DNA from: Candidatus Bipolaricaulota bacterium | GTDB lineage: Bacteria; Bipolaricaulota; Bipolaricaulia; RBG-16-55-9; DRXL01 | Length of the DNA stretch: 64,000 bases | Assembly (NCBI GenBank): GCA_025060395.1 | Contig: JANXCC010000003.1 | Location: 1-64,000 of the forward strand | Direction of reading: 5' to 3' | Part shown: positions 1 to 64,000 of the stretch, piece by piece | How positions within the stretch are numbered: the stretch's first letter is position 1 | Layout of the letters: each line of letters starts with the position of its first letter | Program-made: the position numbers and the translations under genes | Notes under the pieces: generated by a model | What the model was told of the DNA's origin: nothing | Databases searched by the model: none | Seen by the model: the letters and a program-made list of their open reading frames with translations, nothing else

Positions 1-196
1 TGCCCCGTTGGAGGGCTTCAAATTCCATGCGGGTGCCGTGGGCGTCGGTGCCGCTGACGTGGACGACCTCGTGCCCTTTGAGTTTATAATAGCGAGCGAA
101 GACGTCTCCCGAGAGTAAGCACCCGATGAGCGTGCCCAGGTGGGGCACGTTATTAGCATACGGCCAGGCGCTGCAGATCAGAATTTTCTTGGCGAA
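1..196 (-). CDS. metG: Methionyl-tRNA synthetase, N-terminal part (cut by window edge)
   Basis: The enzyme charges tRNA-Met with methionine in the cytoplasm. Only about 65 N-terminal residues are in the window. The reverse strand reads [19 protein letters not shown], carrying the HIGH-type signature as HLGT, followed by VSGTDAHGT, both typical of archaeal-type/MetG2 enzymes. A Shine-Dalgarno-like GGAAGGG lies upstream. The family start (Met-Ala-Lys-Lys) aligns with a TTC codon at 196-194; an in-frame TGA lies just upstream and no ATG, GTG or TTG is available in this frame. The start is therefore either unusual or affected by a base error. Family assignment is firm, the start is not. Confidence 0.85.
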
Positions 197-223
197 GGCG
201 GATCACCCTTCCGACGTGGGGAG

Positions 224-252
224 AGTATAGCGAATAAAGTTAGGTTTAGCAA
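224..252 (-). promoter_or_regulatory. Sigma-70-type promoter for metG
   Basis: On the minus strand TTGCTA (252-247) is followed after 17 bases by TATACT (229-224). Transcription would start near 217, giving a leader of about 20 bases that includes the GGAAGGG ribosome binding site of metG. Confidence 0.6.
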
Positions 253-274
253 GCAATTTCGATCCCTGCACTAA

Positions 275-3200
275 TTAAAATTTTTCTAAGAATTCTCGAA
301 TGACCTTGCGATCTGTTGCGTTAAGACCATAGAAATCAGCGACTAGATCATTCACTTTTTCCTCGCCGTCGCTCAAAAGTTTTTGTAGCTTTTTAATCTC
401 TTTGTTGACTTCCTCAAGAAGATCGAATAATTTCTTACAGCTTTCTTCATCTTGAGGGAGCTTGAGGTTCATTAATCGAACAGATTCGACCTGGCTTTGT
501 CCTTGCAATGTCAACCATGTTTTGACGAGTTCGGCGTGTGTTCTTGTAGGGAAGATCAGCTCGCTACGTCCAAAGCGAAGCGCCCAGGACTCGTCAAGCT
601 GCTGCTGAAGCGAGACATCTTCCATACGAATCCGAGCTGCTTGTGGTCTGCCTTGAACTAAGCGCGACACAGGATAAAGCTCTGGACGCTTTTTCAATTT
701 AGCAATCTGAGGCTCCGGGAAGGCTGCACGCTCTTGTTCTTTAGCACGCAGCTTGCCCTTGGTCTCGGTGAGCTTCTGGGCTAGATTAGCCAATCTCTTG
801 GCGACCTCTCGCTCGACTTTAGTCCTGGGCAAGCGAATAGGTAAGAGCTTAATGAACTGATCACCATAAGAATAAGAGTGTCCAGTGTAGACGGTGCTCA
901 CGTGTTTAAGATAGAAGTCTAACAAACTTGAGTTGAGCAAAGCCAGTATGAACCAACGATTAAGTTTTGGAGCGAGCGCTACTCCATAAACACCAGATGT
1001 CCCTCCAGCAGTAAACACGAATCGCCCTTGCTCATCCAAAGCAACGTCAGGTTTTGTAGATGAAACTTGCAAAAGAATCTTCTCTTGCTCATAGAACTCC
1101 AGATTCTGAGGTCTTGCTGCTCCATACCAATCATGCACGAACCGCCCACTCTCGCGGTTTTGTAACACTTCTTTATGATCATTCAAATATCTCCAAGCCC
1201 TTGGGAAGTCTTCCATACGTGGCGCTTTGTCCGCATAGGGCTTAAAAGGCTCCAGCTTAGCATTCTCTTCGCTAGGGATGAGCTTGTATACCCTATCAAT
1301 CCTCACATAGGGGAAGATCACGTACCAACCATCCCAAGCAATATGCCAACGCTCGACGTCTCGTCCAAAGAGCCAGGGGCGTAGTAGCTCTTTCTCGATC
1401 TCTAGCTCTTTATCAGGCTCCCCTTTGGGCTGCACCAGCAAAGTCTTCCCTCGATCTTCTACAAACTTAAGTATGAAAACATCATCACAGCCCGTAGCAA
1501 GCCCTTGAAACCCACCACTTTGGGTCAGCGTTAGCTCGTGCAGGCGATGTGTGGCAGCTTTGTTAAGTTTTCTGAAGACGCGCCACTCCTTTGGGGGCAT
1601 AAGATACCAGCCCTGAGAAGATAAATTCGCTGTTTGCTCTATAAAGGCGTCAACGTGCTTGCCTAGTATGTATGGCCCTTTTTTCTTTACGTTCTGAATA
1701 AGCACTTGCGCTTCGTCAAGCAAAGCCTTTGGTCCCTCACCGGGGTCGGCAAACACCCTAGCAGCCACAAATTGCTTACGTTTGGGTGAATCTGTTCTGT
1801 AAGCAATCAAAATAGCCGGATAATTGAGTGCGTCTTTGAAAACCCGTGTGTCGCGAAGATCAAAGATCAGCTCAATCTCAGCTAACTGGAGCAATTCCTC
1901 TCGAAGCTTCTGCGCATAGTTAGCAAGCAAGAAACGATCAGAACAGATGAAGCCTAGCCGTCCACCCTCTTTCAGCCAGTAGACGACTGCACGCTCAATG
2001 AAAGGAATGAAAATATCAAAGTTGCCCTCGGCCCATTCGTAAATCCCCTGCCAATACTGGCGAGATAGCTCTGGGATATTCTGAATGCGCACATAGGGCG
2101 GATTGCCTACAACAAAGTCGTATTGCAATTCATGCTTAAGTGTCATGGCAAGCGCGAGATCTTCTAACGTCTTCAGGAAACGCCCGTCTTCGTATTCTCT
2201 TGCTAGACGCCCCAAAGTCTCTAAGATCTTCTGAGCAGCGGGATGAATATAGCGTGCCAGCTCTGCTGCGTGGGTAAGATCGAATCGGGATAGGATAGCA
2301 CGCAATTCTTCTATAGTAGGTAGTGATGTTCCCTGTTCTCGGCTGTGTCGCACGGCCGAGAACATCGCGTGCTGTACTTTAAAATACTCTTCGACGTTAT
2401 CTATCCAGCTATGGTACCGAGCGCGATCAAACCTCGGTACGGGAACCTCTACCTTCAAAAACTTCCCAGGTCTTACCTCAACAGGAAGCTCGGTCTTGAT
2501 CTTCGCTACATCACCCTTAGCTTCAAACGTAAAACCTCTGTTACCGTGTCTCTCTTCGATCTGATCTTGCTCACCCTCTCGTTTTTCATGCCGCAAAGAA
2601 TCAGTGCGAAAGACGGGCAAGGTTGGAATTTTAAAATCTGGATCATCTTTGAGAACCTGAGCGTAAGCAGGGAGCAAGTGTAGTGCATAATTGACTTGAG
2701 CCATGAGCACAGCAAAAGGATTGATGTCGAATCCGACAATCCGAAAGCCATCGCGTAGACTCTGAAGTTTCTCTTTGAGGGTTCCCGACGAAGCCTCCAA
2801 GTAGCGTTTCAGAGCATATACGAGAAACGTTCCAGATCCACAAGCTGGGTCAAGCAGTCGTTTTGCAGCGATATTTGGTCCTTGGTATTCCACATGGTCC
2901 AGAATAAATTCCACAATCTCTGGAGGAGTATAAAATTCGCCAAGAGCCTTGCGGGTCTCCGGATCGAAATACGACTGATAAAGCTGGCCTAAGAGATCCC
3001 CAGAAAGCTCAGAAAAATCAAATTGAAAGACAGCGAGAGTAGCTTCTGCAAGAGCCTCAATAGTAGCATGAGCTGCACTGTCAAGCTTGGGCAGATCAAG
3101 CCACCAATCGAAGATGTCACTGGCAAAGAGCGATTGAAAAGCTTGCTTTTTGCCTTCTTCAAAAATCGCGAAAGTAGCGGGCACATAATCTTTCAAATCT

Positions 3201-3832
3201 AGCCTCCCGCGGCGATCTTGCGCATCTAAGGCTCTCTCATAAGCATCGATAGAGTTCATAGGAAATCCCGCATCTTGCATGGCCTTGGCCAACATGAGCC
3301 GTGAGAGGAGAGCATACGTTGTCTCTAAGGCAAACATAAAGCGCCTTAGCGTGTCTTTGGAGACCTTTGTACCTAGAAACGGTTGCCAGCTCTTGGGAGC
3401 ATCTTCTGCATCAAGATCGCGAGCGTAGATACGCTCCCAGAAGGCAAAAGCCCCACGAGTGAAATCAGACTGTTCTATCAACGCAGGCAAATGCTCAAAA
3501 AGCGCCTGAGTGAGCCTTCCAAAGGCCACGTGGCGCGATAGGGCAAACTGTCCTAAGAATATCCGTCCTCCCTCTTGATCAGGGCTGGTAACACGTATAG
3601 GTTTCGTTCGGCAATTCGCTAGTGCCTTCTTAACTGAATCAAGCTGTTTCCAGTCTATGGCACGCTTGTGCAGGATTTGATAAAGATAGCCAGCTTGAGA
3701 AACAGTTATAGAGTCAAGCAAGAAACGTTCTGGTTCTTCAAGATCATCTCCAAGACGTCGGTAAAGCAAGAATTCAGTCCCATTGGTGAGGGCTGCATAT
3801 TCAGGGAGCAGTTCTTTAACATACTCTTTCAA
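275..3832 (-). CDS. Type IIG restriction-modification protein, methylase and specificity part
   Basis: This is an adenine-N6 DNA methyltransferase of the Eco57I/TaqI-like class with a C-terminal target-recognition region. Motif I is DPACGSGTFL, preceded by GEFYTPPEIVEFIL, and the catalytic motif IV is NPPYV. The TaqI-type specificity region fills roughly the last 450 residues, ending in a coiled coil. The frame stays open upstream of the assigned TTG start, where it encodes YYEFKRP, the E-x-K element of a PD-(D/E)xK nuclease. The rest of that nuclease is in another frame (3850-4113). A single polypeptide of about 1280 residues would be normal for type IIG enzymes, so one lost base has probably split the gene. 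Methylation by this part might persist; cleavage is doubtful. A BREX PglX was considered but lacks such an N-terminal nuclease motif. Confidence 0.8.
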   Translation of the reverse strand: MKEYVKELLPEYAALTNGTEFLLYRRLGDDLEEPERFLLDSITVSQAGYLYQILHKRAIDWKQLDSVKKALANCRTKPIRVTSPDQEGGRIFLGQFALSRHVAFGRLTQALFEHLPALIEQSDFTRGAFAFWERIYARDLDAEDAPKSWQPFLGTKVSKDTLRRFMFALETTYALLSRLMLAKAMQDAGFPMNSIDAYERALDAQDRRGRLDLKDYVPATFAIFEEGKKQAFQSLFASDIFDWWLDLPKLDSAAHATIEALAEATLAVFQFDFSELSGDLLGQLYQSYFDPETRKALGEFYTPPEIVEFILDHVEYQGPNIAAKRLLDPACGSGTFLVYALKRYLEASSGTLKEKLQSLRDGFRIVGFDINPFAVLMAQVNYALHLLPAYAQVLKDDPDFKIPTLPVFRTDSLRHEKREGEQDQIEERHGNRGFTFEAKGDVAKIKTELPVEVRPGKFLKVEVPVPRFDRARYHSWIDNVEEYFKVQHAMFSAVRHSREQGTSLPTIEELRAILSRFDLTHAAELARYIHPAAQKILETLGRLAREYEDGRFLKTLEDLALAMTLKHELQYDFVVGNPPYVRIQNIPELSRQYWQGIYEWAEGNFDIFIPFIERAVVYWLKEGGRLGFICSDRFLLANYAQKLREELLQLAEIELIFDLRDTRVFKDALNYPAILIAYRTDSPKRKQFVAARVFADPGEGPKALLDEAQVLIQNVKKKGPYILGKHVDAFIEQTANLSSQGWYLMPPKEWRVFRKLNKAATHRLHELTLTQSGGFQGLATGCDDVFILKFVEDRGKTLLVQPKGEPDKELEIEKELLRPWLFGRDVERWHIAWDGWYVIFPYVRIDRVYKLIPSEENAKLEPFKPYADKAPRMEDFPRAWRYLNDHKEVLQNRESGRFVHDWYGAARPQNLEFYEQEKILLQVSSTKPDVALDEQGRFVFTAGGTSGVYGVALAPKLNRWFILALLNSSLLDFYLKHVSTVYTGHSYSYGDQFIKLLPIRLPRTKVEREVAKRLANLAQKLTETKGKLRAKEQERAAFPEPQIAKLKKRPELYPVSRLVQGRPQAARIRMEDVSLQQQLDESWALRFGRSELIFPTRTHAELVKTWLTLQGQSQVESVRLMNLKLPQDEESCKKLFDLLEEVNKEIKKLQKLLSDGEEKVNDLVADFYGLNATDRKVIREFLEKF

Positions 3833-3849
3833 TTGGGCTACATGTACTG

Positions 3850-4113
3850 TTAAATCAGTAGCAGGGCGTTTAAACTCATAATACAGATTGGGCGCCCTGT
3901 AATACCATGCAAGATCACATCAGCGCGCCCTCTACCAAGACGTCGCTCTAGGCGCAAATCCTCACCTAGAGTGCCATACCCTAGAGTAACAAAGAATTCT
4001 CTAACTATAAAGAGATCAACAACCTCTCGCTCGTTCAGATCGCTACTTTCTTGACACTGCTTGCTTATCTGTTGAAGAATCTCTTGGAGTTTTTGAGGCT
4101 CTTGAGTAGACAT
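3850..4113 (-). pseudogene. N-terminal nuclease fragment of the type IIG enzyme (frameshifted)
   Basis: The fragment reads GYGTLGEDLRLERRLGRGRA and then DVILHGITGRP, the usual sequence that leads into the catalytic E-x-K of type I/IIG nuclease domains. The frame then runs to a stop at 3850. The missing EFKRP element is present in the adjacent frame at 3877-3863. Restoring one base near 3878-3884 would give GRPICIIEFKRP and fuse both parts. The ATG at 4113 has a GGTGAGAGG ribosome binding site; a GTG at 4131 is an alternative start. Loss of one base, natural or artefactual, is the simplest explanation. Confidence 0.7.
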
Positions 4114-4197
4114 GGCACTCGTGCCTCTCACCCTTAGACTAGTTCAACTATACCATATGAGACAAGTTTTTGGCAATAATCTTTGGGATTTGACACC

Positions 4198-4532
4198 CTA
4201 ATGCTTACGGCCCTTCCAAGCTCCCAACCACCGGACGCGCTTTCGGAGCTGACCACGGCAGAGTGCACTCACAAGCTTCTCATCAGCAGTGATGAAGAGA
4301 GCATCTTGTTGTTGGGCTAGGGCCACGTACAGCGCATCGTAGAAGCTACAGTCAGACGTGCGCGCAACCTTCCAGGCCACCTTGCATTCTCAGCCGTTAA
4401 TAGATCCGGGGCTAGGAGAACAGCGTCCGTCACAACGCCTCTCTTCTAGGAAATGATCAGCTTGATCAGAGAGCTTTTCCGGAATATACCATTTGATGAC
4501 AACGCTCGCATCGACACGACGTAGCGGGTCAT
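4198..4532 (-). pseudogene. Decayed VapC-type PIN-domain toxin
   Basis: VapC toxins are PIN-domain RNases that cut tRNA or rRNA. The remnant can be read by switching frames: MTRYV then VDASVVIKWYIPEK (PIN first Asp), then VVTDAVLLAPDLLTAENA, then VAWKVARTSDCSFYDALYVA and LFITADEKLVSAL (central Glu and distal Asp motifs). At least three single- or double-base indels are needed: near the GTCGTGTCGATG start region, near GAGAGGCGTT, and near AATGCAAGGTGG. The last 60 codons (4198-4380) form one open frame. The ATG at 4532 overlaps the antitoxin stop as ATGA, the normal layout of a vapBC pair. The toxin is probably dead. Confidence 0.65.
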
Positions 4533-4656
4533 CGAGCCCGATCCTCGCGAAGCAACTCCATGCTGTTGCTGAAAACGCGTTTGGAGCGAGCTAACCTCTC
4601 GCGAATCTGCCGTGCGCAGACCAGGGCTTTGTCTTTAGGAACTTGGACATTCTCAT
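4529..4656 (-). pseudogene. Remnant of the cognate VapB-like antitoxin
   Basis: The frame encodes ENVQVPKDKALVCARQIRER, ending in MELLREDRAR and a TGA that overlaps the vapC ATG. The size, basic helical character and position match small antitoxins of PIN toxins. The ATG at 4656 overlaps the stop of the upstream 82-residue gene but is one base out of frame, so a base after the ATG (ATG-GAG) seems to have been lost. It cannot be translated from this ATG as sequenced. Confidence 0.5.
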
Positions 4657-4901
4657 CCCTGCGGCCAAGTCTCTTCCAATCTTGCGATCTCTGCTCGCGC
4701 TGCAGCGATCTTTTTCTGCAGCCATTCTAAGAGCACGTCCAGCTCCGCCCAGCGCTGGATATACTCTTCGCTGCCAGGAGGATGCCGCCGTAGCTCACGC
4801 ATTGAGAGCACATAGCGCTCGTTGAGCTTGGCGATCTCTTCCGTCAGCCTTTCTAACTCCGGAGACGTCCACTCCGGCGACTTGTTCCCGTTCTCGCTCA
4901 T
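4653..4901 (-). CDS. Small coiled-coil protein of unknown function
   Basis: The product is an 82-residue, charged, helical protein with heptad-like runs (LTEEIAKLNERYVLSMRELR and KKIAAARAEIARLEE). There is no signal peptide or membrane segment. I do not recognise a family. Its ATG overlaps the pepF stop as ATGA, so it is translationally coupled to pepF, and its own stop overlaps the antitoxin start. Confidence 0.6.
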   Translation of the reverse strand: MSENGNKSPEWTSPELERLTEEIAKLNERYVLSMRELRRHPPGSEEYIQRWAELDVLLEWLQKKIAAARAEIARLEETWPQG

Positions 4902-6703
4902 CAGCGCTCCTTCGCCGTGAGATGCTCTAGCTGCTCGACATAGCGCGCCATGAGCGCAAACGTCCGCTCTACCGGCTCTGGTGAAGCTAAGTCCACACCC
5001 GCAAGCTTGAGCGCATCTAAGGGGAAGAGCGAGCTTCCGGCCTTGAGAAATTCCAGATATCTTTCAGCCGCACCGGGCTTGCCGGAGAGCACTCCTTCGG
5101 CCAGCGCGTGCGCCCCAGAAATCCCCGTCGCATACTGATAGACATAGAAGTTCGAGTACAAGTGCGTAGCAAACTGCGCCCACGTGATCCCCACCCGCTC
5201 TCGATCCATGACGACTTCATCGCCGTAGCCCTCGGCGAAGAGATCCGCCATCAGATCAATGAGCGTCTGAGCAGAAAGCGCCTCGCCCCGCTCGACGCGC
5301 TCGTGGATTTCAAGCTCAAAACGCGCTAGTGTCGGCATGATGAAGAAGTATCTATGAAAGTTGGCCATCGCCTCTTCAATGACTGTGATCTGAAAATCCG
5401 GGTCTTTCTGGGTCTTCAAGAGATAATCACGCACCATCGCTTGATTGAAGTTCGAGGCGACTTCGGCAACGAAGAGCGAGTAGCGCGCGTAAACAAAGGG
5501 CTGAGTCTTCCACGTATAGTACGAGTGCATCGAGTGCCCTAGCTCATGAGCTAGGGTGCTTAAGCTGAAGATATCGTCGTTATAGCTCATGAGGATAAAT
5601 GGGTGCGTCCCGGGAGCTCCCGTTGAGAACGCTCCCATGCGCTTGCCCTTGTTCACTGCGTAGTCGACCCAGCGCTGTTCTAAGACGCCCTTGCGCAGCG
5701 TCTGCACATACTCGTCGCCGAGGGGCTTCATGCCCTCACAGATCCATTCGACTGTCTGCTTGAACGGGATCTTAAATTCTTTTTGCGTTAAGGGCGCCCT
5801 CGTGTCGTAGACATAGAGCCTCTCGTAGCCCAGAGCGTGCCGACGCATCCGCCAGTAACGGTGCCAGATGGGCAGATGTTTTTTGTAAGTTTGAATGAGA
5901 TTATGAAAGACCTCGACGGGAATGTGGTTCGCGGCGAGGGCGGCTTCAAGCGCAGACTTATAGCGTCGGGCACGAGCCATGAAGACGTTCTGCTTCACCC
6001 CCGCAGCGATGCAGTTGGCCATTGTATTCTTGAACGCTAAGAACGCATCGCAGTAGTTCTCCCACGCCGTCCGACGGACTTCTCGATCCGGGTGATGGAG
6101 CAGCGTGCTAATAGTACTATGGGTGATCTCGTGGCCGCCGGCGGCGGGCTTGAACGTCAGCTCAGCATCGGAAAGAATCCCATGCGTGGCGGCAGCCGTC
6201 CGGAATGGATCCATCAACTGGCGCAGAAGCTCTTCGACTTCCGCCGAGCGAATATGGTCCTTGCGTCGCTCTAGCTCTTCAAAATAGTGCCCATAGATCG
6301 CTAAGCGCGGCTCTTCTCTCGTCCACCGTCGCAGCTTCTCAAAGCCGATAGAGAGCATCTCCGGCTCAGCGAAGGCCATCGCGGCCATGACGCGCGCCAT
6401 CAGCCCGCGCGCGCGGTCGTTCTTGGCCGCAGCCGCTTGATCAGTTGTATCGACGTGATGCTGCATCCCTGCGTAGACGACGATCTTGCCCAGGCTGCGC
6501 CCAATGCGCTCAACTAGGTCGAACCAATCCGCCAAGACTTTGGGGCTTTCGCCCAAGCGCCCACGGAACGACGCGATCTGCGGGAGCTGCTCCGTCACTC
6601 TCTTGATCTCGTCCTCCCATGCTTGGTCTGATGGGAAGACGCTTTGAATATCCCACGTTTGTTCAACGGGGACTTGGCTGCGCGGCAGCACTTGTTGTGC
6701 CAT
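4901..6703 (-). CDS. pepF: Oligoendopeptidase F (M3 family)
   Basis: This is a 600-residue cytoplasmic zinc metallopeptidase that degrades short peptides. The active-site HEXXH is in [16 protein letters not shown], and the family context [20 protein letters not shown] precedes it. Length is normal for PepF (about 600). The ATG at 6703 follows an AAGGAG ribosome binding site. It heads a minus-strand run with the coiled-coil gene and the vapBC remnant. Confidence 0.93.
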
Positions 6704-6794
6704 AGACGCGACACTCCTTATTGCTTTGTTTTAATAAGTATTCTTCGCTTGAGCAGTCCGTTGCTTGAGCCATCGCCTGAACGAACGTTGGCTT

Positions 6795-6977
6795 TCACCA
6801 TTCGTCTAAATCAGGCCAATGAACGCCTTCACCCTGGCCGATAAGCCGTCAGCGCCGGCGTTCCTTGGGTGTGCCGTGCAATAGTCCAGGATACCACGCC
6901 AAGGGCACAGAAATAGTCCGCCCATCAGAGAGATCAACAATCACCGTATCGTCGGTAACGCGAGCGTTCCGCACCAT
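6795..6977 (-). pseudogene. DUF2442 protein interrupted by an in-frame TGA
   Basis: Small DUF2442 proteins usually accompany toxin-antitoxin-like DUF4160 genes. The frame reads VTDDTVIVDLSDGRTISVPL, AWYPGLLHGTPKERRR, a TGA at 6851-6849, then RLIGQGEGVHWPDLDEW and a second TGA at 6797-6795. The first stop sits exactly where family members have Trp (ERxxW-xLIG), so a TGG to TGA change is likely. The tail is also shorter than usual. It lies 11 bases after the HerA-like gene. Confidence 0.6.
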
Positions 6978-6988
6978 GTAGCATTATC

Positions 6989-8713
6989 TTAGTGCATCAC
7001 CACGCAGAAGTCCAACCCTCTCAGCTCAAGGGGCTTAGAGTTATCAGGCGCGTGCACGACCATCCGCCCTCGCTCAAAGTATGGCAGGACCTTCTGGTAG
7101 CGCGGCGGCGCCCCGGCCAACTCCGCCATCTCCCGCTCCATTCCTAGGAGAATCCGCGTGCTGATCTGCGCCAGCACCGACTCATTCAGATCTTTCGGGC
7201 TCTGCGTGATGAGCACCAACGCCAGGCGATGCTTGCGCCCTTGCTTAGCAGCTTTAATAAATTTTTCAATGATAAGACGGTCTTGCTGCGTCTGATCTTT
7301 CGTTAAATACCGATGCGCTTCGTCCACCACAAGGACGATGGGGAATTTCTCGATGCGCCGGCCCCAGTCAGTCGGCGCGCTCTTGAGCTTCGCGTCCGCA
7401 ATCATCGAGAGAATCGCTAAGACGACAATTCTCTCGGCATCGGGGCTCAAGTGCTTCGTCGCAAAGACACTCACGACGTCTTCGGCGAAGATATCGCTGT
7501 AGAGCTGGGTGAGGGGATTAGCCCCTTGATCGAATATCTTGTGAAAGTGAGGGCGATCCACGCGGCGCTGGAGGGCTTGAAAGGTCGCCGGATGAATACG
7601 CCCGTTCTGCTTGTACATCTCAAGGGTTGCGGGATCGTCGACGAACTTCAAGAACTCTTGATAGGTGCCATGCTCGTGCTGATAGAAGAAGTCCCGGACA
7701 AGCTGCACAAGCGCGGTGTATTGATTCTCGTCGAGCTCGCCGCCAGCGATCAAGTATGGGAAGTCTCTCACAAGAGCAAATGGGATAGTGAAGTTCGTGT
7801 ACTTGGGACAGCCCAAGTAGCGTGGCTCACCCTCGACGGCTGCATAGACCGTGAGCTTCTCCTTGATGCCCCCAAACTTGATGCCATGCCCAAAGAGCAT
7901 CTCTTGTGCATCCTTGGTGAGATAGGGATTGTCTTCACGCATCTTCCAGTATTCGTTCTCCGGGTCAATGATGACGATACAGGGCTTGCGCTGCTCCCCA
8001 CCGCGCCGCTCCATGGGATAGACCGAGCCCACAATCTGACGCACAAAATTCTTGGCGACATGGGTCTTGCCGCGTCCACTCATCCCCGCAATGAGCACGT
8101 GCGTGAAGATCAAGGGGTCCCCGGTCTTCTTCTCGTCGTTGATGAGATAGTACGGCACATATTGTTTTTGTCGAGTTTGGATGGGCTCACCGTTGACGGC
8201 TACAAACCCTAAAAAGAGCCCATCTTCGGGGAGATCTAACCCAATCTTAACTTCGTCTTCGCTGGTCACTTTGCGCACGAGCGTATTGGGCTTGGGGATA
8301 TAGCGCACCTCGAGAGCTTGGCCCTCAGGGCCGATCATCGAGATGGGATTGAGCAGAGCCGTCTCGATATAGTCGTCTTCACCAAGGCGCTCCGCCCCAA
8401 CAAAGACGTGCACGTCGCTCATGTCGTCTAACGCATCGCGCTTGCGATAGCAGAGTTGCTCCACGCTCGCAAAGATCTTATAGTCTTTATAGCCCAACGG
8501 GATGACGACGTAATCCCCCAAGGCAAGTTCGTTGCGCTTCTCTTCGGGGATATAGACCTCGATATGGGTCTTCTTATCTTCGGTGGCGATGGAGAGCTCT
8601 TCGGCGATGCAGATTCTGCCAATCTCATCTGGGGCTAGGGAGAGAGCACGTTCGACGGATGAGGCTGCAATATTGATCCTGAGCTTGCGCTCAAGCTCGG
8701 CTCGGTCTGCCAT
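6989..8713 (-). CDS. HerA-type hexameric DNA-translocase ATPase
   Basis: HerA ATPases translocate DNA, commonly with the nuclease NurA in end resection, or in defence systems with other partners. The first 130 residues resemble the HAS-barrel. Walker A is AGMSGRGKT near residue 209, and Walker B is PIVLVVDEAHRYL. A sensor-like LALVLITQSPKDLNESVLAQ and an arginine-rich stretch follow. About 574 residues is typical. The ATG at 8713 has AGAGGTGG upstream and is preferred to a GTG at 8722. No NurA or other partner is visible, only the DUF2442 remnant downstream. Confidence 0.88.
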   Translation of the reverse strand: MADRAELERKLRINIAASSVERALSLAPDEIGRICIAEELSIATEDKKTHIEVYIPEEKRNELALGDYVVIPLGYKDYKIFASVEQLCYRKRDALDDMSDVHVFVGAERLGEDDYIETALLNPISMIGPEGQALEVRYIPKPNTLVRKVTSEDEVKIGLDLPEDGLFLGFVAVNGEPIQTRQKQYVPYYLINDEKKTGDPLIFTHVLIAGMSGRGKTHVAKNFVRQIVGSVYPMERRGGEQRKPCIVIIDPENEYWKMREDNPYLTKDAQEMLFGHGIKFGGIKEKLTVYAAVEGEPRYLGCPKYTNFTIPFALVRDFPYLIAGGELDENQYTALVQLVRDFFYQHEHGTYQEFLKFVDDPATLEMYKQNGRIHPATFQALQRRVDRPHFHKIFDQGANPLTQLYSDIFAEDVVSVFATKHLSPDAERIVVLAILSMIADAKLKSAPTDWGRRIEKFPIVLVVDEAHRYLTKDQTQQDRLIIEKFIKAAKQGRKHRLALVLITQSPKDLNESVLAQISTRILLGMEREMAELAGAPPRYQKVLPYFERGRMVVHAPDNSKPLELRGLDFCVVMH

Positions 8714-8732
8714 CTCGACCACCTCTGCTCCT

Positions 8733-8760
8733 ATTAGATCAAAAAAAGAGCCTATGTCAA
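8733..8760 (-). promoter_or_regulatory. Promoter for the HerA-like gene
   Basis: The minus strand has a perfect TTGACA (8760-8755), 16 bases, then TCTAAT (8738-8733). The leader of roughly 15 bases includes the ribosome binding site of the ATPase gene. Confidence 0.65.
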
Positions 8761-8797
8761 GTCCTCGTGTCTACTTCCTCAAGGGCCTGGAGAATAG

Positions 8798-8803
8798 TAT
8801 AAT
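8798..8803 (+). promoter_or_regulatory. -10 element for the M48 protease gene
   Basis: A perfect TATAAT is followed 8 bases later by the GGGAGG ribosome binding site of the M48 gene. The -35 region (around TTCCTC at 8775-8780) is poor. Confidence 0.45.
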
Positions 8804-8823
8804 TCCCCAGGGAGGCGACAACC

Positions 8824-9996
8824 ATGGACGGGATGAGAGCATCTATCTTGCTTGCGGCCGAAGCCGACATCGACGCCGAGACCCAAAAGCGCGCTAAAGA
8901 GTATCAACGTCGCAAGAGGGTCATCAATTGGGTTAGCAGTATTCTATTATTGATTTTCTTATTGGCCGTCTACGCGACTGGGCTCTCGACCACAGTGGCT
9001 GAAGCGTTGACAGATCGGTGGGGGTTCTGGGGCAGCAGTATAGGCTATTTCGCCTTGCTCTTTCTCGTCGCTATGGTGCTGCGTGCCCCGTTCGATTACA
9101 AAGACGACTTCCTCATCGAAAAAGAATACGGCTTCTCCACTCAAACGCCTCAGGGCTGGCTGAAAGACTTGATCAAGGGCTGGATCTTGAATTTTCTCAT
9201 CTTAGGGATCGCTGCTCTCTTCACCTTCTGGGCTTTGCAAGCTGTTCCCAGACTGTGGTGGCTCGTAGTCGGCTTGGGGTACGTCGTCTTAGTGATCGTG
9301 CTAGGGCAACTCTTCCCTGTGCTCATCCTGCCCATCTTCTACAGACTCAAGCCCCTAGAGAACCATCCCCTCCAGGAGAAGATCGAGCAGTTCCTACAGA
9401 AGGGCGACTTGCGCGCTCAGGGAATCTACGAGATGGCAGCTTCTGAAAAAACCACCAAAGAGAACGCAATGCTCGCTGGCCTCGGCCAGACCAAGCGCGT
9501 CATCTTATTTGATACTCTCCTGCGCAATCGTACCCCCGACGAGATCGAAGTCGTCGTCGCCCACGAAGTCGGCCATAGTTATCATAAGCATATGTGGACG
9601 TTGATCATTAGCCAATCACTCCTATTTCTGATCACGCTCTTTCTGCTCGATCTCATCATGTGGCAGATCGATCCGCGCTTTGTCCCAGAGAAGCGCACGC
9701 TCACAAGCATACTTGCGGTTTTACCTATAATGCTGGTAGTCTTCAGCGCGCTCTCGTTTCTTTTAAGGCCCTTGGCGCTCTGGATCAGTCGTCGCTGCGA
9801 GCGCCAAGCAGATACGTTTGCTCTGGACGCGACGGGCAAGCCCCACGCGCTCATCCGCTTTTGGGTAGACATGGCGCGCAAGCAGCTCTCGGACGCTTAC
9901 CCACACCCGTTGATTAAACTGTTCTATTACAGCCATCCGCCGCTGTCAGAGCGTATTGCTCTAGCAGAACGCTGGGCACATTCCAAGGGGGCTTAG
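8824..9996 (+). CDS. M48 family membrane metalloprotease (Ste24/HtpX-like)
   Basis: This is a 390-residue integral-membrane zinc endopeptidase. It has several hydrophobic segments (about residues 35-60, 72-88, 120-172, 258-275 and 285-310). The zinc motif HEVGHSYHKHMW begins at residue 247, and the third ligand region is CERQADTFALD. In bacteria such proteins act in membrane protein quality control; processing of prenylated proteins is the eukaryotic role. The start is supported by GGGAGG. Its stop overlaps convergent rnhB by 4 bases. Confidence 0.88.
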   Translation: MDGMRASILLAAEADIDAETQKRAKEYQRRKRVINWVSSILLLIFLLAVYATGLSTTVAEALTDRWGFWGSSIGYFALLFLVAMVLRAPFDYKDDFLIEKEYGFSTQTPQGWLKDLIKGWILNFLILGIAALFTFWALQAVPRLWWLVVGLGYVVLVIVLGQLFPVLILPIFYRLKPLENHPLQEKIEQFLQKGDLRAQGIYEMAASEKTTKENAMLAGLGQTKRVILFDTLLRNRTPDEIEVVVAHEVGHSYHKHMWTLIISQSLLFLITLFLLDLIMWQIDPRFVPEKRTLTSILAVLPIMLVVFSALSFLLRPLALWISRRCERQADTFALDATGKPHALIRFWVDMARKQLSDAYPHPLIKLFYYSHPPLSERIALAERWAHSKGA

Positions 9997-10646
9997 AGAT
10001 CGAGCGACCGTTCTGAAAGTTTTCGGAGCGTCCGCCACTTGTGACGTGCACATGGGGGAAAGCGCCCCATGCGCTCATAGAACTCTCTGAGAAACTTGCG
10101 CGTCTTGGGCTCCCCTGGATAGCCCCAGCCGAAGTCCCCGTACTCTTGATGTAATCGCTCAATCGCTTGATCACGGTGTACTTTCGCGATGATCGACGCT
10201 GCACTTACGATAGGATACTTTGCATCAGCTCTGTTCTCCGCGACCAGGCTGCGCATGAGCTGCCTGCCTTCTCCAGCCTCTAGCTGGTGAAGATAGACGT
10301 CAAGCGAAGCCTGGAATCTGTCCCGAGCGAGAGGCCCCACCGGCAAGTCCAGATAGACGCGCTCAGCCCCGCTTTCCCAGATAATCCGTCCCATCGCTCG
10401 CAGCTCGACTGCCGTTAAGTTCTCATCGAGTTCATTGGGCTCAATCTCCACAACTATTATGTGTTGAGCAAGCCGCTTGATCTCTCTTGCAAGTCGTGCT
10501 CGCTGCGCTCGAAGCACCCGTTTGCTATCACGCACCCCAAGCGCGTTCAGCTTCTCCAAATCTCCAGAAGACATCACTACCCCTGCGACCACTAACGGCC
10601 CAATCACGCAACCACGCCCAGCTTCGTCTATCCCGAGAATCTTCAT
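9993..10646 (-). CDS. rnhB: Ribonuclease HII
   Basis: RNase HII removes ribonucleotides and RNA primers from DNA:RNA hybrids. The N-terminus is MKILGIDEAGRGCVIGPLVV with catalytic Asp7 and Glu8 in the DEAGRG motif. YLDLPVGP and SIIAKVHRDQ contain further family signatures. The 217-residue length is normal. It is transcribed divergently from the phosphodiesterase gene and converges on the M48 gene. Confidence 0.95.
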   Translation of the reverse strand: MKILGIDEAGRGCVIGPLVVAGVVMSSGDLEKLNALGVRDSKRVLRAQRARLAREIKRLAQHIIVVEIEPNELDENLTAVELRAMGRIIWESGAERVYLDLPVGPLARDRFQASLDVYLHQLEAGEGRQLMRSLVAENRADAKYPIVSAASIIAKVHRDQAIERLHQEYGDFGWGYPGEPKTRKFLREFYERMGRFPPCARHKWRTLRKLSERSLDL

Positions 10647-10648
10647 AG

Positions 10649-10676
10649 TTGCAGAGCACTCGCTTCAGTCTATACA
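10649..10676 (+). promoter_or_regulatory. Promoter for the phosphodiesterase-RNase Z operon
   Basis: TTGCAG (10649-10654), 16 bases, then TATACA (10671-10676). It lies in the rnhB/phosphodiesterase divergent gap and gives a leader of about 30 bases with a GGGAGGT ribosome binding site. Confidence 0.5.
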
Positions 10677-10712
10677 ATTCACGGTGCTAAGCGCAACAGG
10701 GGAGGTAGAACT

Positions 10713-11984
10713 GTGCCGCGAAAGCTCTTCGTGCTCAGCCTTGACGGAACGCCCTATACGCTGCTGAAAGACGCGCTGGAACGCTTACCTAATCTCAAAA
10801 AGCTCTTCGCCCAGGGTACTTTTGTGCAGATGGATTCAGTCATTCCCACCATCTCGTCGGTCGCGTGGGCGACGTTCGCCACCGGGGTCAACCCCGCCCA
10901 GCACAATATCTTTGGATTTGTCGACTTAGACCCACACAGACGCTTTGTCATCCCCAACGCGCGAGATCTAGGAGCCTGCCCACTCTGGCAACGGTTCTCC
11001 AAGCTCGGCCTGCGCTCCATCTGGATCAATCTCCCTATCGCATATCCCCCAGATTCTATCAACGGAATCATGATCTCTGGATTCTTATGCACCCAACTCG
11101 ACGAAGGCGTCTATCCTCCTGAACTGCTCCCCCTCTTGCACGAACTCAAGTATATTATTGACGCCGACCCGCAACGCGCCCAGACTGATCCTGACGGCTT
11201 TTTAGAGGAACTCTTCTTGGCTTTGGAAGGCCGACGTCAGCTCACTTGGTACCTTCTCGAGAGAGAGCCTTGGGATTTCTTCTTGCTCCATATTATGGAG
11301 ACCGATCGGCTCCACCACTTCTTCTGGGAGGCCAAGGACGAACCGCACCATCCTTATCATCAAGATTTCTGGAGGTTCTACAGGGAGCTCGATAGCTTCA
11401 TCGGCGAGCTGGTGGCTCGACTCCCCCAAGATTGTGAATTGGTCCTGCTTTCAGATCACGGCTTCTGTGAGATCACCTATGAAGTGGAGCTCAACGTCTT
11501 TCTTCGTGAGCGCGGCTTTTTGCGCTTTGCTAACGGTACCCCTGCGGATTTCAGCGAGCTGCACCCGGAAAGCCGCGCCTTTGGGCTCATTCCCGGTAGA
11601 ATCTATCTTCTTGAGAATTCCGAGCGCACGCGAGCTGAGCTGATTACAGCTCTCTCCGCGCTCACAGATCCCCAAGGCAGAGCCGTCATCGCGCGCATCT
11701 ACCATCGCGAAGAGATTTATTCCGGATCACAGCTCGCTCGCGCCCCGGATCTGATCGCCGTCCCGCATAATGGCTTCGACCTTAAAGCGCGCCTCAGCGC
11801 CCAGAAGCTCTTTATCAAGACCCACCTCCAAGGGATGCACACCTTCGATGACGCGTTTCTGTTTGTACGCAATCACAGGCTGATACCTCAGCCTAAGCCA
11901 AGGCTCATCGACCTCGCCCCAACGCTCTATACGCTTGTGGGACTCCGTATACCTGATGAATTTGAAGGACGCTCTTTGCTATGA
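10713..11984 (+). CDS. Type I phosphodiesterase / alkaline phosphatase superfamily protein
   Basis: The product is a 423-residue metal-dependent phospho- or nucleotide-hydrolase fold. The N-terminal metal Asp is in VLSLDGTPYTLL, the nucleophile region is PTISSVAWATF, and later ligands are in VLLSDHGFCE and HTFDDAFLF. No signal peptide is visible, so it is probably cytoplasmic. The substrate is unknown; relatives act on nucleotide or sugar-lipid phosphodiesters. The GTG start has GGGAGGT upstream. Its stop overlaps the next ATG (ATGA), so it is coupled to the RNase Z-like gene. Confidence 0.85.
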   Translation: MPRKLFVLSLDGTPYTLLKDALERLPNLKKLFAQGTFVQMDSVIPTISSVAWATFATGVNPAQHNIFGFVDLDPHRRFVIPNARDLGACPLWQRFSKLGLRSIWINLPIAYPPDSINGIMISGFLCTQLDEGVYPPELLPLLHELKYIIDADPQRAQTDPDGFLEELFLALEGRRQLTWYLLEREPWDFFLLHIMETDRLHHFFWEAKDEPHHPYHQDFWRFYRELDSFIGELVARLPQDCELVLLSDHGFCEITYEVELNVFLRERGFLRFANGTPADFSELHPESRAFGLIPGRIYLLENSERTRAELITALSALTDPQGRAVIARIYHREEIYSGSQLARAPDLIAVPHNGFDLKARLSAQKLFIKTHLQGMHTFDDAFLFVRNHRLIPQPKPRLIDLAPTLYTLVGLRIPDEFEGRSLL

Positions 11985-12832
11985 GATTCATTATCTATTC
12001 GAAAGCGCTCTATTCGAGCTGGGTCTACTACAGCCCGGATCGCCTGGCGTTTGACGCCGGCGAGGGCATCAGCACGATCTTGGGCAATAAAGTCTTTGCC
12101 ATCGAAAAGATCTTCTTGTCCCATGGCCACGCCGATCACATCACAGGGCTCATAGGGCTTATCAATATTCGAAACAGCGGCATGGGTGACACTGAAAAGC
12201 CCTTGACCATCTACTATCCCAAAGACAACTGGCGCGTGCTGGAGCTGATCAGCTACATCAGAAAGACCAACCGCCGGCTCAAATATCGCTTGGAGTGGGT
12301 TCCTCTGACAATCGGGGATCGCGTTGAAGTCTTCTCAGGGCAGTGCTCGCGGTACGTAGAAGCCTTCAAAGTCGTGCACTCCGACAATGAGATCTCTTTA
12401 GGATATAACATTATTGAACAACGCAAACGCCTGAAAGCTGAATATCGCGATCTTCCCCAAGAAGAGATCCTCAAGCTTGTGTGGGCAGGCAAGCGGGAAG
12501 AGATCTCCGAAACGTATCTGAAGAAGCTCGTCTCTTATGGGGGCGATTCGATTGCCCTAGATCCCGCCGATGTCGCAGGCACGGACATCCTCCTCCACGA
12601 TTGCACCTTCCTCACGGAAGAGGAGCGCCAAGACTACAAGCACGCAACGTTCTCGGAGGCCTTGGAAGTCGCCTTGCGCGCCCAAGTCCAGGAAGCCCTC
12701 ATCGCCTTACACATCAGTTCGCGGTACAAAGAGCAGCTTCATGAGATCGAGGAACGGCTTGGACGCGAGCATCCGACGCTGCCGTTCAAAGTGATCTTTG
12801 TGCCGCCGGGGAAGATCTTTCGCTATGAGTAG
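11981..12832 (+). CDS. RNase Z-like metallo-beta-lactamase-fold nuclease
   Basis: RNase Z trims the 3' end of tRNA precursors. The zinc motif [11 protein letters not shown] has His48, His50, Asp52 and His53. Later ligands are in VVHSDN, LLHDCTF and a C-terminal LHISSRY. A length of 283 residues and the late insertion of family-typical [10 protein letters not shown] support the tRNase Z group. Members that only resemble RNase Z cannot be excluded. The ATGA overlap couples it to the phosphodiesterase. Its 3' end overlaps panD (opposite strand) by 47 bases. Confidence 0.8.
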
Positions 12833-13187
12833 CTTCAACGCGCACGATGCGATTGCGTTCGTCAACGTGGACGATGCGGGGTTGATGCTCTATAGCCTCA
12901 GCTGGCTCGAAGCTCGCATAAGAGAGAATAATCACGAGATCCCCAGGGGCACCCCAGCGAGCCGCAGCGCCGTTGAGCTGGACGACCCCAGATCCCGCAG
13001 GCCCCGCAATCACGTAAGTCTGTAAGCGAGAGCCGTTGTTAATGTTGAGGACGTCCACCTTCTCAAACGGCACAAGTTGCGCCGCTTCCATCAAGAGGCT
13101 GTCGAGCGTCAAGCTACCCTCGTAGTGCAGATCCGTCGCTGTGATCGTCGCCCGATGGATCTTCGACTTCAACAGTTCCACACGCAT
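12786..13187 (-). CDS. panD: Aspartate 1-decarboxylase proenzyme
   Basis: PanD makes beta-alanine for pantothenate and CoA. The precursor self-cleaves between Gly24 and Ser25, seen here in [10 protein letters not shown], to form the pyruvoyl cofactor. The N-terminus [20 protein letters not shown] and the NGAAARW motif are diagnostic. At 133 residues it is of normal size. The mRNA leader should be only about 6 bases and lacks a ribosome binding site. Confidence 0.95.
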
Positions 13188-13200
13188 ACGAGCTCGTATT

Positions 13201-13229
13201 ATCTTAAAGCGAGCCGCGGCCTAATGCAA
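13201..13229 (-). promoter_or_regulatory. Promoter for panD, near-leaderless
   Basis: The minus strand has TTGCAT (13229-13224), 17 bases, TAAGAT (13206-13201). Only 13 bases separate the -10 element from the panD ATG, so the predicted leader is about 6 bases. Confidence 0.6.
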
Positions 13230-13263
13230 GGAGATCCCCCGTCAGAGTCGCTCAGTTGCAGAG

Positions 13264-13269
13264 TATAAT
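13264..13269 (+). promoter_or_regulatory. -10 element before the ABC permease genes
   Basis: A perfect TATAAT lies 44 bases before the permease ATG. A second candidate, TATGAT, is at 13275-13280. No clear -35 hexamer accompanies either. Confidence 0.35.
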
Positions 13270-13313
13270 CAAAATATGATAAGATACTTTTGAGAAGAAG
13301 GGAATGGAAGCAT

Positions 13314-14390
13314 ATGTGGAGCTTTATCATCCGACGTATCTTATACATGATCCCTTTGCTTTTTATCGTCTCCATCATAGCCTTTACCGTGGTGAAGCTT
13401 CAGCCCTCGGATATCGTCGCCCAATGGAAATTCAACCCCAGCGTCAGCCATGAGTTGTTGGAGCATTATATCAAAGAATTTGGCCTGGATAAAGACCCTG
13501 TGACCCAATACCTCACTTGGATCAAGAACGTTATCACCAAAGGCGATTGGGGCTTCTCGTTCTTCAACAAGGTCCCCGTGCTCGATTATCTCTTTGGAGA
13601 GGGGAATCTGCTCTACAGCCTCATCATTATCTTCGTGACCATGCTCTTTACCTGGGCGATTGCTATCCCTATCGGGATTTATTCGGCTACGCATAAGTAC
13701 TCGTTTTGGGATCATTTCTTAAACTTTATGGGGTTTTTGGGGCTTTCGATCCCGAATTTCTTGCTAGCTGTGATCTTTTTGCAGCTCATGGTCGCGGTGT
13801 TGAACGTGGGGAGTTGGTGCGATTACGCGTGGCTTCGCCCGATAGTAGAATTCTTCCGCCCCCCTGTGGAGCCCGGCGGTGTGGGGTGTGAACCCGGTAA
13901 GGGACTGGGCGTGGGATATCTCTTCGACCAGGAGTACCTGCTCGCTCCGTGGAGCTGGGCGAAGTTCCGCAATTTCCTGTGGCATCTGTGGCCCGTCGTG
14001 CTCATTGTAGGCACAGCCAATATCGCTGCGTTGATTCGCTATATGAGAGCGAATCTCTTGGACGTCCTGGGGCAGCCGTATGTGCAGACCGCTCGCGCCA
14101 AGGGGCTCTCCGAGCGCGTCGTTATCTATAAGCACGCCGTACGGAACGCGATCAATCCCTTAGTGAGCATGCTCGGCTTCTGGATCCCCTTGATGTTCGA
14201 GGCCATGCTTGTCACCTCCGCAGTGCTCAGCCTGGGCACGGTCGAGCGCGCCTATTTTGAAGCCCTCAGCACCCAAGACCAGTGGGTGATCATGGGCGGG
14301 CTCCTCTACTTTGGAATCGCCCTGGTGGTAGGCAACCTTATCGCTGATATCTTACTTGCCATCGTCGATCCGAAGATCCGCTATGATTAA
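13314..14390 (+). CDS. ABC transporter permease, DppB/OppB type
   Basis: This is a 358-residue inner-membrane permease of the peptide/nickel importer family. It starts with the typical MWSFIIRRILYMIPLLFIVS first helix. The EAA loop is seen in YVQTARAKGLSERVVIYKHA. An extra segment of about 55 residues (roughly 172-225, with Cys and Pro-Gly-rich stretches) interrupts the usual fold between helices. ATG 13314 is preferred to the upstream TTG (13290), which lacks a ribosome binding site. No binding protein or ATPase gene is adjacent. Confidence 0.88.
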   Translation: MWSFIIRRILYMIPLLFIVSIIAFTVVKLQPSDIVAQWKFNPSVSHELLEHYIKEFGLDKDPVTQYLTWIKNVITKGDWGFSFFNKVPVLDYLFGEGNLLYSLIIIFVTMLFTWAIAIPIGIYSATHKYSFWDHFLNFMGFLGLSIPNFLLAVIFLQLMVAVLNVGSWCDYAWLRPIVEFFRPPVEPGGVGCEPGKGLGVGYLFDQEYLLAPWSWAKFRNFLWHLWPVVLIVGTANIAALIRYMRANLLDVLGQPYVQTARAKGLSERVVIYKHAVRNAINPLVSMLGFWIPLMFEAMLVTSAVLSLGTVERAYFEALSTQDQWVIMGGLLYFGIALVVGNLIADILLAIVDPKIRYD

Positions 14391-15633
14391 TAAAGCAACC
14401 CCTCACGAGACTGAGAAGCTCAAAGGCGTGGAACCCGTCTCCCAGTGGCGCCTCATCTGGCGGCGCTTTAAGCACCATAAGATCGGGCTGATCGGCACGG
14501 CGATCATTGTGCTCTTTTATATCGTCTTTGTCGTCTTGGCCGAGTTCATAGCTCCCTATAACTACAACACCGAGCATAGGGAGTTCGGCTATGTCCCACC
14601 GATGATCACCAAGATCCGCTTCTGGGATAAAGACGGGAATTTCTCGTTCAAACCGTTTGTCTATGGACTCAAGAAGTGTCAGCTCTATCTCAACCCACTC
14701 ACTGGGGAGCAGACCTGTGAAGATCAACCGTACTATATCTTCCAGCCTGGCCAGTACCGCTGGATAGAAGATACGGATTACAAGTGTAATATCGAGTTCT
14801 TCGTTCGGGGAGAGCCCTATCTGTTCTGGGGCTTATGGAAGACCGATCTCCACCTGTTTGGGGTGCGCCAGGAGGGGGTCCCTTTCGACCCGGCCTCGAT
14901 CGATAAATCCCCATGCCAACTCTTTCTCTTTGGCTCGGACAAACTGGGCTATGATATCCTCTCTATGACCCTCGTCGGAGGGAAGTTCTCGCTGATCATC
15001 GGGCCAATCGTCATTGTAATCGCCTTCTTTGTGGGGATTCTTCTGGGAGGCATCTCAGGGTATTACGGGGGAGGGATCGATACGTTCATCCAACGCGTCA
15101 TTGAGGTCTTTATGGCTCTCCCGCGCCTAGCGTTCTTGCTGGCGTTGTCGTTGATTCTAGCAGCGAACAAGCTCTACGGGATGGCCACTTTCTGGGGAAT
15201 CGTCGCGATTTTAGCGCTAGTCAGTTGGGCTCCTATTGCCCGCGTCATCCGCGGACAGTTCTTAGCCCTGCGCGAATCGGACTTTATCGCAGCAGCCCAA
15301 GCAATTGGCAGCAGCGATCTCCGAATCATCTTTAAGCATATTCTGCCCAATACCATGAGCTACCTCGTCGTGGCTGCAACCCTCACCGTCCCCAATCTCA
15401 TCATCTTGGAGAGCACCTTGAGCTTCTTGCGCTACGGCATTCGCGCCCCCTTGACGAGCTGGGGCGTCCTGATGCAAGAGGCTTGGTATACCAGCGTGAT
15501 CCAAAACTATCCCTGGTTCTTGATTCCGGGGATCTTTATCGTGCTCTCTGTGTTGGCGTTTAACTTCATGGGCGACGCCCTCCGCGACGCTGTCGATCCC
15601 TTTGCCGTGACTAGCGTCAAAGAGCCGACATAG
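14383..15633 (+). CDS. ABC transporter permease, DppC/OppC type
   Basis: This second permease subunit (416 residues) overlaps the first by 8 bases. It has the N-terminal cytoplasmic tail and first helix (HKIGLIGTAIIVLFYIVFVV), then an unusually long external region of about 130 residues before the core helices. The EAA-type loop is in RESDFIAAAQAIGSSDLRII, and the C-terminus has NFMGDALRDAVDP, a family hallmark. The long external loop is seen in some DppC relatives. It forms the channel with the preceding permease; the substrate is unknown. Confidence 0.88.
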   Translation: MINKATPHETEKLKGVEPVSQWRLIWRRFKHHKIGLIGTAIIVLFYIVFVVLAEFIAPYNYNTEHREFGYVPPMITKIRFWDKDGNFSFKPFVYGLKKCQLYLNPLTGEQTCEDQPYYIFQPGQYRWIEDTDYKCNIEFFVRGEPYLFWGLWKTDLHLFGVRQEGVPFDPASIDKSPCQLFLFGSDKLGYDILSMTLVGGKFSLIIGPIVIVIAFFVGILLGGISGYYGGGIDTFIQRVIEVFMALPRLAFLLALSLILAANKLYGMATFWGIVAILALVSWAPIARVIRGQFLALRESDFIAAAQAIGSSDLRIIFKHILPNTMSYLVVAATLTVPNLIILESTLSFLRYGIRAPLTSWGVLMQEAWYTSVIQNYPWFLIPGIFIVLSVLAFNFMGDALRDAVDPFAVTSVKEPT

Positions 15634-15678
15634 GGGGGCGACGCCGTCACCTTCGCCACAGACAATCGCCGAAATCCC

Positions 15679-15706
15679 TTGATTTTTCGTGGATTTTTGG
15701 TATTAT
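15679..15706 (+). promoter_or_regulatory. Promoter for gyrA-gatB
   Basis: TTGATT (15679-15684), 16 bases, TATTAT (15701-15706). The predicted leader of about 37 bases carries a GGGGGAG ribosome binding site. Confidence 0.55.
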
Positions 15707-15749
15707 AGCGTGTCTTGTATAGACACCTGCTGAGGGGGAGTATAAGCCT

Positions 15750-18182
15750 ATGCCGGAACGGATCGAACGAACGTATATCGAAGACGAGATGCGTGAGTCG
15801 TATATTAACTACGCGATGAGCGTCATTCGCGGGCGGGCCATTCCCGACGTGCGCGACGGCTTAAAGCCGGTGCAGCGACGTATCCTCTACGGGATGTATC
15901 AATTAGGATTGCTGCCTGGGCGACCCCATAAGAAATCCGCCCGTATTGTCGGCGAAGTGATGGGCAAATATCACCCGCACGGGGACCAGGCCGTCTATGA
16001 CACGATGGTCAACATGGCCCAAGAGTTCTCGTTCCGTTACCCCTTGATCGATGGTCAGGGGAACTTCGGGAGCATCGACGGGGACGAGCCAGCCGCCATG
16101 AGATACACCGAAGCTCGGCTCGCCCCCATCGCTGAAGAATTCTTAGCCGAGATCGAAGAAGACACTGTAGATTTCGTACCGAACTTCGACGACTCGCTCA
16201 CCGAGCCGACTGTGTTGCCCACCAGAGTCCCAAACTTACTGGTCAACGGCTCGTGGGGGATCTCCGTGGGCATGACGACCCAAATTCCGCCCCATAACTT
16301 GGCTGAAGTCGTCGATGCTTTAGCCTATCTCATTGACAAACCCGACGCTACACTCGAAGAGCTCTTACACTTTATCAAGGGCCCGGACTTCCCCACGGGG
16401 GGCATTATCTTGGGGCGTGAAGGGATCGAAGAAGCCTATCGCACAGGGGAAGGCAAGATCAAGGTCCGGGGCGTGGCCCGCATCGAAGATCACTCTATTA
16501 TTATCTCAGAGATCCCCTTCCAAGTGCGCAAATCGACCCTCGTCGAGTCTATCGCTAACAAGGTCCGTTCGGGAGAGATCGACGAGATCTCTGACCTGCG
16601 AGATGAGTCCGACCGCGAGGGGATCAGGATCGTCGTCGAGCTGAAGCGAGGCAGCAATCCCCAGCTCGTCCTGCAAAAGCTCTATAAGTATACGCCATTA
16701 GAATGGACCTTCGGTGCGAATTTCTTGGTCATCGTCGACGGCAACCCCAGAAAACTAGCCTTGAAAGAGCTGCTCTACTATTTCTTGGCCCATCGGCGTG
16801 AGGTCGTCCGAAGACGGACGCAGTTCAGGCTGAACGCTGCACAAGAACGTGCTCATCTCATAGAGGGGATGCTCAAGGCCATCGAGAATCGTGATGAGAT
16901 CATCGAGCTCATCAGCAAATCGAAAGATGCTGCACACGCCCTGGAAGAGTTGCAGAAGAGATTTAAGCTCTCGGAAAAGCAGGCCGATGCGATCTTGAAG
17001 ATGCAACTGCGGCGCTTTACCGCCCTCGAGAGCGCTCAACTCCAAGAAGAGTACTCCGAGAAACAACGAGCGATCCAGGAGTACCGAGAGATCTTAGCTA
17101 ATCCTCAGAAGCTCGATAGCATCATTAAAGACGAGCTGATGGCGCTCAAGAAGAAGTACGGCGACCCTCGACGCACCCAGATCATCGCGGCTGTTGACGA
17201 AAGCGAAATGCTGAGCGAAGAGGCCCTCATCCCTGACACGGACTTGCTCATTAGTGTGACAGTGAAGGGCTATGCAAGCGCCCCCAAGGAAGAGGCCTAC
17301 CGAAGGCAGCAACGGGGCGGCAAGGGGATCTTAGTGATGAGGCTGCGCGAAGGCGACGCAATGAAGCGCGTCTTTACCTGCCATGCTAAAGACGATCTCC
17401 TGATCTTCACGAAGGCCCATAAAGCGTATAAGCTCAAGGCGTATCAGCTCTATGCAGAGCGTCGCGACGTCAAGGGCGAAAACTTGAGAAATTTCATCGC
17501 GATGGAGCCGGACGAAGAAGTCTGCGCCATGCTCCCGCTGCACACCGACGGCTCGGAGAATCTCTATTGTTTGATGGCGACGGCCCAGGGGATCCTCAAT
17601 CGCAACGAGTATGCAGACTTCTATAATGCCCACACGAGCGGGATCCTGGCGATCAACGCCGAGCCTGGGGATTATATCGTCGATGCAGCGATCTCCAGGG
17701 GTCTTGGCGAAGTGATCTTGGCGAGCGCTCAAGGGATGACGATTCGCTTCAAAGAGGAGGAAGCACGATGCACTGGGCGCCCTAGCAAGGGCGTCATCGG
17801 GATGCGACTGGACCCAGGAGACCATGTCATCGGCTTGGTGACGCTCGAGCCCGGTGACGCCGCAGATAAGCTCTTACTAGTCACGGAGCACGGCTATGGC
17901 AAGCGCACGCCCCTGGAAGAGTTCCCCTCCCAAGGGCGTGGAGGCAAGGGCGTCTTGGGGATTAAAGTCGACGAGAAGACCGGACTTGTGGTGGCTATCG
18001 AAAAAGTCCAAGATGACGACGAGATCATGGTCACCACGCTCAACGGTAAGATCATCCGGATCTCAGCCAGCGAGGTACGCATCGTGGGACGCTATGCCAA
18101 GGGCGTCAAGCTCATAGACCTGGACGAGGGAGACAAAGTCGTCTCCGTCGTTCGTTACGTGCCGGGCAAGAACGGCTCCTAA
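15750..18182 (+). CDS. gyrA: DNA gyrase subunit A
   Basis: GyrA is the DNA breakage-rejoining subunit of gyrase, which introduces negative supercoils. The catalytic tyrosine is in [12 protein letters not shown] (about residue 119). The quinolone-region sequence [19 protein letters not shown] is intact. The C-terminal pinwheel has a GyrA box (QQRGGKG) in its first blade and a related GRGGKG later, supporting gyrase over topoisomerase IV. The 810-residue length is normal. gatB follows after 5 bases. Confidence 0.94.
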
Positions 18183-18187
18183 ATTGT

Positions 18188-19603
18188 ATGCGCACGATCA
18201 TCGGGCTCGAGGTTCATGCGCAGCTCTTGACGAGAACTAAGCTCTTCTGTAGCTGTTCGGCAGACTATTTCGGGGCTCCCCCTAACACGCATACCTGCCC
18301 CGTCTGTCTGGGGATGCCTGGAGCACTGCCGGTGCTCAACGAAAAAGCCGTCGAATACGCGCTCAAGGCCGCCCTAGCCTTGCATTGCGAGATCCCTCAG
18401 CGTTCAATATTCGCCCGAAAGAATTATTTCTACCCCGATCTGCCCAAGGGGTACCAGATCTCGCAATATGAAGAGCCTCTTGCTCGCCGAGGCTATCTCG
18501 ATCTCCCCACGGGCAAGCGAGTGGGAATCCGCCGCCTGCATCTCGAAGAAGATGCAGGAAAATTGCTGCACACCGACGAGGGCGTCAGCCTCGTCGATTT
18601 CAATCGCGCGGGCGTGCCCTTGATCGAGATCGTCAGCGAGCCCGAGTTGAACTCCCCTACAGAGGCCAGACTCTACCTGGAAGAGCTCAGGAGAATCTTG
18701 CGCTATTTAGGGGTATGCAGCGGCGACATGGAAGAGGGCTCGTTCCGTTGTGATGCGAATATCTCTCTCGTCGCTCCCTCTTCAGGAGGGAGAATGGGGA
18801 CGAAGGTCGAGATCAAGAATATGAATTCATTTCGAGCTGTTGAAGAAGCTCTCAGATTCGAAGAACGTCGCCAGCAGGAGATCCTCGCGCGCGGTGAGGT
18901 GCTCCTTCAAGAAACGCGCCTGTGGAACGACAAGACAGGCCAAACCGAGCCCATGCGAGGGAAAGAGGAGTCCGAAGACTATCGCTACTTCCCCGATCCC
19001 GATCTTGTCCCTTTGCAAATAGACGATGCGTGGAGAGAGAGTGTGCGAGAATCACTACCTGAGCTGCCCGCGCAGAAGCGCGCTCGCTGGGCTCAAGACT
19101 ATAAGCTCCCAGAGTATGATATCGCCGTGCTCACGGAGGAGCGCTCTATTGCTGAGTATTTTGAGGCTGTCGTCAGACTCTATAACGATCCCAAGGACGT
19201 GAGCAACTGGATGATGTCGGAGCTATTGCGCCTACTTAAAGAGAGCCAGACGACGGAGATCCCTCTACCGCCGGAGCACTTTGCGCGGGTCCTACAGATG
19301 GTGAACGCCGGTCAGATCAACCGTACAGTGGCTAAAGCCGTGATCGAAGAGTCGTTCAAGACCGGCAAAGCCCCGGACGAGATCGTGCAGGAGCAGGGGC
19401 TGTCCCAGATTTCTGATGAGCGCGCACTAGCAGAGATCGTGACGAAAGTCTTAGCAGAGAACTCGAAGGCCGTGGCAGACTTCAAAGCCGGCAAAGAGGC
19501 GGCGCTGAGTTTCCTCCAAGGCCAAGTGATGAAAGCGACTAAGGGGAAGGCCGATCCCAAGAAGACGCGCGACCTGTTGCTGCAGAAGCTTCGCGAACCG
19601 TAA
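18188..19603 (+). CDS. gatB: Asp-tRNA(Asn)/Glu-tRNA(Gln) amidotransferase subunit B
   Basis: GatB is the tRNA-binding kinase-like subunit of GatCAB, which converts Glu-tRNA-Gln and/or Asp-tRNA-Asn to the amide form. The start [20 protein letters not shown] and [15 protein letters not shown] are signature sequences. [16 protein letters not shown] and [10 protein letters not shown] follow. The C-terminal GatB/YqeY domain spans about residues 325-471. gatA and gatC are not in the window. Its presence implies indirect charging of at least one amide tRNA. Confidence 0.95.
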
Positions 19604-19608
19604 CCCCC

Positions 19609-20004
19609 TCAAGCCCGGAGGGCACACCGAGCCCCTTCGCCCTGGAAGCTGCAGACCCCCTGACCGCGGCTGATCTCAAGCTGCAGAGTGCGTCCTCCCA
19701 GCCCCTTACGAATCACCTCAACAGCAGCGTCGAGATCCATCTTGGGCCCGCAGGTAAAGATGTCTAGAGCGGCATAGCCGAACTCCGGCCAAGTGTGGAT
19801 CGTCAAGTGCGATTCGGCGATCACAATGACGCCACTGACGCCGTAGGGGCTGAACTGATGGAAGACACTCTCGACCACTGTAGCCTGAGCGGCATGGGCT
19901 GCCTCAAGCAAGAGCTGTTCCAAGGCATCTGCGTTGTTGAGGAGAGCGGGATCAGCGTCGAAGACCTCCACGATGAGATGGCGACCGAGAACCTCCCGCG
20001 GCAT
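19609..20004 (-). CDS. speD: S-adenosylmethionine decarboxylase proenzyme
   Basis: The enzyme supplies decarboxylated SAM, the aminopropyl donor in polyamine synthesis. The self-cleavage site is Glu64-Ser65 in AESHLTIHTWPE, which generates the pyruvoyl group; Cys85 lies in IFTCGPK. The 131-residue size fits the small class 1B enzymes. It follows bpsA after 3 bases, so both steps of branched polyamine synthesis are in one operon. Confidence 0.95.
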   Translation of the reverse strand: MPREVLGRHLIVEVFDADPALLNNADALEQLLLEAAHAAQATVVESVFHQFSPYGVSGVIVIAESHLTIHTWPEFGYAALDIFTCGPKMDLDAAVEVIRKGLGGRTLQLEISRGQGVCSFQGEGARCALRA

Positions 20005-20007
20005 TGC

Positions 20008-21069
20008 TCACCTCCTCGGCATCACAATCGAGTCCTGGTCATAATAGATCTCCACCTCCTCCCCAAGGGAGCGACACCGCACGGGACGAAAAGCAGGCAG
20101 CGTCTCCATCCGGAAGAGCGTCGAACGATACCATGGCCGATCCGGAATCTGTGCCACGAGAGCTGAGTGTCGAGAAGCCGTCTCAACCAAATATGACCAG
20201 TTCTCATAGACCCCACAGTCCCGCAGGACGTCCGAGATGAACAGCTCATGCCGCTCAAGAAGTCTCTGCTCAAAGAGTCGCCATTTGTCCGGTGAAGCCT
20301 CGATCTTGGTCAATCCGAAATAGCCTGCTTGGCCAGCTCCTGGCTTCAACAGCGATAAGCCCTGCTCAACAAACAGCAGAAAACCCTCAACGGTCTCCAA
20401 CGGATCGGTGACGAAGACGTCGAACTTCCCAAAAAACTCTTCGGGCAAAGGCCGACGGAGATCATGCCGATAGGCTTCTAAAGGCCAGTTGTTCTGCCGA
20501 GCTTGTTCACACAAAAAGTCTATCAGGCGCTGATCTATCTCGAAGATTACGATCTGTGCAGGCCGCCTTGTGAGAGCCAACGCAACGCTGAGCAGATCAT
20601 CATCGCCCAAGATCGCGATCTTTTTCTGGACGAGATCGCCACAGCGATCCATCCAAGCCACGCGGCGGATCACTGAGTCTTCCGTGAGAAATCCCTGCTC
20701 AAACTCCGGTGCTGCTGAAGGGCGAGACTGAGCAATCTGGGAGAATCTCTCTTGGAGCTCTAGGAGTGGGGCAGGGCCGACAGCACACGAGGGACACAGC
20801 TTCCATAGAGGGGGTGAGAGCGCAATCCCCCAATGCTCTAAGGCCTTTCGTCCCTCAGGGGTGAACACAACGCGATGCCCATCTACGCGGAGATATCCCA
20901 TCTCGCGCAGCGTTTCTACTGTCGCCACGAACTGAGGGAAGGGACGCTCGCACGCTCCTGCGGCTTGCCACAGATCACTCTCATGAGCAAGCGTCTGAAG
21001 TATGCGCCGCAGATCCCCTTCTGAGATAGACGATGACCGTCGCTGCAGGTTTTGTAAGATTTCCTGCAT
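20008..21069 (-). CDS. bpsA: Branched-chain polyamine synthase
   Basis: BpsA transfers aminopropyl groups from decarboxylated SAM to spermidine to give N4-branched polyamines, compounds known from thermophilic archaea and bacteria. The N-terminal 85 residues form a winged-helix-like region, followed by CPSC. The catalytic domain has the acidic motif GDDDL (155-159), VIFEIDQRLIDF (about 175-186) and DPLETVEG (222-229). The C-terminus is rich in acidic and tyrosine residues. At 353 residues it matches the archaeal enzyme. It precedes speD and has a leader of about 107 bases. Confidence 0.88.
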   Translation of the reverse strand: MQEILQNLQRRSSSISEGDLRRILQTLAHESDLWQAAGACERPFPQFVATVETLREMGYLRVDGHRVVFTPEGRKALEHWGIALSPPLWKLCPSCAVGPAPLLELQERFSQIAQSRPSAAPEFEQGFLTEDSVIRRVAWMDRCGDLVQKKIAILGDDDLLSVALALTRRPAQIVIFEIDQRLIDFLCEQARQNNWPLEAYRHDLRRPLPEEFFGKFDVFVTDPLETVEGFLLFVEQGLSLLKPGAGQAGYFGLTKIEASPDKWRLFEQRLLERHELFISDVLRDCGVYENWSYLVETASRHSALVAQIPDRPWYRSTLFRMETLPAFRPVRCRSLGEEVEIYYDQDSIVMPRR

Positions 21070-21176
21070 GGGGCGATCACCTCAAAAGCAAAATGGACTT
21101 GCCTTCCACACAACCACACCATTGCACAAGAGCAGAGCTCTTGCGCCCTAGCACGGGGCTTCAGACAAGCCCAGAT
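21070..21176 (-). promoter_or_regulatory. Structured mRNA leader of bpsA-speD
   Basis: The region between the predicted transcription start (about 21176) and bpsA has no gene. On the transcribed strand it can form GGGCTT-GTCTG-AAGCCC and CAAGAGC-TCT-GCTCTTG hairpins. A GAGGTGAT ribosome binding site lies 5 bases before the ATG. Most leaders in this window are far shorter. It matches no riboswitch class I know; polyamine- or SAM-responsive control is only inference. Confidence 0.4.
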
Positions 21177-21182
21177 GTTTTT

Positions 21183-21212
21183 ATTATAGCGTCTCCTGGG
21201 CAGAAAAAGCAA
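21183..21212 (-). promoter_or_regulatory. Promoter for bpsA-speD
   Basis: The minus strand has TTGCTT (21212-21207), 18 bases, and a perfect TATAAT (21188-21183), just upstream of the structured leader. Confidence 0.55.
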
Positions 21213-21221
21213 GTAACCAGA

Positions 21222-21692
21222 CTACCGTCGGTGCTCGTTCAGCCGATAAGCAGCAATCCCAAAGGCTACGGCAACATTGAGAGATTCTTTCTTGCCATGC
21301 ATGGGCAAGGTGACGATCGCATCGGCACGTCTCAAGAGCGCCCTAGAAAGCCCCGTCACCTCGTTGCCCAGCACCAGCGCGACAGGAAACCTAGGAACAA
21401 ACACACGATAGTCTATCGTCGGCAAATCGACGTTGTTCTCTAAAGCAACGATCTGCACACCCTGGACCTTGAGACGCTCCAACAGGCGCCACGTCTGAGC
21501 GACATGCTCCCATGGGACCGTCTTCTCTGCCCCCAACGCGACCTTCTCGATCTCATAGCGCGGCGGCGTAGGGGTATAGCCGCACAGGTAGATCTTCGTA
21601 ATCCCAGCAGCATCCGCGGTTCTAAAGATAGCTCCGACGTTAAAGGTGCTCCGGATATTGTCGCAGATGACATAGAAGTCTTGAGTGAACAT
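21222..21692 (-). CDS. SpoU-family RNA 2'-O-methyltransferase
   Basis: This small (156-residue) knotted SPOUT enzyme should methylate a ribose in tRNA or rRNA using SAM. Motif 1 is NIRSTFNVGAIFRTADAAG, motif 2 is VLGNEVTGLSRALL, and motif 3 is VTLPMHGKKESLNVAVAFGI. There is no extra N-terminal domain, as in TrmL/TrmH-like minimal forms, so the target cannot be named. ATG 21692 is chosen because homology begins just after it. It is divergent from hutH. Confidence 0.85.
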   Translation of the reverse strand: MFTQDFYVICDNIRSTFNVGAIFRTADAAGITKIYLCGYTPTPPRYEIEKVALGAEKTVPWEHVAQTWRLLERLKVQGVQIVALENNVDLPTIDYRVFVPRFPVALVLGNEVTGLSRALLRRADAIVTLPMHGKKESLNVAVAFGIAAYRLNEHRR

Positions 21693-21705
21693 CCCGCAAC
21701 TCAAT

Positions 21706-21734
21706 TTTACACAAAGTCCCTCAGTCAGTATACT
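21706..21734 (+). promoter_or_regulatory. Promoter for hutH, leaderless
   Basis: TTTACA (21706-21711), 17 bases, TATACT (21729-21734). The -10 sits within a perfect palindrome CAGTATACTG. Only 9 bases separate it from the hutH ATG, so the leader would be 2-3 bases. Confidence 0.7.
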
Positions 21735-21743
21735 GAAATATCG

Positions 21744-23231
21744 ATGATCGAGCTTGACGGACACTCTTTAACTCTCGAAGCTGCTCAGAAGATTGTCTTT
21801 GACAAGGAAGAGGTCTCTCTTGCCCCTAGGGCTCTGGAGCGCGTCCGGGCTGCCCACGCGGTCGTCGAACGCATCGTTACGCAGGATCGGAGGGTCTACG
21901 GGATCAACACGGGATTTGGCAAACTCAGCACCAAGACGATCCCCCGCGAAAAGCTCTCGCTGCTCCAAGAGAATCTCTTAAAGAGCCACGCCGTCGGCGT
22001 CGGTGAGCCGCTCCCTGACGAAGTTGCTCGTGCCGCCTTGCTCTTCCGGTTAAATTCGCTCTTGCAGGGGCGTTCTGGCGTGCGCGTCGAGATCGTCAAC
22101 TACCTTAAAGAGCTTCTCAACCAGAACGTCATCCCCCTCATACCCGCCAAGGGCTCTGTCGGCGCTAGCGGGGATCTTGCGCCCTTGGCCCACCTGGCGT
22201 TGCTCTTGATCGGCGAGGGCCAGGCAAAGCTCGGCGCAAGGATTCTCCACGGGCGAGAGGTGTTAGATGAGTTGGGGCTCGAACCATTGCGCTTAGCCCC
22301 CAAGGAGGGGCTGGCGCTCATCAACGGGACACAAGTCACGTTGGCACTGGGCTTTGTGGCGCTCGTGCGTGCTCAGAATCTCTTAACACAAGCGCAAGCG
22401 ATCAGCGCCCTCGCGGTCGAAGCCATGCGCGGGCACATAGACGCCTTCGATGAACGCCTTCACCAGGCGCGCCCACACCGGGGGCAGAGTCGTGTTGCTC
22501 ACTCGATGCGTGCTTGGCTGGCGGGGAGTCAGCTCGCCGGCAGCAGAACCGACGACGTCCAAGACAACTACACCCTTCGCTGCATCCCCCAAGTGCTAGG
22601 GGCCTCTCTCGATGCGTTCGACTTTATACGAGAGAAGTTCGAAATCGAGATGAACTCGTCGACTGATAACCCCTTGGTCTTCGCTGAGTCTGAGGCGGTG
22701 CTCTCTGGGGGGAATTTTCATGGGCAGATTTTGGGGTTCTGTTGCGAGCTCTTGGGTCAAGCCGTCGCTGAGATCGGTAACTTCTCAGAGCGCCAGATCG
22801 CGCTCTTGCTCGAAGCCCCAGACCTCCCGAAGTTTTTAGTTCACGACAGCGGCCTCAATTCGGGCCTCATGGTGCCCCAATATACAGCTGCGGCTCTTGT
22901 GGCCGAGAACAAGGTCTTGGCACACCCCGCAAGCGTCGACTCCATCCCCACCTCCGGAGGCAAGGAAGATCATAACAGCATGGCTACCACATCGGCGTAC
23001 AAGGCCCTCCAGATCGCTCAGAACGTCGAGATCATCTTGGCTTTAGAGCTCGTGACCGTCCGACAAGCCCTCAGCTTCCGTGATCCTTCTCTGATGGCCC
23101 CACGTACTCGCGCCCTCTATGAACGCATCTCCCTGCAGATCCCCCCTTTGGACAAAGACCGCCTCTTGCAGTATGATATTCACCGAGCGATTCAGATAGT
23201 CAGGGAGGGAAGCTGGCTCAATGGGGTTTAA
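21744..23231 (+). CDS. hutH: Histidine ammonia-lyase
   Basis: The enzyme deaminates histidine to urocanate, the first step of histidine breakdown. The cofactor MIO forms from Ala-Ser-Gly (141-143) in GSVGASGDLAPLAHL. The sequence begins MIELDGHSLTLEAAQKIV as in other HAL enzymes, and YGINTGFGKL is the Tyr-loop region. A length of 495 residues is normal. Other hut genes are not adjacent. There is no ribosome binding site, and the promoter predicts a leaderless mRNA. Its end overlaps era by 11 bases. A tyrosine or phenylalanine lyase is less likely given the SH at residues 81-82. Confidence 0.9.
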   Translation: MIELDGHSLTLEAAQKIVFDKEEVSLAPRALERVRAAHAVVERIVTQDRRVYGINTGFGKLSTKTIPREKLSLLQENLLKSHAVGVGEPLPDEVARAALLFRLNSLLQGRSGVRVEIVNYLKELLNQNVIPLIPAKGSVGASGDLAPLAHLALLLIGEGQAKLGARILHGREVLDELGLEPLRLAPKEGLALINGTQVTLALGFVALVRAQNLLTQAQAISALAVEAMRGHIDAFDERLHQARPHRGQSRVAHSMRAWLAGSQLAGSRTDDVQDNYTLRCIPQVLGASLDAFDFIREKFEIEMNSSTDNPLVFAESEAVLSGGNFHGQILGFCCELLGQAVAEIGNFSERQIALLLEAPDLPKFLVHDSGLNSGLMVPQYTAAALVAENKVLAHPASVDSIPTSGGKEDHNSMATTSAYKALQIAQNVEIILALELVTVRQALSFRDPSLMAPRTRALYERISLQIPPLDKDRLLQYDIHRAIQIVREGSWLNGV

Positions 23232-24102
23232 GTCGGGGTTTGTCGGGGTCCTCGGCCAGGCCAACGTCGGGAAGTCAAGCTTTATCAACGCCCTTATGGG
23301 CAAGAAGCTCTTAATTGTCTCTGAGAAGCGCCAGTCCACGCGCCATCGCATACAGTGCGTCCTGACCCTCCCTAAGGCCCAGATCATCTTCGTCGACACG
23401 CCAGGGCTCCACGATCCCGTCGACAAACTCAGCAAATATCTCTTAAAGCAGGCGTATGCCGCCCTTGACGGCCTTGATGTCTTAGTCTACATGATCGAGC
23501 CATGGGGTAAGCTCCACGAGTACGACGAACAAGTCTTTGAACGCATAAAAACCTTCTCCAATCCCATAGTGCTCCTGATCAATAAGATCGACCTCGCTTC
23601 TAAAGAGCAACTTGCGGCGACTCAGACGGCCTATCAGCAGACGGGGCTCTTCCGCGAGATCATCCCAATCTCTTGCACCCAGGGGATCAACCTCGGCCTT
23701 GCTGCAAACACCATCGCCGAACTGCTTCCCGAAGGCCCTAAATACTTCGAAGACGAGACTCACTTGACCCATCCTATCGAGTTTGTGATCGCCGAATTTA
23801 TCCGAGAGAAGATCTATCAACTCACCCATAAGGAAATCCCATACTCTACTAGCGTTGAAGTCGTTCATGTAGGGGAGCGCGAGGATGGACTTGTTGAGAT
23901 CTTCGCGAATATTTACGTGGCACGGGAGTCTCAAAAGCCTATCATTATTGGGAACGGCGGGCGCATGATCCGAGAGATCGGGCGCCTGGCCCGGCAAGAT
24001 ATCGAAACGTTCTTGGGCAAGCATGTCTATATAGATCTGCAAGTCAAAGTGCGTCCTAGGTGGAATGAAGATGAAGCCGAGATCGCTAAGCTCCTCGGCT
24101 AA
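23221..24102 (+). CDS. era: GTPase Era
   Basis: Era is an essential GTPase that binds the 3' end of 16S rRNA in 30S assembly. G1 is GQANVGKSS, G2 includes RQSTRHRIQ, G3 is DTPGLHDP, and G4 is NKID. The KH RNA-binding domain occupies the last 100 residues, with GNGGRMIREIGRLARQDIE. It has 293 residues, as usual. It is translated from an ATG inside the hutH 3' end and starts a coupled run through recO. Confidence 0.95.
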   Translation: MGFKSGFVGVLGQANVGKSSFINALMGKKLLIVSEKRQSTRHRIQCVLTLPKAQIIFVDTPGLHDPVDKLSKYLLKQAYAALDGLDVLVYMIEPWGKLHEYDEQVFERIKTFSNPIVLLINKIDLASKEQLAATQTAYQQTGLFREIIPISCTQGINLGLAANTIAELLPEGPKYFEDETHLTHPIEFVIAEFIREKIYQLTHKEIPYSTSVEVVHVGEREDGLVEIFANIYVARESQKPIIIGNGGRMIREIGRLARQDIETFLGKHVYIDLQVKVRPRWNEDEAEIAKLLG

Positions 24103-24115
24103 GCAGAGGAGCTCA

Positions 24116-25204
24116 ATGAGCCGATCCTGTGATCAGCTTCCCCCAGAGCTCTATCGAGAGCTGATCGCTCTTGGGACGCAAATCCTGCAAAGCTCGGATA
24201 CGAAGGCAATTCTAAAGAAGATCGTCCAGGCCTTCGCCCAGCACTCTCGCTTTGAACGGATCGGGGTTTCGCTCTATGCTGCGCCAGTCTCGCCAGATCA
24301 GTCCACTCCTCCCACTATTGCAGAATATATCACCGTAGGGCTTTCCCCAGAGCAAGAAAGACTCCTTCGCCAGCGCAGCGCCGCCGGCAAGATCCTCTCA
24401 GATAAACAGATACTCGAAGCCGGCCAGCCCATCGGCACCGCCCTGTACGTCTCCGCTCAGCGCTTGCCTCAGCTCCGGGAATACGCGGTCGCGCAGGCGC
24501 ACGCGAGCGCGTCCTGGGGCCCCCATGATATGCTCTATTGGCTGCTACGCTCCGGGGATCAGATCTTTGGAAGGATTGCGCTCTCCCAGCCACGGGATGG
24601 ACGTCTGCCCACCCCTTCAGAGTTGGAACCGTTAGCTTTTTTAGTCAATATGGCGACGCTCGCCGTCGCTAATCTCTATCGGATGCGAGCCCTCCACGAT
24701 CAGCATCAAAAGCTCATTGAACAAGCACGCCGCGACGCGCTCACCGGCGTCTACAACCGTCGCGCTCTCGATGAGATGCTCACCCAGCTCATGGACGCAG
24801 GCACGCCGTTCACCCTCGTCTTCATCGACATCGACGACTTCTTCGAGGTGAACGACCGATTTGGCCATCTCGTCGGAGATCGCGTGATCCAAGACCTGGC
24901 CCAATTCTTAGGGCAGCTCATTCGGAAGACAGACAGCCTCTTTCGCTATGGCGGGGATGAGTTTATCATTCTCATGCCGCAGACGACCCCCGACCAGGCT
25001 GAGCGCGTCCTCATGCGACTTCAGCAAGACTTGCACAAGCTCAGCGAGCGCTGGGCCAACGAACTACCAGATTTGCACTTATCGATCAGCTTAGGATCTT
25101 CGTCATGGTCGCCGCAGAGCCCACGCTCGCTCGACGCTGTCCTTGAAGAAGCAGACCAATTTATGTATCGTCGGAAGAGAGCAAAGGGGCGTCAACGGCC
25201 ATGA
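24116..25204 (+). CDS. GAF-like/GGDEF diguanylate cyclase
   Basis: The protein should make cyclic di-GMP. Residues about 20-195 form a GAF-like sensory region, followed by a short linker helix (HDQHQKLIEQARRDALTGVYN) and the GGDEF domain. The active-site loop RYGGDEFIILMP is intact, and the metal-binding FIDIDDFFEVND is present. No membrane segment is visible. ATG 24116 has GAGGAG just upstream, so the longer frame from 24065 is not used. The stop overlaps the next start. Confidence 0.88.
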   Translation: MSRSCDQLPPELYRELIALGTQILQSSDTKAILKKIVQAFAQHSRFERIGVSLYAAPVSPDQSTPPTIAEYITVGLSPEQERLLRQRSAAGKILSDKQILEAGQPIGTALYVSAQRLPQLREYAVAQAHASASWGPHDMLYWLLRSGDQIFGRIALSQPRDGRLPTPSELEPLAFLVNMATLAVANLYRMRALHDQHQKLIEQARRDALTGVYNRRALDEMLTQLMDAGTPFTLVFIDIDDFFEVNDRFGHLVGDRVIQDLAQFLGQLIRKTDSLFRYGGDEFIILMPQTTPDQAERVLMRLQQDLHKLSERWANELPDLHLSISLGSSSWSPQSPRSLDAVLEEADQFMYRRKRAKGRQRP

Positions 25205-26037
25205 TCACGATTCGTCCTCTACACAGCCTTGAAGAGATTCATGCGTGTGAGCGGCTCCAGCAAGAGATTTGGGGTTTTGCCGATATCAGCGTCGTGCCCC
25301 ATCATCTGATCTTGACAACGATCAAGAACGGCGGGGTATTACTGGGGGCATTTGAAGGGGATCGGCTCATCGGCTTCGTCTATGGCTTCCCCGGCATTGA
25401 AAATAACAAGCTGAAGCACTGTTCGCTCATGTGTGCGGTGGTGCCGGAGCGACGCTTCCAAGGCGTAGGCTATGAGTTGAAGCTGAAGCAGCGCGAGGCC
25501 GTGCTCGCCCAAGGGATTGAGCTTATCACGTGGACATTCGATCCCTTGGTCAGTCCTAACGCTCACTTCAATCTCCACAAGCTCGGCGTGATCTCTAACA
25601 GATACGAGCGCAACTTCTATGGCGATATGCGCGATCGCCTAAACGCTGGCCTAGAGACGGATCGCTTGACCGTCGAGTGGTGGATCACCAGCGCGCGCGT
25701 GCAGAAAAGACTCCGCCAAGAACCGCTCCCCCCTAAGGGGGAGCTGCCCGTCATCAATCAGACCGAAGAACGCGATGGGTTCTTGTTCAATCGAGCCTAT
25801 TCGCTCACGCGCACCGAGCCAACGCTGCTCCTAGAGATCCCCTATCATTGGCAAAAGATGCGCGAGCAGAATATGCCATTAGTGAGGGAATGGCGCCACC
25901 AGACACGCGAGATCTTCGAGCACTACTTCGCCCAGGGGTATTACGCCAGCGATTTTCTCGTGCTCGAGCACGAAGGGCACAAACGCGCGTTCTATCTCCT
26001 GGAGAGAGCCACAAAAGAAGAACTACTGCAGCGATGA
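25201..26037 (+). CDS. GNAT acyltransferase, COG3375 type
   Basis: This 278-residue GNAT-fold protein begins with ITIRPLHSLEEIHACERLQQ. Its CoA-binding region is near VVPERRFQGVGYELKLKQ, and WTFDPLVSPNAHFNLHKLGV is typical of COG3375. In other bacteria such proteins are encoded beside N-succinylamino acid racemases and act as succinyltransferases on D-amino acids. The next gene here is of that racemase family, joined by an ATGA overlap, so a joint amino-acid conversion pathway is a reasonable inference. Confidence 0.8.
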   Translation: MITIRPLHSLEEIHACERLQQEIWGFADISVVPHHLILTTIKNGGVLLGAFEGDRLIGFVYGFPGIENNKLKHCSLMCAVVPERRFQGVGYELKLKQREAVLAQGIELITWTFDPLVSPNAHFNLHKLGVISNRYERNFYGDMRDRLNAGLETDRLTVEWWITSARVQKRLRQEPLPPKGELPVINQTEERDGFLFNRAYSLTRTEPTLLLEIPYHWQKMREQNMPLVREWRHQTREIFEHYFAQGYYASDFLVLEHEGHKRAFYLLERATKEELLQR

Positions 26038-27143
26038 AACTCGAAGCTATCGAGCTACGGCAGATTACGATGGAGTTAATTGAGCCGTTCGAGACGAGCG
26101 GCTGGCGCGAGACCGTCCGCCCCTGCATCATCGTGGCGATTCACAGTGACGGGTTAACTGGTTATGGCGAGTGCGTTGCCGGCGCGGGGCCGTGGTACTC
26201 TTACGAGACCGTGGAGACCGCTTGGCATGTCTTAAAAGACTTCATCATCCCCGCTGTGCTGGGCAAAGATCTCACCTCGGTCGAAGCCTTGCAAGCAATG
26301 CTCAAGCCGATCCGGGGGCATCCTATGGCCAAAGCCGGGATAGAAGCTGCGTTGTGGGACGTGCTCGCCCAAGCGAAGAATATCTCTGTAGCGAAGCTGC
26401 TCGGTGGCACAAAAGATCGCATCGAGAGCGGAATCTCTATTGGAATCTATAAAGACATTCCGACGCTTCTCGACGTGATCGAAGAGCGTCGCGCGCAGGG
26501 CTACAGACGCATCAAGCTCAAGATCAAACCCGGCTGGGACCTTGAGGTCTTGCGCGCCGTGCGCCAACGCTTCCCAGATATGGCTCTCATGGCCGATGCC
26601 AATGCTGCCTATACGATCGCTGATCTCTCTCACTTAAGACAATTAGATGAGTTTGGGCTGATGATGCTAGAGCAGCCCTTAGACTACGACGATCTGATCG
26701 ATCACTCTCGTCTACAAAGAGAGCTGAAAACCCCCATCTGTCTTGACGAGAGCATCAAGACCCCCGACGACGCGAGAAAAGCTCTGGACATTAGGGCGTG
26801 TACGATTATCAATATCAAGCCGGGTCGGGTGGGCGGGCTGCTGAACGCGAAAAAGATTCACGATCTTTGTCAAGAGAGGGGCGTGCCCGTCTGGTGCGGC
26901 GGGATGCTCGAGACCGGGATCGGACGCGCCGCCAACGTCGCCCTAGCGAGCCTGCCCAACTTTGTGCTCCCCAATGATATCTCAGCGAGCGCACGCTATT
27001 GGAAAGAAGATATCATAGAGCCGCCCTTTGTGCTCGAGCACGACGGCACGATCAAAGTTCCCACAGGTCCCGGGCTAGGTGTGCGCGTCGTGAGGGAACG
27101 GCTCGAACGAGTTACTCAACGATATCAGATCTTTCGAGCATGA
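26034..27143 (+). CDS. Enolase-superfamily N-acylamino acid racemase / o-succinylbenzoate synthase
   Basis: The barrel carries the KxK catalytic motif (RRIKLKIKPGWD) and metal ligands in MADANAAY, EQPL and CLDES, and an essential second-half Lys in IINIKPGRVGG. This is the MenC/NSAR group of 369 residues. No menaquinone gene is nearby, whereas its coupled partner is a COG3375 acyltransferase, so racemisation of N-succinylamino acids is favoured over OSB synthesis. ATG 26034 overlaps the upstream stop; the longer frame is not needed. Its stop overlaps the recO start. Confidence 0.85.
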   Translation: MKLEAIELRQITMELIEPFETSGWRETVRPCIIVAIHSDGLTGYGECVAGAGPWYSYETVETAWHVLKDFIIPAVLGKDLTSVEALQAMLKPIRGHPMAKAGIEAALWDVLAQAKNISVAKLLGGTKDRIESGISIGIYKDIPTLLDVIEERRAQGYRRIKLKIKPGWDLEVLRAVRQRFPDMALMADANAAYTIADLSHLRQLDEFGLMMLEQPLDYDDLIDHSRLQRELKTPICLDESIKTPDDARKALDIRACTIINIKPGRVGGLLNAKKIHDLCQERGVPVWCGGMLETGIGRAANVALASLPNFVLPNDISASARYWKEDIIEPPFVLEHDGTIKVPTGPGLGVRVVRERLERVTQRYQIFRA

Positions 27144-27853
27144 TCCTGAAGACCGAGGGGTTCATCCTGCGCGCCATCAAATTTCGCGAGAGCGATCTGA
27201 TCTTGACCGTGCTCTCCCGCGACTATGGCAAGATCTCGCTCATCGCCAAAGGAGCCCGGCGCACTGAGAGCAAGTTTGGCGCGGCGCTCGATCTGTTGAC
27301 GCTCAGCGAGCTCGTCTTCTACGACGCTGAAAATTTGAAATTGCTCAAAGAAGCGAGCATCATTGAAGATTATCGCGCGCTCAAGAGCGACTATGAACGC
27401 CTCACGCTCGCGCTGCAGTCAGCGTATCTCCTGAATCAATTCGTCGAGGAGCATCATCCCGATCGAGCGATCTTTGAATTCCTGAAAGGCTTCTTAGAAG
27501 GGCTGGGATCTCTCAAGAATCTCGAGCTGGCTGCGGTAGCGATGAAACTGAAGCTGATGCGTACCCTAGGGATTGCACCGCGCTTGAGCACCTGCGCGCG
27601 AGGCGGACACAGACTCACAGACGAATTCTGGTTTTCCCCTCAGAGTGGAGGCCTCGTGTGTACCACATGCCATCAGGCAGGAGACACCCGCCTCAGTCCA
27701 CGCTTGGCTCAAAACCTCAAGATGATCCTAGGGCTAAGGTGGAACAGACTCGACCGACTCTCCCTCGGTGAAGACGAGATCGCGCTTGCCCACAAGATCT
27801 TAGATGAATTTATCAGTTTCCATCTCAAAGCGCCTCACATGGCCTCAAAGTAG
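27140..27853 (+). CDS. recO: DNA repair protein RecO
   Basis: RecO loads RecA on SSB-coated DNA with RecR. The N-terminal OB fold starts MILKTEGFILRAIKFRESDL and has GKISLIAKGARR. A zinc-like C-terminal motif (CARGGH and CTTCH) is present. The 237-residue length is usual. It is joined to the racemase gene by ATGA; the recO-era association is common in bacteria. Confidence 0.92.
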   Translation: MILKTEGFILRAIKFRESDLILTVLSRDYGKISLIAKGARRTESKFGAALDLLTLSELVFYDAENLKLLKEASIIEDYRALKSDYERLTLALQSAYLLNQFVEEHHPDRAIFEFLKGFLEGLGSLKNLELAAVAMKLKLMRTLGIAPRLSTCARGGHRLTDEFWFSPQSGGLVCTTCHQAGDTRLSPRLAQNLKMILGLRWNRLDRLSLGEDEIALAHKILDEFISFHLKAPHMASK

Positions 27854-27930
27854 CTCCCGATGCGAATCAACAGGATCGTAATCCCCACGGCGATCAAGAA
27901 GTTCCCCAGTGCCGTCAAGAGTTCCACCAT
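27835..27930 (-). CDS. Tiny single-span membrane protein
   Basis: A 31-residue frame (34 from GTG 27939) encodes MVELLTALGNFLIAVGITIL and then LIRIGSYFEAM, a single hydrophobic helix with a short basic/acidic tail. A GGGGGTG ribosome binding site precedes it, and a TTGACA-18-TATAGA promoter lies 31 bases upstream. It runs antisense into the last 19 bases of recO. No family is recognised; membrane peptide toxins or small regulators are possible. Confidence 0.4.
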   Translation of the reverse strand: MVELLTALGNFLIAVGITILLIRIGSYFEAM

Positions 27931-27960
27931 CCATTTCACCCCCTGCACCAAGATGCATTA

Positions 27961-27990
27961 TCTATAGCACAGACAACGTACCGTTGTCAA
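27961..27990 (-). promoter_or_regulatory. Promoter for the tiny membrane protein gene
   Basis: The minus strand has a perfect TTGACA (27990-27985), 18 bases, then TATAGA (27966-27961) merging into GATAAT. Its only downstream reading frame before recO is the 31-residue membrane peptide. Confidence 0.6.
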
Positions 27991-28072
27991 ACACGCTGAA
28001 GCCCCTCCTCGACTTTATGGTATGCTTTATGTTAAAAAAGAGTACAATCACCTCAGCGCTAAAGGAGGTCTT

Positions 28073-28567
28073 ATGTTCAAGAGGGGTTGCGTGGCCTTGC
28101 TCATGCTTTGTTTCTTGAAGGGATTTGCCACTGCTGCTCAGGAGTGGGAAGTATGGCCCAAAGCGAGCAACTCCGATCATCCAAAGGTCGCTAACGCCTT
28201 GGAAGATTTGATCTATGGCTATCGCGCACAACGGCCTCTCCTTATGACGAATACCCTGCAGCAAGTCGCTTCTCAACTGTATGCTGTGCCTCGACAAGAG
28301 GATCACGTTCGTGTGATTGTTGAAGCTGAAGCCGAAAGAGTTCTGAACACGATCGCCACAGCCATCGAGCAAGCCGGGGACCAGGTCGAATTAAGCTACG
28401 CCACCCAGATTCAAGCTCTTGTCCCTATGGGTGCTATCGCGCAGCTTGCCGACTTACAAGAAGTGCAGTTTATTCGACTGCCTGTGCGCCCGATCTTGTC
28501 TCAAGGGACAACACTGATGAAGGACAAAGGCTCGTGGGCGCACCTGAGTGGCATAAGGCCGGCGTAG
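28073..28567 (+). pseudogene. Secreted subtilase remnant: signal peptide and N-terminal region
   Basis: The frame opens with ATG 28073 after AAAGGAGG and has a signal peptide (FKRGCVALLMLCFLKGFATA). About 140 residues of propeptide-like sequence follow. At about 28530 the reading frame must shift to continue into the subtilase domain at 28534; the remaining codons here (HLSGIRPA) are out-of-frame translation. It is the first part of one broken gene that runs to 30383. Confidence 0.6.
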
Positions 28568-29043
28568 ACGGGCGTGGGGTCAAGGTGAGCTTCATTGACA
28601 CAGGATTCGATGGCTACGAACGACTCCTAGGGCGCGAGCTGCCCCCACGCGAACGCGTGACGGCTAGATCCTTCCGAAGCTATAGACAAATGGCAGACCC
28701 AGAGTTCCCCGGAGAACACGGCGTCGCCGTAAGCGAGGTGATTACTGACATCGCCCCAGGTATACATCTCTACTTAGCAACATTCGATACCGACGTAGAG
28801 TTTCGCCAAGCCGTCGACAGGCTCACCTGGAAAGATCGCGCCACCAACGAAGCCGGCTTCTCGCTCGAACGTCGCTTTGTTCTCGACCCCAGTTCGTCGA
28901 GATCACGCGCCTTGGCCCAGATACCACGACGTTCGCAGACAAGAATATTCTACCCGAGACACCATACTGCTATTGAGTCCGCGCGTTTACCGCCTCAGGG
29001 CAATCGGACTACTCCAACGAGTCTTATGCGAGCGGCACTCTAG
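28534..29043 (+). pseudogene. Secreted subtilase remnant: truncated S8 domain joined to FN3
   Basis: The frame has the catalytic Asp region VDGRGVKVSFIDTGFDGYER and the His region EHGVAVSEVITDIAPG. After FRQAVDRL it passes directly into TWKDRATNEAGFSLERRF, the first strands of an FN3 domain. The part with the catalytic Ser (GTS motif) is absent, so an internal deletion has removed half of the protease domain. The FN3 continues in another frame from 28893 (VEITRLGPDTTTFADKN) and hits a TGA at 28974-28976 where family members have Arg. Activity as a protease is impossible. Confidence 0.6.
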
Positions 29044-29730
29044 AGCTTGTCCTCCACGAGTTCGCCGCTGAAGCCCAGCAAGGGACGTTCAGCTACCTAG
29101 CGCTCCCCACTGAGCTCAAGAGCGCATTCCCCGTGGGCGTGCGCTTCGTCGAGGAAGCCCGGCGTCACGGTCGGAGATCGCACGAGTCGTTCTCTTCGTG
29201 ACGTGAACTTGCAGCTCTCGCCCAGCACCGGTTCGATCTTCGGCAGCCCTACGGCTGCCGGAGAGTTTCCGTTCTTGATCGCGGTCTTCTCCGATGGGCA
29301 CAAGCTTGCACGCATCTGGATGCTGCTCACGGTGAAACCTGCCTTTGGCCTCGCGCGACACATGGCGCAGACTCAAAAGCCCGCTTGAGATTCTCTTCGT
29401 AGACTTTCCAGGCAAATCCGCGCTACGGGCAAGCCCGTCGCGGGCTTTGTCGGCTTCAGGGACCCAGATGGCGATCTTGCCAAAGCAAGCTTTACTGGCA
29501 TCAGCGCAACAGACTTCTCAAGCTTCGAGGTCACGCCGAACGTCAAGGGACACAAAGAAGGGGCCTTTCCCTTTGAGATCACAACAACGACGCCCCAGAT
29601 CGTTACGCTCGTGGTGACGCTCACCGATGAGGCAGGCCAAACGAGTCAGCCCGCCGAGTTCTCGTTTGAAGCTGTAGCCGTACCAGAGAGGGCGCTAGGA
29701 TCTACGCGATCCAGCCCAATGGCACGCTAA
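29044..29730 (+). pseudogene. Secreted subtilase remnant: end of FN3 and Ig-like domains
   Basis: Three frame segments are joined by indels. The FN3 end (ASGQSDYSNESYASGTL) lies in one frame up to a TGA at 29199. A putative Ig domain (LSPSTGSIFGSPTAAGEFPF) follows in a second to a TGA at 29386. A second Ig-like domain then runs from about 29431 to 29690 (GFVGFRDPDGDLAKASF to AEFSFEAVAVPE). The true frame then has to shift near 29692 to enter the propeller. Confidence 0.5.
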
Positions 29731-30383
29731 AGTGGCGCCCCTTCGACGACCCCAAAGGTGGGGTTATCTCAAGCCCGGCTCTCGGTAAGATCTATATTGG
29801 CTCACTCGACCGGCGCGTCTATGCCGTCACCCTTGATGGGTTCTATCGGCAGTGGCGGTTCCGCACCGGAGAGGCCATTCAAAGTTCTCCCGCTATCGGC
29901 GAGGACGGCACGATCCATATCGGTTCCGACGATGGCAAGCTCTACGCACTCGCGCCGGACGGAAAAGAGAAGCGGCGCTTTCCTACCCAAGACAAGATCG
30001 TCTCGTCTCCTGCTTTGGGCCCTGACGGAACGATCTATATTGGTTCGTTGGACGGACGGCTCTACGCGATCAGGCTCGACGGTCAGGAGAAATGGCGCTT
30101 CCAGACTGAAGGACCGATCTATTCCTCGCCTGCGGTTGCCGCCAATGGTCTCATCTACTTCGGTTCAGACGACGGCCATCTCTACGCGCTCAACGCCGAC
30201 GGCACGGTGCGCTGGAGCTTCAAGACCGACGGAGAGGTGCGCTCATCACCGGTGATCACCGGTGATGGCACGATTTATATCGCTTCGCGTGACGGGAATC
30301 TCTATGCGATTCGAGGGAGAGGCCGGGCCAGCGCCAAGCCCTTGGCCCATGTTCCGTCAGAACCCACAGCGCACTGGGGCTAA
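29670..30383 (+). pseudogene. Secreted subtilase remnant: PQQ-like beta-propeller
   Basis: A continuous frame of about 230 codons encodes at least five PQQ-type blades with the recurring pattern SSPA-x-G-DGTIYIGS-DG-LYA-x-DG-x-x-W-RF (for example GEDGTIHIGSDDGKLYAL and GPDGTIYIGSLDGRLYAI). Such propellers serve as secreted or outer-membrane interaction modules. There is no start of its own, and a stop at 29667 separates it from the Ig-like frame, so it belongs to the broken subtilase gene. Confidence 0.65.
29770..30320 (+). repeat. Tandem PQQ-blade repeats
   Basis: The DNA repeats about every 114-120 bases, with a recurrent core like GACGGxACGATCTATATxGG followed by GACGGxxxxCTCTACGC. The repeats are protein-coding blades, not CRISPR or satellite units. 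Confidence 0.6.
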
Positions 30384-30386
30384 GCG

Positions 30387-31475
30387 CTAAAGCCCTAACG
30401 CTTGGTCTAAGAGAGCGAGCGCTTCGTCGCGCCGGTCGAGCAGCCGGCGCGGCGTCTTCTTCAGCCCTTCCTGCAGCAGGGCGTGCACAATGAATGGGAA
30501 GACCGCCGTCACATCGGCAAAGACATACTGAGAGTTCTTTTGAAATTCCGCAGAGACCTTGCCCCAGGTGTGGCCTTCCCCAGCAGTGGCCGAACTCAGA
30601 CCCCCGTTCTGCACGTGCGCATCGCAGATCTGCACATCACAATCATAGCCTTCCGTCTCCAGCCCGCAGATCTGCGACAGATACGGCTCCGGTTGCAAAC
30701 TGTAATTCTTGGGCACCCCGCCCCCTAAGATAATAATGCTGAGCTTCTTCGACCATCGGTGCTTCGCCAGCCAATGATACGCCCCAAACTCGTGGATATC
30801 CGTTTCTATGTCAATACCAAACTGAAAGGCATCGCCGAGCTTGCGCTTCAAATACGCGACATTGAGATAGATCGAGCCGTCCTGAGGAGCGCCGCAGAAG
30901 ACCGGCACACGCGCCCGATGGGCTTGTACCGTCAAGGATCCCTCTTGAGCTTTTTCCTTGAGCAACTGCGCGGCAAACCGCCCGAGCATATCGTGAAACT
31001 CCGGGGTCGTCATCCTTCGCTGGAATGCCTTCTGGGTGAGGAGCTTCTGCACGAACTTGTCCGTGCGAAAGAGATCGTCCTCGGGAAAGACAAGATCGTA
31101 GATGCGCGTCAGTCCACTGCGCCGCAGCTGGATATCGCCCATAGTGGGGTCGACCGCGAAGAACTCCCCATCGAGGGCACGCTGGAGATCATGATAGATA
31201 TTGGCCCCGGTCGTGACGAGAATATCTATGATACCGGCCTTGATGAGCGGGATGAGACACGTCGTATGGAGGCTTGCTGGGGTCATGGCCCCGGAGAGCG
31301 CCAGCACGATCGTATGATCCTCAAGGATCATCCGTCGAATAATTTGATAAGCAGTGCGCAGCTCTCGGCCGACAAACGCTTGGAAGGCTCTCTCTAATAC
31401 TTCCCGAGTGGTCTCACGCCCCGTCAACGGGGCGCCCACGACAACTGGTCCGGGTTTGCTTCCCCGCTTAGCCAT
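30387..31475 (-). CDS. Deoxyhypusine synthase-like protein
   Basis: The NAD-dependent deoxyhypusine synthase family transfers an aminobutyl group from spermidine. LALSGAMTPASLHTTCLIPL, LVTTGANIYHDL and IILGGGVPKNY are conserved blocks. The catalytic lysine that forms the imine in DHS is kept as Lys306 in GHTWGKVSAE. Bacteria lack eIF5A, so the usual protein substrate is missing; homospermidine synthesis or another aminobutyl transfer is more likely. The genome also encodes SpeD and BpsA. It follows the CBS-ACT gene by 12 bases. Confidence 0.85.
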   Translation of the reverse strand: MAKRGSKPGPVVVGAPLTGRETTREVLERAFQAFVGRELRTAYQIIRRMILEDHTIVLALSGAMTPASLHTTCLIPLIKAGIIDILVTTGANIYHDLQRALDGEFFAVDPTMGDIQLRRSGLTRIYDLVFPEDDLFRTDKFVQKLLTQKAFQRRMTTPEFHDMLGRFAAQLLKEKAQEGSLTVQAHRARVPVFCGAPQDGSIYLNVAYLKRKLGDAFQFGIDIETDIHEFGAYHWLAKHRWSKKLSIIILGGGVPKNYSLQPEPYLSQICGLETEGYDCDVQICDAHVQNGGLSSATAGEGHTWGKVSAEFQKNSQYVFADVTAVFPFIVHALLQEGLKKTPRRLLDRRDEALALLDQALGL

Positions 31476-31487
31476 GATAGCCGCTCC

Positions 31488-32156
31488 TTACTCAGAGTCA
31501 TTGATATGCCGCGCGTCGAGCACCTTGATCTTCTTCTCCTTCAGATCTTTGACGATCCCGCGCCAGTCGTAGCTGTCAATCTTAATGACGAAGACGCCGG
31601 TATCTGGGGTCGTGCGGCATTCATCGCACGTGACGATGCTGCGTACGTTGGCGTTGTGGTCACGGATGACCTCCAGGGCTTCGGCGAGCGCGCCGGGACG
31701 GTCTTCCAGTTCAAGGGTGAGCCGCGTTCCCTTCTGATGAACCCCCAATGACCGTAACAAGACATCAAAGATGTCCGATTCCGTGATGATCCCCACCAGA
31801 TGCTCCCCCTCGACGACGGGCAGTCCTCCGACCTTATGCTTACGCATGAGCTGCGCCGCACGCTCGATAGGATCATCGGGACTAACGGTGATGAGATCCT
31901 CGGCTTTGACCATAATATCTGCTACTGTGGTGCGCGCCAGCAGGTAGTTGAGTTCCCAGATGCTCAGGGTAGTCGCATCAGAGGGGCTTGCCTCAAGAAT
32001 ATCGCTCTTGGTGACGATCCCCAGCAGCTTGCCCCGCTTATTGACGACGGGTAAGCGCCGCACGCCGTGCTTCTTCATGATCTCTTGGGCTTCCATGATA
32101 GGGGTCTCTGGGGGCACAGTCACGACGTCGGTAGTCATCCACATGCGCACGAACAT
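31488..32156 (-). CDS. CBS-pair and ACT domain protein (AcuB-like)
   Basis: Two CBS domains (about residues 1-60 and 78-135) that bind adenosine nucleotides are followed by an ACT-type amino-acid-binding domain (TRLTLELEDRPGALAEALEV, residues 142-222). CDEC lies in the ACT part. The protein is probably an energy- or amino-acid-sensing regulator; the partner is unknown. ATG 32156 has AGGGAGGAGA. It is upstream of the DHS-like gene on the same strand. Confidence 0.82.
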   Translation of the reverse strand: MFVRMWMTTDVVTVPPETPIMEAQEIMKKHGVRRLPVVNKRGKLLGIVTKSDILEASPSDATTLSIWELNYLLARTTVADIMVKAEDLITVSPDDPIERAAQLMRKHKVGGLPVVEGEHLVGIITESDIFDVLLRSLGVHQKGTRLTLELEDRPGALAEALEVIRDHNANVRSIVTCDECRTTPDTGVFVIKIDSYDWRGIVKDLKEKKIKVLDARHINDSE

Positions 32157-32190
32157 CGTCTCTCCTCCCTGGCTTAGGCATACCCAACAC

Positions 32191-32937
32191 TTAGCGCAGT
32201 GAAGGGATTGGCCGTATCACATCCGAGTTGATGTAGTGTTTGAGCAAGCTCGACGGCAGCCGCCACTCGCGAGGGATATCTGAATGGGCCCGAGTGTAAA
32301 CCCCGCCCTCGACCAACAACCGCGCAACAAACATAGCGCAGTTGAACCCCCAAAGGCTGTACGGGAGCGCTTCTCCATACCACGCGCGCCGCCATGGGGT
32401 GCTCAAGATCGGATCGGGCTCCAACAGCGATATATAGCGCTCGATGAGTCGACGAATCCGCTGGGCTTGCTCAGGATGGACCCGAATGATGAGTCGCAAC
32501 TCTGGAGAAGCCAAAAACTTCTCCAGCGTCATCCCCGGCTCTTGCAGAACATCCCAGGCAACGATGCTTCCCGGCTGTCGCGTAAGAGCCAAGCGTACAT
32601 AGTAGAACAGCCGCTCAAGACCCCTATAGTGCTCAGGATTCACATATTTCTTGCGGTAGTGCTCAGCCGCTCCAAAGGCATACACCGTGATGCCCACAAG
32701 GCGGCCTGTGGCGTCGAGCTCGTCCATCCCTAGAGCTACATGCCAAAAGTTTCCGATCAGATAGAGATTGACCCCGGGCTCACCAAATGCCGCTTGAACT
32801 CGCACAAAATAGATGTTGACCGACGAGGCCATCGTCACCACCCAGAGCATGGTGACGATCGCGGTCTTGCGCATCCTCCCCAAAGAACGTTGGCGCACAG
32901 CTTCATATATAGCAGAGGGGATCACGTCGTGCAACAT
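32191..32937 (-). CDS. Membrane-anchored protein of unknown function, possible permuted papain fold
   Basis: After an N-terminal tail and one hydrophobic segment (KTAIVTMLWVVTMASSVNIY), the protein has GNFWHVALGMDELDATG, then a helical middle, then YSLWGFNCAMFVARLL near the C-terminus. A His followed much later by Asn-Cys is the layout of permuted NlpC/P60-type papain folds (such as the YiiX group), so a cell-envelope amidase or peptidase is a tentative idea. I do not recognise a named family. The start is uncertain: ATG 32994 has no ribosome binding site, 32937 has AAGGTG, and 32874 is also possible. Confidence 0.55.
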   Translation of the reverse strand: MLHDVIPSAIYEAVRQRSLGRMRKTAIVTMLWVVTMASSVNIYFVRVQAAFGEPGVNLYLIGNFWHVALGMDELDATGRLVGITVYAFGAAEHYRKKYVNPEHYRGLERLFYYVRLALTRQPGSIVAWDVLQEPGMTLEKFLASPELRLIIRVHPEQAQRIRRLIERYISLLEPDPILSTPWRRAWYGEALPYSLWGFNCAMFVARLLVEGGVYTRAHSDIPREWRLPSSLLKHYINSDVIRPIPSLR

Positions 32938-32992
32938 AAGGGTTGCACCTTGACCGCCAACTTGCTTAAATGAGAAGCACTCAAGGAGGCTC

Positions 32993-33820
32993 ATGAGTAT
33001 GGATCCGCGGTGGTGGATAGGGATTGGGGTGGCCCTCTTCCTCGCCTTAGCTGGATATATCTGGCTGAAGACGCCGCAGGAACTTCAGCCCACAGTGCGT
33101 GCGCTCGAGGGGATCGCCGAGAGCCGATTGAAGCTGGCGCGCACATCAGCTAGTGAGCTCGAATACCGAAAATTTCTGACTCGAGTTATCCCTTATTTTC
33201 GCGAGAGCGCCCATGAGTTCAGCTATGTGCTTCGAGGGCGGGCCGTGGGATTTCTCAAGAATCAAGAGATCGAAGTCCAGCCGGGTTATCTTCTGGTGAT
33301 CCCACGGCGCACGGCCCTAGGGTTGCGTGTGATAAGCCCTGAGCCGTTAGAGTTGCTGAGCGTCTATGCTCCAGCTCCCACCGGCCTCGACGAAATCCAG
33401 GTGCTCATCGGTGATATCTTCCCTCCCGGAGATCCCTCGTCCCTGCACCCTCATCCTCTGCCGATTGGTGAATCTGACCTCCAGCCTCACCTTGTGAACC
33501 TTGGGGTATGGGAGAATAAGGAGCTTCCTCGAGGGAGTTCTCTGTTTGAATGGACGTATTTGGCTAGGAGCACGGCCGGGTCTGTCGCCTTGGTGCGGGT
33601 GAGAGAGCGTCTCCAGTTTCAGAAGCGTTCCCCACACTTTCTCTATATTCGCCGGGGGCGGGCGCGCATCACGGTCGGGGAAGAGACTCTCGAGGCAACA
33701 GCAGGTCAGGTTGCGATATTACCGAATGTGCCGACTCGGATCATGGAGCGCGTTGGTGAGGAGCTTCTGGAGTTTTTGCTCTTTTCGGCGCCGCCTCTGC
33801 GCGCTAAAGATATATTTTAA
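32993..33820 (+). CDS. Membrane-anchored double-cupin protein
   Basis: An N-terminal helix (WWIGIGVALFLALAGYIWL) anchors a region with two cupin-like halves. The first has HEFSYVLRGRAVGFLKNQEI with PGYLLVIPRRT; the second has HFLYIRRGRARITVGEETL and AGQVAILPNVPTRI. The metal-binding His residues are only partly kept, so enzymatic activity is uncertain. The ATG has AAGGAGG and lies within TCATGA, which also provides the upstream-most possible start of the opposite gene. Its stop overlaps the MBL gene by 4 bases. Confidence 0.65.
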   Translation: MSMDPRWWIGIGVALFLALAGYIWLKTPQELQPTVRALEGIAESRLKLARTSASELEYRKFLTRVIPYFRESAHEFSYVLRGRAVGFLKNQEIEVQPGYLLVIPRRTALGLRVISPEPLELLSVYAPAPTGLDEIQVLIGDIFPPGDPSSLHPHPLPIGESDLQPHLVNLGVWENKELPRGSSLFEWTYLARSTAGSVALVRVRERLQFQKRSPHFLYIRRGRARITVGEETLEATAGQVAILPNVPTRIMERVGEELLEFLLFSAPPLRAKDIF

Positions 33821-34722
33821 GTGATTCCGCGCACCTTCTTGAGATAGAGCAATATGCCCTGGACGTTCATCTCGATCTCGCCACGCAGGAGCGGTTCCGG
33901 GTAGTGTCCTTCGAGGAGAGGGGTCTTCTTCTGAACAAAGTACTCTGTGACGGCTTGATCGTCTTGGAGGGTCTTTTTGGCGCGCTCGATCTCACCGACC
34001 CAGTCCTGGAGCAGGTGCGCATAGCGATCTAAGAGCTCAATATCAGTCTGTGCGCCCCAGTGGGTGTAGAGCAAGAGGCGAGGCCGGAGGGCTTTGAGTC
34101 GAGCGAGCGTCTCGAGGGCTTGTTCTAGATGAAAGGCCGGTGGAGGGGTAGTCGGCAGCAGCCCACCTCCCCCAGGGCGATAGATCCCCGCCGCGTCACC
34201 GGTAAAGAGCGCTCGCTCCTTGCGTTCAAAGAAGCAAACGTGGTGCGGAGCATGTCCTGGGGCGGCAATCACTTCGATGGCGTAGCCATCTCCCAGGTCG
34301 AAGACCTCGCCTCCGCGCACAGGGAGAACTCTCTCGGCAGGGGTGGGCTGAAGCGTCCCATAGAACGGAAAGAGTGGGCCCACAGCTCGCTGCACGCTCT
34401 CGAGGAGCCTGGCGGGATCTATCACGTGTGGGGCTCCCTGCTCGTGCACGACGACTTTGGCGTTGGGACACGCTTCCGCCAAGTGTCCCGTGCCCCCAGC
34501 GTGATCAAGATGGACATGGGTGGGCATGAGATACGCGACATCCTCGCGCCGAATGCCCAGTTCGTCCAGCGCTTCGAGAGCCCGTTCGACGGTGTGCGAA
34601 AGCCCCGTCTCGATGAGGGCTACCCGCGGAGCCTTGAGAATATAGAGCCCATCGTAGCGATCGAGTCCGAACATCCCGGTGTCCAGTATATAGAGATTCT
34701 CTGCAATTCTTTCTGCGATCAT
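33817..34722 (-). CDS. MBL-fold metallohydrolase
   Basis: The zinc motif THVHLDHAGGTG is followed by VHEQGAPHVIDP, AAPGHAPHHVCFF and FTGDAAGI, all typical metallo-beta-lactamase ligands. It resembles glyoxalase II-like and flavoprotein-like hydrolases with an extra C-terminal helical part (301 residues). The substrate cannot be named. Its ATG overlaps the dehydrogenase stop as ATGA, so both are translated together. Confidence 0.82.
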   Translation of the reverse strand: MIAERIAENLYILDTGMFGLDRYDGLYILKAPRVALIETGLSHTVERALEALDELGIRREDVAYLMPTHVHLDHAGGTGHLAEACPNAKVVVHEQGAPHVIDPARLLESVQRAVGPLFPFYGTLQPTPAERVLPVRGGEVFDLGDGYAIEVIAAPGHAPHHVCFFERKERALFTGDAAGIYRPGGGGLLPTTPPPAFHLEQALETLARLKALRPRLLLYTHWGAQTDIELLDRYAHLLQDWVGEIERAKKTLQDDQAVTEYFVQKKTPLLEGHYPEPLLRGEIEMNVQGILLYLKKVRGIT

Positions 34723-35729
34723 GATCGTGAGCGCAGAGCGGTGACGATCGCGTGAGCGAACTCCTGCGTGCCTGCTGTGCCCCCCAGATCGTAGGTGCGG
34801 ACCTTGCCCTCTTGCAAGACTGTATACAGAGCTTGCTCGATGCGCTGAGCGGCTTCGGACTCCTTGAGGTGTCTGAGCATCAAGACCGCTGAGAGCAAGA
34901 GCGCCGTGGGATTGACTTTGTTGAGCCCCGCGTATTTAGGAGCTGAGCCGTGGACGGCCTCAAAGACGGCGCAATCTCGTCCAAAGTTCGCCCCTGGCGC
35001 AACCCCCAGCCCGCCCATCATCCCCGCGGCTAAGTCCGAGATAATATCCCCATAGAGATTGGGCAAGACCAAGACGTCGAAGTTCTTCCACCGCGTGACC
35101 AGCTGCATGCACATATTGTCGACGATGTAGTCATTAAACTCGATCTCCGGGTATCGCTGAGCAACCTCGCGGGCGGTCTGTAAGAAGAGCCCATCGCTGA
35201 GCTTCATGATATTGGCTTTATGAACGACGGTGACTCTCTTCCGCCCGTGAGCGCGCGCCCACTCGAACGCAAACTCAAGAATCCTACGACTGCCCGGACG
35301 ACTGATGATCTTGAGCGAGACGGCAACGTCGGGCGTGGTATAGTATTCGATTTGGGCGTAGAGGTCTTCGGTGTTCTCCCTGAAGATCACAAGATCTAAG
35401 TCCTTGAACGGCGTAGGCACTCCGGGCAAGGCCCAAACCGGTCTCATACAGGCGAAAAGATCGAGCTTCTTTCGGAGGGTCACATTGGCGCTGACAGAGC
35501 CCTTCCCGATAGGGGTCGTCATGGGCCCTTTGAGGGCCACTTTGTATTGCTTAATCAGCTCGATGGTGCGATCCGGTACAATCGGCTCGCCGCGCTGAAG
35601 GGGTTTTTCGCCCGCTTCCGCCTCGATCCAGTCGATCTTGACGCCGCTCGCATCTATGACCTTCAAAACGGCCTCACAGATTTCAGGGCCGGTGCCATCC
35701 CCGCGAATGAGCACGACTTTATGACTCAT
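34719..35729 (-). CDS. Isocitrate/isopropylmalate dehydrogenase family enzyme
   Basis: This NAD(P)-dependent beta-decarboxylating dehydrogenase has RGDGTGPEICEAVLKVID at the N-terminus, VIFRENTEDLYAQIEYY, KANIMKLSDGLFL and DNMCMQLVTRW, then PNLYGDIISDLAAGMMGG and FEAVHGSAPKYAG. The ENTEDLY sequence and GKGSVSANVTLRK point to NAD-isocitrate dehydrogenase over LeuB, but homoisocitrate is possible. ATG 35729 has GGAGGCGG; an upstream ATG at 35747 overlaps the previous stop (TAATG). It is coupled to the MBL gene downstream. Confidence 0.85.
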   Translation of the reverse strand: MSHKVVLIRGDGTGPEICEAVLKVIDASGVKIDWIEAEAGEKPLQRGEPIVPDRTIELIKQYKVALKGPMTTPIGKGSVSANVTLRKKLDLFACMRPVWALPGVPTPFKDLDLVIFRENTEDLYAQIEYYTTPDVAVSLKIISRPGSRRILEFAFEWARAHGRKRVTVVHKANIMKLSDGLFLQTAREVAQRYPEIEFNDYIVDNMCMQLVTRWKNFDVLVLPNLYGDIISDLAAGMMGGLGVAPGANFGRDCAVFEAVHGSAPKYAGLNKVNPTALLLSAVLMLRHLKESEAAQRIEQALYTVLQEGKVRTYDLGGTAGTQEFAHAIVTALRSRS

Positions 35730-35746
35730 GCTGGCTTCCGCCTCCA

Positions 35747-36043
35747 TTAATATGGCTCACTGTAGGCGTTGGTACCGCTGATCTCGAAGAGCTTCTGCGC
35801 TTGAGTCCAGACGTGCTTCTGGCTCAGCGTCTCCAGGAGAACGTGCACCTCGTGGTGCGAGACTTCCCTCTCTGCGCGATAGCGGCAGCGCCACCAGTCA
35901 ATGCATTCTGCCTTGGGCTCGACGGGCTGGAGAACCCTTGTGCCGCGATTGGAGATAAAGAGTAACTGAAACGGCCCGACTTGCTTAGGCACCTCAGGTA
36001 TCCCCTGAGACCAGATATATACGTCAGCTCCGACGAGTTTCAT
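35747..36043 (-). CDS. Hypothetical 98-residue protein before the dehydrogenase
   Basis: The product starts MKLVGADVYIWSQGIPEVPK and contains LLFISNRGTRVLQP, CIDWWRCRYR and a helical C-terminus. There is no signal peptide or membrane segment. The Trp-rich CIDWWRCRY centre suggests a compact binding domain. I do not recognise it. A promoter and an AAGGAG ribosome binding site precede it and it shares an operon with the dehydrogenase and the MBL hydrolase, so a link to that enzyme is plausible. Confidence 0.6.
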   Translation of the reverse strand: MKLVGADVYIWSQGIPEVPKQVGPFQLLFISNRGTRVLQPVEPKAECIDWWRCRYRAEREVSHHEVHVLLETLSQKHVWTQAQKLFEISGTNAYSEPY

Positions 36044-36086
36044 AGTTCAAGCTCCTTGAAGGGATAAAAGTTCTTGTCAGTCAATA

Positions 36087-36115
36087 AGTATAGCAAGAAA
36101 TTCGCGTCCGGCCAA
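36087..36115 (-). promoter_or_regulatory. Promoter for the hypothetical-dehydrogenase-MBL operon
   Basis: The minus strand has TTGGCC (36115-36110), 17 bases, TATACT (36092-36087), about 44 bases before the ATG. Confidence 0.5.
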
Positions 36116-36128
36116 GCAATGCCGTACT

Positions 36129-36157
36129 TTGTCTTTTGGCCCCCCTTCCTTTAGAAT
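36129..36157 (+). promoter_or_regulatory. Promoter for the HD phosphohydrolase gene, leaderless
   Basis: TTGTCT (36129-36134), 17 bases, TAGAAT (36152-36157), then 7 bases and the ATG at 36165. Transcription should begin at or next to the start codon. It runs divergent to the promoter at 36087-36115. Confidence 0.6.
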
Positions 36158-36164
36158 GTTGGTT

Positions 36165-37454
36165 ATGGACAAGGTCTTTCGCGACCCGGTGCACAATCTC
36201 ATCAGGTTCGATAAAGAGCGCGAGAGATTGGTTCTCGAACTGATTGATACCCCTCAATTGCAGCGCCTGCGCAATATCCGTCAGCTCGGCGTGACCTCCC
36301 TCGTCTACCCCGGAGCGACTCACACGCGCTTCTCTCACGCCCTCGGCACGGCCTTCTTGATGAAAAGAGTTCTCGAGCACTTTCAGGAACTCAATCCGCC
36401 ACCCGCTCTGCACCGCCTGCTCGACGAACACCACGAGCTCCTCTTGGCAGCAGCGCTCGTGCACGATGTGGGCCATCTGCCCTTCTCCCATCTCTTAGAA
36501 GAGTTCACGCGTATCCCTCACGAAGCCTGGACGGTTCGCATCCTCAGCGATCCCCAAAGCCCCATACACGCCCTCTTGACAAGAGCACACCCCTCCTACC
36601 CTACCCAGATCATCCGGCTCCTCCAGAGAACATTTCAGCCGGCATTTGCCGTCAAATTGCTCTCCAGCCAGCTCGACGTGGATCGCATGGAGTATCTCGT
36701 GCGAGATAGCCTCTACACCGGGGTCACGTATGGGTACTTCGACGTGAACTGGCTCATCCATAGCTTGAGACTCGTCGAGCAACGCAACGATTGGGAGGTA
36801 GCCATAGATGTACGCAAGGGGCTGCACGCCGCGGAAGGCTACGTGCTCGCCCGGTACTATATGTACCAACAAGTCTATCATCATAAGACGACGCGCGCCG
36901 CTGACGTTATGATGCGCAAGATCCTCCAGAGGGCCGCGGATCTTCTGCGCGCGGGACGCGAGCTTCCCATGCCTCCACCCTTGAGAAAACTGCTCCTCAC
37001 TCCCCATGCCCTCACCCTAGCCGATCACCTGCAGTTGGATGACACCACGATCCTGGCAGCCCTCCACACGTGGCAGGAGACCGACGACCATATCCTCGCC
37101 GATCTCACGCGGCGGTTTGTCCACCGACGCCTCTTCAAAACCCTCGATATGCCCCTGGAAGAGTTCACCGCCTGGTCCAGGCAACTGCGCGAGCTCGTGA
37201 GTGAGGCGGGCTTCGATCCAGAATACTATTTAGCGCTCGACCGAGCGAGCGATGACCCCTACACCGATCGGTATCTGTGGGCCAGCGGCGAGGTGGGAGA
37301 GAATATCTTCCTGGTGAACGAGGCGGGCGAGCTTCTCGAGTTGGCCTATGCCTCGGACGTCATCGGGGCGGTGCGCAATAAGACCTTCAGTCAAGACCGA
37401 CTCTGCTTCCCTGAAGAGCTCCGGGAGCCAATCCGACGCTTGCTCGGACGCTAA
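36165..37454 (+). CDS. HD-domain phosphohydrolase (dNTPase-like)
   Basis: This 429-residue protein belongs to the HD superfamily group related to dGTPase/SAMHD1. QRLRNIRQLG and YPGATHTRFSHALGTAFL supply the first metal His, HDVGHLPFSHLLEE the HD pair, and SSQLDVDRMEYLVRDSLYTG the final Asp. Hydrolysis of dNTPs is the likely activity. No ribosome binding site precedes ATG 36165, matching the leaderless promoter; ATG 36156 lies within the -10 element. It converges with the Nudix gene, overlapping by 4 bases. Confidence 0.82.
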   Translation: MDKVFRDPVHNLIRFDKERERLVLELIDTPQLQRLRNIRQLGVTSLVYPGATHTRFSHALGTAFLMKRVLEHFQELNPPPALHRLLDEHHELLLAAALVHDVGHLPFSHLLEEFTRIPHEAWTVRILSDPQSPIHALLTRAHPSYPTQIIRLLQRTFQPAFAVKLLSSQLDVDRMEYLVRDSLYTGVTYGYFDVNWLIHSLRLVEQRNDWEVAIDVRKGLHAAEGYVLARYYMYQQVYHHKTTRAADVMMRKILQRAADLLRAGRELPMPPPLRKLLLTPHALTLADHLQLDDTTILAALHTWQETDDHILADLTRRFVHRRLFKTLDMPLEEFTAWSRQLRELVSEAGFDPEYYLALDRASDDPYTDRYLWASGEVGENIFLVNEAGELLELAYASDVIGAVRNKTFSQDRLCFPEELREPIRRLLGR

Positions 37455-37876
37455 CGGCTCTCTTGGGCTTGGAGGAATCTCTCGGCCTTGTCGAGAAGCT
37501 CTTGGGCGTTCTCGAAACTGAGCCGTTGCCGCGTGCGCTCATACGACGCCCACAGATACTCGCAATGTTCCCCAGAGAGCCTCACGGCAGACGAACGCGC
37601 CCGCCCTAAAAAATAGATGGCCTCTTTCGAAAAGTTCCTCAAGCCGCGCGTAAACTCATAGCGAATCACTTCCCGGAAGCCGGGAAGGATCTCCACAGCG
37701 ATCCCGGTCTCTTCGTGAAGCTCCCGCAAGGCCGCCGTTGCCTCGTCCTCGTCGGACTCGACGCGCCCTTTGGGAAAACCCCAGTGGCCGCCACTGGCAC
37801 TCCGCAACAGTAAATACTCGCGACCGGCGGGACCGTCCCGAAAGACAATCACGCCGGCCGACCGCTCCGTCTCCAT
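37451..37876 (-). CDS. Nudix hydrolase (Ap4A hydrolase-like)
   Basis: The Nudix box is present as GRVESDEDEATAALRELHEE followed by TGI, with all metal-binding Glu residues. The N-terminus SAGVIVFRDGPAGREYLLLR and GHWGFPKGRVE match diadenosine tetraphosphate hydrolases of about 140 residues. Its ATG lies 2 bases after the rpoB stop, so translation is coupled to rpoB, in the place normally held by rpoC. Confidence 0.88.
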   Translation of the reverse strand: METERSAGVIVFRDGPAGREYLLLRSASGGHWGFPKGRVESDEDEATAALRELHEETGIAVEILPGFREVIRYEFTRGLRNFSKEAIYFLGRARSSAVRLSGEHCEYLWASYERTRQRLSFENAQELLDKAERFLQAQESR

Positions 37877-37878
37877 AA

Positions 37879-40800
37879 TCAGTCTAAGTCGATCTCATGG
37901 TCTTTTTCATCGTAGGCTCGGACGCTCAGGCCGAGGCTCTTCAGCTCCTTCACTAACACCTTGAAAGATTCGGGCAAGCCCGGCTTGGGGAACTCCTCCC
38001 CCTTGAAGATCGCCTTGTACAGCTGCACTCGCCCGCGAGTGTCATCGCTCTTGAGGGTGAGCATCTCTTGGAGGGTAGCAGCGGCGCCATACGCTTCAAG
38101 GGCCCAGACCTCCATCTCACCCAAGCGCTGACCACCCATCTGCGCCTTGCCCCCCAACGGCTGCTGCGTGATCAAGCTATAGGGCCCCACCGAGCGCGCA
38201 TGGATCTTCTCGTCGGCTATATGCTCGAGCTTCAGCATATACATATAGCCGACGGTGACGGGGTGTTCAAACGGCTCGCCGGTGCGCCCATCACGCAAGA
38301 TCACCTTGCCCATGGGATATTGCGGGTCATCGCCCTCGGCCAAGCCATGCTTGACCCGTTCCTGATAGAGCTCGGTGAGGATCTGATCTTCAGGAGCGCC
38401 GTCGAAGACCGGGGAGGCCATATACTCGCCCTTCAGGTGGGCCAGCCATCCCAAGTGGGCTTCGAAGACTTGGCCGAGGTTCATGCGCGAGGGCACCCCT
38501 AGAGGGTTCAAGATCATATCGACGGGGGTGCCATCGGGCAGATAGGGCATGTCCTCGACGGGGAGGATCTTGGCGATAACCCCTTTGTTGCCGTGCCGCC
38601 CCGCCAGCTTATCCCCGATAGAGATCTTCTTGCGTTGGGCAACGTAGACTTTGACCAGCTGATTGACCCCAGGCTCAAGCTCATCCCCCTTGTCGCGCGA
38701 GAACTTCTTCACTCGGATGACTTTGCCCCCTTCGGTCGTCGGCGGCAAGCGCAGCGAGGTATTGCGCACGTTGCGGGAGCGCTCCCCGAAGATCGACTTG
38801 AAGATGCGCTCTTCGGGAGTGGGTTCGGTCTCGCCCTTGGGGGTGATCTTGCCCACGAGAATATCGCCCATCTTCACTTCCGTTCCCACGCGGACTACCC
38901 CGTCCTCGTCGAGATTTCTCAGCTCCTCCTTGCTCAAGTCCGGGATATCGTCGGTGATCTCTTCGGGGCCGAGCTTGGTCTCTTCGGCCCGGACTTCATA
39001 CTCCTGGATGTGAATCGAATCTAAGATATCTTCTCTCACCAAGCGCTCGCTGATCACGATAGCGTCTTCGTAGTTATAGCCTTCAAAGGGCAAGAAACAG
39101 ACCAAGACGTTGACGCCGAGCGCCAGCTCCCCGTGATCCATGGCGGGGCCATCGGCCAAGATATCGCCCTTCTTGACCTTCTGTCCCACGCGGACGATGG
39201 GACGCTGATGGAAGAGGGTATCTTGGTTCGTCCGGTCGAAGGTGACGAGCTGATAGACGTGTTCCTTGCGCCCAGGGGATTTGACGATGATCTTCTGCGC
39301 GTCGACGTAGGAGACGACTCCATCTTCTTCCGCGATGACGAGCATACCAGAGTCTCGAGCGACTTTGGCTTCCATGCCCGTCCCCACGTAGGGCGCTTGT
39401 GGCTTGAGCAGCGGGACGGCTTGACGTTGCATGTTCGCTCCCATGAGGGCGCGGTTGGAGTCGTCGTGCTCCAAGAATGGGATCAGTGACGCGGAGACGC
39501 TCACTAGTGCCGATGGAGAGACTTCCAGGAAGTCGACTTCTTCGCGCGGCACGACCCGAATGTTCTCGCGCCCCGTGCGGATCTCGACTTCTTTGGGAAT
39601 GATCTTGCCGTCTTTATCGAGGGGAACGGTCGCGGGCGCGATCTTATAGCGCTCTTCCTCATCGGCCATGAGATATTTGATCTCACCCGTCACCTTGCCA
39701 TTCTTGACCACGCGATAGGGCGCTTCGAGAAAGCCATACTCATTGATCCGCGCATAGGTGGCCATGCTGGTGATCAATCCGATGTTTTGGCCTTCAGGGG
39801 TCTCGATAGGGCAGATGCGATCATAGTGGGAGGGGTGGACATCGCGCACTTCGATGCTGGCGCGGCGCTTCTTCATCGCGCCTCCCAGGGCCGAGAGTCG
39901 GCGCTTATGGGTCAGTTCTGTCAACGGATTGGTCTGCTCCAAGAACTGGGAGAGCCGCCCCACATAGAAGAGCTTATTGAGCGCGGCTTGCACGATCCGC
40001 CCGCTGATGAGATTGCGCAAAGGCTCTTCTTCTTCTTCGAGGAGTGACTTGCTGAGCCGATCTTGGGCGAGGCGAGCCATGCGGCGTAAGCCCTCGCGCA
40101 ATCTGGTATACGCGGTCTCACCGGGGGTCTCGACCCTCTTGTTTGCCAGATGGTCTTTATCATCCACCAACAACGGATTAGAGGGAACTTCCAGAAGGCG
40201 TTTGAGGGTGAGCGCGATCTCCTCTTTGTGGAGGATCGTGTCATATTCAGGACGATCCAATCCCAATTTCTTGTTGACCATGAATCGCCCCACCCGCGAG
40301 AGGCTGAAGGTCTCCGGGTTGAAGAAGAGATTGATGAAGAAGTCTTGTTTGGTCTTTTGAGTGGGGCGCTCGGCCCCGCGCAGCTTCCGATAGATGAGAT
40401 CGAGCGCGGCTTCTGCCGAGGTCGTCTTGTCCTCGTCGAGGCTGCGCTGGATGGCGCGATCCAAGCACTGGACACGAGGGGGCTGCGCCCGCACGATCTG
40501 CTCGATGAGATCTGGGGTGAGACGCTCCCCCTCGCGGGCGATCACCTTCCCATTGGTGATCGGCTCGGTGATCGTGCAGTCGACGAAGCGCGAGAGTTTC
40601 TCTGCCGTAATAGGGTTGAGCACCACCGAGTAGAGCTTATAGATATCCGCGGTGGTATAGCCCAAGGCTCGCAAGAGCACGGTTGGGGGGAGGTTGCCCT
40701 TGCGATCCAATTGGGCTACGACCCGCTCTTTCTTGGTGTCGAGCACGAACTCCAGCCAGGCTCCGTAGTCAGGGAGGATCTGGGCACGATACTCAGTGGG

Positions 40801-41220
40801 GCCTTCCTTGGTGAAATAGACGCCGGGGGAGCGCGTCAGGTGATTGACCAAGGCGTTCTCCGAACCGTTGATGATGAACGTCCCCCGCTTGGTCATCAGG
40901 GGGATGTCGGCGATATAGAGCTCATCTTCCTTGATCTTCTTGCCGTTCTGCTTGAGGATTCCCTTGACGCGGAGCGTTGCGGCGTACGTTAAGTTTTTGT
41001 CCTTGCATTCTTGTTCAGAATACGGGGATGGGACGAGCCGGGGGTCTTTCAGCTCGAGCTCGAGCCCTTCCTGCCCATCACCCTTAATAGGGCTGATCTC
41101 CCGGATGAGTTGAGCGATCCCTTCGGTGAGGAACCACTCATAGGAGCGCTTCTGATCCCGTAACAGATAGGGGAGTTCGATGGCGTGGCCGACACGGCCC
41201 CACAGACGACGTGCGCGCAT
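37879..41220 (-). CDS. rpoB: RNA polymerase subunit beta
   Basis: RpoB is the catalytic beta subunit. The 1113-residue protein is complete. It includes NPLTELTHKRRLSALGG in the rifampicin region, HPSHYDRICPIETPEGQNIG, GYNYEDAIVISERLV and the C-terminal GGKAQMGGQRLGEMEVWALE. It lacks the large lineage-specific insertions of E. coli RpoB. SD AAGGAGGG precedes the ATG. Upstream are rplL and the L10-L1-L11 genes; downstream a Nudix gene follows at 2 bases and rpoC is absent from the window. Confidence 0.96.
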   Translation of the reverse strand: MRARRLWGRVGHAIELPYLLRDQKRSYEWFLTEGIAQLIREISPIKGDGQEGLELELKDPRLVPSPYSEQECKDKNLTYAATLRVKGILKQNGKKIKEDELYIADIPLMTKRGTFIINGSENALVNHLTRSPGVYFTKEGPTEYRAQILPDYGAWLEFVLDTKKERVVAQLDRKGNLPPTVLLRALGYTTADIYKLYSVVLNPITAEKLSRFVDCTITEPITNGKVIAREGERLTPDLIEQIVRAQPPRVQCLDRAIQRSLDEDKTTSAEAALDLIYRKLRGAERPTQKTKQDFFINLFFNPETFSLSRVGRFMVNKKLGLDRPEYDTILHKEEIALTLKRLLEVPSNPLLVDDKDHLANKRVETPGETAYTRLREGLRRMARLAQDRLSKSLLEEEEEPLRNLISGRIVQAALNKLFYVGRLSQFLEQTNPLTELTHKRRLSALGGAMKKRRASIEVRDVHPSHYDRICPIETPEGQNIGLITSMATYARINEYGFLEAPYRVVKNGKVTGEIKYLMADEEERYKIAPATVPLDKDGKIIPKEVEIRTGRENIRVVPREEVDFLEVSPSALVSVSASLIPFLEHDDSNRALMGANMQRQAVPLLKPQAPYVGTGMEAKVARDSGMLVIAEEDGVVSYVDAQKIIVKSPGRKEHVYQLVTFDRTNQDTLFHQRPIVRVGQKVKKGDILADGPAMDHGELALGVNVLVCFLPFEGYNYEDAIVISERLVREDILDSIHIQEYEVRAEETKLGPEEITDDIPDLSKEELRNLDEDGVVRVGTEVKMGDILVGKITPKGETEPTPEERIFKSIFGERSRNVRNTSLRLPPTTEGGKVIRVKKFSRDKGDELEPGVNQLVKVYVAQRKKISIGDKLAGRHGNKGVIAKILPVEDMPYLPDGTPVDMILNPLGVPSRMNLGQVFEAHLGWLAHLKGEYMASPVFDGAPEDQILTELYQERVKHGLAEGDDPQYPMGKVILRDGRTGEPFEHPVTVGYMYMLKLEHIADEKIHARSVGPYSLITQQPLGGKAQMGGQRLGEMEVWALEAYGAAATLQEMLTLKSDDTRGRVQLYKAIFKGEEFPKPGLPESFKVLVKELKSLGLSVRAYDEKDHEIDLD

Positions 41221-41249
41221 AACCCTCCTTCACCCCAACGCACACTACA

Positions 41250-41648
41250 CTATTTGATCTCGACCTCCGCTCCCACGGCAACTAACTGCTCCTTGATCTT
41301 ATTGGCCTCCTCTTCCGTGAGCCCGTCCTTAATGACGGCAGGGAGGTTATCGACGAGGTCTTTGCTCTCCTTGAGCCCCTTTCCCGTGATGTCCTTAACG
41401 ACTTTGATGAGTTGGACCTTCTGCTGGCCGGCGTTCTTGAGCACGACCTTGAACGTCGTCTTCTCCGCCGTGGCCGCCGCCGCCCCACCGGCCGGAGCTC
41501 CCGCGCCAGGCATGGGGGCCATCATCATGGGCACTCCAGCAGCAGCCTTCACTCCAAACTTCTCCTCGAGAGCTTTCACAAGCTCCGCGAGCTCCTTGAC
41601 GGTCATCTGCTCGACCGTAGCCACGATCTCTTGGATATTGACAGCCAT
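41250..41648 (-). CDS. rplL: Ribosomal protein L7/L12
   Basis: L12 forms the stalk that recruits translation GTPases. The N-terminal dimerisation part ([20 protein letters not shown]), the Ala/Pro-rich hinge ([14 protein letters not shown]) and the C-terminal domain ([20 protein letters not shown] to GAEVEIK) are all present. ATG 41648 has GGAGGG, so the upstream TTG is not used. It has 132 residues and ends 29 bases before rpoB. Confidence 0.95.
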
Positions 41649-41681
41649 GAGCAATCCCTCCTAAGGATTTCGATAATATCT

Positions 41682-42221
41682 CTAAGATGCTGGGGGTGGT
41701 GTCTGGTGCTCTCCCTCGCGCTTCTTGCGGATCTCATCTAAGACGCTGACAAAATCGCGCAGCAGCGCACTGAGCACGCTCGCTACCTGCTGGATTGGTG
41801 CCTGGAAAGCATTGACCAGCATGGCGAGCAACTCCTGACGGCTGGGCAGATTGGCCAACTGTTCTACCTCCTGGGCGCTGACGAGAACACCCTCCATGAT
41901 GCCGCCCTTGATCTTATACTTTTCAAATCTCTTCGTCAATTCCCAGGAGACCTTAAACGCCAGTGCCGGATCATCATAGCTGATGCACAGCCCTGTGGGG
42001 CCACGCAGAGAGAGCTCTTTGATGCCGACGCGCTCTGCGGCCAGTCGCGCCAGGGTATTTTGCACCACGCGGTACTCCAACCCATGCTTGCGCAGCTCCC
42101 GGCGCAGCTCGACCATATCAGAGGCCGTCAACCCGTGAAAATCCGTAAAGACGATCCCTTTGGATCTCCGCAAACGCTCTTCCAAGAGAGCAACAGTTTG
42201 CTCCTTCTCCGCCGTAGGCAT
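41682..42221 (-). CDS. rplJ: Ribosomal protein L10
   Basis: L10 anchors L12 dimers to the ribosome. GIVFTDFHGLTASDMVELRR and VVQNTLARLA are family sequences, and a C-terminal helix that binds L12 follows (QQVASVLSALLRDFVSVLDE). The 179-residue length is usual. It sits between rplA and rplL. Confidence 0.94.
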   Translation of the reverse strand: MPTAEKEQTVALLEERLRRSKGIVFTDFHGLTASDMVELRRELRKHGLEYRVVQNTLARLAAERVGIKELSLRGPTGLCISYDDPALAFKVSWELTKRFEKYKIKGGIMEGVLVSAQEVEQLANLPSRQELLAMLVNAFQAPIQQVASVLSALLRDFVSVLDEIRKKREGEHQTPPPAS

Positions 42222-42234
42222 AGCTGTTCCTCCC

Positions 42235-42948
42235 CTAGAGCTGCCGCGCGGCCACCAGCTTCAGCAAGTCATCGGGATCGACCTTGATCCCTGGCCCCAG
42301 CGTCGAGCTGATCGTGACTGACTTGATCAGGCGCCCCTTGATATCCGCGGGCTTCTCCTCGAGAATAGCTGCGGCTAGGGCCACGAGATTCTCCTTCAGC
42401 TGCTCCGCGGGAAACGAGCACCGCCCAAAGGACGAGTGGATATTGCCGTATTCGTCGAGGCGGAACTCGAGCTTGCCACGCTTGAGCTCCTTGATAGCTG
42501 TTCCAAGGTCGGGGGTGACCGTGCCGGATTTGGGGCTGGGCATGAGCCCGCGGGGGCCTAGGATCTTCCCGATCTTGCTGACGATCCCCATCATGTCAGG
42601 CGTTGCCACGACGCGATCAAACTCGAGCCAGCCCCCTTCGATCTTCTTCACCAAGTCCTCACCGCCGACGTAGTCGGCCCCGGCCTCTTGAGCCTCCTTG
42701 ATCTTCTCCCCCTTGGCAAAAGCGAGCACCGTGACAGACCGTCCCGTCCCATGGGGGAGCGTCACCGTCCCCCGAATGCGATGCTCATTCTTCTTTGGGT
42801 CGACCGCCAAGCGAAAGGCCGCATCGGCCGACTCGTCGAATCTCGCAGTCGCACACTCTTTCATGAGCTTGATCGCTTCGTCAACGGTATAGAACTTGGT
42901 GCGATCGACCTTCTGACGCACGGCCAGATAGCGCTTGCTTCGCTCCAT
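42235..42948 (-). CDS. rplA: Ribosomal protein L1
   Basis: L1 forms the mobile L1 stalk. Signature segments include GTVTLPHGTGRSVTVLAFAK, GADYVGGEDL and GPRGLMPSPKSGTVT. The 237 residues are typical. A GGGGAG ribosome binding site precedes the ATG, 8 bases after rplK. Confidence 0.95.
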   Translation of the reverse strand: MERSKRYLAVRQKVDRTKFYTVDEAIKLMKECATARFDESADAAFRLAVDPKKNEHRIRGTVTLPHGTGRSVTVLAFAKGEKIKEAQEAGADYVGGEDLVKKIEGGWLEFDRVVATPDMMGIVSKIGKILGPRGLMPSPKSGTVTPDLGTAIKELKRGKLEFRLDEYGNIHSSFGRCSFPAEQLKENLVALAAAILEEKPADIKGRLIKSVTISSTLGPGIKVDPDDLLKLVAARQL

Positions 42949-42956
42949 AGTCTCCC

Positions 42957-43397
42957 CTAGCCCTCTACAATCTCGATGCCCATGTTGCGCGCCGTGCCGG
43001 CAAGCGTCTTCATGGCGGCCTCGAGCGAGGTGACGTTCATATCAGCCATCTTGATCTCAGCGATGCGTCGGAGCTGCTCGACCGTGATCTTGCCCACTTT
43101 GACGGTATTGGGGTGGCTCGATCCCTTCGGAACGCCCGCGGCCCGCTTGAGCAGCTCGCTGGCCGGCGGCTTCTTCAAGACGAAGTCAAAGGACTTATCA
43201 GCATAGATGGTGATCTGCACGGGAATGATGAGCCCCTTCTCTTCGTTCTTGGTTGCCTCGTTGAAGCGCTTGCAGAACTCGGCGATATTGATCTTATGCT
43301 CGGCCAGCGCTGGCCCGACGGGGGGCGCTGGGGTCGCCTGGCCCGCAGGCAATTGGAGCTTCACCACCGCAGTAACTTGCTTTTTGGCAGCTGCCAT
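42957..43397 (-). CDS. rplK: Ribosomal protein L11
   Basis: L11 binds the GTPase-associated centre of 23S r[42 protein letters not shown] and [14 protein letters not shown] are diagnostic. ATG 43397 has AAGGAGTG at good spacing, so the preceding GTG is not used. It has 146 residues. Confidence 0.95.
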
Positions 43398-43412
43398 CAC
43401 CAGTCACACTCC

Positions 43413-44492
43413 TTAAATCTTCTGAATGCTCTCAAAGGGTAAGTCGACGCGCGTCTCGCGCCCAAAGATCTTGACGACCACCGTGGCGATCTCGCGCTCC
43501 TTGTCGAGCTCGACAATGGCACCGGTGAAATCCGCAAATGGCCCCTCGATGATCTCCACAACCTCGCCGACTTCAAATTCAACCTCGATCTTGGGGCCGA
43601 CGGCCTTGGGCGCCTCGAGCAACCCCGCCCGACGCTTGACAACTTTCATCTCTTCTTCGCTCAAGGGCAAAGGGGGATTGCCCACAAAGCGACATTTGAT
43701 CCCTTCCGTCAACCGCAGGACCTCCTGGTCCATCTCCATAAAGGCGAAGATATACCCAGGGAAGAGCCGACGCTTCTCAATATACTGCACGGCCACGACC
43801 CGCTTGTCCTTGTACTCTTTAATCTTGACGAGCCCTGAGGCCCGAGACTCGATCCTATCTTCTTTCTCGATCATGTCTCCTTGCTTGAGCGTGACCCCTT
43901 CCTTGAGCCGAACAAGATACTTCTCCGGAACAAGCAGGGTCACGGTCTCCCCGGTGTCTAACCTCTCTAAGTGCACCCGCTTGACACGGTCACGCTGGAC
44001 TACAGTAGTCTTCACGGCGGGAGCGCGAAAGTTGGGATCGGAATCTGTCGTCAAGGGCACCCCCGGCGGGAGCTTCTCCCCTGTGCGAATATCGCGTCGA
44101 ATCCGTTTCTCCAGAGGGATAAGAAACTCCTCTTCATTGCGATTGCTCATCTCCACGATGACTCGTTGGAGTGTCTCGATCTTCTTGACCTTGGCATCGA
44201 AGTTCATGTATTTGGCCGGCTTGACGGCGATGAGCTCGCCCTTCTGAATGCGCTTGTTTGCCTCGACCTTCAGTTCGTATTCGTAGGGGATGCGATACTC
44301 CCCGGTGCGCCCGCGCCGCGCCTTGGAAGTGATGACCTCCTCGACAGGCGCGAGGAAGCGCACCTCCTTCCCATTGATCTCAAAGGCCGCGACCTTCTTC
44401 TCCAGCCCCAGCTGGCGCACCCGCTGCTCCAAGAGCTCTGCCACCTTCAGTTCGCTGCCCGCGTAGGTCTGGATTGCATACCACCGTTTCAT
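43413..44492 (-). CDS. nusG: Transcription factor NusG with a large internal insertion
   Basis: NusG links RNA polymerase to Rho and the ribosome. The NGN domain begins with KRWYAIQTYAGSELKVAELL and resumes at KRRLFPGYIFAFMEM (about residue 240); the KOW domain is FEVGEVVEIIEGPFADFTGA (about 305-335). About 185 extra residues (roughly 52-238) interrupt the NGN domain, giving 359 residues where about 180 is usual. Thermotoga NusG (about 353 residues) has a comparable insertion. Genes secE and rplK flank it in the usual order. Confidence 0.93.
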   Translation of the reverse strand: MKRWYAIQTYAGSELKVAELLEQRVRQLGLEKKVAAFEINGKEVRFLAPVEEVITSKARRGRTGEYRIPYEYELKVEANKRIQKGELIAVKPAKYMNFDAKVKKIETLQRVIVEMSNRNEEEFLIPLEKRIRRDIRTGEKLPPGVPLTTDSDPNFRAPAVKTTVVQRDRVKRVHLERLDTGETVTLLVPEKYLVRLKEGVTLKQGDMIEKEDRIESRASGLVKIKEYKDKRVVAVQYIEKRRLFPGYIFAFMEMDQEVLRLTEGIKCRFVGNPPLPLSEEEMKVVKRRAGLLEAPKAVGPKIEVEFEVGEVVEIIEGPFADFTGAIVELDKEREIATVVVKIFGRETRVDLPFESIQKI

Positions 44493-44496
44493 GCCC

Positions 44497-44685
44497 TTAT
44501 CGCCTCAGCAACGCTCTCACGAGATTCTGAAAGATAAAATCCCATATCCATACATAAAGCGAAAGCACCACGATGATGAAGAGCACAAGCGCCGTGAGGC
44601 CCATGACCTCGACGCGGTTGGGCCAAGTGATCCGCCGGAATTCTCCGCGCACCTCGCGTAAAAAACCAAGCACTCTCTCTCGCAT
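44497..44685 (-). CDS. secE: Preprotein translocase subunit SecE
   Basis: SecE clamps SecY in the translocon. This 62-residue minimal form has the amphipathic FLREVRGEFRRITWPNRVEV followed by one membrane helix (LTALVLFIIVVLSLYVWIWD). It lies 4 bases before nusG, the standard arrangement. Confidence 0.92.
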   Translation of the reverse strand: MRERVLGFLREVRGEFRRITWPNRVEVMGLTALVLFIIVVLSLYVWIWDFIFQNLVRALLRR

Positions 44686-44710
44686 CGGTCACCCCTCAAA
44701 TTCCAAGAAG

Positions 44711-44783
44711 CAGGCCCGGAGGGACTCGAACCCCCAACCTGCCGATTTGGAGTCGGCTGCTCTGCCAGTTGAGCTACGGGCCT
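44711..44783 (-). tRNA. tRNA-Trp (CCA)
   Basis: The reverse strand folds as a cloverleaf with acceptor AGGCCCG/CGGGCCT, D-arm TAGCTCAACTGGCAGAGCA, anticodon loop CTCCAAA (CCA) and T-arm GGGTTCGAGTCCC. The CCA end is not encoded. It lies between rpmG and secE, as in other bacteria. Confidence 0.93.
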
Positions 44784-44787
44784 CCGC

Positions 44788-44937
44788 TTAGACTTCTCTA
44801 TGCACCGTGTGCTTGCGACACCACTTGCAGTACTTCTTCAGCTCCAATTTGTTCCGAACGTTCTTTGGGTTCTTCGTCGTGTGATAGTTGCGATGGCGAC
44901 AGACCGTGCAGGCCAGCGTCACGTGCTCCTGCGGCAT
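44788..44937 (-). CDS. rpmG: Ribosomal protein L33
   Basis: The frame encodes 49 residues starting [20 protein letters not shown] and ending [16 protein letters not shown]. Two CxxC pairs show the zinc-binding form of L33. It lies between tuf and tRNA-Trp, the usual place. Confidence 0.93.
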
Positions 44938-44952
44938 AGCCTGATCGCTCCC

Positions 44953-46161
44953 TTACGCCAAGATCTTCGTCACGACTCCGGCCCCCACCGTGCGCCCACC
45001 CTCGCGGATGGCAAAGCGCAACTGCTCCTCCATTGCAATATGGCTGATCAGCTCCGCTGTAATGTGCACGTTATCCCCAGGCATGACCATCTCCACCCCT
45101 GGCGGCAACGTCACCACCCCGGTCACGTCGGTGGTGCGGAAGTAGAACTGCGGCTTATACCCGGAGAAGAAGGGGGTATGGCGCCCACCCTCATCCTTGC
45201 TGAGGGCGTAGACCTCAGCCTCAAACTTCGTGTGCGGCGTGATCGAGCCGGGAGCAGCCAAGACCATGCCGCGCTCCACTTCGTCTTTTTCAATGCCGCG
45301 CAACAAGACCCCAATGTTGTCCCCCGGCAGAGCCTCATCGAGCACTTTGTTGAACATCTCGATACTTGTGGCCACGGTCTTGCGCGATTCAGGCCGCAAT
45401 CCGACGATCTCGACCTCCTGCCCCGGGACGAGGCGCCCGCGCTCGACGCGCCCCGTTACGACCGTGCCACGCCCCTTAATCGAGAAGACGTCCTCAATCG
45501 ACATCAAGAACGGCTTGTCCACATCGCGCACCGGCTCCGGGATATACTCATCGATGGCCTTCATGAGCTCCCAGATGCACTTAGTTGCTTCAGGATCAGT
45601 CGGGTTCTTATACGCGGCTAAGGCCGACCCGCGGATGACCGGTGCGGTATCGCCAGGGAACTTATATTTGTTGAGCAGATCGCGGATCTCGACCTCAACG
45701 AGATCGATCAGCTCTGGATCATCGACCAGATCGATCTTATTCAGAAAGACCACAATATAGGGGACGTTGACCTGGCGCGCCAGCAGGACGTGCTCGCGGG
45801 TTTGGGGCATGGGGCCTTCGGTAGCGTCCACGACGAGAATAGCGCCATCCATCTGGGCCGCGCCCGTGATCATGTTCTTGACGTAATCGGCATGGCCCGG
45901 ACAGTCGATGTGGGCGTAGTGGCGCTTCTCGGTCTCATACTCGACGTGCGCGATCGCGATCGTGAGGATCTTCGTGGGGTCGCGGCGCCCCTGCTTCTCG
46001 CTGGCTTTGGCGACCTCATCGTAAGTACGCGCCTTGGCCAACCCCTTCTGGGCCAAGACCTCGGTGATGGCCGCGGTCAGGGTCGTCTTGCCGTGGTCGA
46101 TGTGCCCGATGGTACCAACGTTGACATGCGGCTTCTTCCGCTCAAACTTTGGTTTCGCCAT
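44953..46161 (-). CDS. tuf: Elongation factor Tu with atypical switch I
   Basis: EF-Tu delivers aminoacyl-tRNA to the ribosome. G1 [10 protein letters not shown]3 DCPGH and G4 NKID are intact, and domains 2 and 3 look normal ([45 protein letters not shown]). Switch I (residues 55-75) reads [20 protein letters not shown], where nearly all EF-Tu have EEKARGITINxxHVE. The conserved Thr of G2 remains, but the RG-I context is replaced and about five residues are added. ATG 46161 has GAGGAGG; 402 residues. Confidence 0.95.
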
Positions 46162-46177
46162 ATATCCTCCTCTGAGA

Positions 46178-46241
46178 GTATTGCTGTGCTGACGTGCCGA
46201 AGTGCTGCGTCGGCTGCAGCACAGCAATACGGCAGCACTTC
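46178..46241 (-). repeat. Interleaved inverted repeats in the tuf leader
   Basis: GTATTGCTGTGCTG (46178-46191) is the perfect reverse complement of CAGCACAGCAATAC (46217-46230). A second perfect pair, GAAGTGCTGC (46199-46208) and GCAGCACTTC (46232-46241), interlocks with the first. The two hairpins therefore exclude each other or form a pseudoknot-like fold. They lie between tRNA-Thr and the tuf ribosome binding site, so control or processing of the transcript is possible. Confidence 0.6.
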
Positions 46242-46252
46242 TGCACTCTCAC

Positions 46253-46326
46253 GAGCCCGCGACCGGAATCGAACCGGTGACCTTTCCCTTACCAAGGGAA
46301 CGCTCTACCCCTGAGCTACGCGGGCT
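46253..46326 (-). tRNA. tRNA-Thr (GGT)
   Basis: The reverse strand has acceptor AGCCCGC/GCGGGCT, D-arm TAGCTCAGGGGTAGAGC, anticodon stem TTCCC/GGGAA with loop TTGGTAA (GGT), and T-arm CCGGTTCGATTCCGG. CCA is not encoded. It corresponds to thrT before tufB in E. coli. Confidence 0.92.
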
Positions 46327-46373
46327 AGAGAACACCTCCCTATCCCAGGGAAGGTCTGCACTATGAATACGGT

Positions 46374-46402
46374 ATTATAGACCAAAGTGCTCACAAACGC
46401 AA
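46374..46402 (-). promoter_or_regulatory. Promoter for tRNA-Thr(GGT)-tuf
   Basis: The minus strand has TTGCGT (46402-46397), 17 bases, TATAAT (46379-46374). It lies between tRNA-Tyr and tRNA-Thr(GGT), so tuf can be transcribed apart from the first two tRNAs. Confidence 0.6.
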
Positions 46403-46406
46403 GGGG

Positions 46407-46490
46407 TGCAGGGGGAGGGATTTGAACCCCCGAAGGCACAAAGCCAACGGATTTACAGTCCGTCCCGTTTGGCCGCTCCGGAACCCCTGC
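46407..46490 (-). tRNA. tRNA-Tyr (GTA)
   Basis: The reverse strand has acceptor GCAGGGG/CCCCTGC, anticodon loop CTGTAAA (GTA), the long variable arm typical of bacterial tRNA-Tyr, and T-arm GGGGGTTCAAATCCCTC. About 84 bases; CCA is not encoded. Confidence 0.93.
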
Positions 46491-46511
46491 AGACTGCAGA
46501 TATTCTACCAG

Positions 46512-46584
46512 AGCCGACGGCCGGAGTCGAACCGGCAACCCACCGCTTACAAAGCGGTTGCTCTGCCGATTGAGCTACGTCGGC
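46512..46584 (-). tRNA. tRNA-Thr (TGT)
   Basis: The reverse strand has acceptor GCCGACG/CGTCGGC, D-arm TAGCTCAATCGGCAGAGCA, anticodon stem ACCGC/GCGGT with loop TTTGTAA (TGT), and T-arm GCCGGTTCGACTCCGGC. It is first in the tRNA-tuf cluster, like thrU. Confidence 0.93.
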
Positions 46585-46593
46585 ATCGCTTTT

Positions 46594-46622
46594 ATTCTAG
46601 CGATTTGACCGCTGCCTAGCAA
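46594..46622 (-). promoter_or_regulatory. Promoter for the tRNA-tuf cluster
   Basis: The minus strand has TTGCTA (46622-46617), 17 bases, TAGAAT (46599-46594), 9 bases before tRNA-Thr(TGT). Confidence 0.6.
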
Positions 46623-46640
46623 GAGGGCTACCTCATCTGG

Positions 46641-46646
46641 TATATT
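46641..46646 (+). promoter_or_regulatory. -10 element for the antiporter gene, leaderless
   Basis: TATATT is separated from the antiporter ATG by only 7 bases, so the mRNA would start at the ATG. No clear -35 is seen. Confidence 0.45.
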
Positions 46647-46653
46647 CAGCCCT

Positions 46654-47799
46654 ATGGATTCGGGATTCACCGAGATCGCCCTCAAGGTGATCGTGATCGT
46701 AGGGGGCGCCAAACTCCTTGCTGTGCTCCTTGAGCGCCTTGGCCAGGAGGCTGTCTTAGGCGAACTGCTTCTTGGGATCGCCCTCGGCCCTGCCGTGCTC
46801 GGCTGGATCGACCCCAAGGGCGAGCCGGTCTTAGCGTTTCTCGCCGAGCTGGGCATCGTCGTGCTCGTCTTTTATATCGGCTTGGTCGCCGAACTCGATC
46901 TCCTGCTGAGAGCATGGTGGCCCAGCTTGCGCGTTGCTCTTGCTGGGGGTCTTCTCTGTGTCTTGCTGGGGGTGGGAGCGGGGCTAGGAGCGGGGCTTTC
47001 GCTGCCCAGCGCGCTCTTTCTTGGAACGGCCTTGATAGCAACGAGCATGGGCAAGGCCGGGCGCCTCCTCGTCGAGGCTCGGCGAGTGCTCCATCCCGCC
47101 AGTATGACTATCCTGGGGGCAACGCTGATAGATGATCTCATAGCGTTATGGCTGCTGGCGGGTTTTCAGGCATGGATGGCGCCGCGCCCCTTCCGCTGGG
47201 AGCTCTTGCTTGCCGAAGGCTTGGGGGCCTTCCTCTTCCTTGTGGGGGGACTCTGGATAGGAGTGCGCCTGGCCCCGCGGCTCTTCCAAGTTCTCGATAC
47301 CTTGGAGATACGCGGTATGACTATAGTAGCGGCGCTTATCTTCTGCTTGGCGTTGGCGTTGGCCGCTCAGAGTCTCGGGTTGGCCATTATCGTTGGGGCG
47401 TTTGCCGCAGGCTTGATGCTCGAATACGTCCATCACGAGGGCCAGATCACCAAACAAGTCGAGACCCTGGTGGATCTCTTTGTGCCCTTCTATTTTGTCA
47501 AAGCCGGGGCGTTGCTCGATCCGACGCTGCTGGCAGACTGGAAGGTGTTGCTGAGCACTGTGGGGCTCACTGGATGTGCTGTGGTGGGAAAACTGCTCAG
47601 CGGCATGGGAGCAGAACGCGGACAGCGATGGCTGGTCGGGGTGGGAATGATCCCTCGCGGGGAGGTTGGGCTCATCTTCGCTACGGTGGGGCTCGAGCTT
47701 GAACTCCTGTCCAAGGAGCTGTACGCCGCGTTGCTGACGACCATCGTGCTGACGACGTTCATCACGCCTTGGCTTATGAGGCTCTCCCTACGGCGTTAA
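46654..47799 (+). CDS. Cation:proton antiporter (CPA2/Kef-like)
   Basis: This 381-residue inner-membrane protein has about 12 hydrophobic helices and no cytoplasmic regulatory domain. LGELLLGIALGPAVLGW is the typical second-helix motif, ALIATSMGKAGRLL and GATLIDDLIALWLL hold the ion-binding Asp residues. It likely exchanges Na+ or K+ for protons. There is no ribosome binding site, in agreement with a leaderless start. It converges with the nucleotidyltransferase gene, overlapping by 12 bases. Confidence 0.88.
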   Translation: MDSGFTEIALKVIVIVGGAKLLAVLLERLGQEAVLGELLLGIALGPAVLGWIDPKGEPVLAFLAELGIVVLVFYIGLVAELDLLLRAWWPSLRVALAGGLLCVLLGVGAGLGAGLSLPSALFLGTALIATSMGKAGRLLVEARRVLHPASMTILGATLIDDLIALWLLAGFQAWMAPRPFRWELLLAEGLGAFLFLVGGLWIGVRLAPRLFQVLDTLEIRGMTIVAALIFCLALALAAQSLGLAIIVGAFAAGLMLEYVHHEGQITKQVETLVDLFVPFYFVKAGALLDPTLLADWKVLLSTVGLTGCAVVGKLLSGMGAERGQRWLVGVGMIPRGEVGLIFATVGLELELLSKELYAALLTTIVLTTFITPWLMRLSLRR

Positions 47800-49050
47800 G
47801 CGTTTCTTAATGTCCCCTGGGACGGCGTAATAGCGTGTGTCGGCATCGAGGTTCTTACGCACTAAACTGCCGGGGCCGATCTCGCAGCGCGGGCCAATAA
47901 GCACCCCGGGCATGAGCATCGTGCAGATCCCGATATGGGTCTTGCGCCCGACGATCGCCCCAAGTTTTTTCAGCCCGGTCTCGACGCGAGCTCCCTTCAC
48001 CCAGGGGCGTATAAAGCCCCGATCGTTCCTGACGTTCGCTGTCACCGTGCCCGCGCCGATCTTCACAGCTTCGTCGAAGATCGAGTCCCCAAAATATCCT
48101 GAATGCGTCGAGCACTCTCGCTGAAAGATCGAGCGAGCGACCTCCGCGTGGGCGCCGATCACCGTGTGGGCTTCTAAGTTAGAATATTCTCGTACGAGTG
48201 ATCCCGTGCCGATCACGCAGTGATCGCCGATATAGCAGGGCCCCTTGACGACGGCGTGTTCCAAGATTTTTACGCCTTCCCCGATCCAGACCGGACCCTC
48301 AATCACAGCGCTTGGATGGATCCGCGCACTGGGCGCGATCCTCTGCTCCGTGATATTTTTATCTATCAAGAGCTGAGCCAAAGGGAAGAGATCCCATGGA
48401 TACTTGAGCGTCGGTGGCTCTTGAGGGATTTTTACAAGGCGCACTGTGCCCTCGCGCATCAAGAGCTTGAGAGCGTCTTCAAACGCGTAGGGGTGCTCCG
48501 GCACGCGCCGATAGCACTCAAAGAATCTTTTCTTAAAAAGATAGATCCCGACGAGGCGCGTGCGGCCGGGTTCGCTCCCTGGCGTAGGCTTTTCGACCAA
48601 GTCAAGGACGCGATCTTCTTCTAGCCTGACGATCCCGTACTCGTGAGGACGAGCTGTCTCACAGCCCACCACAACGGCATCGGCTCTTGAAGCGAGAGCG
48701 CTCATCTGGGGAATGATCTTGTCTACAGTGACGTGCTGGGGGTTGACGACAAAAAAAGAGTCTTCCAGCAGAGACTCAGCCCGAGCCAGCGCATCACCCA
48801 TGCCGCGCGGCTCCGGTTGGACGACATACGAGAGCTTGACCCCCGAGCTTGCGCCGTCTCCAAGTTGAGATTCGATCGCCCGACTTGGAGGCTGAACTAT
48901 AAGAATCTCTTTGATCTGGGCACGTTGCAGGGCTTCGATTGTGTGCGCGATGATCGGGCGACCCAAGAGCGCAAAGAGACTCTTATGCTTGCCCTCAGCC
49001 AGCGGCCAGAACCGCGACGACTCTCCTGCAGCGAGAATAACAGCCTGCAT
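47788..49050 (-). CDS. Sugar-1-phosphate nucleotidylyltransferase with left-handed beta-helix domain
   Basis: The N-terminal Rossmann-like domain has MQAVILAAGESSRFWPLAEG (the GxG-type nucleotide loop), QPEPRGMGDAL and LVEKPTPGSEPG. The C-terminal half is a hexapeptide-repeat helix (SAVIEGPVWIGEGVKILEHA and onward), as in archaeal two-domain sugar-phosphate nucleotidylyltransferase/acetyltransferases. Formation of UDP-GlcNAc or an NDP-sugar for the cell envelope is likely. ATG 49050 is 7 bases from GGGGAG; ATG 49056 is too close. Confidence 0.85.
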   Translation of the reverse strand: MQAVILAAGESSRFWPLAEGKHKSLFALLGRPIIAHTIEALQRAQIKEILIVQPPSRAIESQLGDGASSGVKLSYVVQPEPRGMGDALARAESLLEDSFFVVNPQHVTVDKIIPQMSALASRADAVVVGCETARPHEYGIVRLEEDRVLDLVEKPTPGSEPGRTRLVGIYLFKKRFFECYRRVPEHPYAFEDALKLLMREGTVRLVKIPQEPPTLKYPWDLFPLAQLLIDKNITEQRIAPSARIHPSAVIEGPVWIGEGVKILEHAVVKGPCYIGDHCVIGTGSLVREYSNLEAHTVIGAHAEVARSIFQRECSTHSGYFGDSIFDEAVKIGAGTVTANVRNDRGFIRPWVKGARVETGLKKLGAIVGRKTHIGICTMLMPGVLIGPRCEIGPGSLVRKNLDADTRYYAVPGDIKKRLTP

Positions 49051-49072
49051 CGCCATGCTCCCCGGTCTTCAG

Positions 49073-49078
49073 TATAAT
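49073..49078 (+). promoter_or_regulatory. -10 element for the M1 peptidase gene
   Basis: A perfect TATAAT lies 34 bases before the ATG; the leader carries GAAGGGAG. The -35 region is poor. The complementary strand reads TATTATACT and may serve the opposite gene. Confidence 0.45.
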
Positions 49079-49112
49079 ACAAAATCGACCCAGACCCAAG
49101 AAGGGAGCGCCT

Positions 49113-50963
49113 ATGCTCAAGCGAACTCTTAGCGTCAGCTTCTGGCTTATCGTCGTATGGTCTTTCGTCTCTTCCGCTCTGCCCAACGAGATCGAATACA
49201 CGATCTCGGCTCAGCTCGACATAGCGAAAAATATTATTATCGGCTCAGAAGTTGTGCGCTTCACCAACCGCACCGGCACCACTCTCACGGAGCTTTACTT
49301 TCATGTCGTTCCGAACGCGTTCAAGCGCAGCGCCAACACCAAATATCAGCAAGAGTTGCAACGTGCCGGCATCCCCCCGACCACGATCTATGCGTTTTCT
49401 GATGACGACGCGTTCATGGAGATCAAGAGCATCACTGCCAATGGCCAAGCGCTCGCGTTCACGATAGACGACACCCTCATGCGCGTCGTCCTGAAAGACC
49501 CCTTAGCTGACGGACAGACTCTCACACTGCAGATCGAGTTTATCAACGACTTGATGCAGCCCGCCCCTCAAGCCCTGTGGGCGGCAACGCTTGCTGTGCG
49601 CAGCGGCCACCGAAACAGCACCTACACCGTAGCGCTCTGGTATCCCAAGGTCGTGGTCTACGACGCCGACGAGGGCTGGAATCTTGATCAGTACAGTTAT
49701 ATTGGCGAGTTCTACGGCGATTTTGCCAATTACGACGTCACGCTGACGGTGCCGGCGAATTTCGTCGTCGGCTGCACAGGGGTTATTTTGAACGAGACCG
49801 TCCAGGGAACTCAGAAGATCGTTAAGGTCAGAGCCGAACGCGTGCGTGATTTTGCCTGGGTCGCCGGGCCGTTCTATCGTGTTGAAGAGACGAAGCTCTC
49901 TACCGGCGCGCTGTTGCGCGTGCTCTCGTTAGGGCTCTCGATGACAGCCGTCTCTGTTGATGCTGTGCATTTCTTCTCGGAGCGCTTTGGCCCCTATGCG
50001 TATCCCATGATCACAGTGGCTCAAGTAACCGTTGGCGGAGGAATGGAATATCCAGGGATCATCATGATTGCTGGAGGCTCGACAGAAGAGATTGTGCACG
50101 AGCTGGCCCATCAATGGTGGTACGGCGCTGTGGGCAACGACGAGATGGACGAAGCTTGGCTCGACGAAGCCTTCGCGACGTTTTCCGAAGAACTCTATAA
50201 GATCGAGCGCCAGAAAGCCCCCATCTCATCGCGAAGTTCGTATCGCTTTCGCGAGCCGGGGATTCCTGTGCTGACCCGCGCCGATCGGTTCCCCTCGTGG
50301 CGCAGCTACGGCCAGGCTGTCTATATCAAGGGCTCCGGCGTGCTCTGGATGCTGCGCTGGGTCATAGGGGCTGCCAACTTCGATCGTCTTTTGAGAGAGT
50401 ACTATGCGCGCTTCACGTATAAGAACGCGACGACGCAAGATTTTGTCGCTGTTGCCGAAGAAGTCTCCGCACAAGAGCTAGACTGGTTTTTCGATATTTG
50501 GTTGCGCACCGCCAAGACATTGGACTTCTCGTTGCCTACGGGAAGTTGGCGCCGGACCGAAGATGGCCAGTTCGAGACCAAGCTCACGATTCTCCGGCAG
50601 GGCGAGGCTCTTGCTCCTGTGAGAGTCGTCTTATACTTGTGCGACGGCAGCACGATGGAGACGCGCTGGGACGGCCAGCAGGCGACGGCTGAACTTCTCT
50701 TCAAGAGTAAAAGCGCCCCGGCGCAGGCTGAAGTTGATCCCGATCGTGACGTCTTGGAAGAGAATCGCGCGAACAACTCGCTGAGCCTTCCGGCCTCCAG
50801 TGCCCTCGACATGCTATTTGACAGGCCTATCCATTGCAGCTATGATCGTCTAGCAGGGGAGCTATGCGCGGGGAGGACGCCGAGAGGTTGGCCCGCGACT
50901 TCTTGCGCCAGCAGGGCTATGAGATTGTTGCAGAACGCTATCGCTGGCGCGGCGGCGAGATAG
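49113..50963 (+). CDS. Secreted M1-family metallopeptidase
   Basis: A signal peptide (MLKRTLSVSFWLIVVWSFVS) is followed by an M1 aminopeptidase-like N-domain and the zinc domain with HELAHQWW (residues 329-336) and the downstream Glu in DEAWLDEAFATFSEE. The exopeptidase motif appears as GGGMEYPG, so aminopeptidase activity is uncertain. A C-terminal beta domain ends with VLEENRANNSLSLPASS. The last 45 codons run over a strong promoter and 100 bases of yraN and look like unselected sequence, so the original stop may have been lost. Confidence 0.83.
   Translation: MLKRTLSVSFWLIVVWSFVSSALPNEIEYTISAQLDIAKNIIIGSEVVRFTNRTGTTLTELYFHVVPNAFKRSANTKYQQELQRAGIPPTTIYAFSDDDAFMEIKSITANGQALAFTIDDTLMRVVLKDPLADGQTLTLQIEFINDLMQPAPQALWAATLAVRSGHRNSTYTVALWYPKVVVYDADEGWNLDQYSYIGEFYGDFANYDVTLTVPANFVVGCTGVILNETVQGTQKIVKVRAERVRDFAWVAGPFYRVEETKLSTGALLRVLSLGLSMTAVSVDAVHFFSERFGPYAYPMITVAQVTVGGGMEYPGIIMIAGGSTEEIVHELAHQWWYGAVGNDEMDEAWLDEAFATFSEELYKIERQKAPISSRSSYRFREPGIPVLTRADRFPSWRSYGQAVYIKGSGVLWMLRWVIGAANFDRLLREYYARFTYKNATTQDFVAVAEEVSAQELDWFFDIWLRTAKTLDFSLPTGSWRRTEDGQFETKLTILRQGEALAPVRVVLYLCDGSTMETRWDGQQATAELLFKSKSAPAQAEVDPDRDVLEENRANNSLSLPASSALDMLFDRPIHCSYDRLAGELCAGRTPRGWPATSCASRAMRLLQNAIAGAAAR
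50818..50846 (+). promoter_or_regulatory. Consensus promoter for yraN
   Basis: TTGACA (50818-50823), 17 bases, TATGAT (50841-50846). It lies inside the end of the M1 reading frame; the leader is about 10 bases. Confidence 0.65.
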
Positions 50964-51205
50964 ATCTCATCGCCCGCGATGGAAATTTCTTAGTCTTTGT
51001 CGAGGTGCGCTCGCGCTCCACAGAGCTTTTTGGTCTCCCCGAAGAGACAATCACTTATAAAAAGCGCCAGAAGATTCTCCTCGCAGCACAGCACTATCTC
51101 ACGCGCCATCCTACAAACTTAGATATTCGCTTCGATGTCGTGGCACTCTCAGGGGGACGGCTGCGCTTATACAAAGATGCGTTTCGAGCTGATGGTAAGA
51201 GTTAG
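50864..51205 (+). CDS. yraN: YraN/UPF0102 family nuclease-like protein
   Basis: This 113-residue protein has the restriction-endonuclease-like core: GEDAERLARDFLRQQGYEIV, WRGGEIDLIARD (catalytic Asp) and FVEVRSRS (E-x-K-like element, with Arg in the Lys position). The family is linked to DNA processing, but its role is not settled. A GGGGAG site is 2 bases before the ATG. The binding-protein gene follows after 14 bases. Confidence 0.85.
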   Translation: MRGEDAERLARDFLRQQGYEIVAERYRWRGGEIDLIARDGNFLVFVEVRSRSTELFGLPEETITYKKRQKILLAAQHYLTRHPTNLDIRFDVVALSGGRLRLYKDAFRADGKS

Positions 51206-51219
51206 GAGGAGGTGTGAGT

Positions 51220-52665
51220 ATGTACAGCGGCGGGCGGCTGAGTCGGCGCGTCTTCTTAAAGACGCTAGGGATCGGAGCAAGCATGGTCACTTTGGGTAGG
51301 GTACTCAGTTGGGGGCAACCTCCCGTCAAAGTTGGGCTGATCGGGCCGATCAATCTCTTAGACGTGGGCAAGGCGATGGTGCGCGGCGCACAGCTTGCCG
51401 TGGACGAGATCAATGGACTCGTGAGCGAAGGGAAGCTTCCTCCGCCTAAGCTCACCATGGAGGGGCTCATCCGGGACGACGAAGTTCTTCGGGGCGATGT
51501 GGCGAAAGCTGCGTTCGAGGAGCTTTCAGCACTCGGCGCTGTCGCTATCGTCGGCGGCTTCATTGACGAGACCGTCGCGGCGATGCTCCCGTCTATGGCG
51601 CGGCTGCGCAAGCCCTATCTCGATACGGGCTCCAGTAGCCCAGAGTTCAACAAGCTCGTCAAGGAGAAGTACGATCAGTACAAATACTATTTCAGATTGA
51701 TGATCAACGACAATGTTATGGGTCAAGATATGGGAATCATGGCGGCAGGGCTGATGCGCCAAGATCTGGGCATCGAGAAAGTCGCACTGGTTGCTGAGAG
51801 CAGTGCCTTCGGGCAGAACCTCGCGCGGATCCTCCAAGGGCAGCTCGCTCAAGCGGGGATTCAGCTTGTCAAAGTCTTCAACTTCTCGCTGCAAAACCCG
51901 GACTTCGCGTCCATCTTGCAGCAAGTCAGCGACACCGACGCCGACGCGATGATGCTCGTGCTCGCCTTCGATCCGGGGATCCCGTTGGTCGGCCAAGCCT
52001 ACGAGATGAGGCTCGATATGCCCGTTATCGGTATTAACGCCGAAGGCCAATCTTTTGAATATTGGAAGAACACGGGCGGGCGCGTCATGGGCCATGTCTA
52101 CGTGGATGTCGCCACCGGCGAGACGCCCATCACGCCCAAGACGCGCCCGTTCTACCAAGCGTATGTTGAGCGCTTCGGCGATTCTCCGCCGTCGCGCCCG
52201 CTCTTCACAGCGTTTACGACATACGATGCGCTTTTTATCTTGAAAGGCGCTCTGGACCGTGCGGGAAGCACCGATCCTGACAAGATCGTCACTGAATTAG
52301 AGAAGACTGATTACGTCGGCACCGTCGGACGCATTAAGTTCAGAGATCGCACCGATCCCTATCCCCATGAGCCGATCTACGATCCGGAGTACGTCGTCGC
52401 GAAATGGGTCTTGTGGGGGACGACCGCGAGAAATCCCCTTGATCCTAAGGCTCAGCCGCTACGAGTCGTCGTCTGGCCGCCAAAGTTCCGTTTGAAAGCC
52501 GACCGCGAGGGCAACCCCGTCAGCATTCATGACTGCATCAGCAAAGCATGCGAAGAGTACCGCAAGAGCGTCACAGCATGGAAGCAGCAAGGCCGGCCCA
52601 AGGGCGGGCGCTTCACGGCATGGCACAACTGGGCAAGAGCGATCGCTCAGTGCTTTGCAAGCTAG
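51220..52665 (+). CDS. Tat-exported branched-chain amino-acid-type substrate-binding protein
   Basis: The N-terminus has a twin-arginine signal (LSRRVFLKTLGIGASMVTLG). The mature part is a type I periplasmic binding fold: VKVGLIGPINLLDVGKAMVR, AQLAVDEINGL, VAIVGGFIDETVAAMLPSMA and KVALVAESSAFGQNLARIL. This is the LivJ-like group of ABC importers. No permease or ATPase genes are adjacent, so it may serve a distant transporter. ATG 51220 is placed well behind AGGAGGAGG; GTG 51214 is too close. Confidence 0.88.
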   Translation: MYSGGRLSRRVFLKTLGIGASMVTLGRVLSWGQPPVKVGLIGPINLLDVGKAMVRGAQLAVDEINGLVSEGKLPPPKLTMEGLIRDDEVLRGDVAKAAFEELSALGAVAIVGGFIDETVAAMLPSMARLRKPYLDTGSSSPEFNKLVKEKYDQYKYYFRLMINDNVMGQDMGIMAAGLMRQDLGIEKVALVAESSAFGQNLARILQGQLAQAGIQLVKVFNFSLQNPDFASILQQVSDTDADAMMLVLAFDPGIPLVGQAYEMRLDMPVIGINAEGQSFEYWKNTGGRVMGHVYVDVATGETPITPKTRPFYQAYVERFGDSPPSRPLFTAFTTYDALFILKGALDRAGSTDPDKIVTELEKTDYVGTVGRIKFRDRTDPYPHEPIYDPEYVVAKWVLWGTTARNPLDPKAQPLRVVVWPPKFRLKADREGNPVSIHDCISKACEEYRKSVTAWKQQGRPKGGRFTAWHNWARAIAQCFAS

Positions 52666-52669
52666 TAAT

Positions 52670-52726
52670 CCCCTCACCCCGTGCTCCCCTCTCCCTCACA
52701 GGGGAGAGGGGGCCAGGGGTGAGGGT
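52670..52726. repeat. Nested palindrome (double-hairpin repeat)
   Basis: CCCTCACCCC (52671-52680) pairs with GGGGTGAGGG (52716-52725), and inside it CCCCTCTCCC (52686-52695) pairs with GGGGAGAGGG (52701-52710). Palindromes of this composition occur as dispersed intergenic repeats in many bacterial genomes. It lies just after the binding-protein gene and could also stop transcription, although no T-run follows. Confidence 0.7.
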
Positions 52727-52741
52727 GTAAACTGACCGTCC

Positions 52742-53950
52742 ATGCACCAGGATCTCGCTCAACAATACGAGCGCTACCGACGCCTTATCTCCCGCGAGCG
52801 CCTTCCAGCCGCGCTCGTCGATCTAGATGCCGTTGATCACAACATCGCGACTCTATTAGCTGACGTGCGCCGGCACGGCAAGACTCTCAGACTGGCGTCG
52901 AAGTCTATTCGCTGCCCCTGGCTGCTCAAATATATCACCGAGAAGGGCCAAGGAGCGATTCGGGGAATTCTCAGCTACAGCGTCACCGAAGCGGCTTTTT
53001 TAGCCGAGCTTGGCTTCACGGATATTCTCGTTGCGTATCCGACGGTGCAGCCGACAGACTGTCAGCTCTTAGCACAGCTCAACAGCCAAAACTGTCGAGT
53101 TGCGATTGTCGTTGATTCTGAAGCGCATCTGCGGGCGTTGCGGGGGACGCCGGAGCGCCCAATTCCCGTAGTGATCGAGATAGACTTATCGTATCGTCCT
53201 CTAGGGGGGCGTGTGCACCTAGGGGCGCGGCGCAGCCCCTTGCGCACCCCTGAAGCCGTATTAGAGCTTGCTCACAAGATCGCGCAGAGACCAGACTTAA
53301 AATTCTTAGGGCTGATGGGCTACGAGGCACAAATCGCCGGTGTGGGCGAGAGTAACCCCTTCTCGCCACTATTAAATCCTGCACGCAAGCTGATTAAAAA
53401 GCTCTCGCGCCCCTCCGTCGCGCGGATGCGCCAGCGGGTGCTGGAGCTTCTGCGCCGTGAGGGTTTTTCTGTAGAAGTCTTCAACGGCGGGGGCACGGGC
53501 AGCGTCGCGTTCGCCAGCGCCGAGCCGTCTTTGACAGAAGTGACGGCGGGCTCCGGGTTCCTCTGCAGCCATCTCTTTGACTATTACGCGCACTTGAAGC
53601 TAAGGCCCGCAATCTTCTTCGCTCTTCAAATTGTGAGAATCTCTGATCCGGGGTTTGCGACGTGTCATGGGGGCGGGTATATCGCATCGGGGCAAGCGGG
53701 AACAGATCGTCTCCCGGTGCCGTATCTGCCGCCGGGACTGAAACTGACAGCGTTTGAAGGCGCAGGCGAAGTCCAGACCCCGCTACGCGTCCCAAAGCAT
53801 ATAACGCTACGTCCAGGCGATCCCGTCTTCTTTCGTCATGCGAAAGCCGGTGAGCTTGCCGAGCATTTTAACGAATATCTCATTGTGCGGGGCGAGAAGA
53901 TCGAAGCGCGCGCTCCCACGTATCGGGGTATGGGGAAGTGCTTCTTGTGA
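52742..53950 (+). CDS. PLP-dependent D-threonine aldolase / D-serine dehydratase-like protein
   Basis: The N-terminal alanine-racemase-type barrel binds PLP through Lys in LRLASKSIRCPWLLKYI, and ALVDLDAVDHNI is the opening strand. The C-terminal domain has a metal-type HAKAGELAEHFNEY motif seen in D-threonine aldolase and D-serine dehydratase relatives. Cleavage or deamination of a D-amino acid is likely. A TAAACT -10-like element lies 8 bases before the ATG and no ribosome binding site is visible. Confidence 0.82.
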   Translation: MHQDLAQQYERYRRLISRERLPAALVDLDAVDHNIATLLADVRRHGKTLRLASKSIRCPWLLKYITEKGQGAIRGILSYSVTEAAFLAELGFTDILVAYPTVQPTDCQLLAQLNSQNCRVAIVVDSEAHLRALRGTPERPIPVVIEIDLSYRPLGGRVHLGARRSPLRTPEAVLELAHKIAQRPDLKFLGLMGYEAQIAGVGESNPFSPLLNPARKLIKKLSRPSVARMRQRVLELLRREGFSVEVFNGGGTGSVAFASAEPSLTEVTAGSGFLCSHLFDYYAHLKLRPAIFFALQIVRISDPGFATCHGGGYIASGQAGTDRLPVPYLPPGLKLTAFEGAGEVQTPLRVPKHITLRPGDPVFFRHAKAGELAEHFNEYLIVRGEKIEARAPTYRGMGKCFL

Positions 53951-53952
53951 TT

Positions 53953-53982
53953 TTGACAAGCAACCCACAGATATGCTATTGT
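53953..53982 (+). promoter_or_regulatory. Promoter for the ABC transporter, near-leaderless
   Basis: A perfect TTGACA (53953-53958), 18 bases, TATTGT (53977-53982), then 11 bases to the ATG, giving a leader of about 4 bases with no ribosome binding site. Confidence 0.6.
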
Positions 53983-53993
53983 GAGCTTACACC

Positions 53994-54734
53994 ATGAACG
54001 CCATTGAGGTCCGGGATTTGCATAAGACATACTACGGGTTTTTGCGACGGTCTAAGATCGAGGCGCTCAAGGGAGTAAGCGTGAGCGTCAAGCAAGGGGA
54101 GATCTTCGGGCTGCTCGGCCCCAACGGCGCGGGCAAGACGACGCTCATTAAGATTCTCTTAGGGATTGCGTTTGCCGACCGCGGCAAAGCCCTGCTCCTT
54201 GGGCGAGATAGCCGCGATCCCCGTGCCCGCCTGCACGTCGGCTATCTTCCCGAAGACCATCAGCTCCCTGAGTATCTCAAAGCCTGGCGCGCCTTGGACT
54301 TCTTGGCGAAGCTCTATGGGATGCACAAGCGCCGCTCCCGCGTCGAAGAGCTCTTACAGTTAGTGGGGATCGCTGAGCGGCGCAATTCCAAAGTCAAAGA
54401 ATTTTCTAAAGGGATGCGCCAACGCCTGGGCATAGCTCAAGCCCTACTCAACAACCCGAAAGTCTTGATTTTAGACGAACCTACAGCAAATCTCGATCCC
54501 CTGGGGCGCAAAGACGTCAAAGATCTCTTACTGCATCTGAAAGACCAAGGGACGACGGTCTTTATCAGTTCGCACGTGCTTACAGAGATCGAGCGCGTCT
54601 GTGATCGTGTCGCGATCTTACACAAGGGCCAGCTTCTCACCGAAGGCACAGTCGACGAGCTGACTCGTGAGAAGAGCCTCGAAGACGTCTTCGTAGAACT
54701 GATTCGCGGTGCAGAGAGCTTAGAAACAGTATGA
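53994..54734 (+). CDS. ABC transporter ATP-binding protein (ABC-2 type)
   Basis: Walker A is GLLGPNGAGKTTLIKIL, the signature is FSKGMRQRLGIAQALL, Walker B is VLILDEPTANLDPLG, and the H-loop is in FISSHVLTEIE. The 246-residue protein resembles the CcmA/NatA-type exporters. The stop overlaps the permease start (ATGA). Together they should form a heteromeric exporter; the substrate is unknown. Confidence 0.9.
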   Translation: MNAIEVRDLHKTYYGFLRRSKIEALKGVSVSVKQGEIFGLLGPNGAGKTTLIKILLGIAFADRGKALLLGRDSRDPRARLHVGYLPEDHQLPEYLKAWRALDFLAKLYGMHKRRSRVEELLQLVGIAERRNSKVKEFSKGMRQRLGIAQALLNNPKVLILDEPTANLDPLGRKDVKDLLLHLKDQGTTVFISSHVLTEIERVCDRVAILHKGQLLTEGTVDELTREKSLEDVFVELIRGAESLETV

Positions 54735-55594
54735 ACAGGGCATTGATTTTCTCAGCGATCATCGAAGACAGTTGGCGGGAGTCTTGGGCGCGGCGAGCTT
54801 CGCTCGTGGTGAGCCTCATTGCGTTAGCTCTGTTATTGCTCTTTGCGTTTGGGGTGGGCGTGCGCCTTGACGAAGCTCAGCCTGATCTGGTTAGGGTCTC
54901 GCTCTTTGGAGTCGAGCTGAGAGTGCAAACTGTCTTCAAAGCCACCTTCGCCGATGCTGTCGAGCTTGTTGCTTTGGGATTGCTGAACCCTTGGGGGATC
55001 TTTTTGGGATTATTTATCACTATTGGGCTTTTCTCAGGGATGTTCGTGCGTGGGCGGATTGATCTTGTGCTTTCGAAACCGATTGCGCGCTGGGAGCTCT
55101 ATCTAGCCCGCTATCTAGGCGGCGTCGTCTTGGTTGGAGTGACGACGATGCTCTTCTGTCTTGGGGTCTGGTTCTTACTGTGGCTCAAGATAAGGTATAC
55201 AGATCTGGGGTTGATTTGGGCGAGCCTGGTCCTTGTCTTTCTCTTTGCGGTGCTCTATAGCTTCGCGGCGCTTCTGGCGCTGGTGACAGAGGGGACAGGC
55301 GCAGCGCTCGTGGCGACGATAGTCTTATGGGGACTAACAGAATTCGCGTACGCACGTGATATCCTACGGCCACTCTCGCCCATCTTGGGGAGCATCGCCG
55401 ATGCCCTTTATTACCTACTCCCCAAGACGAACGATCTCGAGATAGTTACTGCAAGGCTCATAGGAGCAGAGCAGTTGCTCACTGAAGCCTCGTCAGAGGT
55501 CGCAAGCGTCGGCTTTGCGTTTGGAACTTCAGGGCTCTTTGCTCTAGTTATGCTCGCGTTGGGGATCTTCGTCTTCTCACGCAAAGATTATTAA
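54731..55594 (+). CDS. ABC-2 type permease
   Basis: The 287-residue protein has about six membrane segments (for example LVVSLIALALLLLFAFGVGV, GIFLGLFITIGLFSGMFV, TTMLFCLGVWFLLWL). LVLSKPIARWELYLARYLGG is typical of ABC-2 permeases (lsk-P-isR-xe). It is translationally coupled to the ATPase. Confidence 0.87.
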   Translation: MNRALIFSAIIEDSWRESWARRASLVVSLIALALLLLFAFGVGVRLDEAQPDLVRVSLFGVELRVQTVFKATFADAVELVALGLLNPWGIFLGLFITIGLFSGMFVRGRIDLVLSKPIARWELYLARYLGGVVLVGVTTMLFCLGVWFLLWLKIRYTDLGLIWASLVLVFLFAVLYSFAALLALVTEGTGAALVATIVLWGLTEFAYARDILRPLSPILGSIADALYYLLPKTNDLEIVTARLIGAEQLLTEASSEVASVGFAFGTSGLFALVMLALGIFVFSRKDY

Positions 55595-55617
55595 GCTTGA
55601 CGTTGTAGACTCTCTAC

Positions 55618-55902
55618 GTGAAGCCGGAGTATCAAGAGCTGCTCGAATGGGCTCAAGAGCACACGCAAGCGAAATCCCTCTCGGAAGCCGTCTTTTCTGC
55701 GTGGAGCGAGCTCAAAGCGCTTATCGAGGAGAGACAGCTCCAAGCCCTCGAACGCACCCACGGGCTGTGGAAGGACGACCCCAAGATTATGAAGGTTTTC
55801 AAGGAACTCGAGGAAGGCTGGGAGAGATGGCGCAAGCAGTTCGTTATGATTTTATCATCATCGGCTCTGGGACTTCCGGAGGCGTGCTCGCGTATTATCT
55901 GA
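55618..55902 (+). CDS. Small helical protein of unknown function
   Basis: A GTG-started frame encodes 94 residues rich in Glu, Leu and Trp (EYQELLEWAQEHTQAKSLSE, WSELKALIEERQLQALERTH). It overlaps the GMC oxidoreductase gene by 76 bases and the last 20 residues lie in that overlap. There is no ribosome binding site and no recognisable family. It may be an accessory protein of the dehydrogenase. Confidence 0.45.
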   Translation: MKPEYQELLEWAQEHTQAKSLSEAVFSAWSELKALIEERQLQALERTHGLWKDDPKIMKVFKELEEGWERWRKQFVMILSSSALGLPEACSRII

Positions 55903-57224
55903 CCAAAGCTGGAGCCAAGTGCTTGCTGCTCGAGGCAGGCAGAGCCTTCAGCGCTGAGACCTTTCCAGAGAACGAGATGGACTACTCAGCCCAGATGTTC
56001 TGGAACGGTGGGTTAGAATTCAATGCTGACGTCACGCTCGCGTTCTTGCGAGGGAAATGCCTTGGCGGCGGCTCCGTCGTCAATCAGTGTCTCTTAGATC
56101 GCTTCGATGACATAGCTTGGGAAGACTGGCGCAGCGTCTCGAATATTCATTTTTTCACGAGCGCCCAGATGGCCCCGCACTACGATGAGATCGAGAGCAA
56201 GCTCAGCATCCAAGAGATCCCTGAGCGCCACTTCAATCGCAATGCACAGCTCATGCGCGCGGGCTTTGAGAAGCTCGGCTATCGCTGGAAGCCCTTGCGC
56301 CGAGGGCAGACTGACTGCAAGCTCGATGAGGGCAATGACTGCATCGCGTGTCTTGGCGGATGCCATAGAGATTCGAAGCAGAGCACGCTCGTCACGTTTG
56401 TCAAGTGGGCGCGCGACGCGGGCTTAGAGATCTGGCCCGAATTTCACGTTCAGCAGATCAGAGCAACTCCCCAGGGTGTCACTGTGATCGGGATTCAAGG
56501 GGAGCAGACGCGCCAAGAGATTAGTGCCCCGAGAGTAATTCTTGCTGGTGGAGCGCTCGGCACGACGGCGCTGCTGTTGCGCTCAGGGTTCAAAGAGAGA
56601 CTTCCGGCTCTAGGACAGGGTTTTTACTGTCATCCCCAATGGATGGTCTTCGCGCTCTTCGACGAACCTGTAGACGCACATAAGGGCGCGTTCCAAGCGA
56701 TAAAGTCTGACGATCCGCGCTTTCGCGCTCAGGGCTTCAAGCTCGAAAACGTCTTCGCCCCGCCCGTCGCTGTGGCGATGCTCTTGCCTGGCTTAGGCAA
56801 GCGCCATCACGAGTTGATGAGAAAATATCGCTTTCTAGGGTGTATTGAGGTCTCGGTGCGCGATACTACTCCGGGTGAGCTAAGACTTGATCGCTCAGGG
56901 CGACTGCTCATTCACAAGAAGCTGGGTTCAGAAGAGCATCGGCGACGTCGAGCCGGGCTTACTGTGATAGAAGAAATCTTCCGCGCCGTCGGCGCTCGCG
57001 AAATCATCATTCCGACCCTGGGGCTAGGATTGCACTTGATGGGCGGCTGCGCCATCGGGGCTGACCTGAAAAATTCCGTCGTCAACGAGAATTTTCAATT
57101 ACACGGGTTCTCGAATATTTTCGTCGCTGATTCGAGTATCTTTCCCGCCGCGCCGGGGATCAATCCCGCGCTGACGATTATGGCGTTGAGCCACAAAGCG
57201 AGCCAAGCTCTTGTGCGAGGGTGA
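55827..57224 (+). CDS. GMC-family FAD-dependent oxidoreductase
   Basis: The FAD dinucleotide fold is DFIIIGSGTSGGVLAYYLTK with the ribose Glu in LLEAGRAF. FLRGKCLGGGSVVNQCLLDR is the first GMC signature region. The active-site His lies in GLGLHLMGGCAIG, and the C-terminus has FVADSSIFPAAPGINPALTI. CIACLGGCHRDSKQS supplies a Cys-rich loop. The 465-residue enzyme oxidises an alcohol or sugar of unknown identity; a likely small subunit is encoded at 58817. ATG 55827 is chosen because homology starts 6 residues later. Confidence 0.87.
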   Translation: MAQAVRYDFIIIGSGTSGGVLAYYLTKAGAKCLLLEAGRAFSAETFPENEMDYSAQMFWNGGLEFNADVTLAFLRGKCLGGGSVVNQCLLDRFDDIAWEDWRSVSNIHFFTSAQMAPHYDEIESKLSIQEIPERHFNRNAQLMRAGFEKLGYRWKPLRRGQTDCKLDEGNDCIACLGGCHRDSKQSTLVTFVKWARDAGLEIWPEFHVQQIRATPQGVTVIGIQGEQTRQEISAPRVILAGGALGTTALLLRSGFKERLPALGQGFYCHPQWMVFALFDEPVDAHKGAFQAIKSDDPRFRAQGFKLENVFAPPVAVAMLLPGLGKRHHELMRKYRFLGCIEVSVRDTTPGELRLDRSGRLLIHKKLGSEEHRRRRAGLTVIEEIFRAVGAREIIIPTLGLGLHLMGGCAIGADLKNSVVNENFQLHGFSNIFVADSSIFPAAPGINPALTIMALSHKASQALVRG

Positions 57225-57231
57225 GGCATCA

Positions 57232-58305
57232 CTACTTCCTGAACCCTGGCGGCCAGGGGTAGTCGAGAGGACAGAGATCTTGGCCGTTATTGTGAAACTC
57301 GTTGCCTCCCCCAAAGATTTGAATCAAGGGTATCTTAGGCAGGGATATTAGAGGGTCAATAGGACAAGTAGGATCTACAATAGCTATCCCATACCGTTTG
57401 TTCTGAACAAAACGGTTACCCTCTATCCGGATGCTGTTTCCTTCTCTCGCATTGCTCATCACGATACCCACACCGTTCTGCTTGAATTCGTTTTCTTCTA
57501 CTATAAAGTCAAACGGTGTATTACCAAAGACGCTTCCCAATATCAAGTTGATCCCAAACTCTCGATTCCTACTTATTGAGCTTTGAGAAAAGAGAATCCG
57601 TTCTTCGTGGGCACCAATAAGACCACCAATTATGTTCTCCTCGATTTTGGAGCGAACAACCAAGAGGTGTACTCCTAATGAAGCAAGTCCTACCCAATTA
57701 CGCACCAATTTGACCTCCTCCAGGATTACTTGAGAGGGAAATATAACCAAATACCTTCCTAAGGGAAATAAATCAACCCCACTAATAAGTCCGCCTATCG
57801 TCACTCGCCTTAGAACCATTTGCACTGGTGCAAATATCTTGAGGCCTCTGCCAGCAAGTTTGGGACCTATCAAAGTGGGAGGCACATCTACTTGCTCGAT
57901 AGGAAAGGCAGGATCGCCGATAGTCAGATTTTGAAAATGAATTTGCACAAAATCTTCAGGTATGATTTGGATAATAGGATGATCAGGGTCTGTATATTGA
58001 AGCTGCACCTGTTCTTGCCCTGCGCCCACGAGGCGCACGCTCTTGGTAATCGTTAAGTTCTCTTTGTATATACCCGGCCCGATGAGCACCGTGCCGCCTT
58101 CGGCCACGGCGTCAACCGCAGCTTGGATGGTGGGAAAGTCTTGAGGCACCCGCACGACATATCGTTCTTGTGTTGAGCTCTCCTTGACAAGCGACAGTGT
58201 CTCTGCAAAGGGGGCTTCTAAGGACATAGGGTGAGTTACCGTCCCGGTCACGCCGAGCATCAAAGTGACAGCCAGAATCATTATGTATCTTCCTGTGAGC
58301 TGCAT
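57232..58305 (-). CDS. Secreted right-handed beta-helix protein
   Basis: A signal peptide (GRYIMILAVTLMLGVTGTVT) precedes VRVPQDFPTIQAAVDAVAEG and GTVLIGPGIYKENLTITKSV, the DUF1565/NosD-type start of a parallel beta-helix. Repeats such as VEENEFKQNGVGIVMSNA and IEGNRFVQNKRYGIAI follow. Such proteins bind or cleave polysaccharides; no catalytic residues are assignable. ATG 58305 is at good distance from GGGGAGGG. Confidence 0.8.
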   Translation of the reverse strand: MQLTGRYIMILAVTLMLGVTGTVTHPMSLEAPFAETLSLVKESSTQERYVVRVPQDFPTIQAAVDAVAEGGTVLIGPGIYKENLTITKSVRLVGAGQEQVQLQYTDPDHPIIQIIPEDFVQIHFQNLTIGDPAFPIEQVDVPPTLIGPKLAGRGLKIFAPVQMVLRRVTIGGLISGVDLFPLGRYLVIFPSQVILEEVKLVRNWVGLASLGVHLLVVRSKIEENIIGGLIGAHEERILFSQSSISRNREFGINLILGSVFGNTPFDFIVEENEFKQNGVGIVMSNAREGNSIRIEGNRFVQNKRYGIAIVDPTCPIDPLISLPKIPLIQIFGGGNEFHNNGQDLCPLDYPWPPGFRK

Positions 58306-58356
58306 CATATCCCTCCCCTGGACTCGCTTCATTATAGCTTAGGATCAACTCGTCTG

Positions 58357-58773
58357 CTAACTCATGTTATGGAGTCCATTCCGCTCAGGCAGGAACCTGA
58401 TGACCCGCTCCTGCCCATCGCCGCTGACGTTGCGCGTCTTGTTCCCCTGACGGATCAAGCCCAGCGCGGCTGTCTGGCCATTCGTTCTCGTCCAGACCAG
58501 GTGCGCGTCCTCCTCAAAGTGGATGAGCACTTGCTGCCCGCCGGTAAGCTGCACGGCTTGCGCTTCGTCGATATTGATGCTGAACCCACGGCGCTCTAGT
58601 TGTGACTTCACTGCTTGGAGTTGGGAATCTGCTAAGGCTTCTTGGAGCAGAGCGGAGCGATCCGGCTCCAGGATGGGGCTGGAACAACTGGTAGCTGAGG
58701 CACTCAATGGCTGAAAAGCAGCTTCAGAAGCACCATCAGGCTTCAGCTGAGTTTCGTCATCCCCCGGTATCAC
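58357..58773 (-). CDS. Hypothetical 138-residue protein
   Basis: The predicted protein has an acidic, low-complexity N-terminus and a compact C-terminal part (ALADSQLQAVKSQLERRGFS, QQVLIHFEEDAHLVWTRTNG). There is no signal peptide. I do not recognise a family. The GTG start is 15 bases from GGGGAGG, so the exact start is unsure. It lies 51 bases upstream of the beta-helix gene on the same strand. Confidence 0.5.
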   Translation of the reverse strand: MIPGDDETQLKPDGASEAAFQPLSASATSCSSPILEPDRSALLQEALADSQLQAVKSQLERRGFSINIDEAQAVQLTGGQQVLIHFEEDAHLVWTRTNGQTAALGLIRQGNKTRNVSGDGQERVIRFLPERNGLHNMS

Positions 58774-58779
58774 TCAAGC

Positions 58780-58808
58780 TTGACCTACCTCCCCTTGAGA
58801 CATATAAT
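58780..58808 (+). promoter_or_regulatory. Promoter for the GMC small-subunit-like gene, leaderless
   Basis: TTGACC (58780-58785), 17 bases, a perfect TATAAT (58803-58808), then 8 bases to the ATG. The transcript would start within 1-2 bases of the start codon. Confidence 0.65.
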
Positions 58809-58816
58809 CCTAGTGC

Positions 58817-59191
58817 ATGTCTCAATTCCTTGGGCCAAGAGAGCTTTCAGCTCTAGAACGAATCGGCGATCTGATGCTCCCCGGAGACAGTGAGTTCCCC
58901 TCGTTCTCTCAAACGGGCTGCATCGCGTTCATAGACGATCTCTTGTGCTTTATGAATCCCAAAGATCGCGATGATCTCAAAAATCTTCTGAGAGTGCTCT
59001 CGTTCTTACCCAGCCCGCTGCTGCGCGCGTTTTTAAGACTCTGCCAAACCCACCGAACGCCGACGCTGCGCATGGTCGAGCTGGGACTGAAAGGGCTCGT
59101 CATGAGCTTGTACTACTCTAACAAAACTGACCCTCGCTATAGAGGACGCACGTCGCACGACGTGATTGGCTTTGCCCTGCGGCGCTTGTAA
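58817..59191 (+). CDS. Gluconate 2-dehydrogenase subunit 3-like protein
   Basis: The 124-residue protein has LGPRELSALERIGDLMLPGD near its start, which resembles the LxxxERxxLxxLxDxxxPGD pattern of small subunits of GMC dehydrogenases. The rest is helical, ending DPRYRGRTSHDVIGFALRRL. No Tat signal is visible. Its logical partner is the GMC oxidoreductase at 55827-57224, now separated by two genes on the other strand. The mRNA is predicted leaderless. Confidence 0.6.
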   Translation: MSQFLGPRELSALERIGDLMLPGDSEFPSFSQTGCIAFIDDLLCFMNPKDRDDLKNLLRVLSFLPSPLLRAFLRLCQTHRTPTLRMVELGLKGLVMSLYYSNKTDPRYRGRTSHDVIGFALRRL

Positions 59192-59214
59192 AGTCGCCCC
59201 ATTTGTGTTATACA
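59186..59214 (+). promoter_or_regulatory. Promoter for comM/yifB
   Basis: TTGTAA (59186-59191), 17 bases, TATACA (59209-59214). The -35 contains the stop codon of the upstream gene. Transcription should start near 59221, 8 bases before ATG 59229. Confidence 0.5.
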
Positions 59215-59228
59215 TGAGCCAAATAGCT

Positions 59229-60773
59229 ATGTTCGCCAAGGCCATCAGCGGGGCAGTCGTTGGCATCGACGCTGAGCTCATTGAGGTCCAGTGCGACATC
59301 GCACTGGGGCTGCCAACGTTCACTATCGTCGGCTTGCCCCAAAAAGAGGTCCAAGAGAGCCGCGAGCGCATTCGCAGCGCCCTCAAAAACGCGGGCTTCG
59401 ACTTCCCCGCCAAGCGCATCACCGTGAACCTAGCGCCCGCCGATCTCCCCAAGGAGGGCGTTGGCTTGGATCTTCCCTTGGCATTAGCGATCTTGGTCGC
59501 GACGGGGCAAATTTCAGGAGAGCGTCTCGCGGAGTTTTTATCGCTTGGAGAGCTTTCGCTCGACGGCGAGGTGCGCCCGGTTAAGGGCGTCCTGCCCATC
59601 GCGCTCGCTGCGAGAAAGAATAATCTCAAGGGCGTCATCGTCCCAATGGGCAACGCCAAAGAAGCTGCGATCGTCTCCAATCTAGAAGTCTACGCCGTAG
59701 AAAATCTTCAGCAAGCGATCGCGTTTCTCAACGGCGAGCTGCAGCTACAGCCGGTGACGGCCGAGCCGACACTCTTTACGAGCGAGGGCTCGCTCTATGA
59801 TTGTGACTTAAGCGAGATCCGGGGCCAAGAGCAAGCCAAGCGCGCCCTCGAAGTCGCTGCCGCCGGGGGGCATAATATTCTCTTGATCGGTCCACCAGGC
59901 TCAGGCAAAAGTATGCTTGCCAAGCGCTTGCCCACGATCTTACCTCCGCTCTCGTTTGACGAAGCTCTAGAAGTCACCAAGATCTACAGTATTCTTGGGC
60001 TGCTGCCCGCAGATCGTCCGTTGATGCTGACGCGGCCCTTCCGCGCCCCGCACCATACGATCTCATACGCGGGGATGGTCGGAGGCGGCCACGGCCTGCC
60101 CCGTCCCGGCGAGATCTCCCTCGCCCATCACGGCGTCTTATTTTTAGATGAGCTGCCTGAATTCGAGCGCGAAGTCTTGGAGACGCTTCGCCAGCCCCTG
60201 GAAGAGCGCCAGATTACGCTCTCGCGGGCCGCAGCCGCGTTAACGTTCCCGGCGAATTTCATGCTCGTCGCGGCCATGAACCCCTGCCCCTGCGGGCATC
60301 GCGGTGACCCGAAAAAGCCCTGCCGATGCAGCCCGCTCGACGTTAAGCGCTACCGACGCCGGATTTCCGGGCCGTTTCTTGATAGAATAGATATATTCAT
60401 AGAAGTACCGCGACTGACGAAAGAGGAATTAATGGGGAAGCCCGTAGGAGAAAGCTCAGCAATAGTGCGGGCTCGTGTGGAGCGCGCCCGAGCTATTCAG
60501 AGCGAGCGCTTCCGGGGAGAGAAGATCTTCGCTAACGCCCAGATGGGGGTGCGGGAGGTGCGCCTCTACTGTCCCCTAGAGCAGAACGCTCAAAAGCTGC
60601 TCGAACGCGCTATAGACCACTTCAATCTCAGCGCGCGGGGATATCATCGCGTGCTCAAGGTCGCACGGACCATTGCCGATCTGGAAGAGTCGGAGATCAT
60701 CCGAGCAGTGCACGTCGCCGAAGCGATCCAATACCGTCATTCAGAAGAAAGCTTACTCGAAGGAGGTATGTAA
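59229..60773 (+). CDS. YifB/ComM-family Mg-chelatase-like AAA+ ATPase
   Basis: ComM is a helicase that helps branch migration during DNA uptake and recombination. The N-terminal Lon-like domain begins MFAKAISGAVVGIDAELIEV. Walker A is LIGPPGSGKSMLAKRLPTIL, and a zinc-like NPCPCGHRGDPKKPCRC and arginine-finger region follow. It has 514 residues, a normal size. ATG 59229 matches family starts; ATG 59214 lies on the -10 element. No ribosome binding site is present. Confidence 0.9.
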   Translation: MFAKAISGAVVGIDAELIEVQCDIALGLPTFTIVGLPQKEVQESRERIRSALKNAGFDFPAKRITVNLAPADLPKEGVGLDLPLALAILVATGQISGERLAEFLSLGELSLDGEVRPVKGVLPIALAARKNNLKGVIVPMGNAKEAAIVSNLEVYAVENLQQAIAFLNGELQLQPVTAEPTLFTSEGSLYDCDLSEIRGQEQAKRALEVAAAGGHNILLIGPPGSGKSMLAKRLPTILPPLSFDEALEVTKIYSILGLLPADRPLMLTRPFRAPHHTISYAGMVGGGHGLPRPGEISLAHHGVLFLDELPEFEREVLETLRQPLEERQITLSRAAAALTFPANFMLVAAMNPCPCGHRGDPKKPCRCSPLDVKRYRRRISGPFLDRIDIFIEVPRLTKEELMGKPVGESSAIVRARVERARAIQSERFRGEKIFANAQMGVREVRLYCPLEQNAQKLLERAIDHFNLSARGYHRVLKVARTIADLEESEIIRAVHVAEAIQYRHSEESLLEGGM

Positions 60774-63029
60774 GTGGTGCGCAGCATGAGTGTTATCGGG
60801 ATGTGGGTAGGGTTAGTGGTGCTTGGGGTCGCTCTGGGGATAGCCCAAGAGACGAGATACCCGGTGCGCGAGGTCGTGATCGTGGGCAACAAGGCCCTGA
60901 CCAAACGCGAGATCTACGAAGCCCTACCGTTCAACATCGGCTCACGGATCACGCTCGAGGAGATTGAGAGAGGGGCTCAAGCTCTCCGAGAACTGGGGAC
61001 CTTGGAGAAAGTTGAATCTGACTATAGAATCTTAAAGAACGGCATCCGCGTCATCTATCGCGTGGTGGAGAACCCTATCGTCAAGAAGATCGAGTTTACC
61101 GGAAACGAGACCTATCAGTTCTATCTCATCGACGTGTGGGGGATCAAGCTCTTCCCCTATAAGATGAAGCTGGCGCGCCGCGACGAGTTGATCGACGCCC
61201 TGCGCGAGGCGAAAGTCGAAGAGAACAAGCCTCTCAATATAAAATGGTTCGATGACAAGATCATCGAGAATACAATCACCCAGTTCTATCTCAAGAAGGG
61301 GTACACGTTCATTGGGGTTGATGCAGCGTTTAACCGTGACAAACAGATCTTGACAATTCAAATTGTCGAGGGTAAGCTCGATGCTGTAGAGATCCGCGGG
61401 CTCCACGAGGTCCCCCAGGCCGAGATCAAAGAGCTCTTGCAACTCCCCGTGGGAGAGCCCGTTAGGATCGCTCCCATCCAAGAGGGGATCAAGGCGATCA
61501 ATCGTTCGGTCTACTTCCAGCAGGCAGACGAAAGCACCATCGGAGTCGAACCTGGAAGCAAGCCCAACTCCGTCAAGATCATCTGGAACCTCAAGGAGCG
61601 TCGCATCTTAGACGAACCCGCCGAGATCCGCACCATCAAGCTCACTGGCGCGACTGTCTACCCCCTTGCTCGCTTACAGGAGTTGATCGGTCAGCTCCCT
61701 CAGGGGCCAATCAATAATTATGAGCTGCTGAAGGCGCTCAAGCGCGTCTACGACCTCTATCGCATCGACGGCTATATCTTGGTCAACTTTGTGAAAGAGA
61801 GCCTCGCAGATGGGGTGCTCACCCTGCGCGTCACTGAAGGGAAGATCGTGAGGGTCACGATCTCCAATGCCTGCCGGCCCGGCGCCAAATCCGTGATCAT
61901 CCCTAATCTTTTGGAGTTTCCTCGGCAGTGCACCTCGGAATTAGTTATTCGTAAGGCGCTTCGCCTCAAAGAGGGCGATTTCGTCAACGAGAACCCCTTG
62001 CGCGATAGTTTCAGGAACCTCTTGCAACTAGGATACTTCAAGCAAGATGGGGTGAACGTCCAGCCCAAGATCCTCGATGCCACCACAGGGGAAGTCGAGC
62101 TGGTGGTGAGCGTTGTGGAGGAGGATCAGTTGGGTAATCTCAAGGGTGGACTGAGCTATAACCCCCAAGTCGGGCTTGTCGGACAGATCAGCTTGGGATG
62201 GAAGAACATCCTGGGGACAGCTCAAGATATCGATCTCTCTGTAGATCGCGGCCTGGTAGTGCGAAAGGATGTGCTCAATTATTCGTTGAATTACAAGACG
62301 ACAGCGTACTTCAAAGAGTACAATTCTGTGGAGATCTCGCTCTTCAACAACACGCAGCAACAGTCGGAGCCGCACCCTCACGAGATGACCAAGACAGGGG
62401 CCACGTTCGCTCTCAGCTATCCTGTGAGATCTGATCTAACGTTGACGCTGCGCCTACGCTACGAGAACGTCTGGAAGGCTGAGCCCATCAATGAGAAGAG
62501 CCGCATCGCCTCAGTGGGGATGGACATCGTCCACGATACGAGAAATAACCCGCTCTTCCCCACGGCAGGCGGCGAGCTCATCCTCATGGGGGAGCAAGCG
62601 GGCAAGTTCGCCGTGGTGGACGCGGAGTTCTCCAAGCTCCAGGCGATCTGGACCCGCCACTGGCTGACCTTCGGACGTCAAACGCTCTCGGTGCGACTCT
62701 ATGGAGCCGTTGGGCTGACCTTGCCCTCCCAAGAACGGTTCGGCTTTGGAGGGGTCATGACGGTGCGAGGGTGGGAGACACGGTTCACCGATCAGTTTAC
62801 CTTAATGAACCTTGAGTATCGCCTGGAGCTTGCTGAGAATGTCTGGGGTGCCTTCTATTACGATACCGGCTGGGCGAAGGAGGTGGGATGGCGACAGGCT
62901 CTCGGGTTTGAGCTGCGTCTGATTACGGGCTTTATCGGGAACGTGCGCTTGATCATAGCATGGCCGTTCTATGAGACCGGGCTCCAGATCGCCCCGGTCT
63001 TCCAGTTTGGCTTTGGCACCATGTTCTAA
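60774..63029 (+). CDS. bamA: Outer membrane assembly factor BamA (Omp85)
   Basis: BamA inserts beta-barrel proteins into the outer membrane. A signal peptide (about residues 1-24) is followed by POTRA domains starting VREVVIVGNKALTKREIYEA, with further ones near VKKIEFTGNE, AVEIRGLHEV, IRTIKLTGATVYP and VRVTISNACR, and a C-terminal D15 barrel (about 430-751) that includes RFGFGGVMTVRGWE and ends with Phe (GFGTMF). The GTG start lies 6 bases from AGGAGGT. Its presence implies a diderm cell. The ompH-like gene follows by 24 bases. Confidence 0.92.
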   Translation: MVRSMSVIGMWVGLVVLGVALGIAQETRYPVREVVIVGNKALTKREIYEALPFNIGSRITLEEIERGAQALRELGTLEKVESDYRILKNGIRVIYRVVENPIVKKIEFTGNETYQFYLIDVWGIKLFPYKMKLARRDELIDALREAKVEENKPLNIKWFDDKIIENTITQFYLKKGYTFIGVDAAFNRDKQILTIQIVEGKLDAVEIRGLHEVPQAEIKELLQLPVGEPVRIAPIQEGIKAINRSVYFQQADESTIGVEPGSKPNSVKIIWNLKERRILDEPAEIRTIKLTGATVYPLARLQELIGQLPQGPINNYELLKALKRVYDLYRIDGYILVNFVKESLADGVLTLRVTEGKIVRVTISNACRPGAKSVIIPNLLEFPRQCTSELVIRKALRLKEGDFVNENPLRDSFRNLLQLGYFKQDGVNVQPKILDATTGEVELVVSVVEEDQLGNLKGGLSYNPQVGLVGQISLGWKNILGTAQDIDLSVDRGLVVRKDVLNYSLNYKTTAYFKEYNSVEISLFNNTQQQSEPHPHEMTKTGATFALSYPVRSDLTLTLRLRYENVWKAEPINEKSRIASVGMDIVHDTRNNPLFPTAGGELILMGEQAGKFAVVDAEFSKLQAIWTRHWLTFGRQTLSVRLYGAVGLTLPSQERFGFGGVMTVRGWETRFTDQFTLMNLEYRLELAENVWGAFYYDTGWAKEVGWRQALGFELRLITGFIGNVRLIIAWPFYETGLQIAPVFQFGFGTMF

Positions 63030-63053
63030 ATCTCAGAAAGGAGGAAGACTCAT

Positions 63054-63599
63054 ATGAAACAGCTCCTGATAGGAGTAGGCTTGATAGCCGTGCTCTCTCT
63101 TGTCGTCGGCTGCCAATCACCGGGTGGGGCGCAAGCCATCGATGACTTGCGCGCGAAGGTAGAGAGTTTAGAGAAGGAGGTCCAAGAGCTGAAGGCGCAG
63201 CTCGCTCGAGGGGGAACGGGCTTGCGCATCGCATATATCAATGCGGAGAAAGTCTTCCAAGACTACAAGAAGACTGGGGAGGCCGTCGAGCGATTCCGCA
63301 AAGAGGCGGAGAAGAAGCAGGGTGAGCTCAAGGCCCTCCAAGATAAATTCAAGAAAGGGCTGATCAGCGAGGACGAGTTCCAACGCGAGGCCGCACGCCT
63401 CCAGCAAGAGCTCCAGCAGCTCGACCTCCAATTGACCGCGGAGATCCAAACCGAGATGATCAAGGTGGTCGAGCAGATAGCCAGGGAGCGCGGCTATGAT
63501 TGGGTCACTCAGCGCAAGGATGTCGTCCTGTACGGGAATCCTAGTAAGATCGAAGATATCACGTACGATGTGTTAAAGATCCTCAACCAAGGACAGTAA
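63054..63599 (+). CDS. OmpH/Skp-like periplasmic chaperone with lipoprotein signal
   Basis: Skp holds outer membrane proteins in the periplasm on the way to BamA. The core GLRIAYINAEKVFQDYKKTG followed by a long coiled coil (about residues 80-145) is typical. Unlike classical Skp, the signal peptide ends in a lipobox (LVVGC), and about 25 residues of extra coiled coil (DDLRAKVESLEKEVQELKAQ) separate the lipid anchor from the core. AAAGGAGG precedes the ATG. Confidence 0.88.
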   Translation: MKQLLIGVGLIAVLSLVVGCQSPGGAQAIDDLRAKVESLEKEVQELKAQLARGGTGLRIAYINAEKVFQDYKKTGEAVERFRKEAEKKQGELKALQDKFKKGLISEDEFQREAARLQQELQQLDLQLTAEIQTEMIKVVEQIARERGYDWVTQRKDVVLYGNPSKIEDITYDVLKILNQGQ

Positions 63600-63606
63600 G
63601 CGACCC

Positions 63607-64000
63607 ATGGGCGAGGATGAGATCCGGCGCATCCTGCCGCATCGTTACCCGTTCTTGTTTGTGGATAGAATCTTAGAATGGGGCGAACGGCGCGTGCGCG
63701 CGCTCAAGAACGTCACAGGCAATGAGCCGTTCTTCCAAGGACACTTTCCGGAGCGTCCCATTATGCCTGGAGTCCTCATCTTAGAAGGTATGGCTCAAAC
63801 TGTAGGGCTGTTAGTGAGCCGAGAGCGACCGGGACGCTATGGGTACTTAGTCGGCGTAGATCGCGCACGCTTCCGCCGACCCGTCCACCCCGGAGATCAG
63901 CTCATCTATGAAGCGGAACTGAAACGAAGCCGCGAGGGATTCTATCGCGCTTGGGCCTGTGCTACCGTCCATGGGACCATCGTCGCCGAAGCGCTCCTCT
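63607..64000 (+). CDS. fabZ: (3R)-hydroxyacyl-ACP dehydratase FabZ (cut by window edge)
   Basis: FabZ dehydrates beta-hydroxyacyl-ACP in fatty acid synthesis. LPHRYPFLFVDRI and GHFPERPIMPGVLILEGMAQ hold the catalytic His and Glu. About 131 residues are in the window and the end is missing. It follows the ompH-like gene by 7 bases; lpxD, which often lies between, is absent. Confidence 0.93.
   Translation, partial: MGEDEIRRILPHRYPFLFVDRILEWGERRVRALKNVTGNEPFFQGHFPERPIMPGVLILEGMAQTVGLLVSRERPGRYGYLVGVDRARFRRPVHPGDQLIYEAELKRSREGFYRAWACATVHGTIVAEALL

Follow-up and report, generated by a model that had tools for sequence, protein, structure and literature searches.

An inverted array of degenerate octamers between tRNA-Thr and tuf in Candidatus Bipolaricaulota and its relation to IVP-type repeats

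The IVS of 23S rRNA are hairpin elements associated with the operons of stable RNAs, and some known IVS contain no ORF. The IVS of Coxiella is described as a hairpin with an S23p ORF that is excised by RNase III, and the same source gives no known function for the IVP (S23p) proteins associated with fragmented 23S rRNA (PMC4990558). IVP resembles Avd, a relative that, according to PMC10053308, serves diversity-generating retroelements. RNase III is also connected with protein-coding transcripts: PMC5371410 calls tufB of E. coli a known site of this enzyme and names rnc, pnp and metY as cuts in 5'-UTRs. At the E. coli sites tufB and metY-nusA-infB the hairpin lies between a tRNA gene and the mRNA of a translation factor. 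Other intergenic elements to be considered are the REP/BIME-type repeats, which are short, dispersed and palindromic, and the TAACTGA heptamer repeats of Beggiatoaceae, reported as intergenic arrays of a short unit, some of them in translation-gene operons (PMC4679880).

The locus described here shares features with each of these systems. As in E. coli, which is a distant precedent, a tRNA gene is followed by a hairpin and then by the mRNA of a translation factor; here, however, the hairpin is a member of a repeat family with units of 8 nt, it has two exclusive folds and its cleavage is predicted. Compared with the 23S rRNA IVS, it is placed in a tRNA-Thr/tuf spacer outside the 23S rRNA, it has no ORF (91 nt) and its arms are arrays of short units, although in a relative a PF05635 gene lies between arms that belong to its family. 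Its family differs from the REP/BIME repeats in its few copies, its octamer arrays and, in that relative, its preference for RNA genes. The TAACTGA repeats, as reported, are almost all direct, with one fixed unit, and stand upstream of start codons, whereas the octamer family forms inverted arrays.

The window, that is, the whole stretch of 64,000 nt analysed, belongs to a genome (G000) whose genus relatives are titled Candidatus Bipolaricaulota. On its minus strand the order is tRNA-Thr(TGT), tRNA-Tyr, tRNA-Thr(GGT), a leader of 91 nt (46162-46252), tuf, tRNA-Trp and nusG. The spacer between tRNA-Tyr and tRNA-Thr (46326-46403) holds a promoter-like site on this strand, with TTGCGT at 46402-46397, a gap of 17 nt and TATAAT at 46379-46374. 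Because both hexamers are identical in the five genus loci, tuf is probably co-transcribed with tRNA-Thr from this site as one RNA. The 5' neighbour of the hairpin is tRNA-Thr(GGT) (46253-46325, minus strand), in which CCA is not encoded (CGT instead); four genus relatives encode CCA. The tuf gene (EF-Tu; 44953-46161, minus strand) has its likely ATG start at 46161, and the ORF list gives it as 44953-46227, from an upstream TTG. Its Shine-Dalgarno sequence AGGAGG is at 46166-46171, minus strand, and GAGGAGGA at this place is invariant in the genus alignment. As a minor observation on the same region, the NusG-like ORF at 43413-44492 codes for 359 aa, and the usual length of NusG is about half of that.

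Two perfect inverted repeats of 14 and 10 pairs, interlocked in the order B-A-B'-A' between tRNA-Thr and tuf, had been proposed in the first-pass annotation, and its coordinates, pair numbers and order all proved correct. The repeat A:A' (46178-46191/46217-46230) pairs in 14 of 14 positions (100%). B:B' contains the perfect core of 10 pairs (46199-46208/46232-46241) and is longer than had been noted, with 14 of 15 positions paired over 15 nt (46194-46208/46232-46246). On the transcribed minus strand the arms follow as B (46246-46232), A (46230-46217), B' (46208-46194) and A' (46191-46178), and the last of them stops 6 nt before AGGAGG (46171-46166), near the tuf ribosome binding site as had been claimed. 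It had also been said that one fold only could form, or both in a pseudoknot. The two folds are mutually exclusive, but a pseudoknot is implausible and was rejected from the sequence, since the linkers that would cross helices of 14-15 bp measure 1 nt (46231) and 2 nt (46193-46192). When the leader (91 nt) was shuffled 20,000 times with its dinucleotides preserved, an inverted repeat of at least 14 appeared once, in a shuffle that was also interlocked; interlocked repeats of 10+10 were found in none of 5,000 shuffles. The fold of the G000 leader has a z of -2.9.

The interlocked order is that of an attenuator, and an attenuator had indeed been suggested for this leader; here it is taken as a terminator/antiterminator pair acting on transcription. 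Nevertheless, a U-tract follows neither B' nor A', terminator prediction gave no call for the leader on the minus strand, and no reading frame is kept through it, the lengths in the five genus loci being 91, 94, 90, 91 and 80. No riboswitch or ribosomal-protein leader of Rfam 15 was found at the gathering score, the matches in the window being four tRNAs only. The suggestion is therefore not supported; it was rejected on the absent U-tract and the lack of a kept leader frame, and we regard it as very improbable.

The element is built from degenerate 8-nt units (GTGCTGCN) set out as an inverted array. Written in eights, the leader reads AGTGCAGA AGTGCTGC CGTATTGC TGTGCTGC / GCAGCACTT CGGCACGT CAGCACAG CAATAC, and these octamers are degenerate copies of NGTGCTGC and its complement. 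On the minus strand, arm B corresponds to units L1-L2, arm A to L3-L4, arm B' to R1-R2 and arm A' to R3-R4. Over 14 related sequences the self-match reaches 0.48 for a lag of 8 and 0.44 for a lag of 16; the remaining lags between 4 and 15 give 0.13-0.35. In blocks of 16 nt the left arm is X-Y and the right arm X'-Y', whereas a simple hairpin would need Y'-X'; thus, the interlock arises because the right arm carries its blocks in permuted order. Three of the 11 other full members of the family are also interlocked (perfect helices of at least 8), with shorter helices, so that the tuf site holds the longest interlocked pair of the family.

Related to the distribution of this family (family 1), a blastn search of the own genome gave one copy at E<=0.001. 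At C77:33813 the covariance model R1, built partly from copies that it then recovers, finds a further, weak copy (E 0.001), with counterparts before the same secreted-protein gene in G002, G004 and G005. A mobile repeat in many copies, which the first-pass annotation had named as the finding that would reduce the element to a simple repeat, is thus rejected for the own genome (one strong copy by blastn, one weak by R1). Dispersed copies are more numerous in a relative, G006, of the same family and another genus, which has 12 R1 loci at E<=0.01, and 13 with the arms around an IVP gene. In this census the locus C35:4002-4069 (E 0.06) was dropped, being by eye a palindrome of another kind. Nine of the 13 loci have a tRNA or rRNA gene no more than 100 nt away: they lie between the tRNAs Asp/Phe, Arg/Leu, Cys/Val, Arg/His and Lys/Glu, after tRNA-Pro, between tRNA-Gln and rnc, between 23S and 5S, and in tRNA-Ile-IVP-tRNA-Ala. 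The four others (C100, C130, C160 and C85:40849) have no such gene beside them. This preference has a binomial p of 1e-12 to 4e-11, given an assumed intergenic share of 8-12%, and the count is biased by the IVP-arm locus, added by hand after it turned up in a region retrieved for its tRNA genes; without it the proportion is 8/12. R1 also matched, weakly, the tRNA-Gln/rnc hairpins of two g3 genomes, G007 (E 0.007) and G009 (E 0.056), which were excluded from the family, and in nine genomes of the order outside the family R1 has zero matches at E<=0.5. The Y1 transposase PF01797, expected where a REP element goes with a RAYT, has no match in G000 and none in seven of the other nine family genomes; G006 has three, so that an element of this type is conceivable there.

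A second hairpin repeat, GTCTGGAC...GTCCAGAC, unrelated to the octamers, was observed in G000 at C44:99402-99469, C86:29757-29820, C22:58861-58920 and C4:32769-32820. It fills the tRNA spacers Asp/Phe and Arg/Leu of G000, the same spacers that the octamer family occupies in G006, and its matches number 9 in G000, 23-57 in each of the other genus genomes and 0 in G006.

The leader is present in five of the six genus genomes and strongly conserved, so that the other doubt of the first-pass annotation, a lack of conservation, is unfounded; no match was found in G003, which is 61% complete, and its absence there may reflect incompleteness. In the four undeleted leaders (4 species) 1 of 58 arm columns is variable, compared with 22 of the 38 others (Fisher p 1.5e-10), and this single change leads to a G-U pair. 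The leader of G001, with a deletion of 11 nt and helices that are shortened and overlapping (13 and 10 pairs), was omitted from the column count, the alignment and the pair count. With gaps counted, the mean identity is 82% for the leader, 41% and 58% for two neighbouring tRNA spacers and 66% (49-86%) for the sister copy before the secreted-protein gene; for tuf, sequence pairs with at least 180 fourfold sites agree at 54-72% of them. Because the leader is better kept than the tRNA spacers and the sister copy, and its arms are nearly invariant, these comparisons indicate that selection is acting on the tuf copy. They bear on the view of the leader as a selfish or neutral relic, an empty derivative of an IVP-type repeat without any role at tuf. 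Such a relic would fit the copies dispersed in G006, the presence of the tuf-leader unit in the arms around the IVP gene of that genome and the drift of the genus's second copy, but not the better conservation of the tuf copy, nor one variable arm column in 58, which is not expected from neutral drift. By conservation this view is disfavoured, and we judge it distinctly unlikely.

The conservation is not accompanied by covariation. Comparison of the relatives gave no double changes in 28 pairs of the genus leaders and none in 12 pairs among 12 family members, and with zero compensatory changes covariation does not prove the pairing. A possible reason for the invariance of the arms is that the core GTGCTG/CAGCAC is able to pair with several partners. 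Outside the genus the structure is not general either: among the 25 loci where tRNA-Thr adjoins tuf, the leader has a z below -2 in two, which means that no hairpin is required at this junction, and a phylum-wide tuf leader hairpin was rejected on that basis. The tuf leader of G007, from another genus, has a hairpin of its own with 7-nt units (CACTGRC-like, by eye) and a z of -2.8; the array at this site may be an independent one.

The main rival of the reading favoured below is a two-state regulatory leader, with B:B' and A:A' as alternative folds. The expression of tuf would be set by them through mRNA stability or through the binding of a factor such as EF-Tu. In the first of these routes the 5' end left after removal of the tRNA would be 4-6 nt from the stem in B:B' and would be longer and free in A:A'. 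Autoregulation had already been suggested for this leader, and several data agree with it: both helices are kept in the four undeleted leaders, their arms are nearly invariant and form the longest interlocked pair of the family, and the forced-fold energies of A and B differ by 1.1-3.3 kcal/mol in all five leaders, A being lower in four and B in one. Besides, prefixes of the G000 leader fold as B at 60-74 nt and as A from 76, and its ensemble at 37 C is mixed (B 0.22, A 0.69). On the other hand, the interlock is a consequence of the repeated units and is seen in 3/11 other full elements, the leader helices show no covariation, and the Shine-Dalgarno sequence is not paired away in either fold. 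The fold preferred at 37 C varies with the species (A 0.997 in G005, B 0.980 in G004), and at 65 C A prevails in four of the five leaders. A two-state switch is for these reasons considered possible, though doubtful.

The favoured reading is a processing hairpin: the leader would be a domesticated, ORF-less, IVS-like repeat hairpin that acts as a double-stranded processing site separating tRNA-Thr from the tuf mRNA, a proposal held with middling confidence. Of the three readings suggested initially, release of tRNA-Thr is the best supported, from the places of the family in tRNA and rRNA spacers, and the cleavage itself is predicted. One copy of family 1 would have been fixed between tRNA-Thr and tuf in this genus, and the tRNA-Thr-tuf RNA, starting at the putative promoter of the Tyr/Thr spacer, would fold the array into a hairpin. 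B:B' would pair first because B' leaves the polymerase before A', with a possible later rearrangement to A:A', and in either fold a stem of 14 pairs would stand between the tRNA and the mRNA. Cutting of this stem by RNase III would then release the pre-tRNA and may set or protect the 5' end of the tuf mRNA.

RNase III is encoded in nine of the ten family genomes, the own genome included, where TIGR02191 is over its cut-off at G000:C11:241106-241750. One family-1 copy of G006 lies between tRNA-Gln and rnc, the gene of RNase III itself, and diverged hairpins occupy the same place in G001, G002, G004, G007 and G009 and, by eye, in G005. This hairpin is absent in G000, where tRNA-Gln and rnc have no spacer between them and the CCA end of the tRNA shares its A with the start codon of rnc (CCATG; L119 563-590, G000:C11). 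RNase III prefers about 20 pairs, and against processing it must be said that the stems of 14-15 pairs are short for this enzyme. Furthermore, a site processed by pairing alone should accumulate compensatory changes, and their number, 0 in 28 pairs, points to some sequence-specific constraint.

The link with IVP genes comes from the tRNA-Ile/tRNA-Ala spacer of G006, where octamer arms of family 1 surround an ORF matching PF05635 (23S_rRNA_IVP) with an E of 3.5e-32. The same spacer of G005 also contains an IVP ORF, flanked by arms built from a different unit; in G004 units of 9 nt accompany an IVP ORF that is not near tRNA genes. PF05635 has no match in the own genome. Of 100 genomes from the phylum, 49 have an IVP match, and 31 IVP loci were chosen by score from more than 100 matches listed, with near relatives among them (L185/L190, L174/L186). 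When the upstream flank is compared with the reverse complement of the downstream one, the mean score is 23.2 within a locus and 11.0 across loci, and 17 of the 31 loci beat all 30 cross pairs; L164, L165 and L184 plainly fail this comparison and have no convincing arms. These scores indicate that the unit is common to both arms of a locus and differs between loci. A flank score of at least 18 was obtained in 24/31 loci, and in 15/723 control windows of the same size elsewhere in those loci. The mean self-match of the flanks peaks at lags 7, 9 and 14. The IVP genes of the phylum thus lie, for the most part, between inverted arrays of short units, an arrangement of which no description was found in the open PMC literature.

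A wider view, which is tentative and more probably wrong than right, is that one widespread class of element comprises the PF05635 genes (IVP, Avd-like) together with inverted arrays whose degenerate units are 7-9 nt long. Its ORF-less derivatives would settle and replace one another in stable-RNA spacers and tRNA/mRNA junctions, and one of them would have been domesticated here as a two-state leader coupling the release of tRNA-Thr to the expression of EF-Tu. IVP genes between inverted arrays, together with ORF-less arrays that prefer the tRNA and rRNA spacers of G006, offer a testable view of IVP at the level of the element. At the tuf site a repeat hairpin seems to have been recruited and frozen before a gene that is usually among the most highly expressed in bacteria. 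This setting tells more than the interlock does: a hairpin of an IVP-type repeat, drawn in a relative to stable-RNA spacers, appears frozen before tuf in this genus. Finally, the gene starts that directly follow the IVP loci L169, L171, L174, L176, L180, L184, L186 and L191 look alike (IPILDL... or NFAVIMAGGQGERLWPL, read by eye in the flanks), as would be the case with a shared insertion site.
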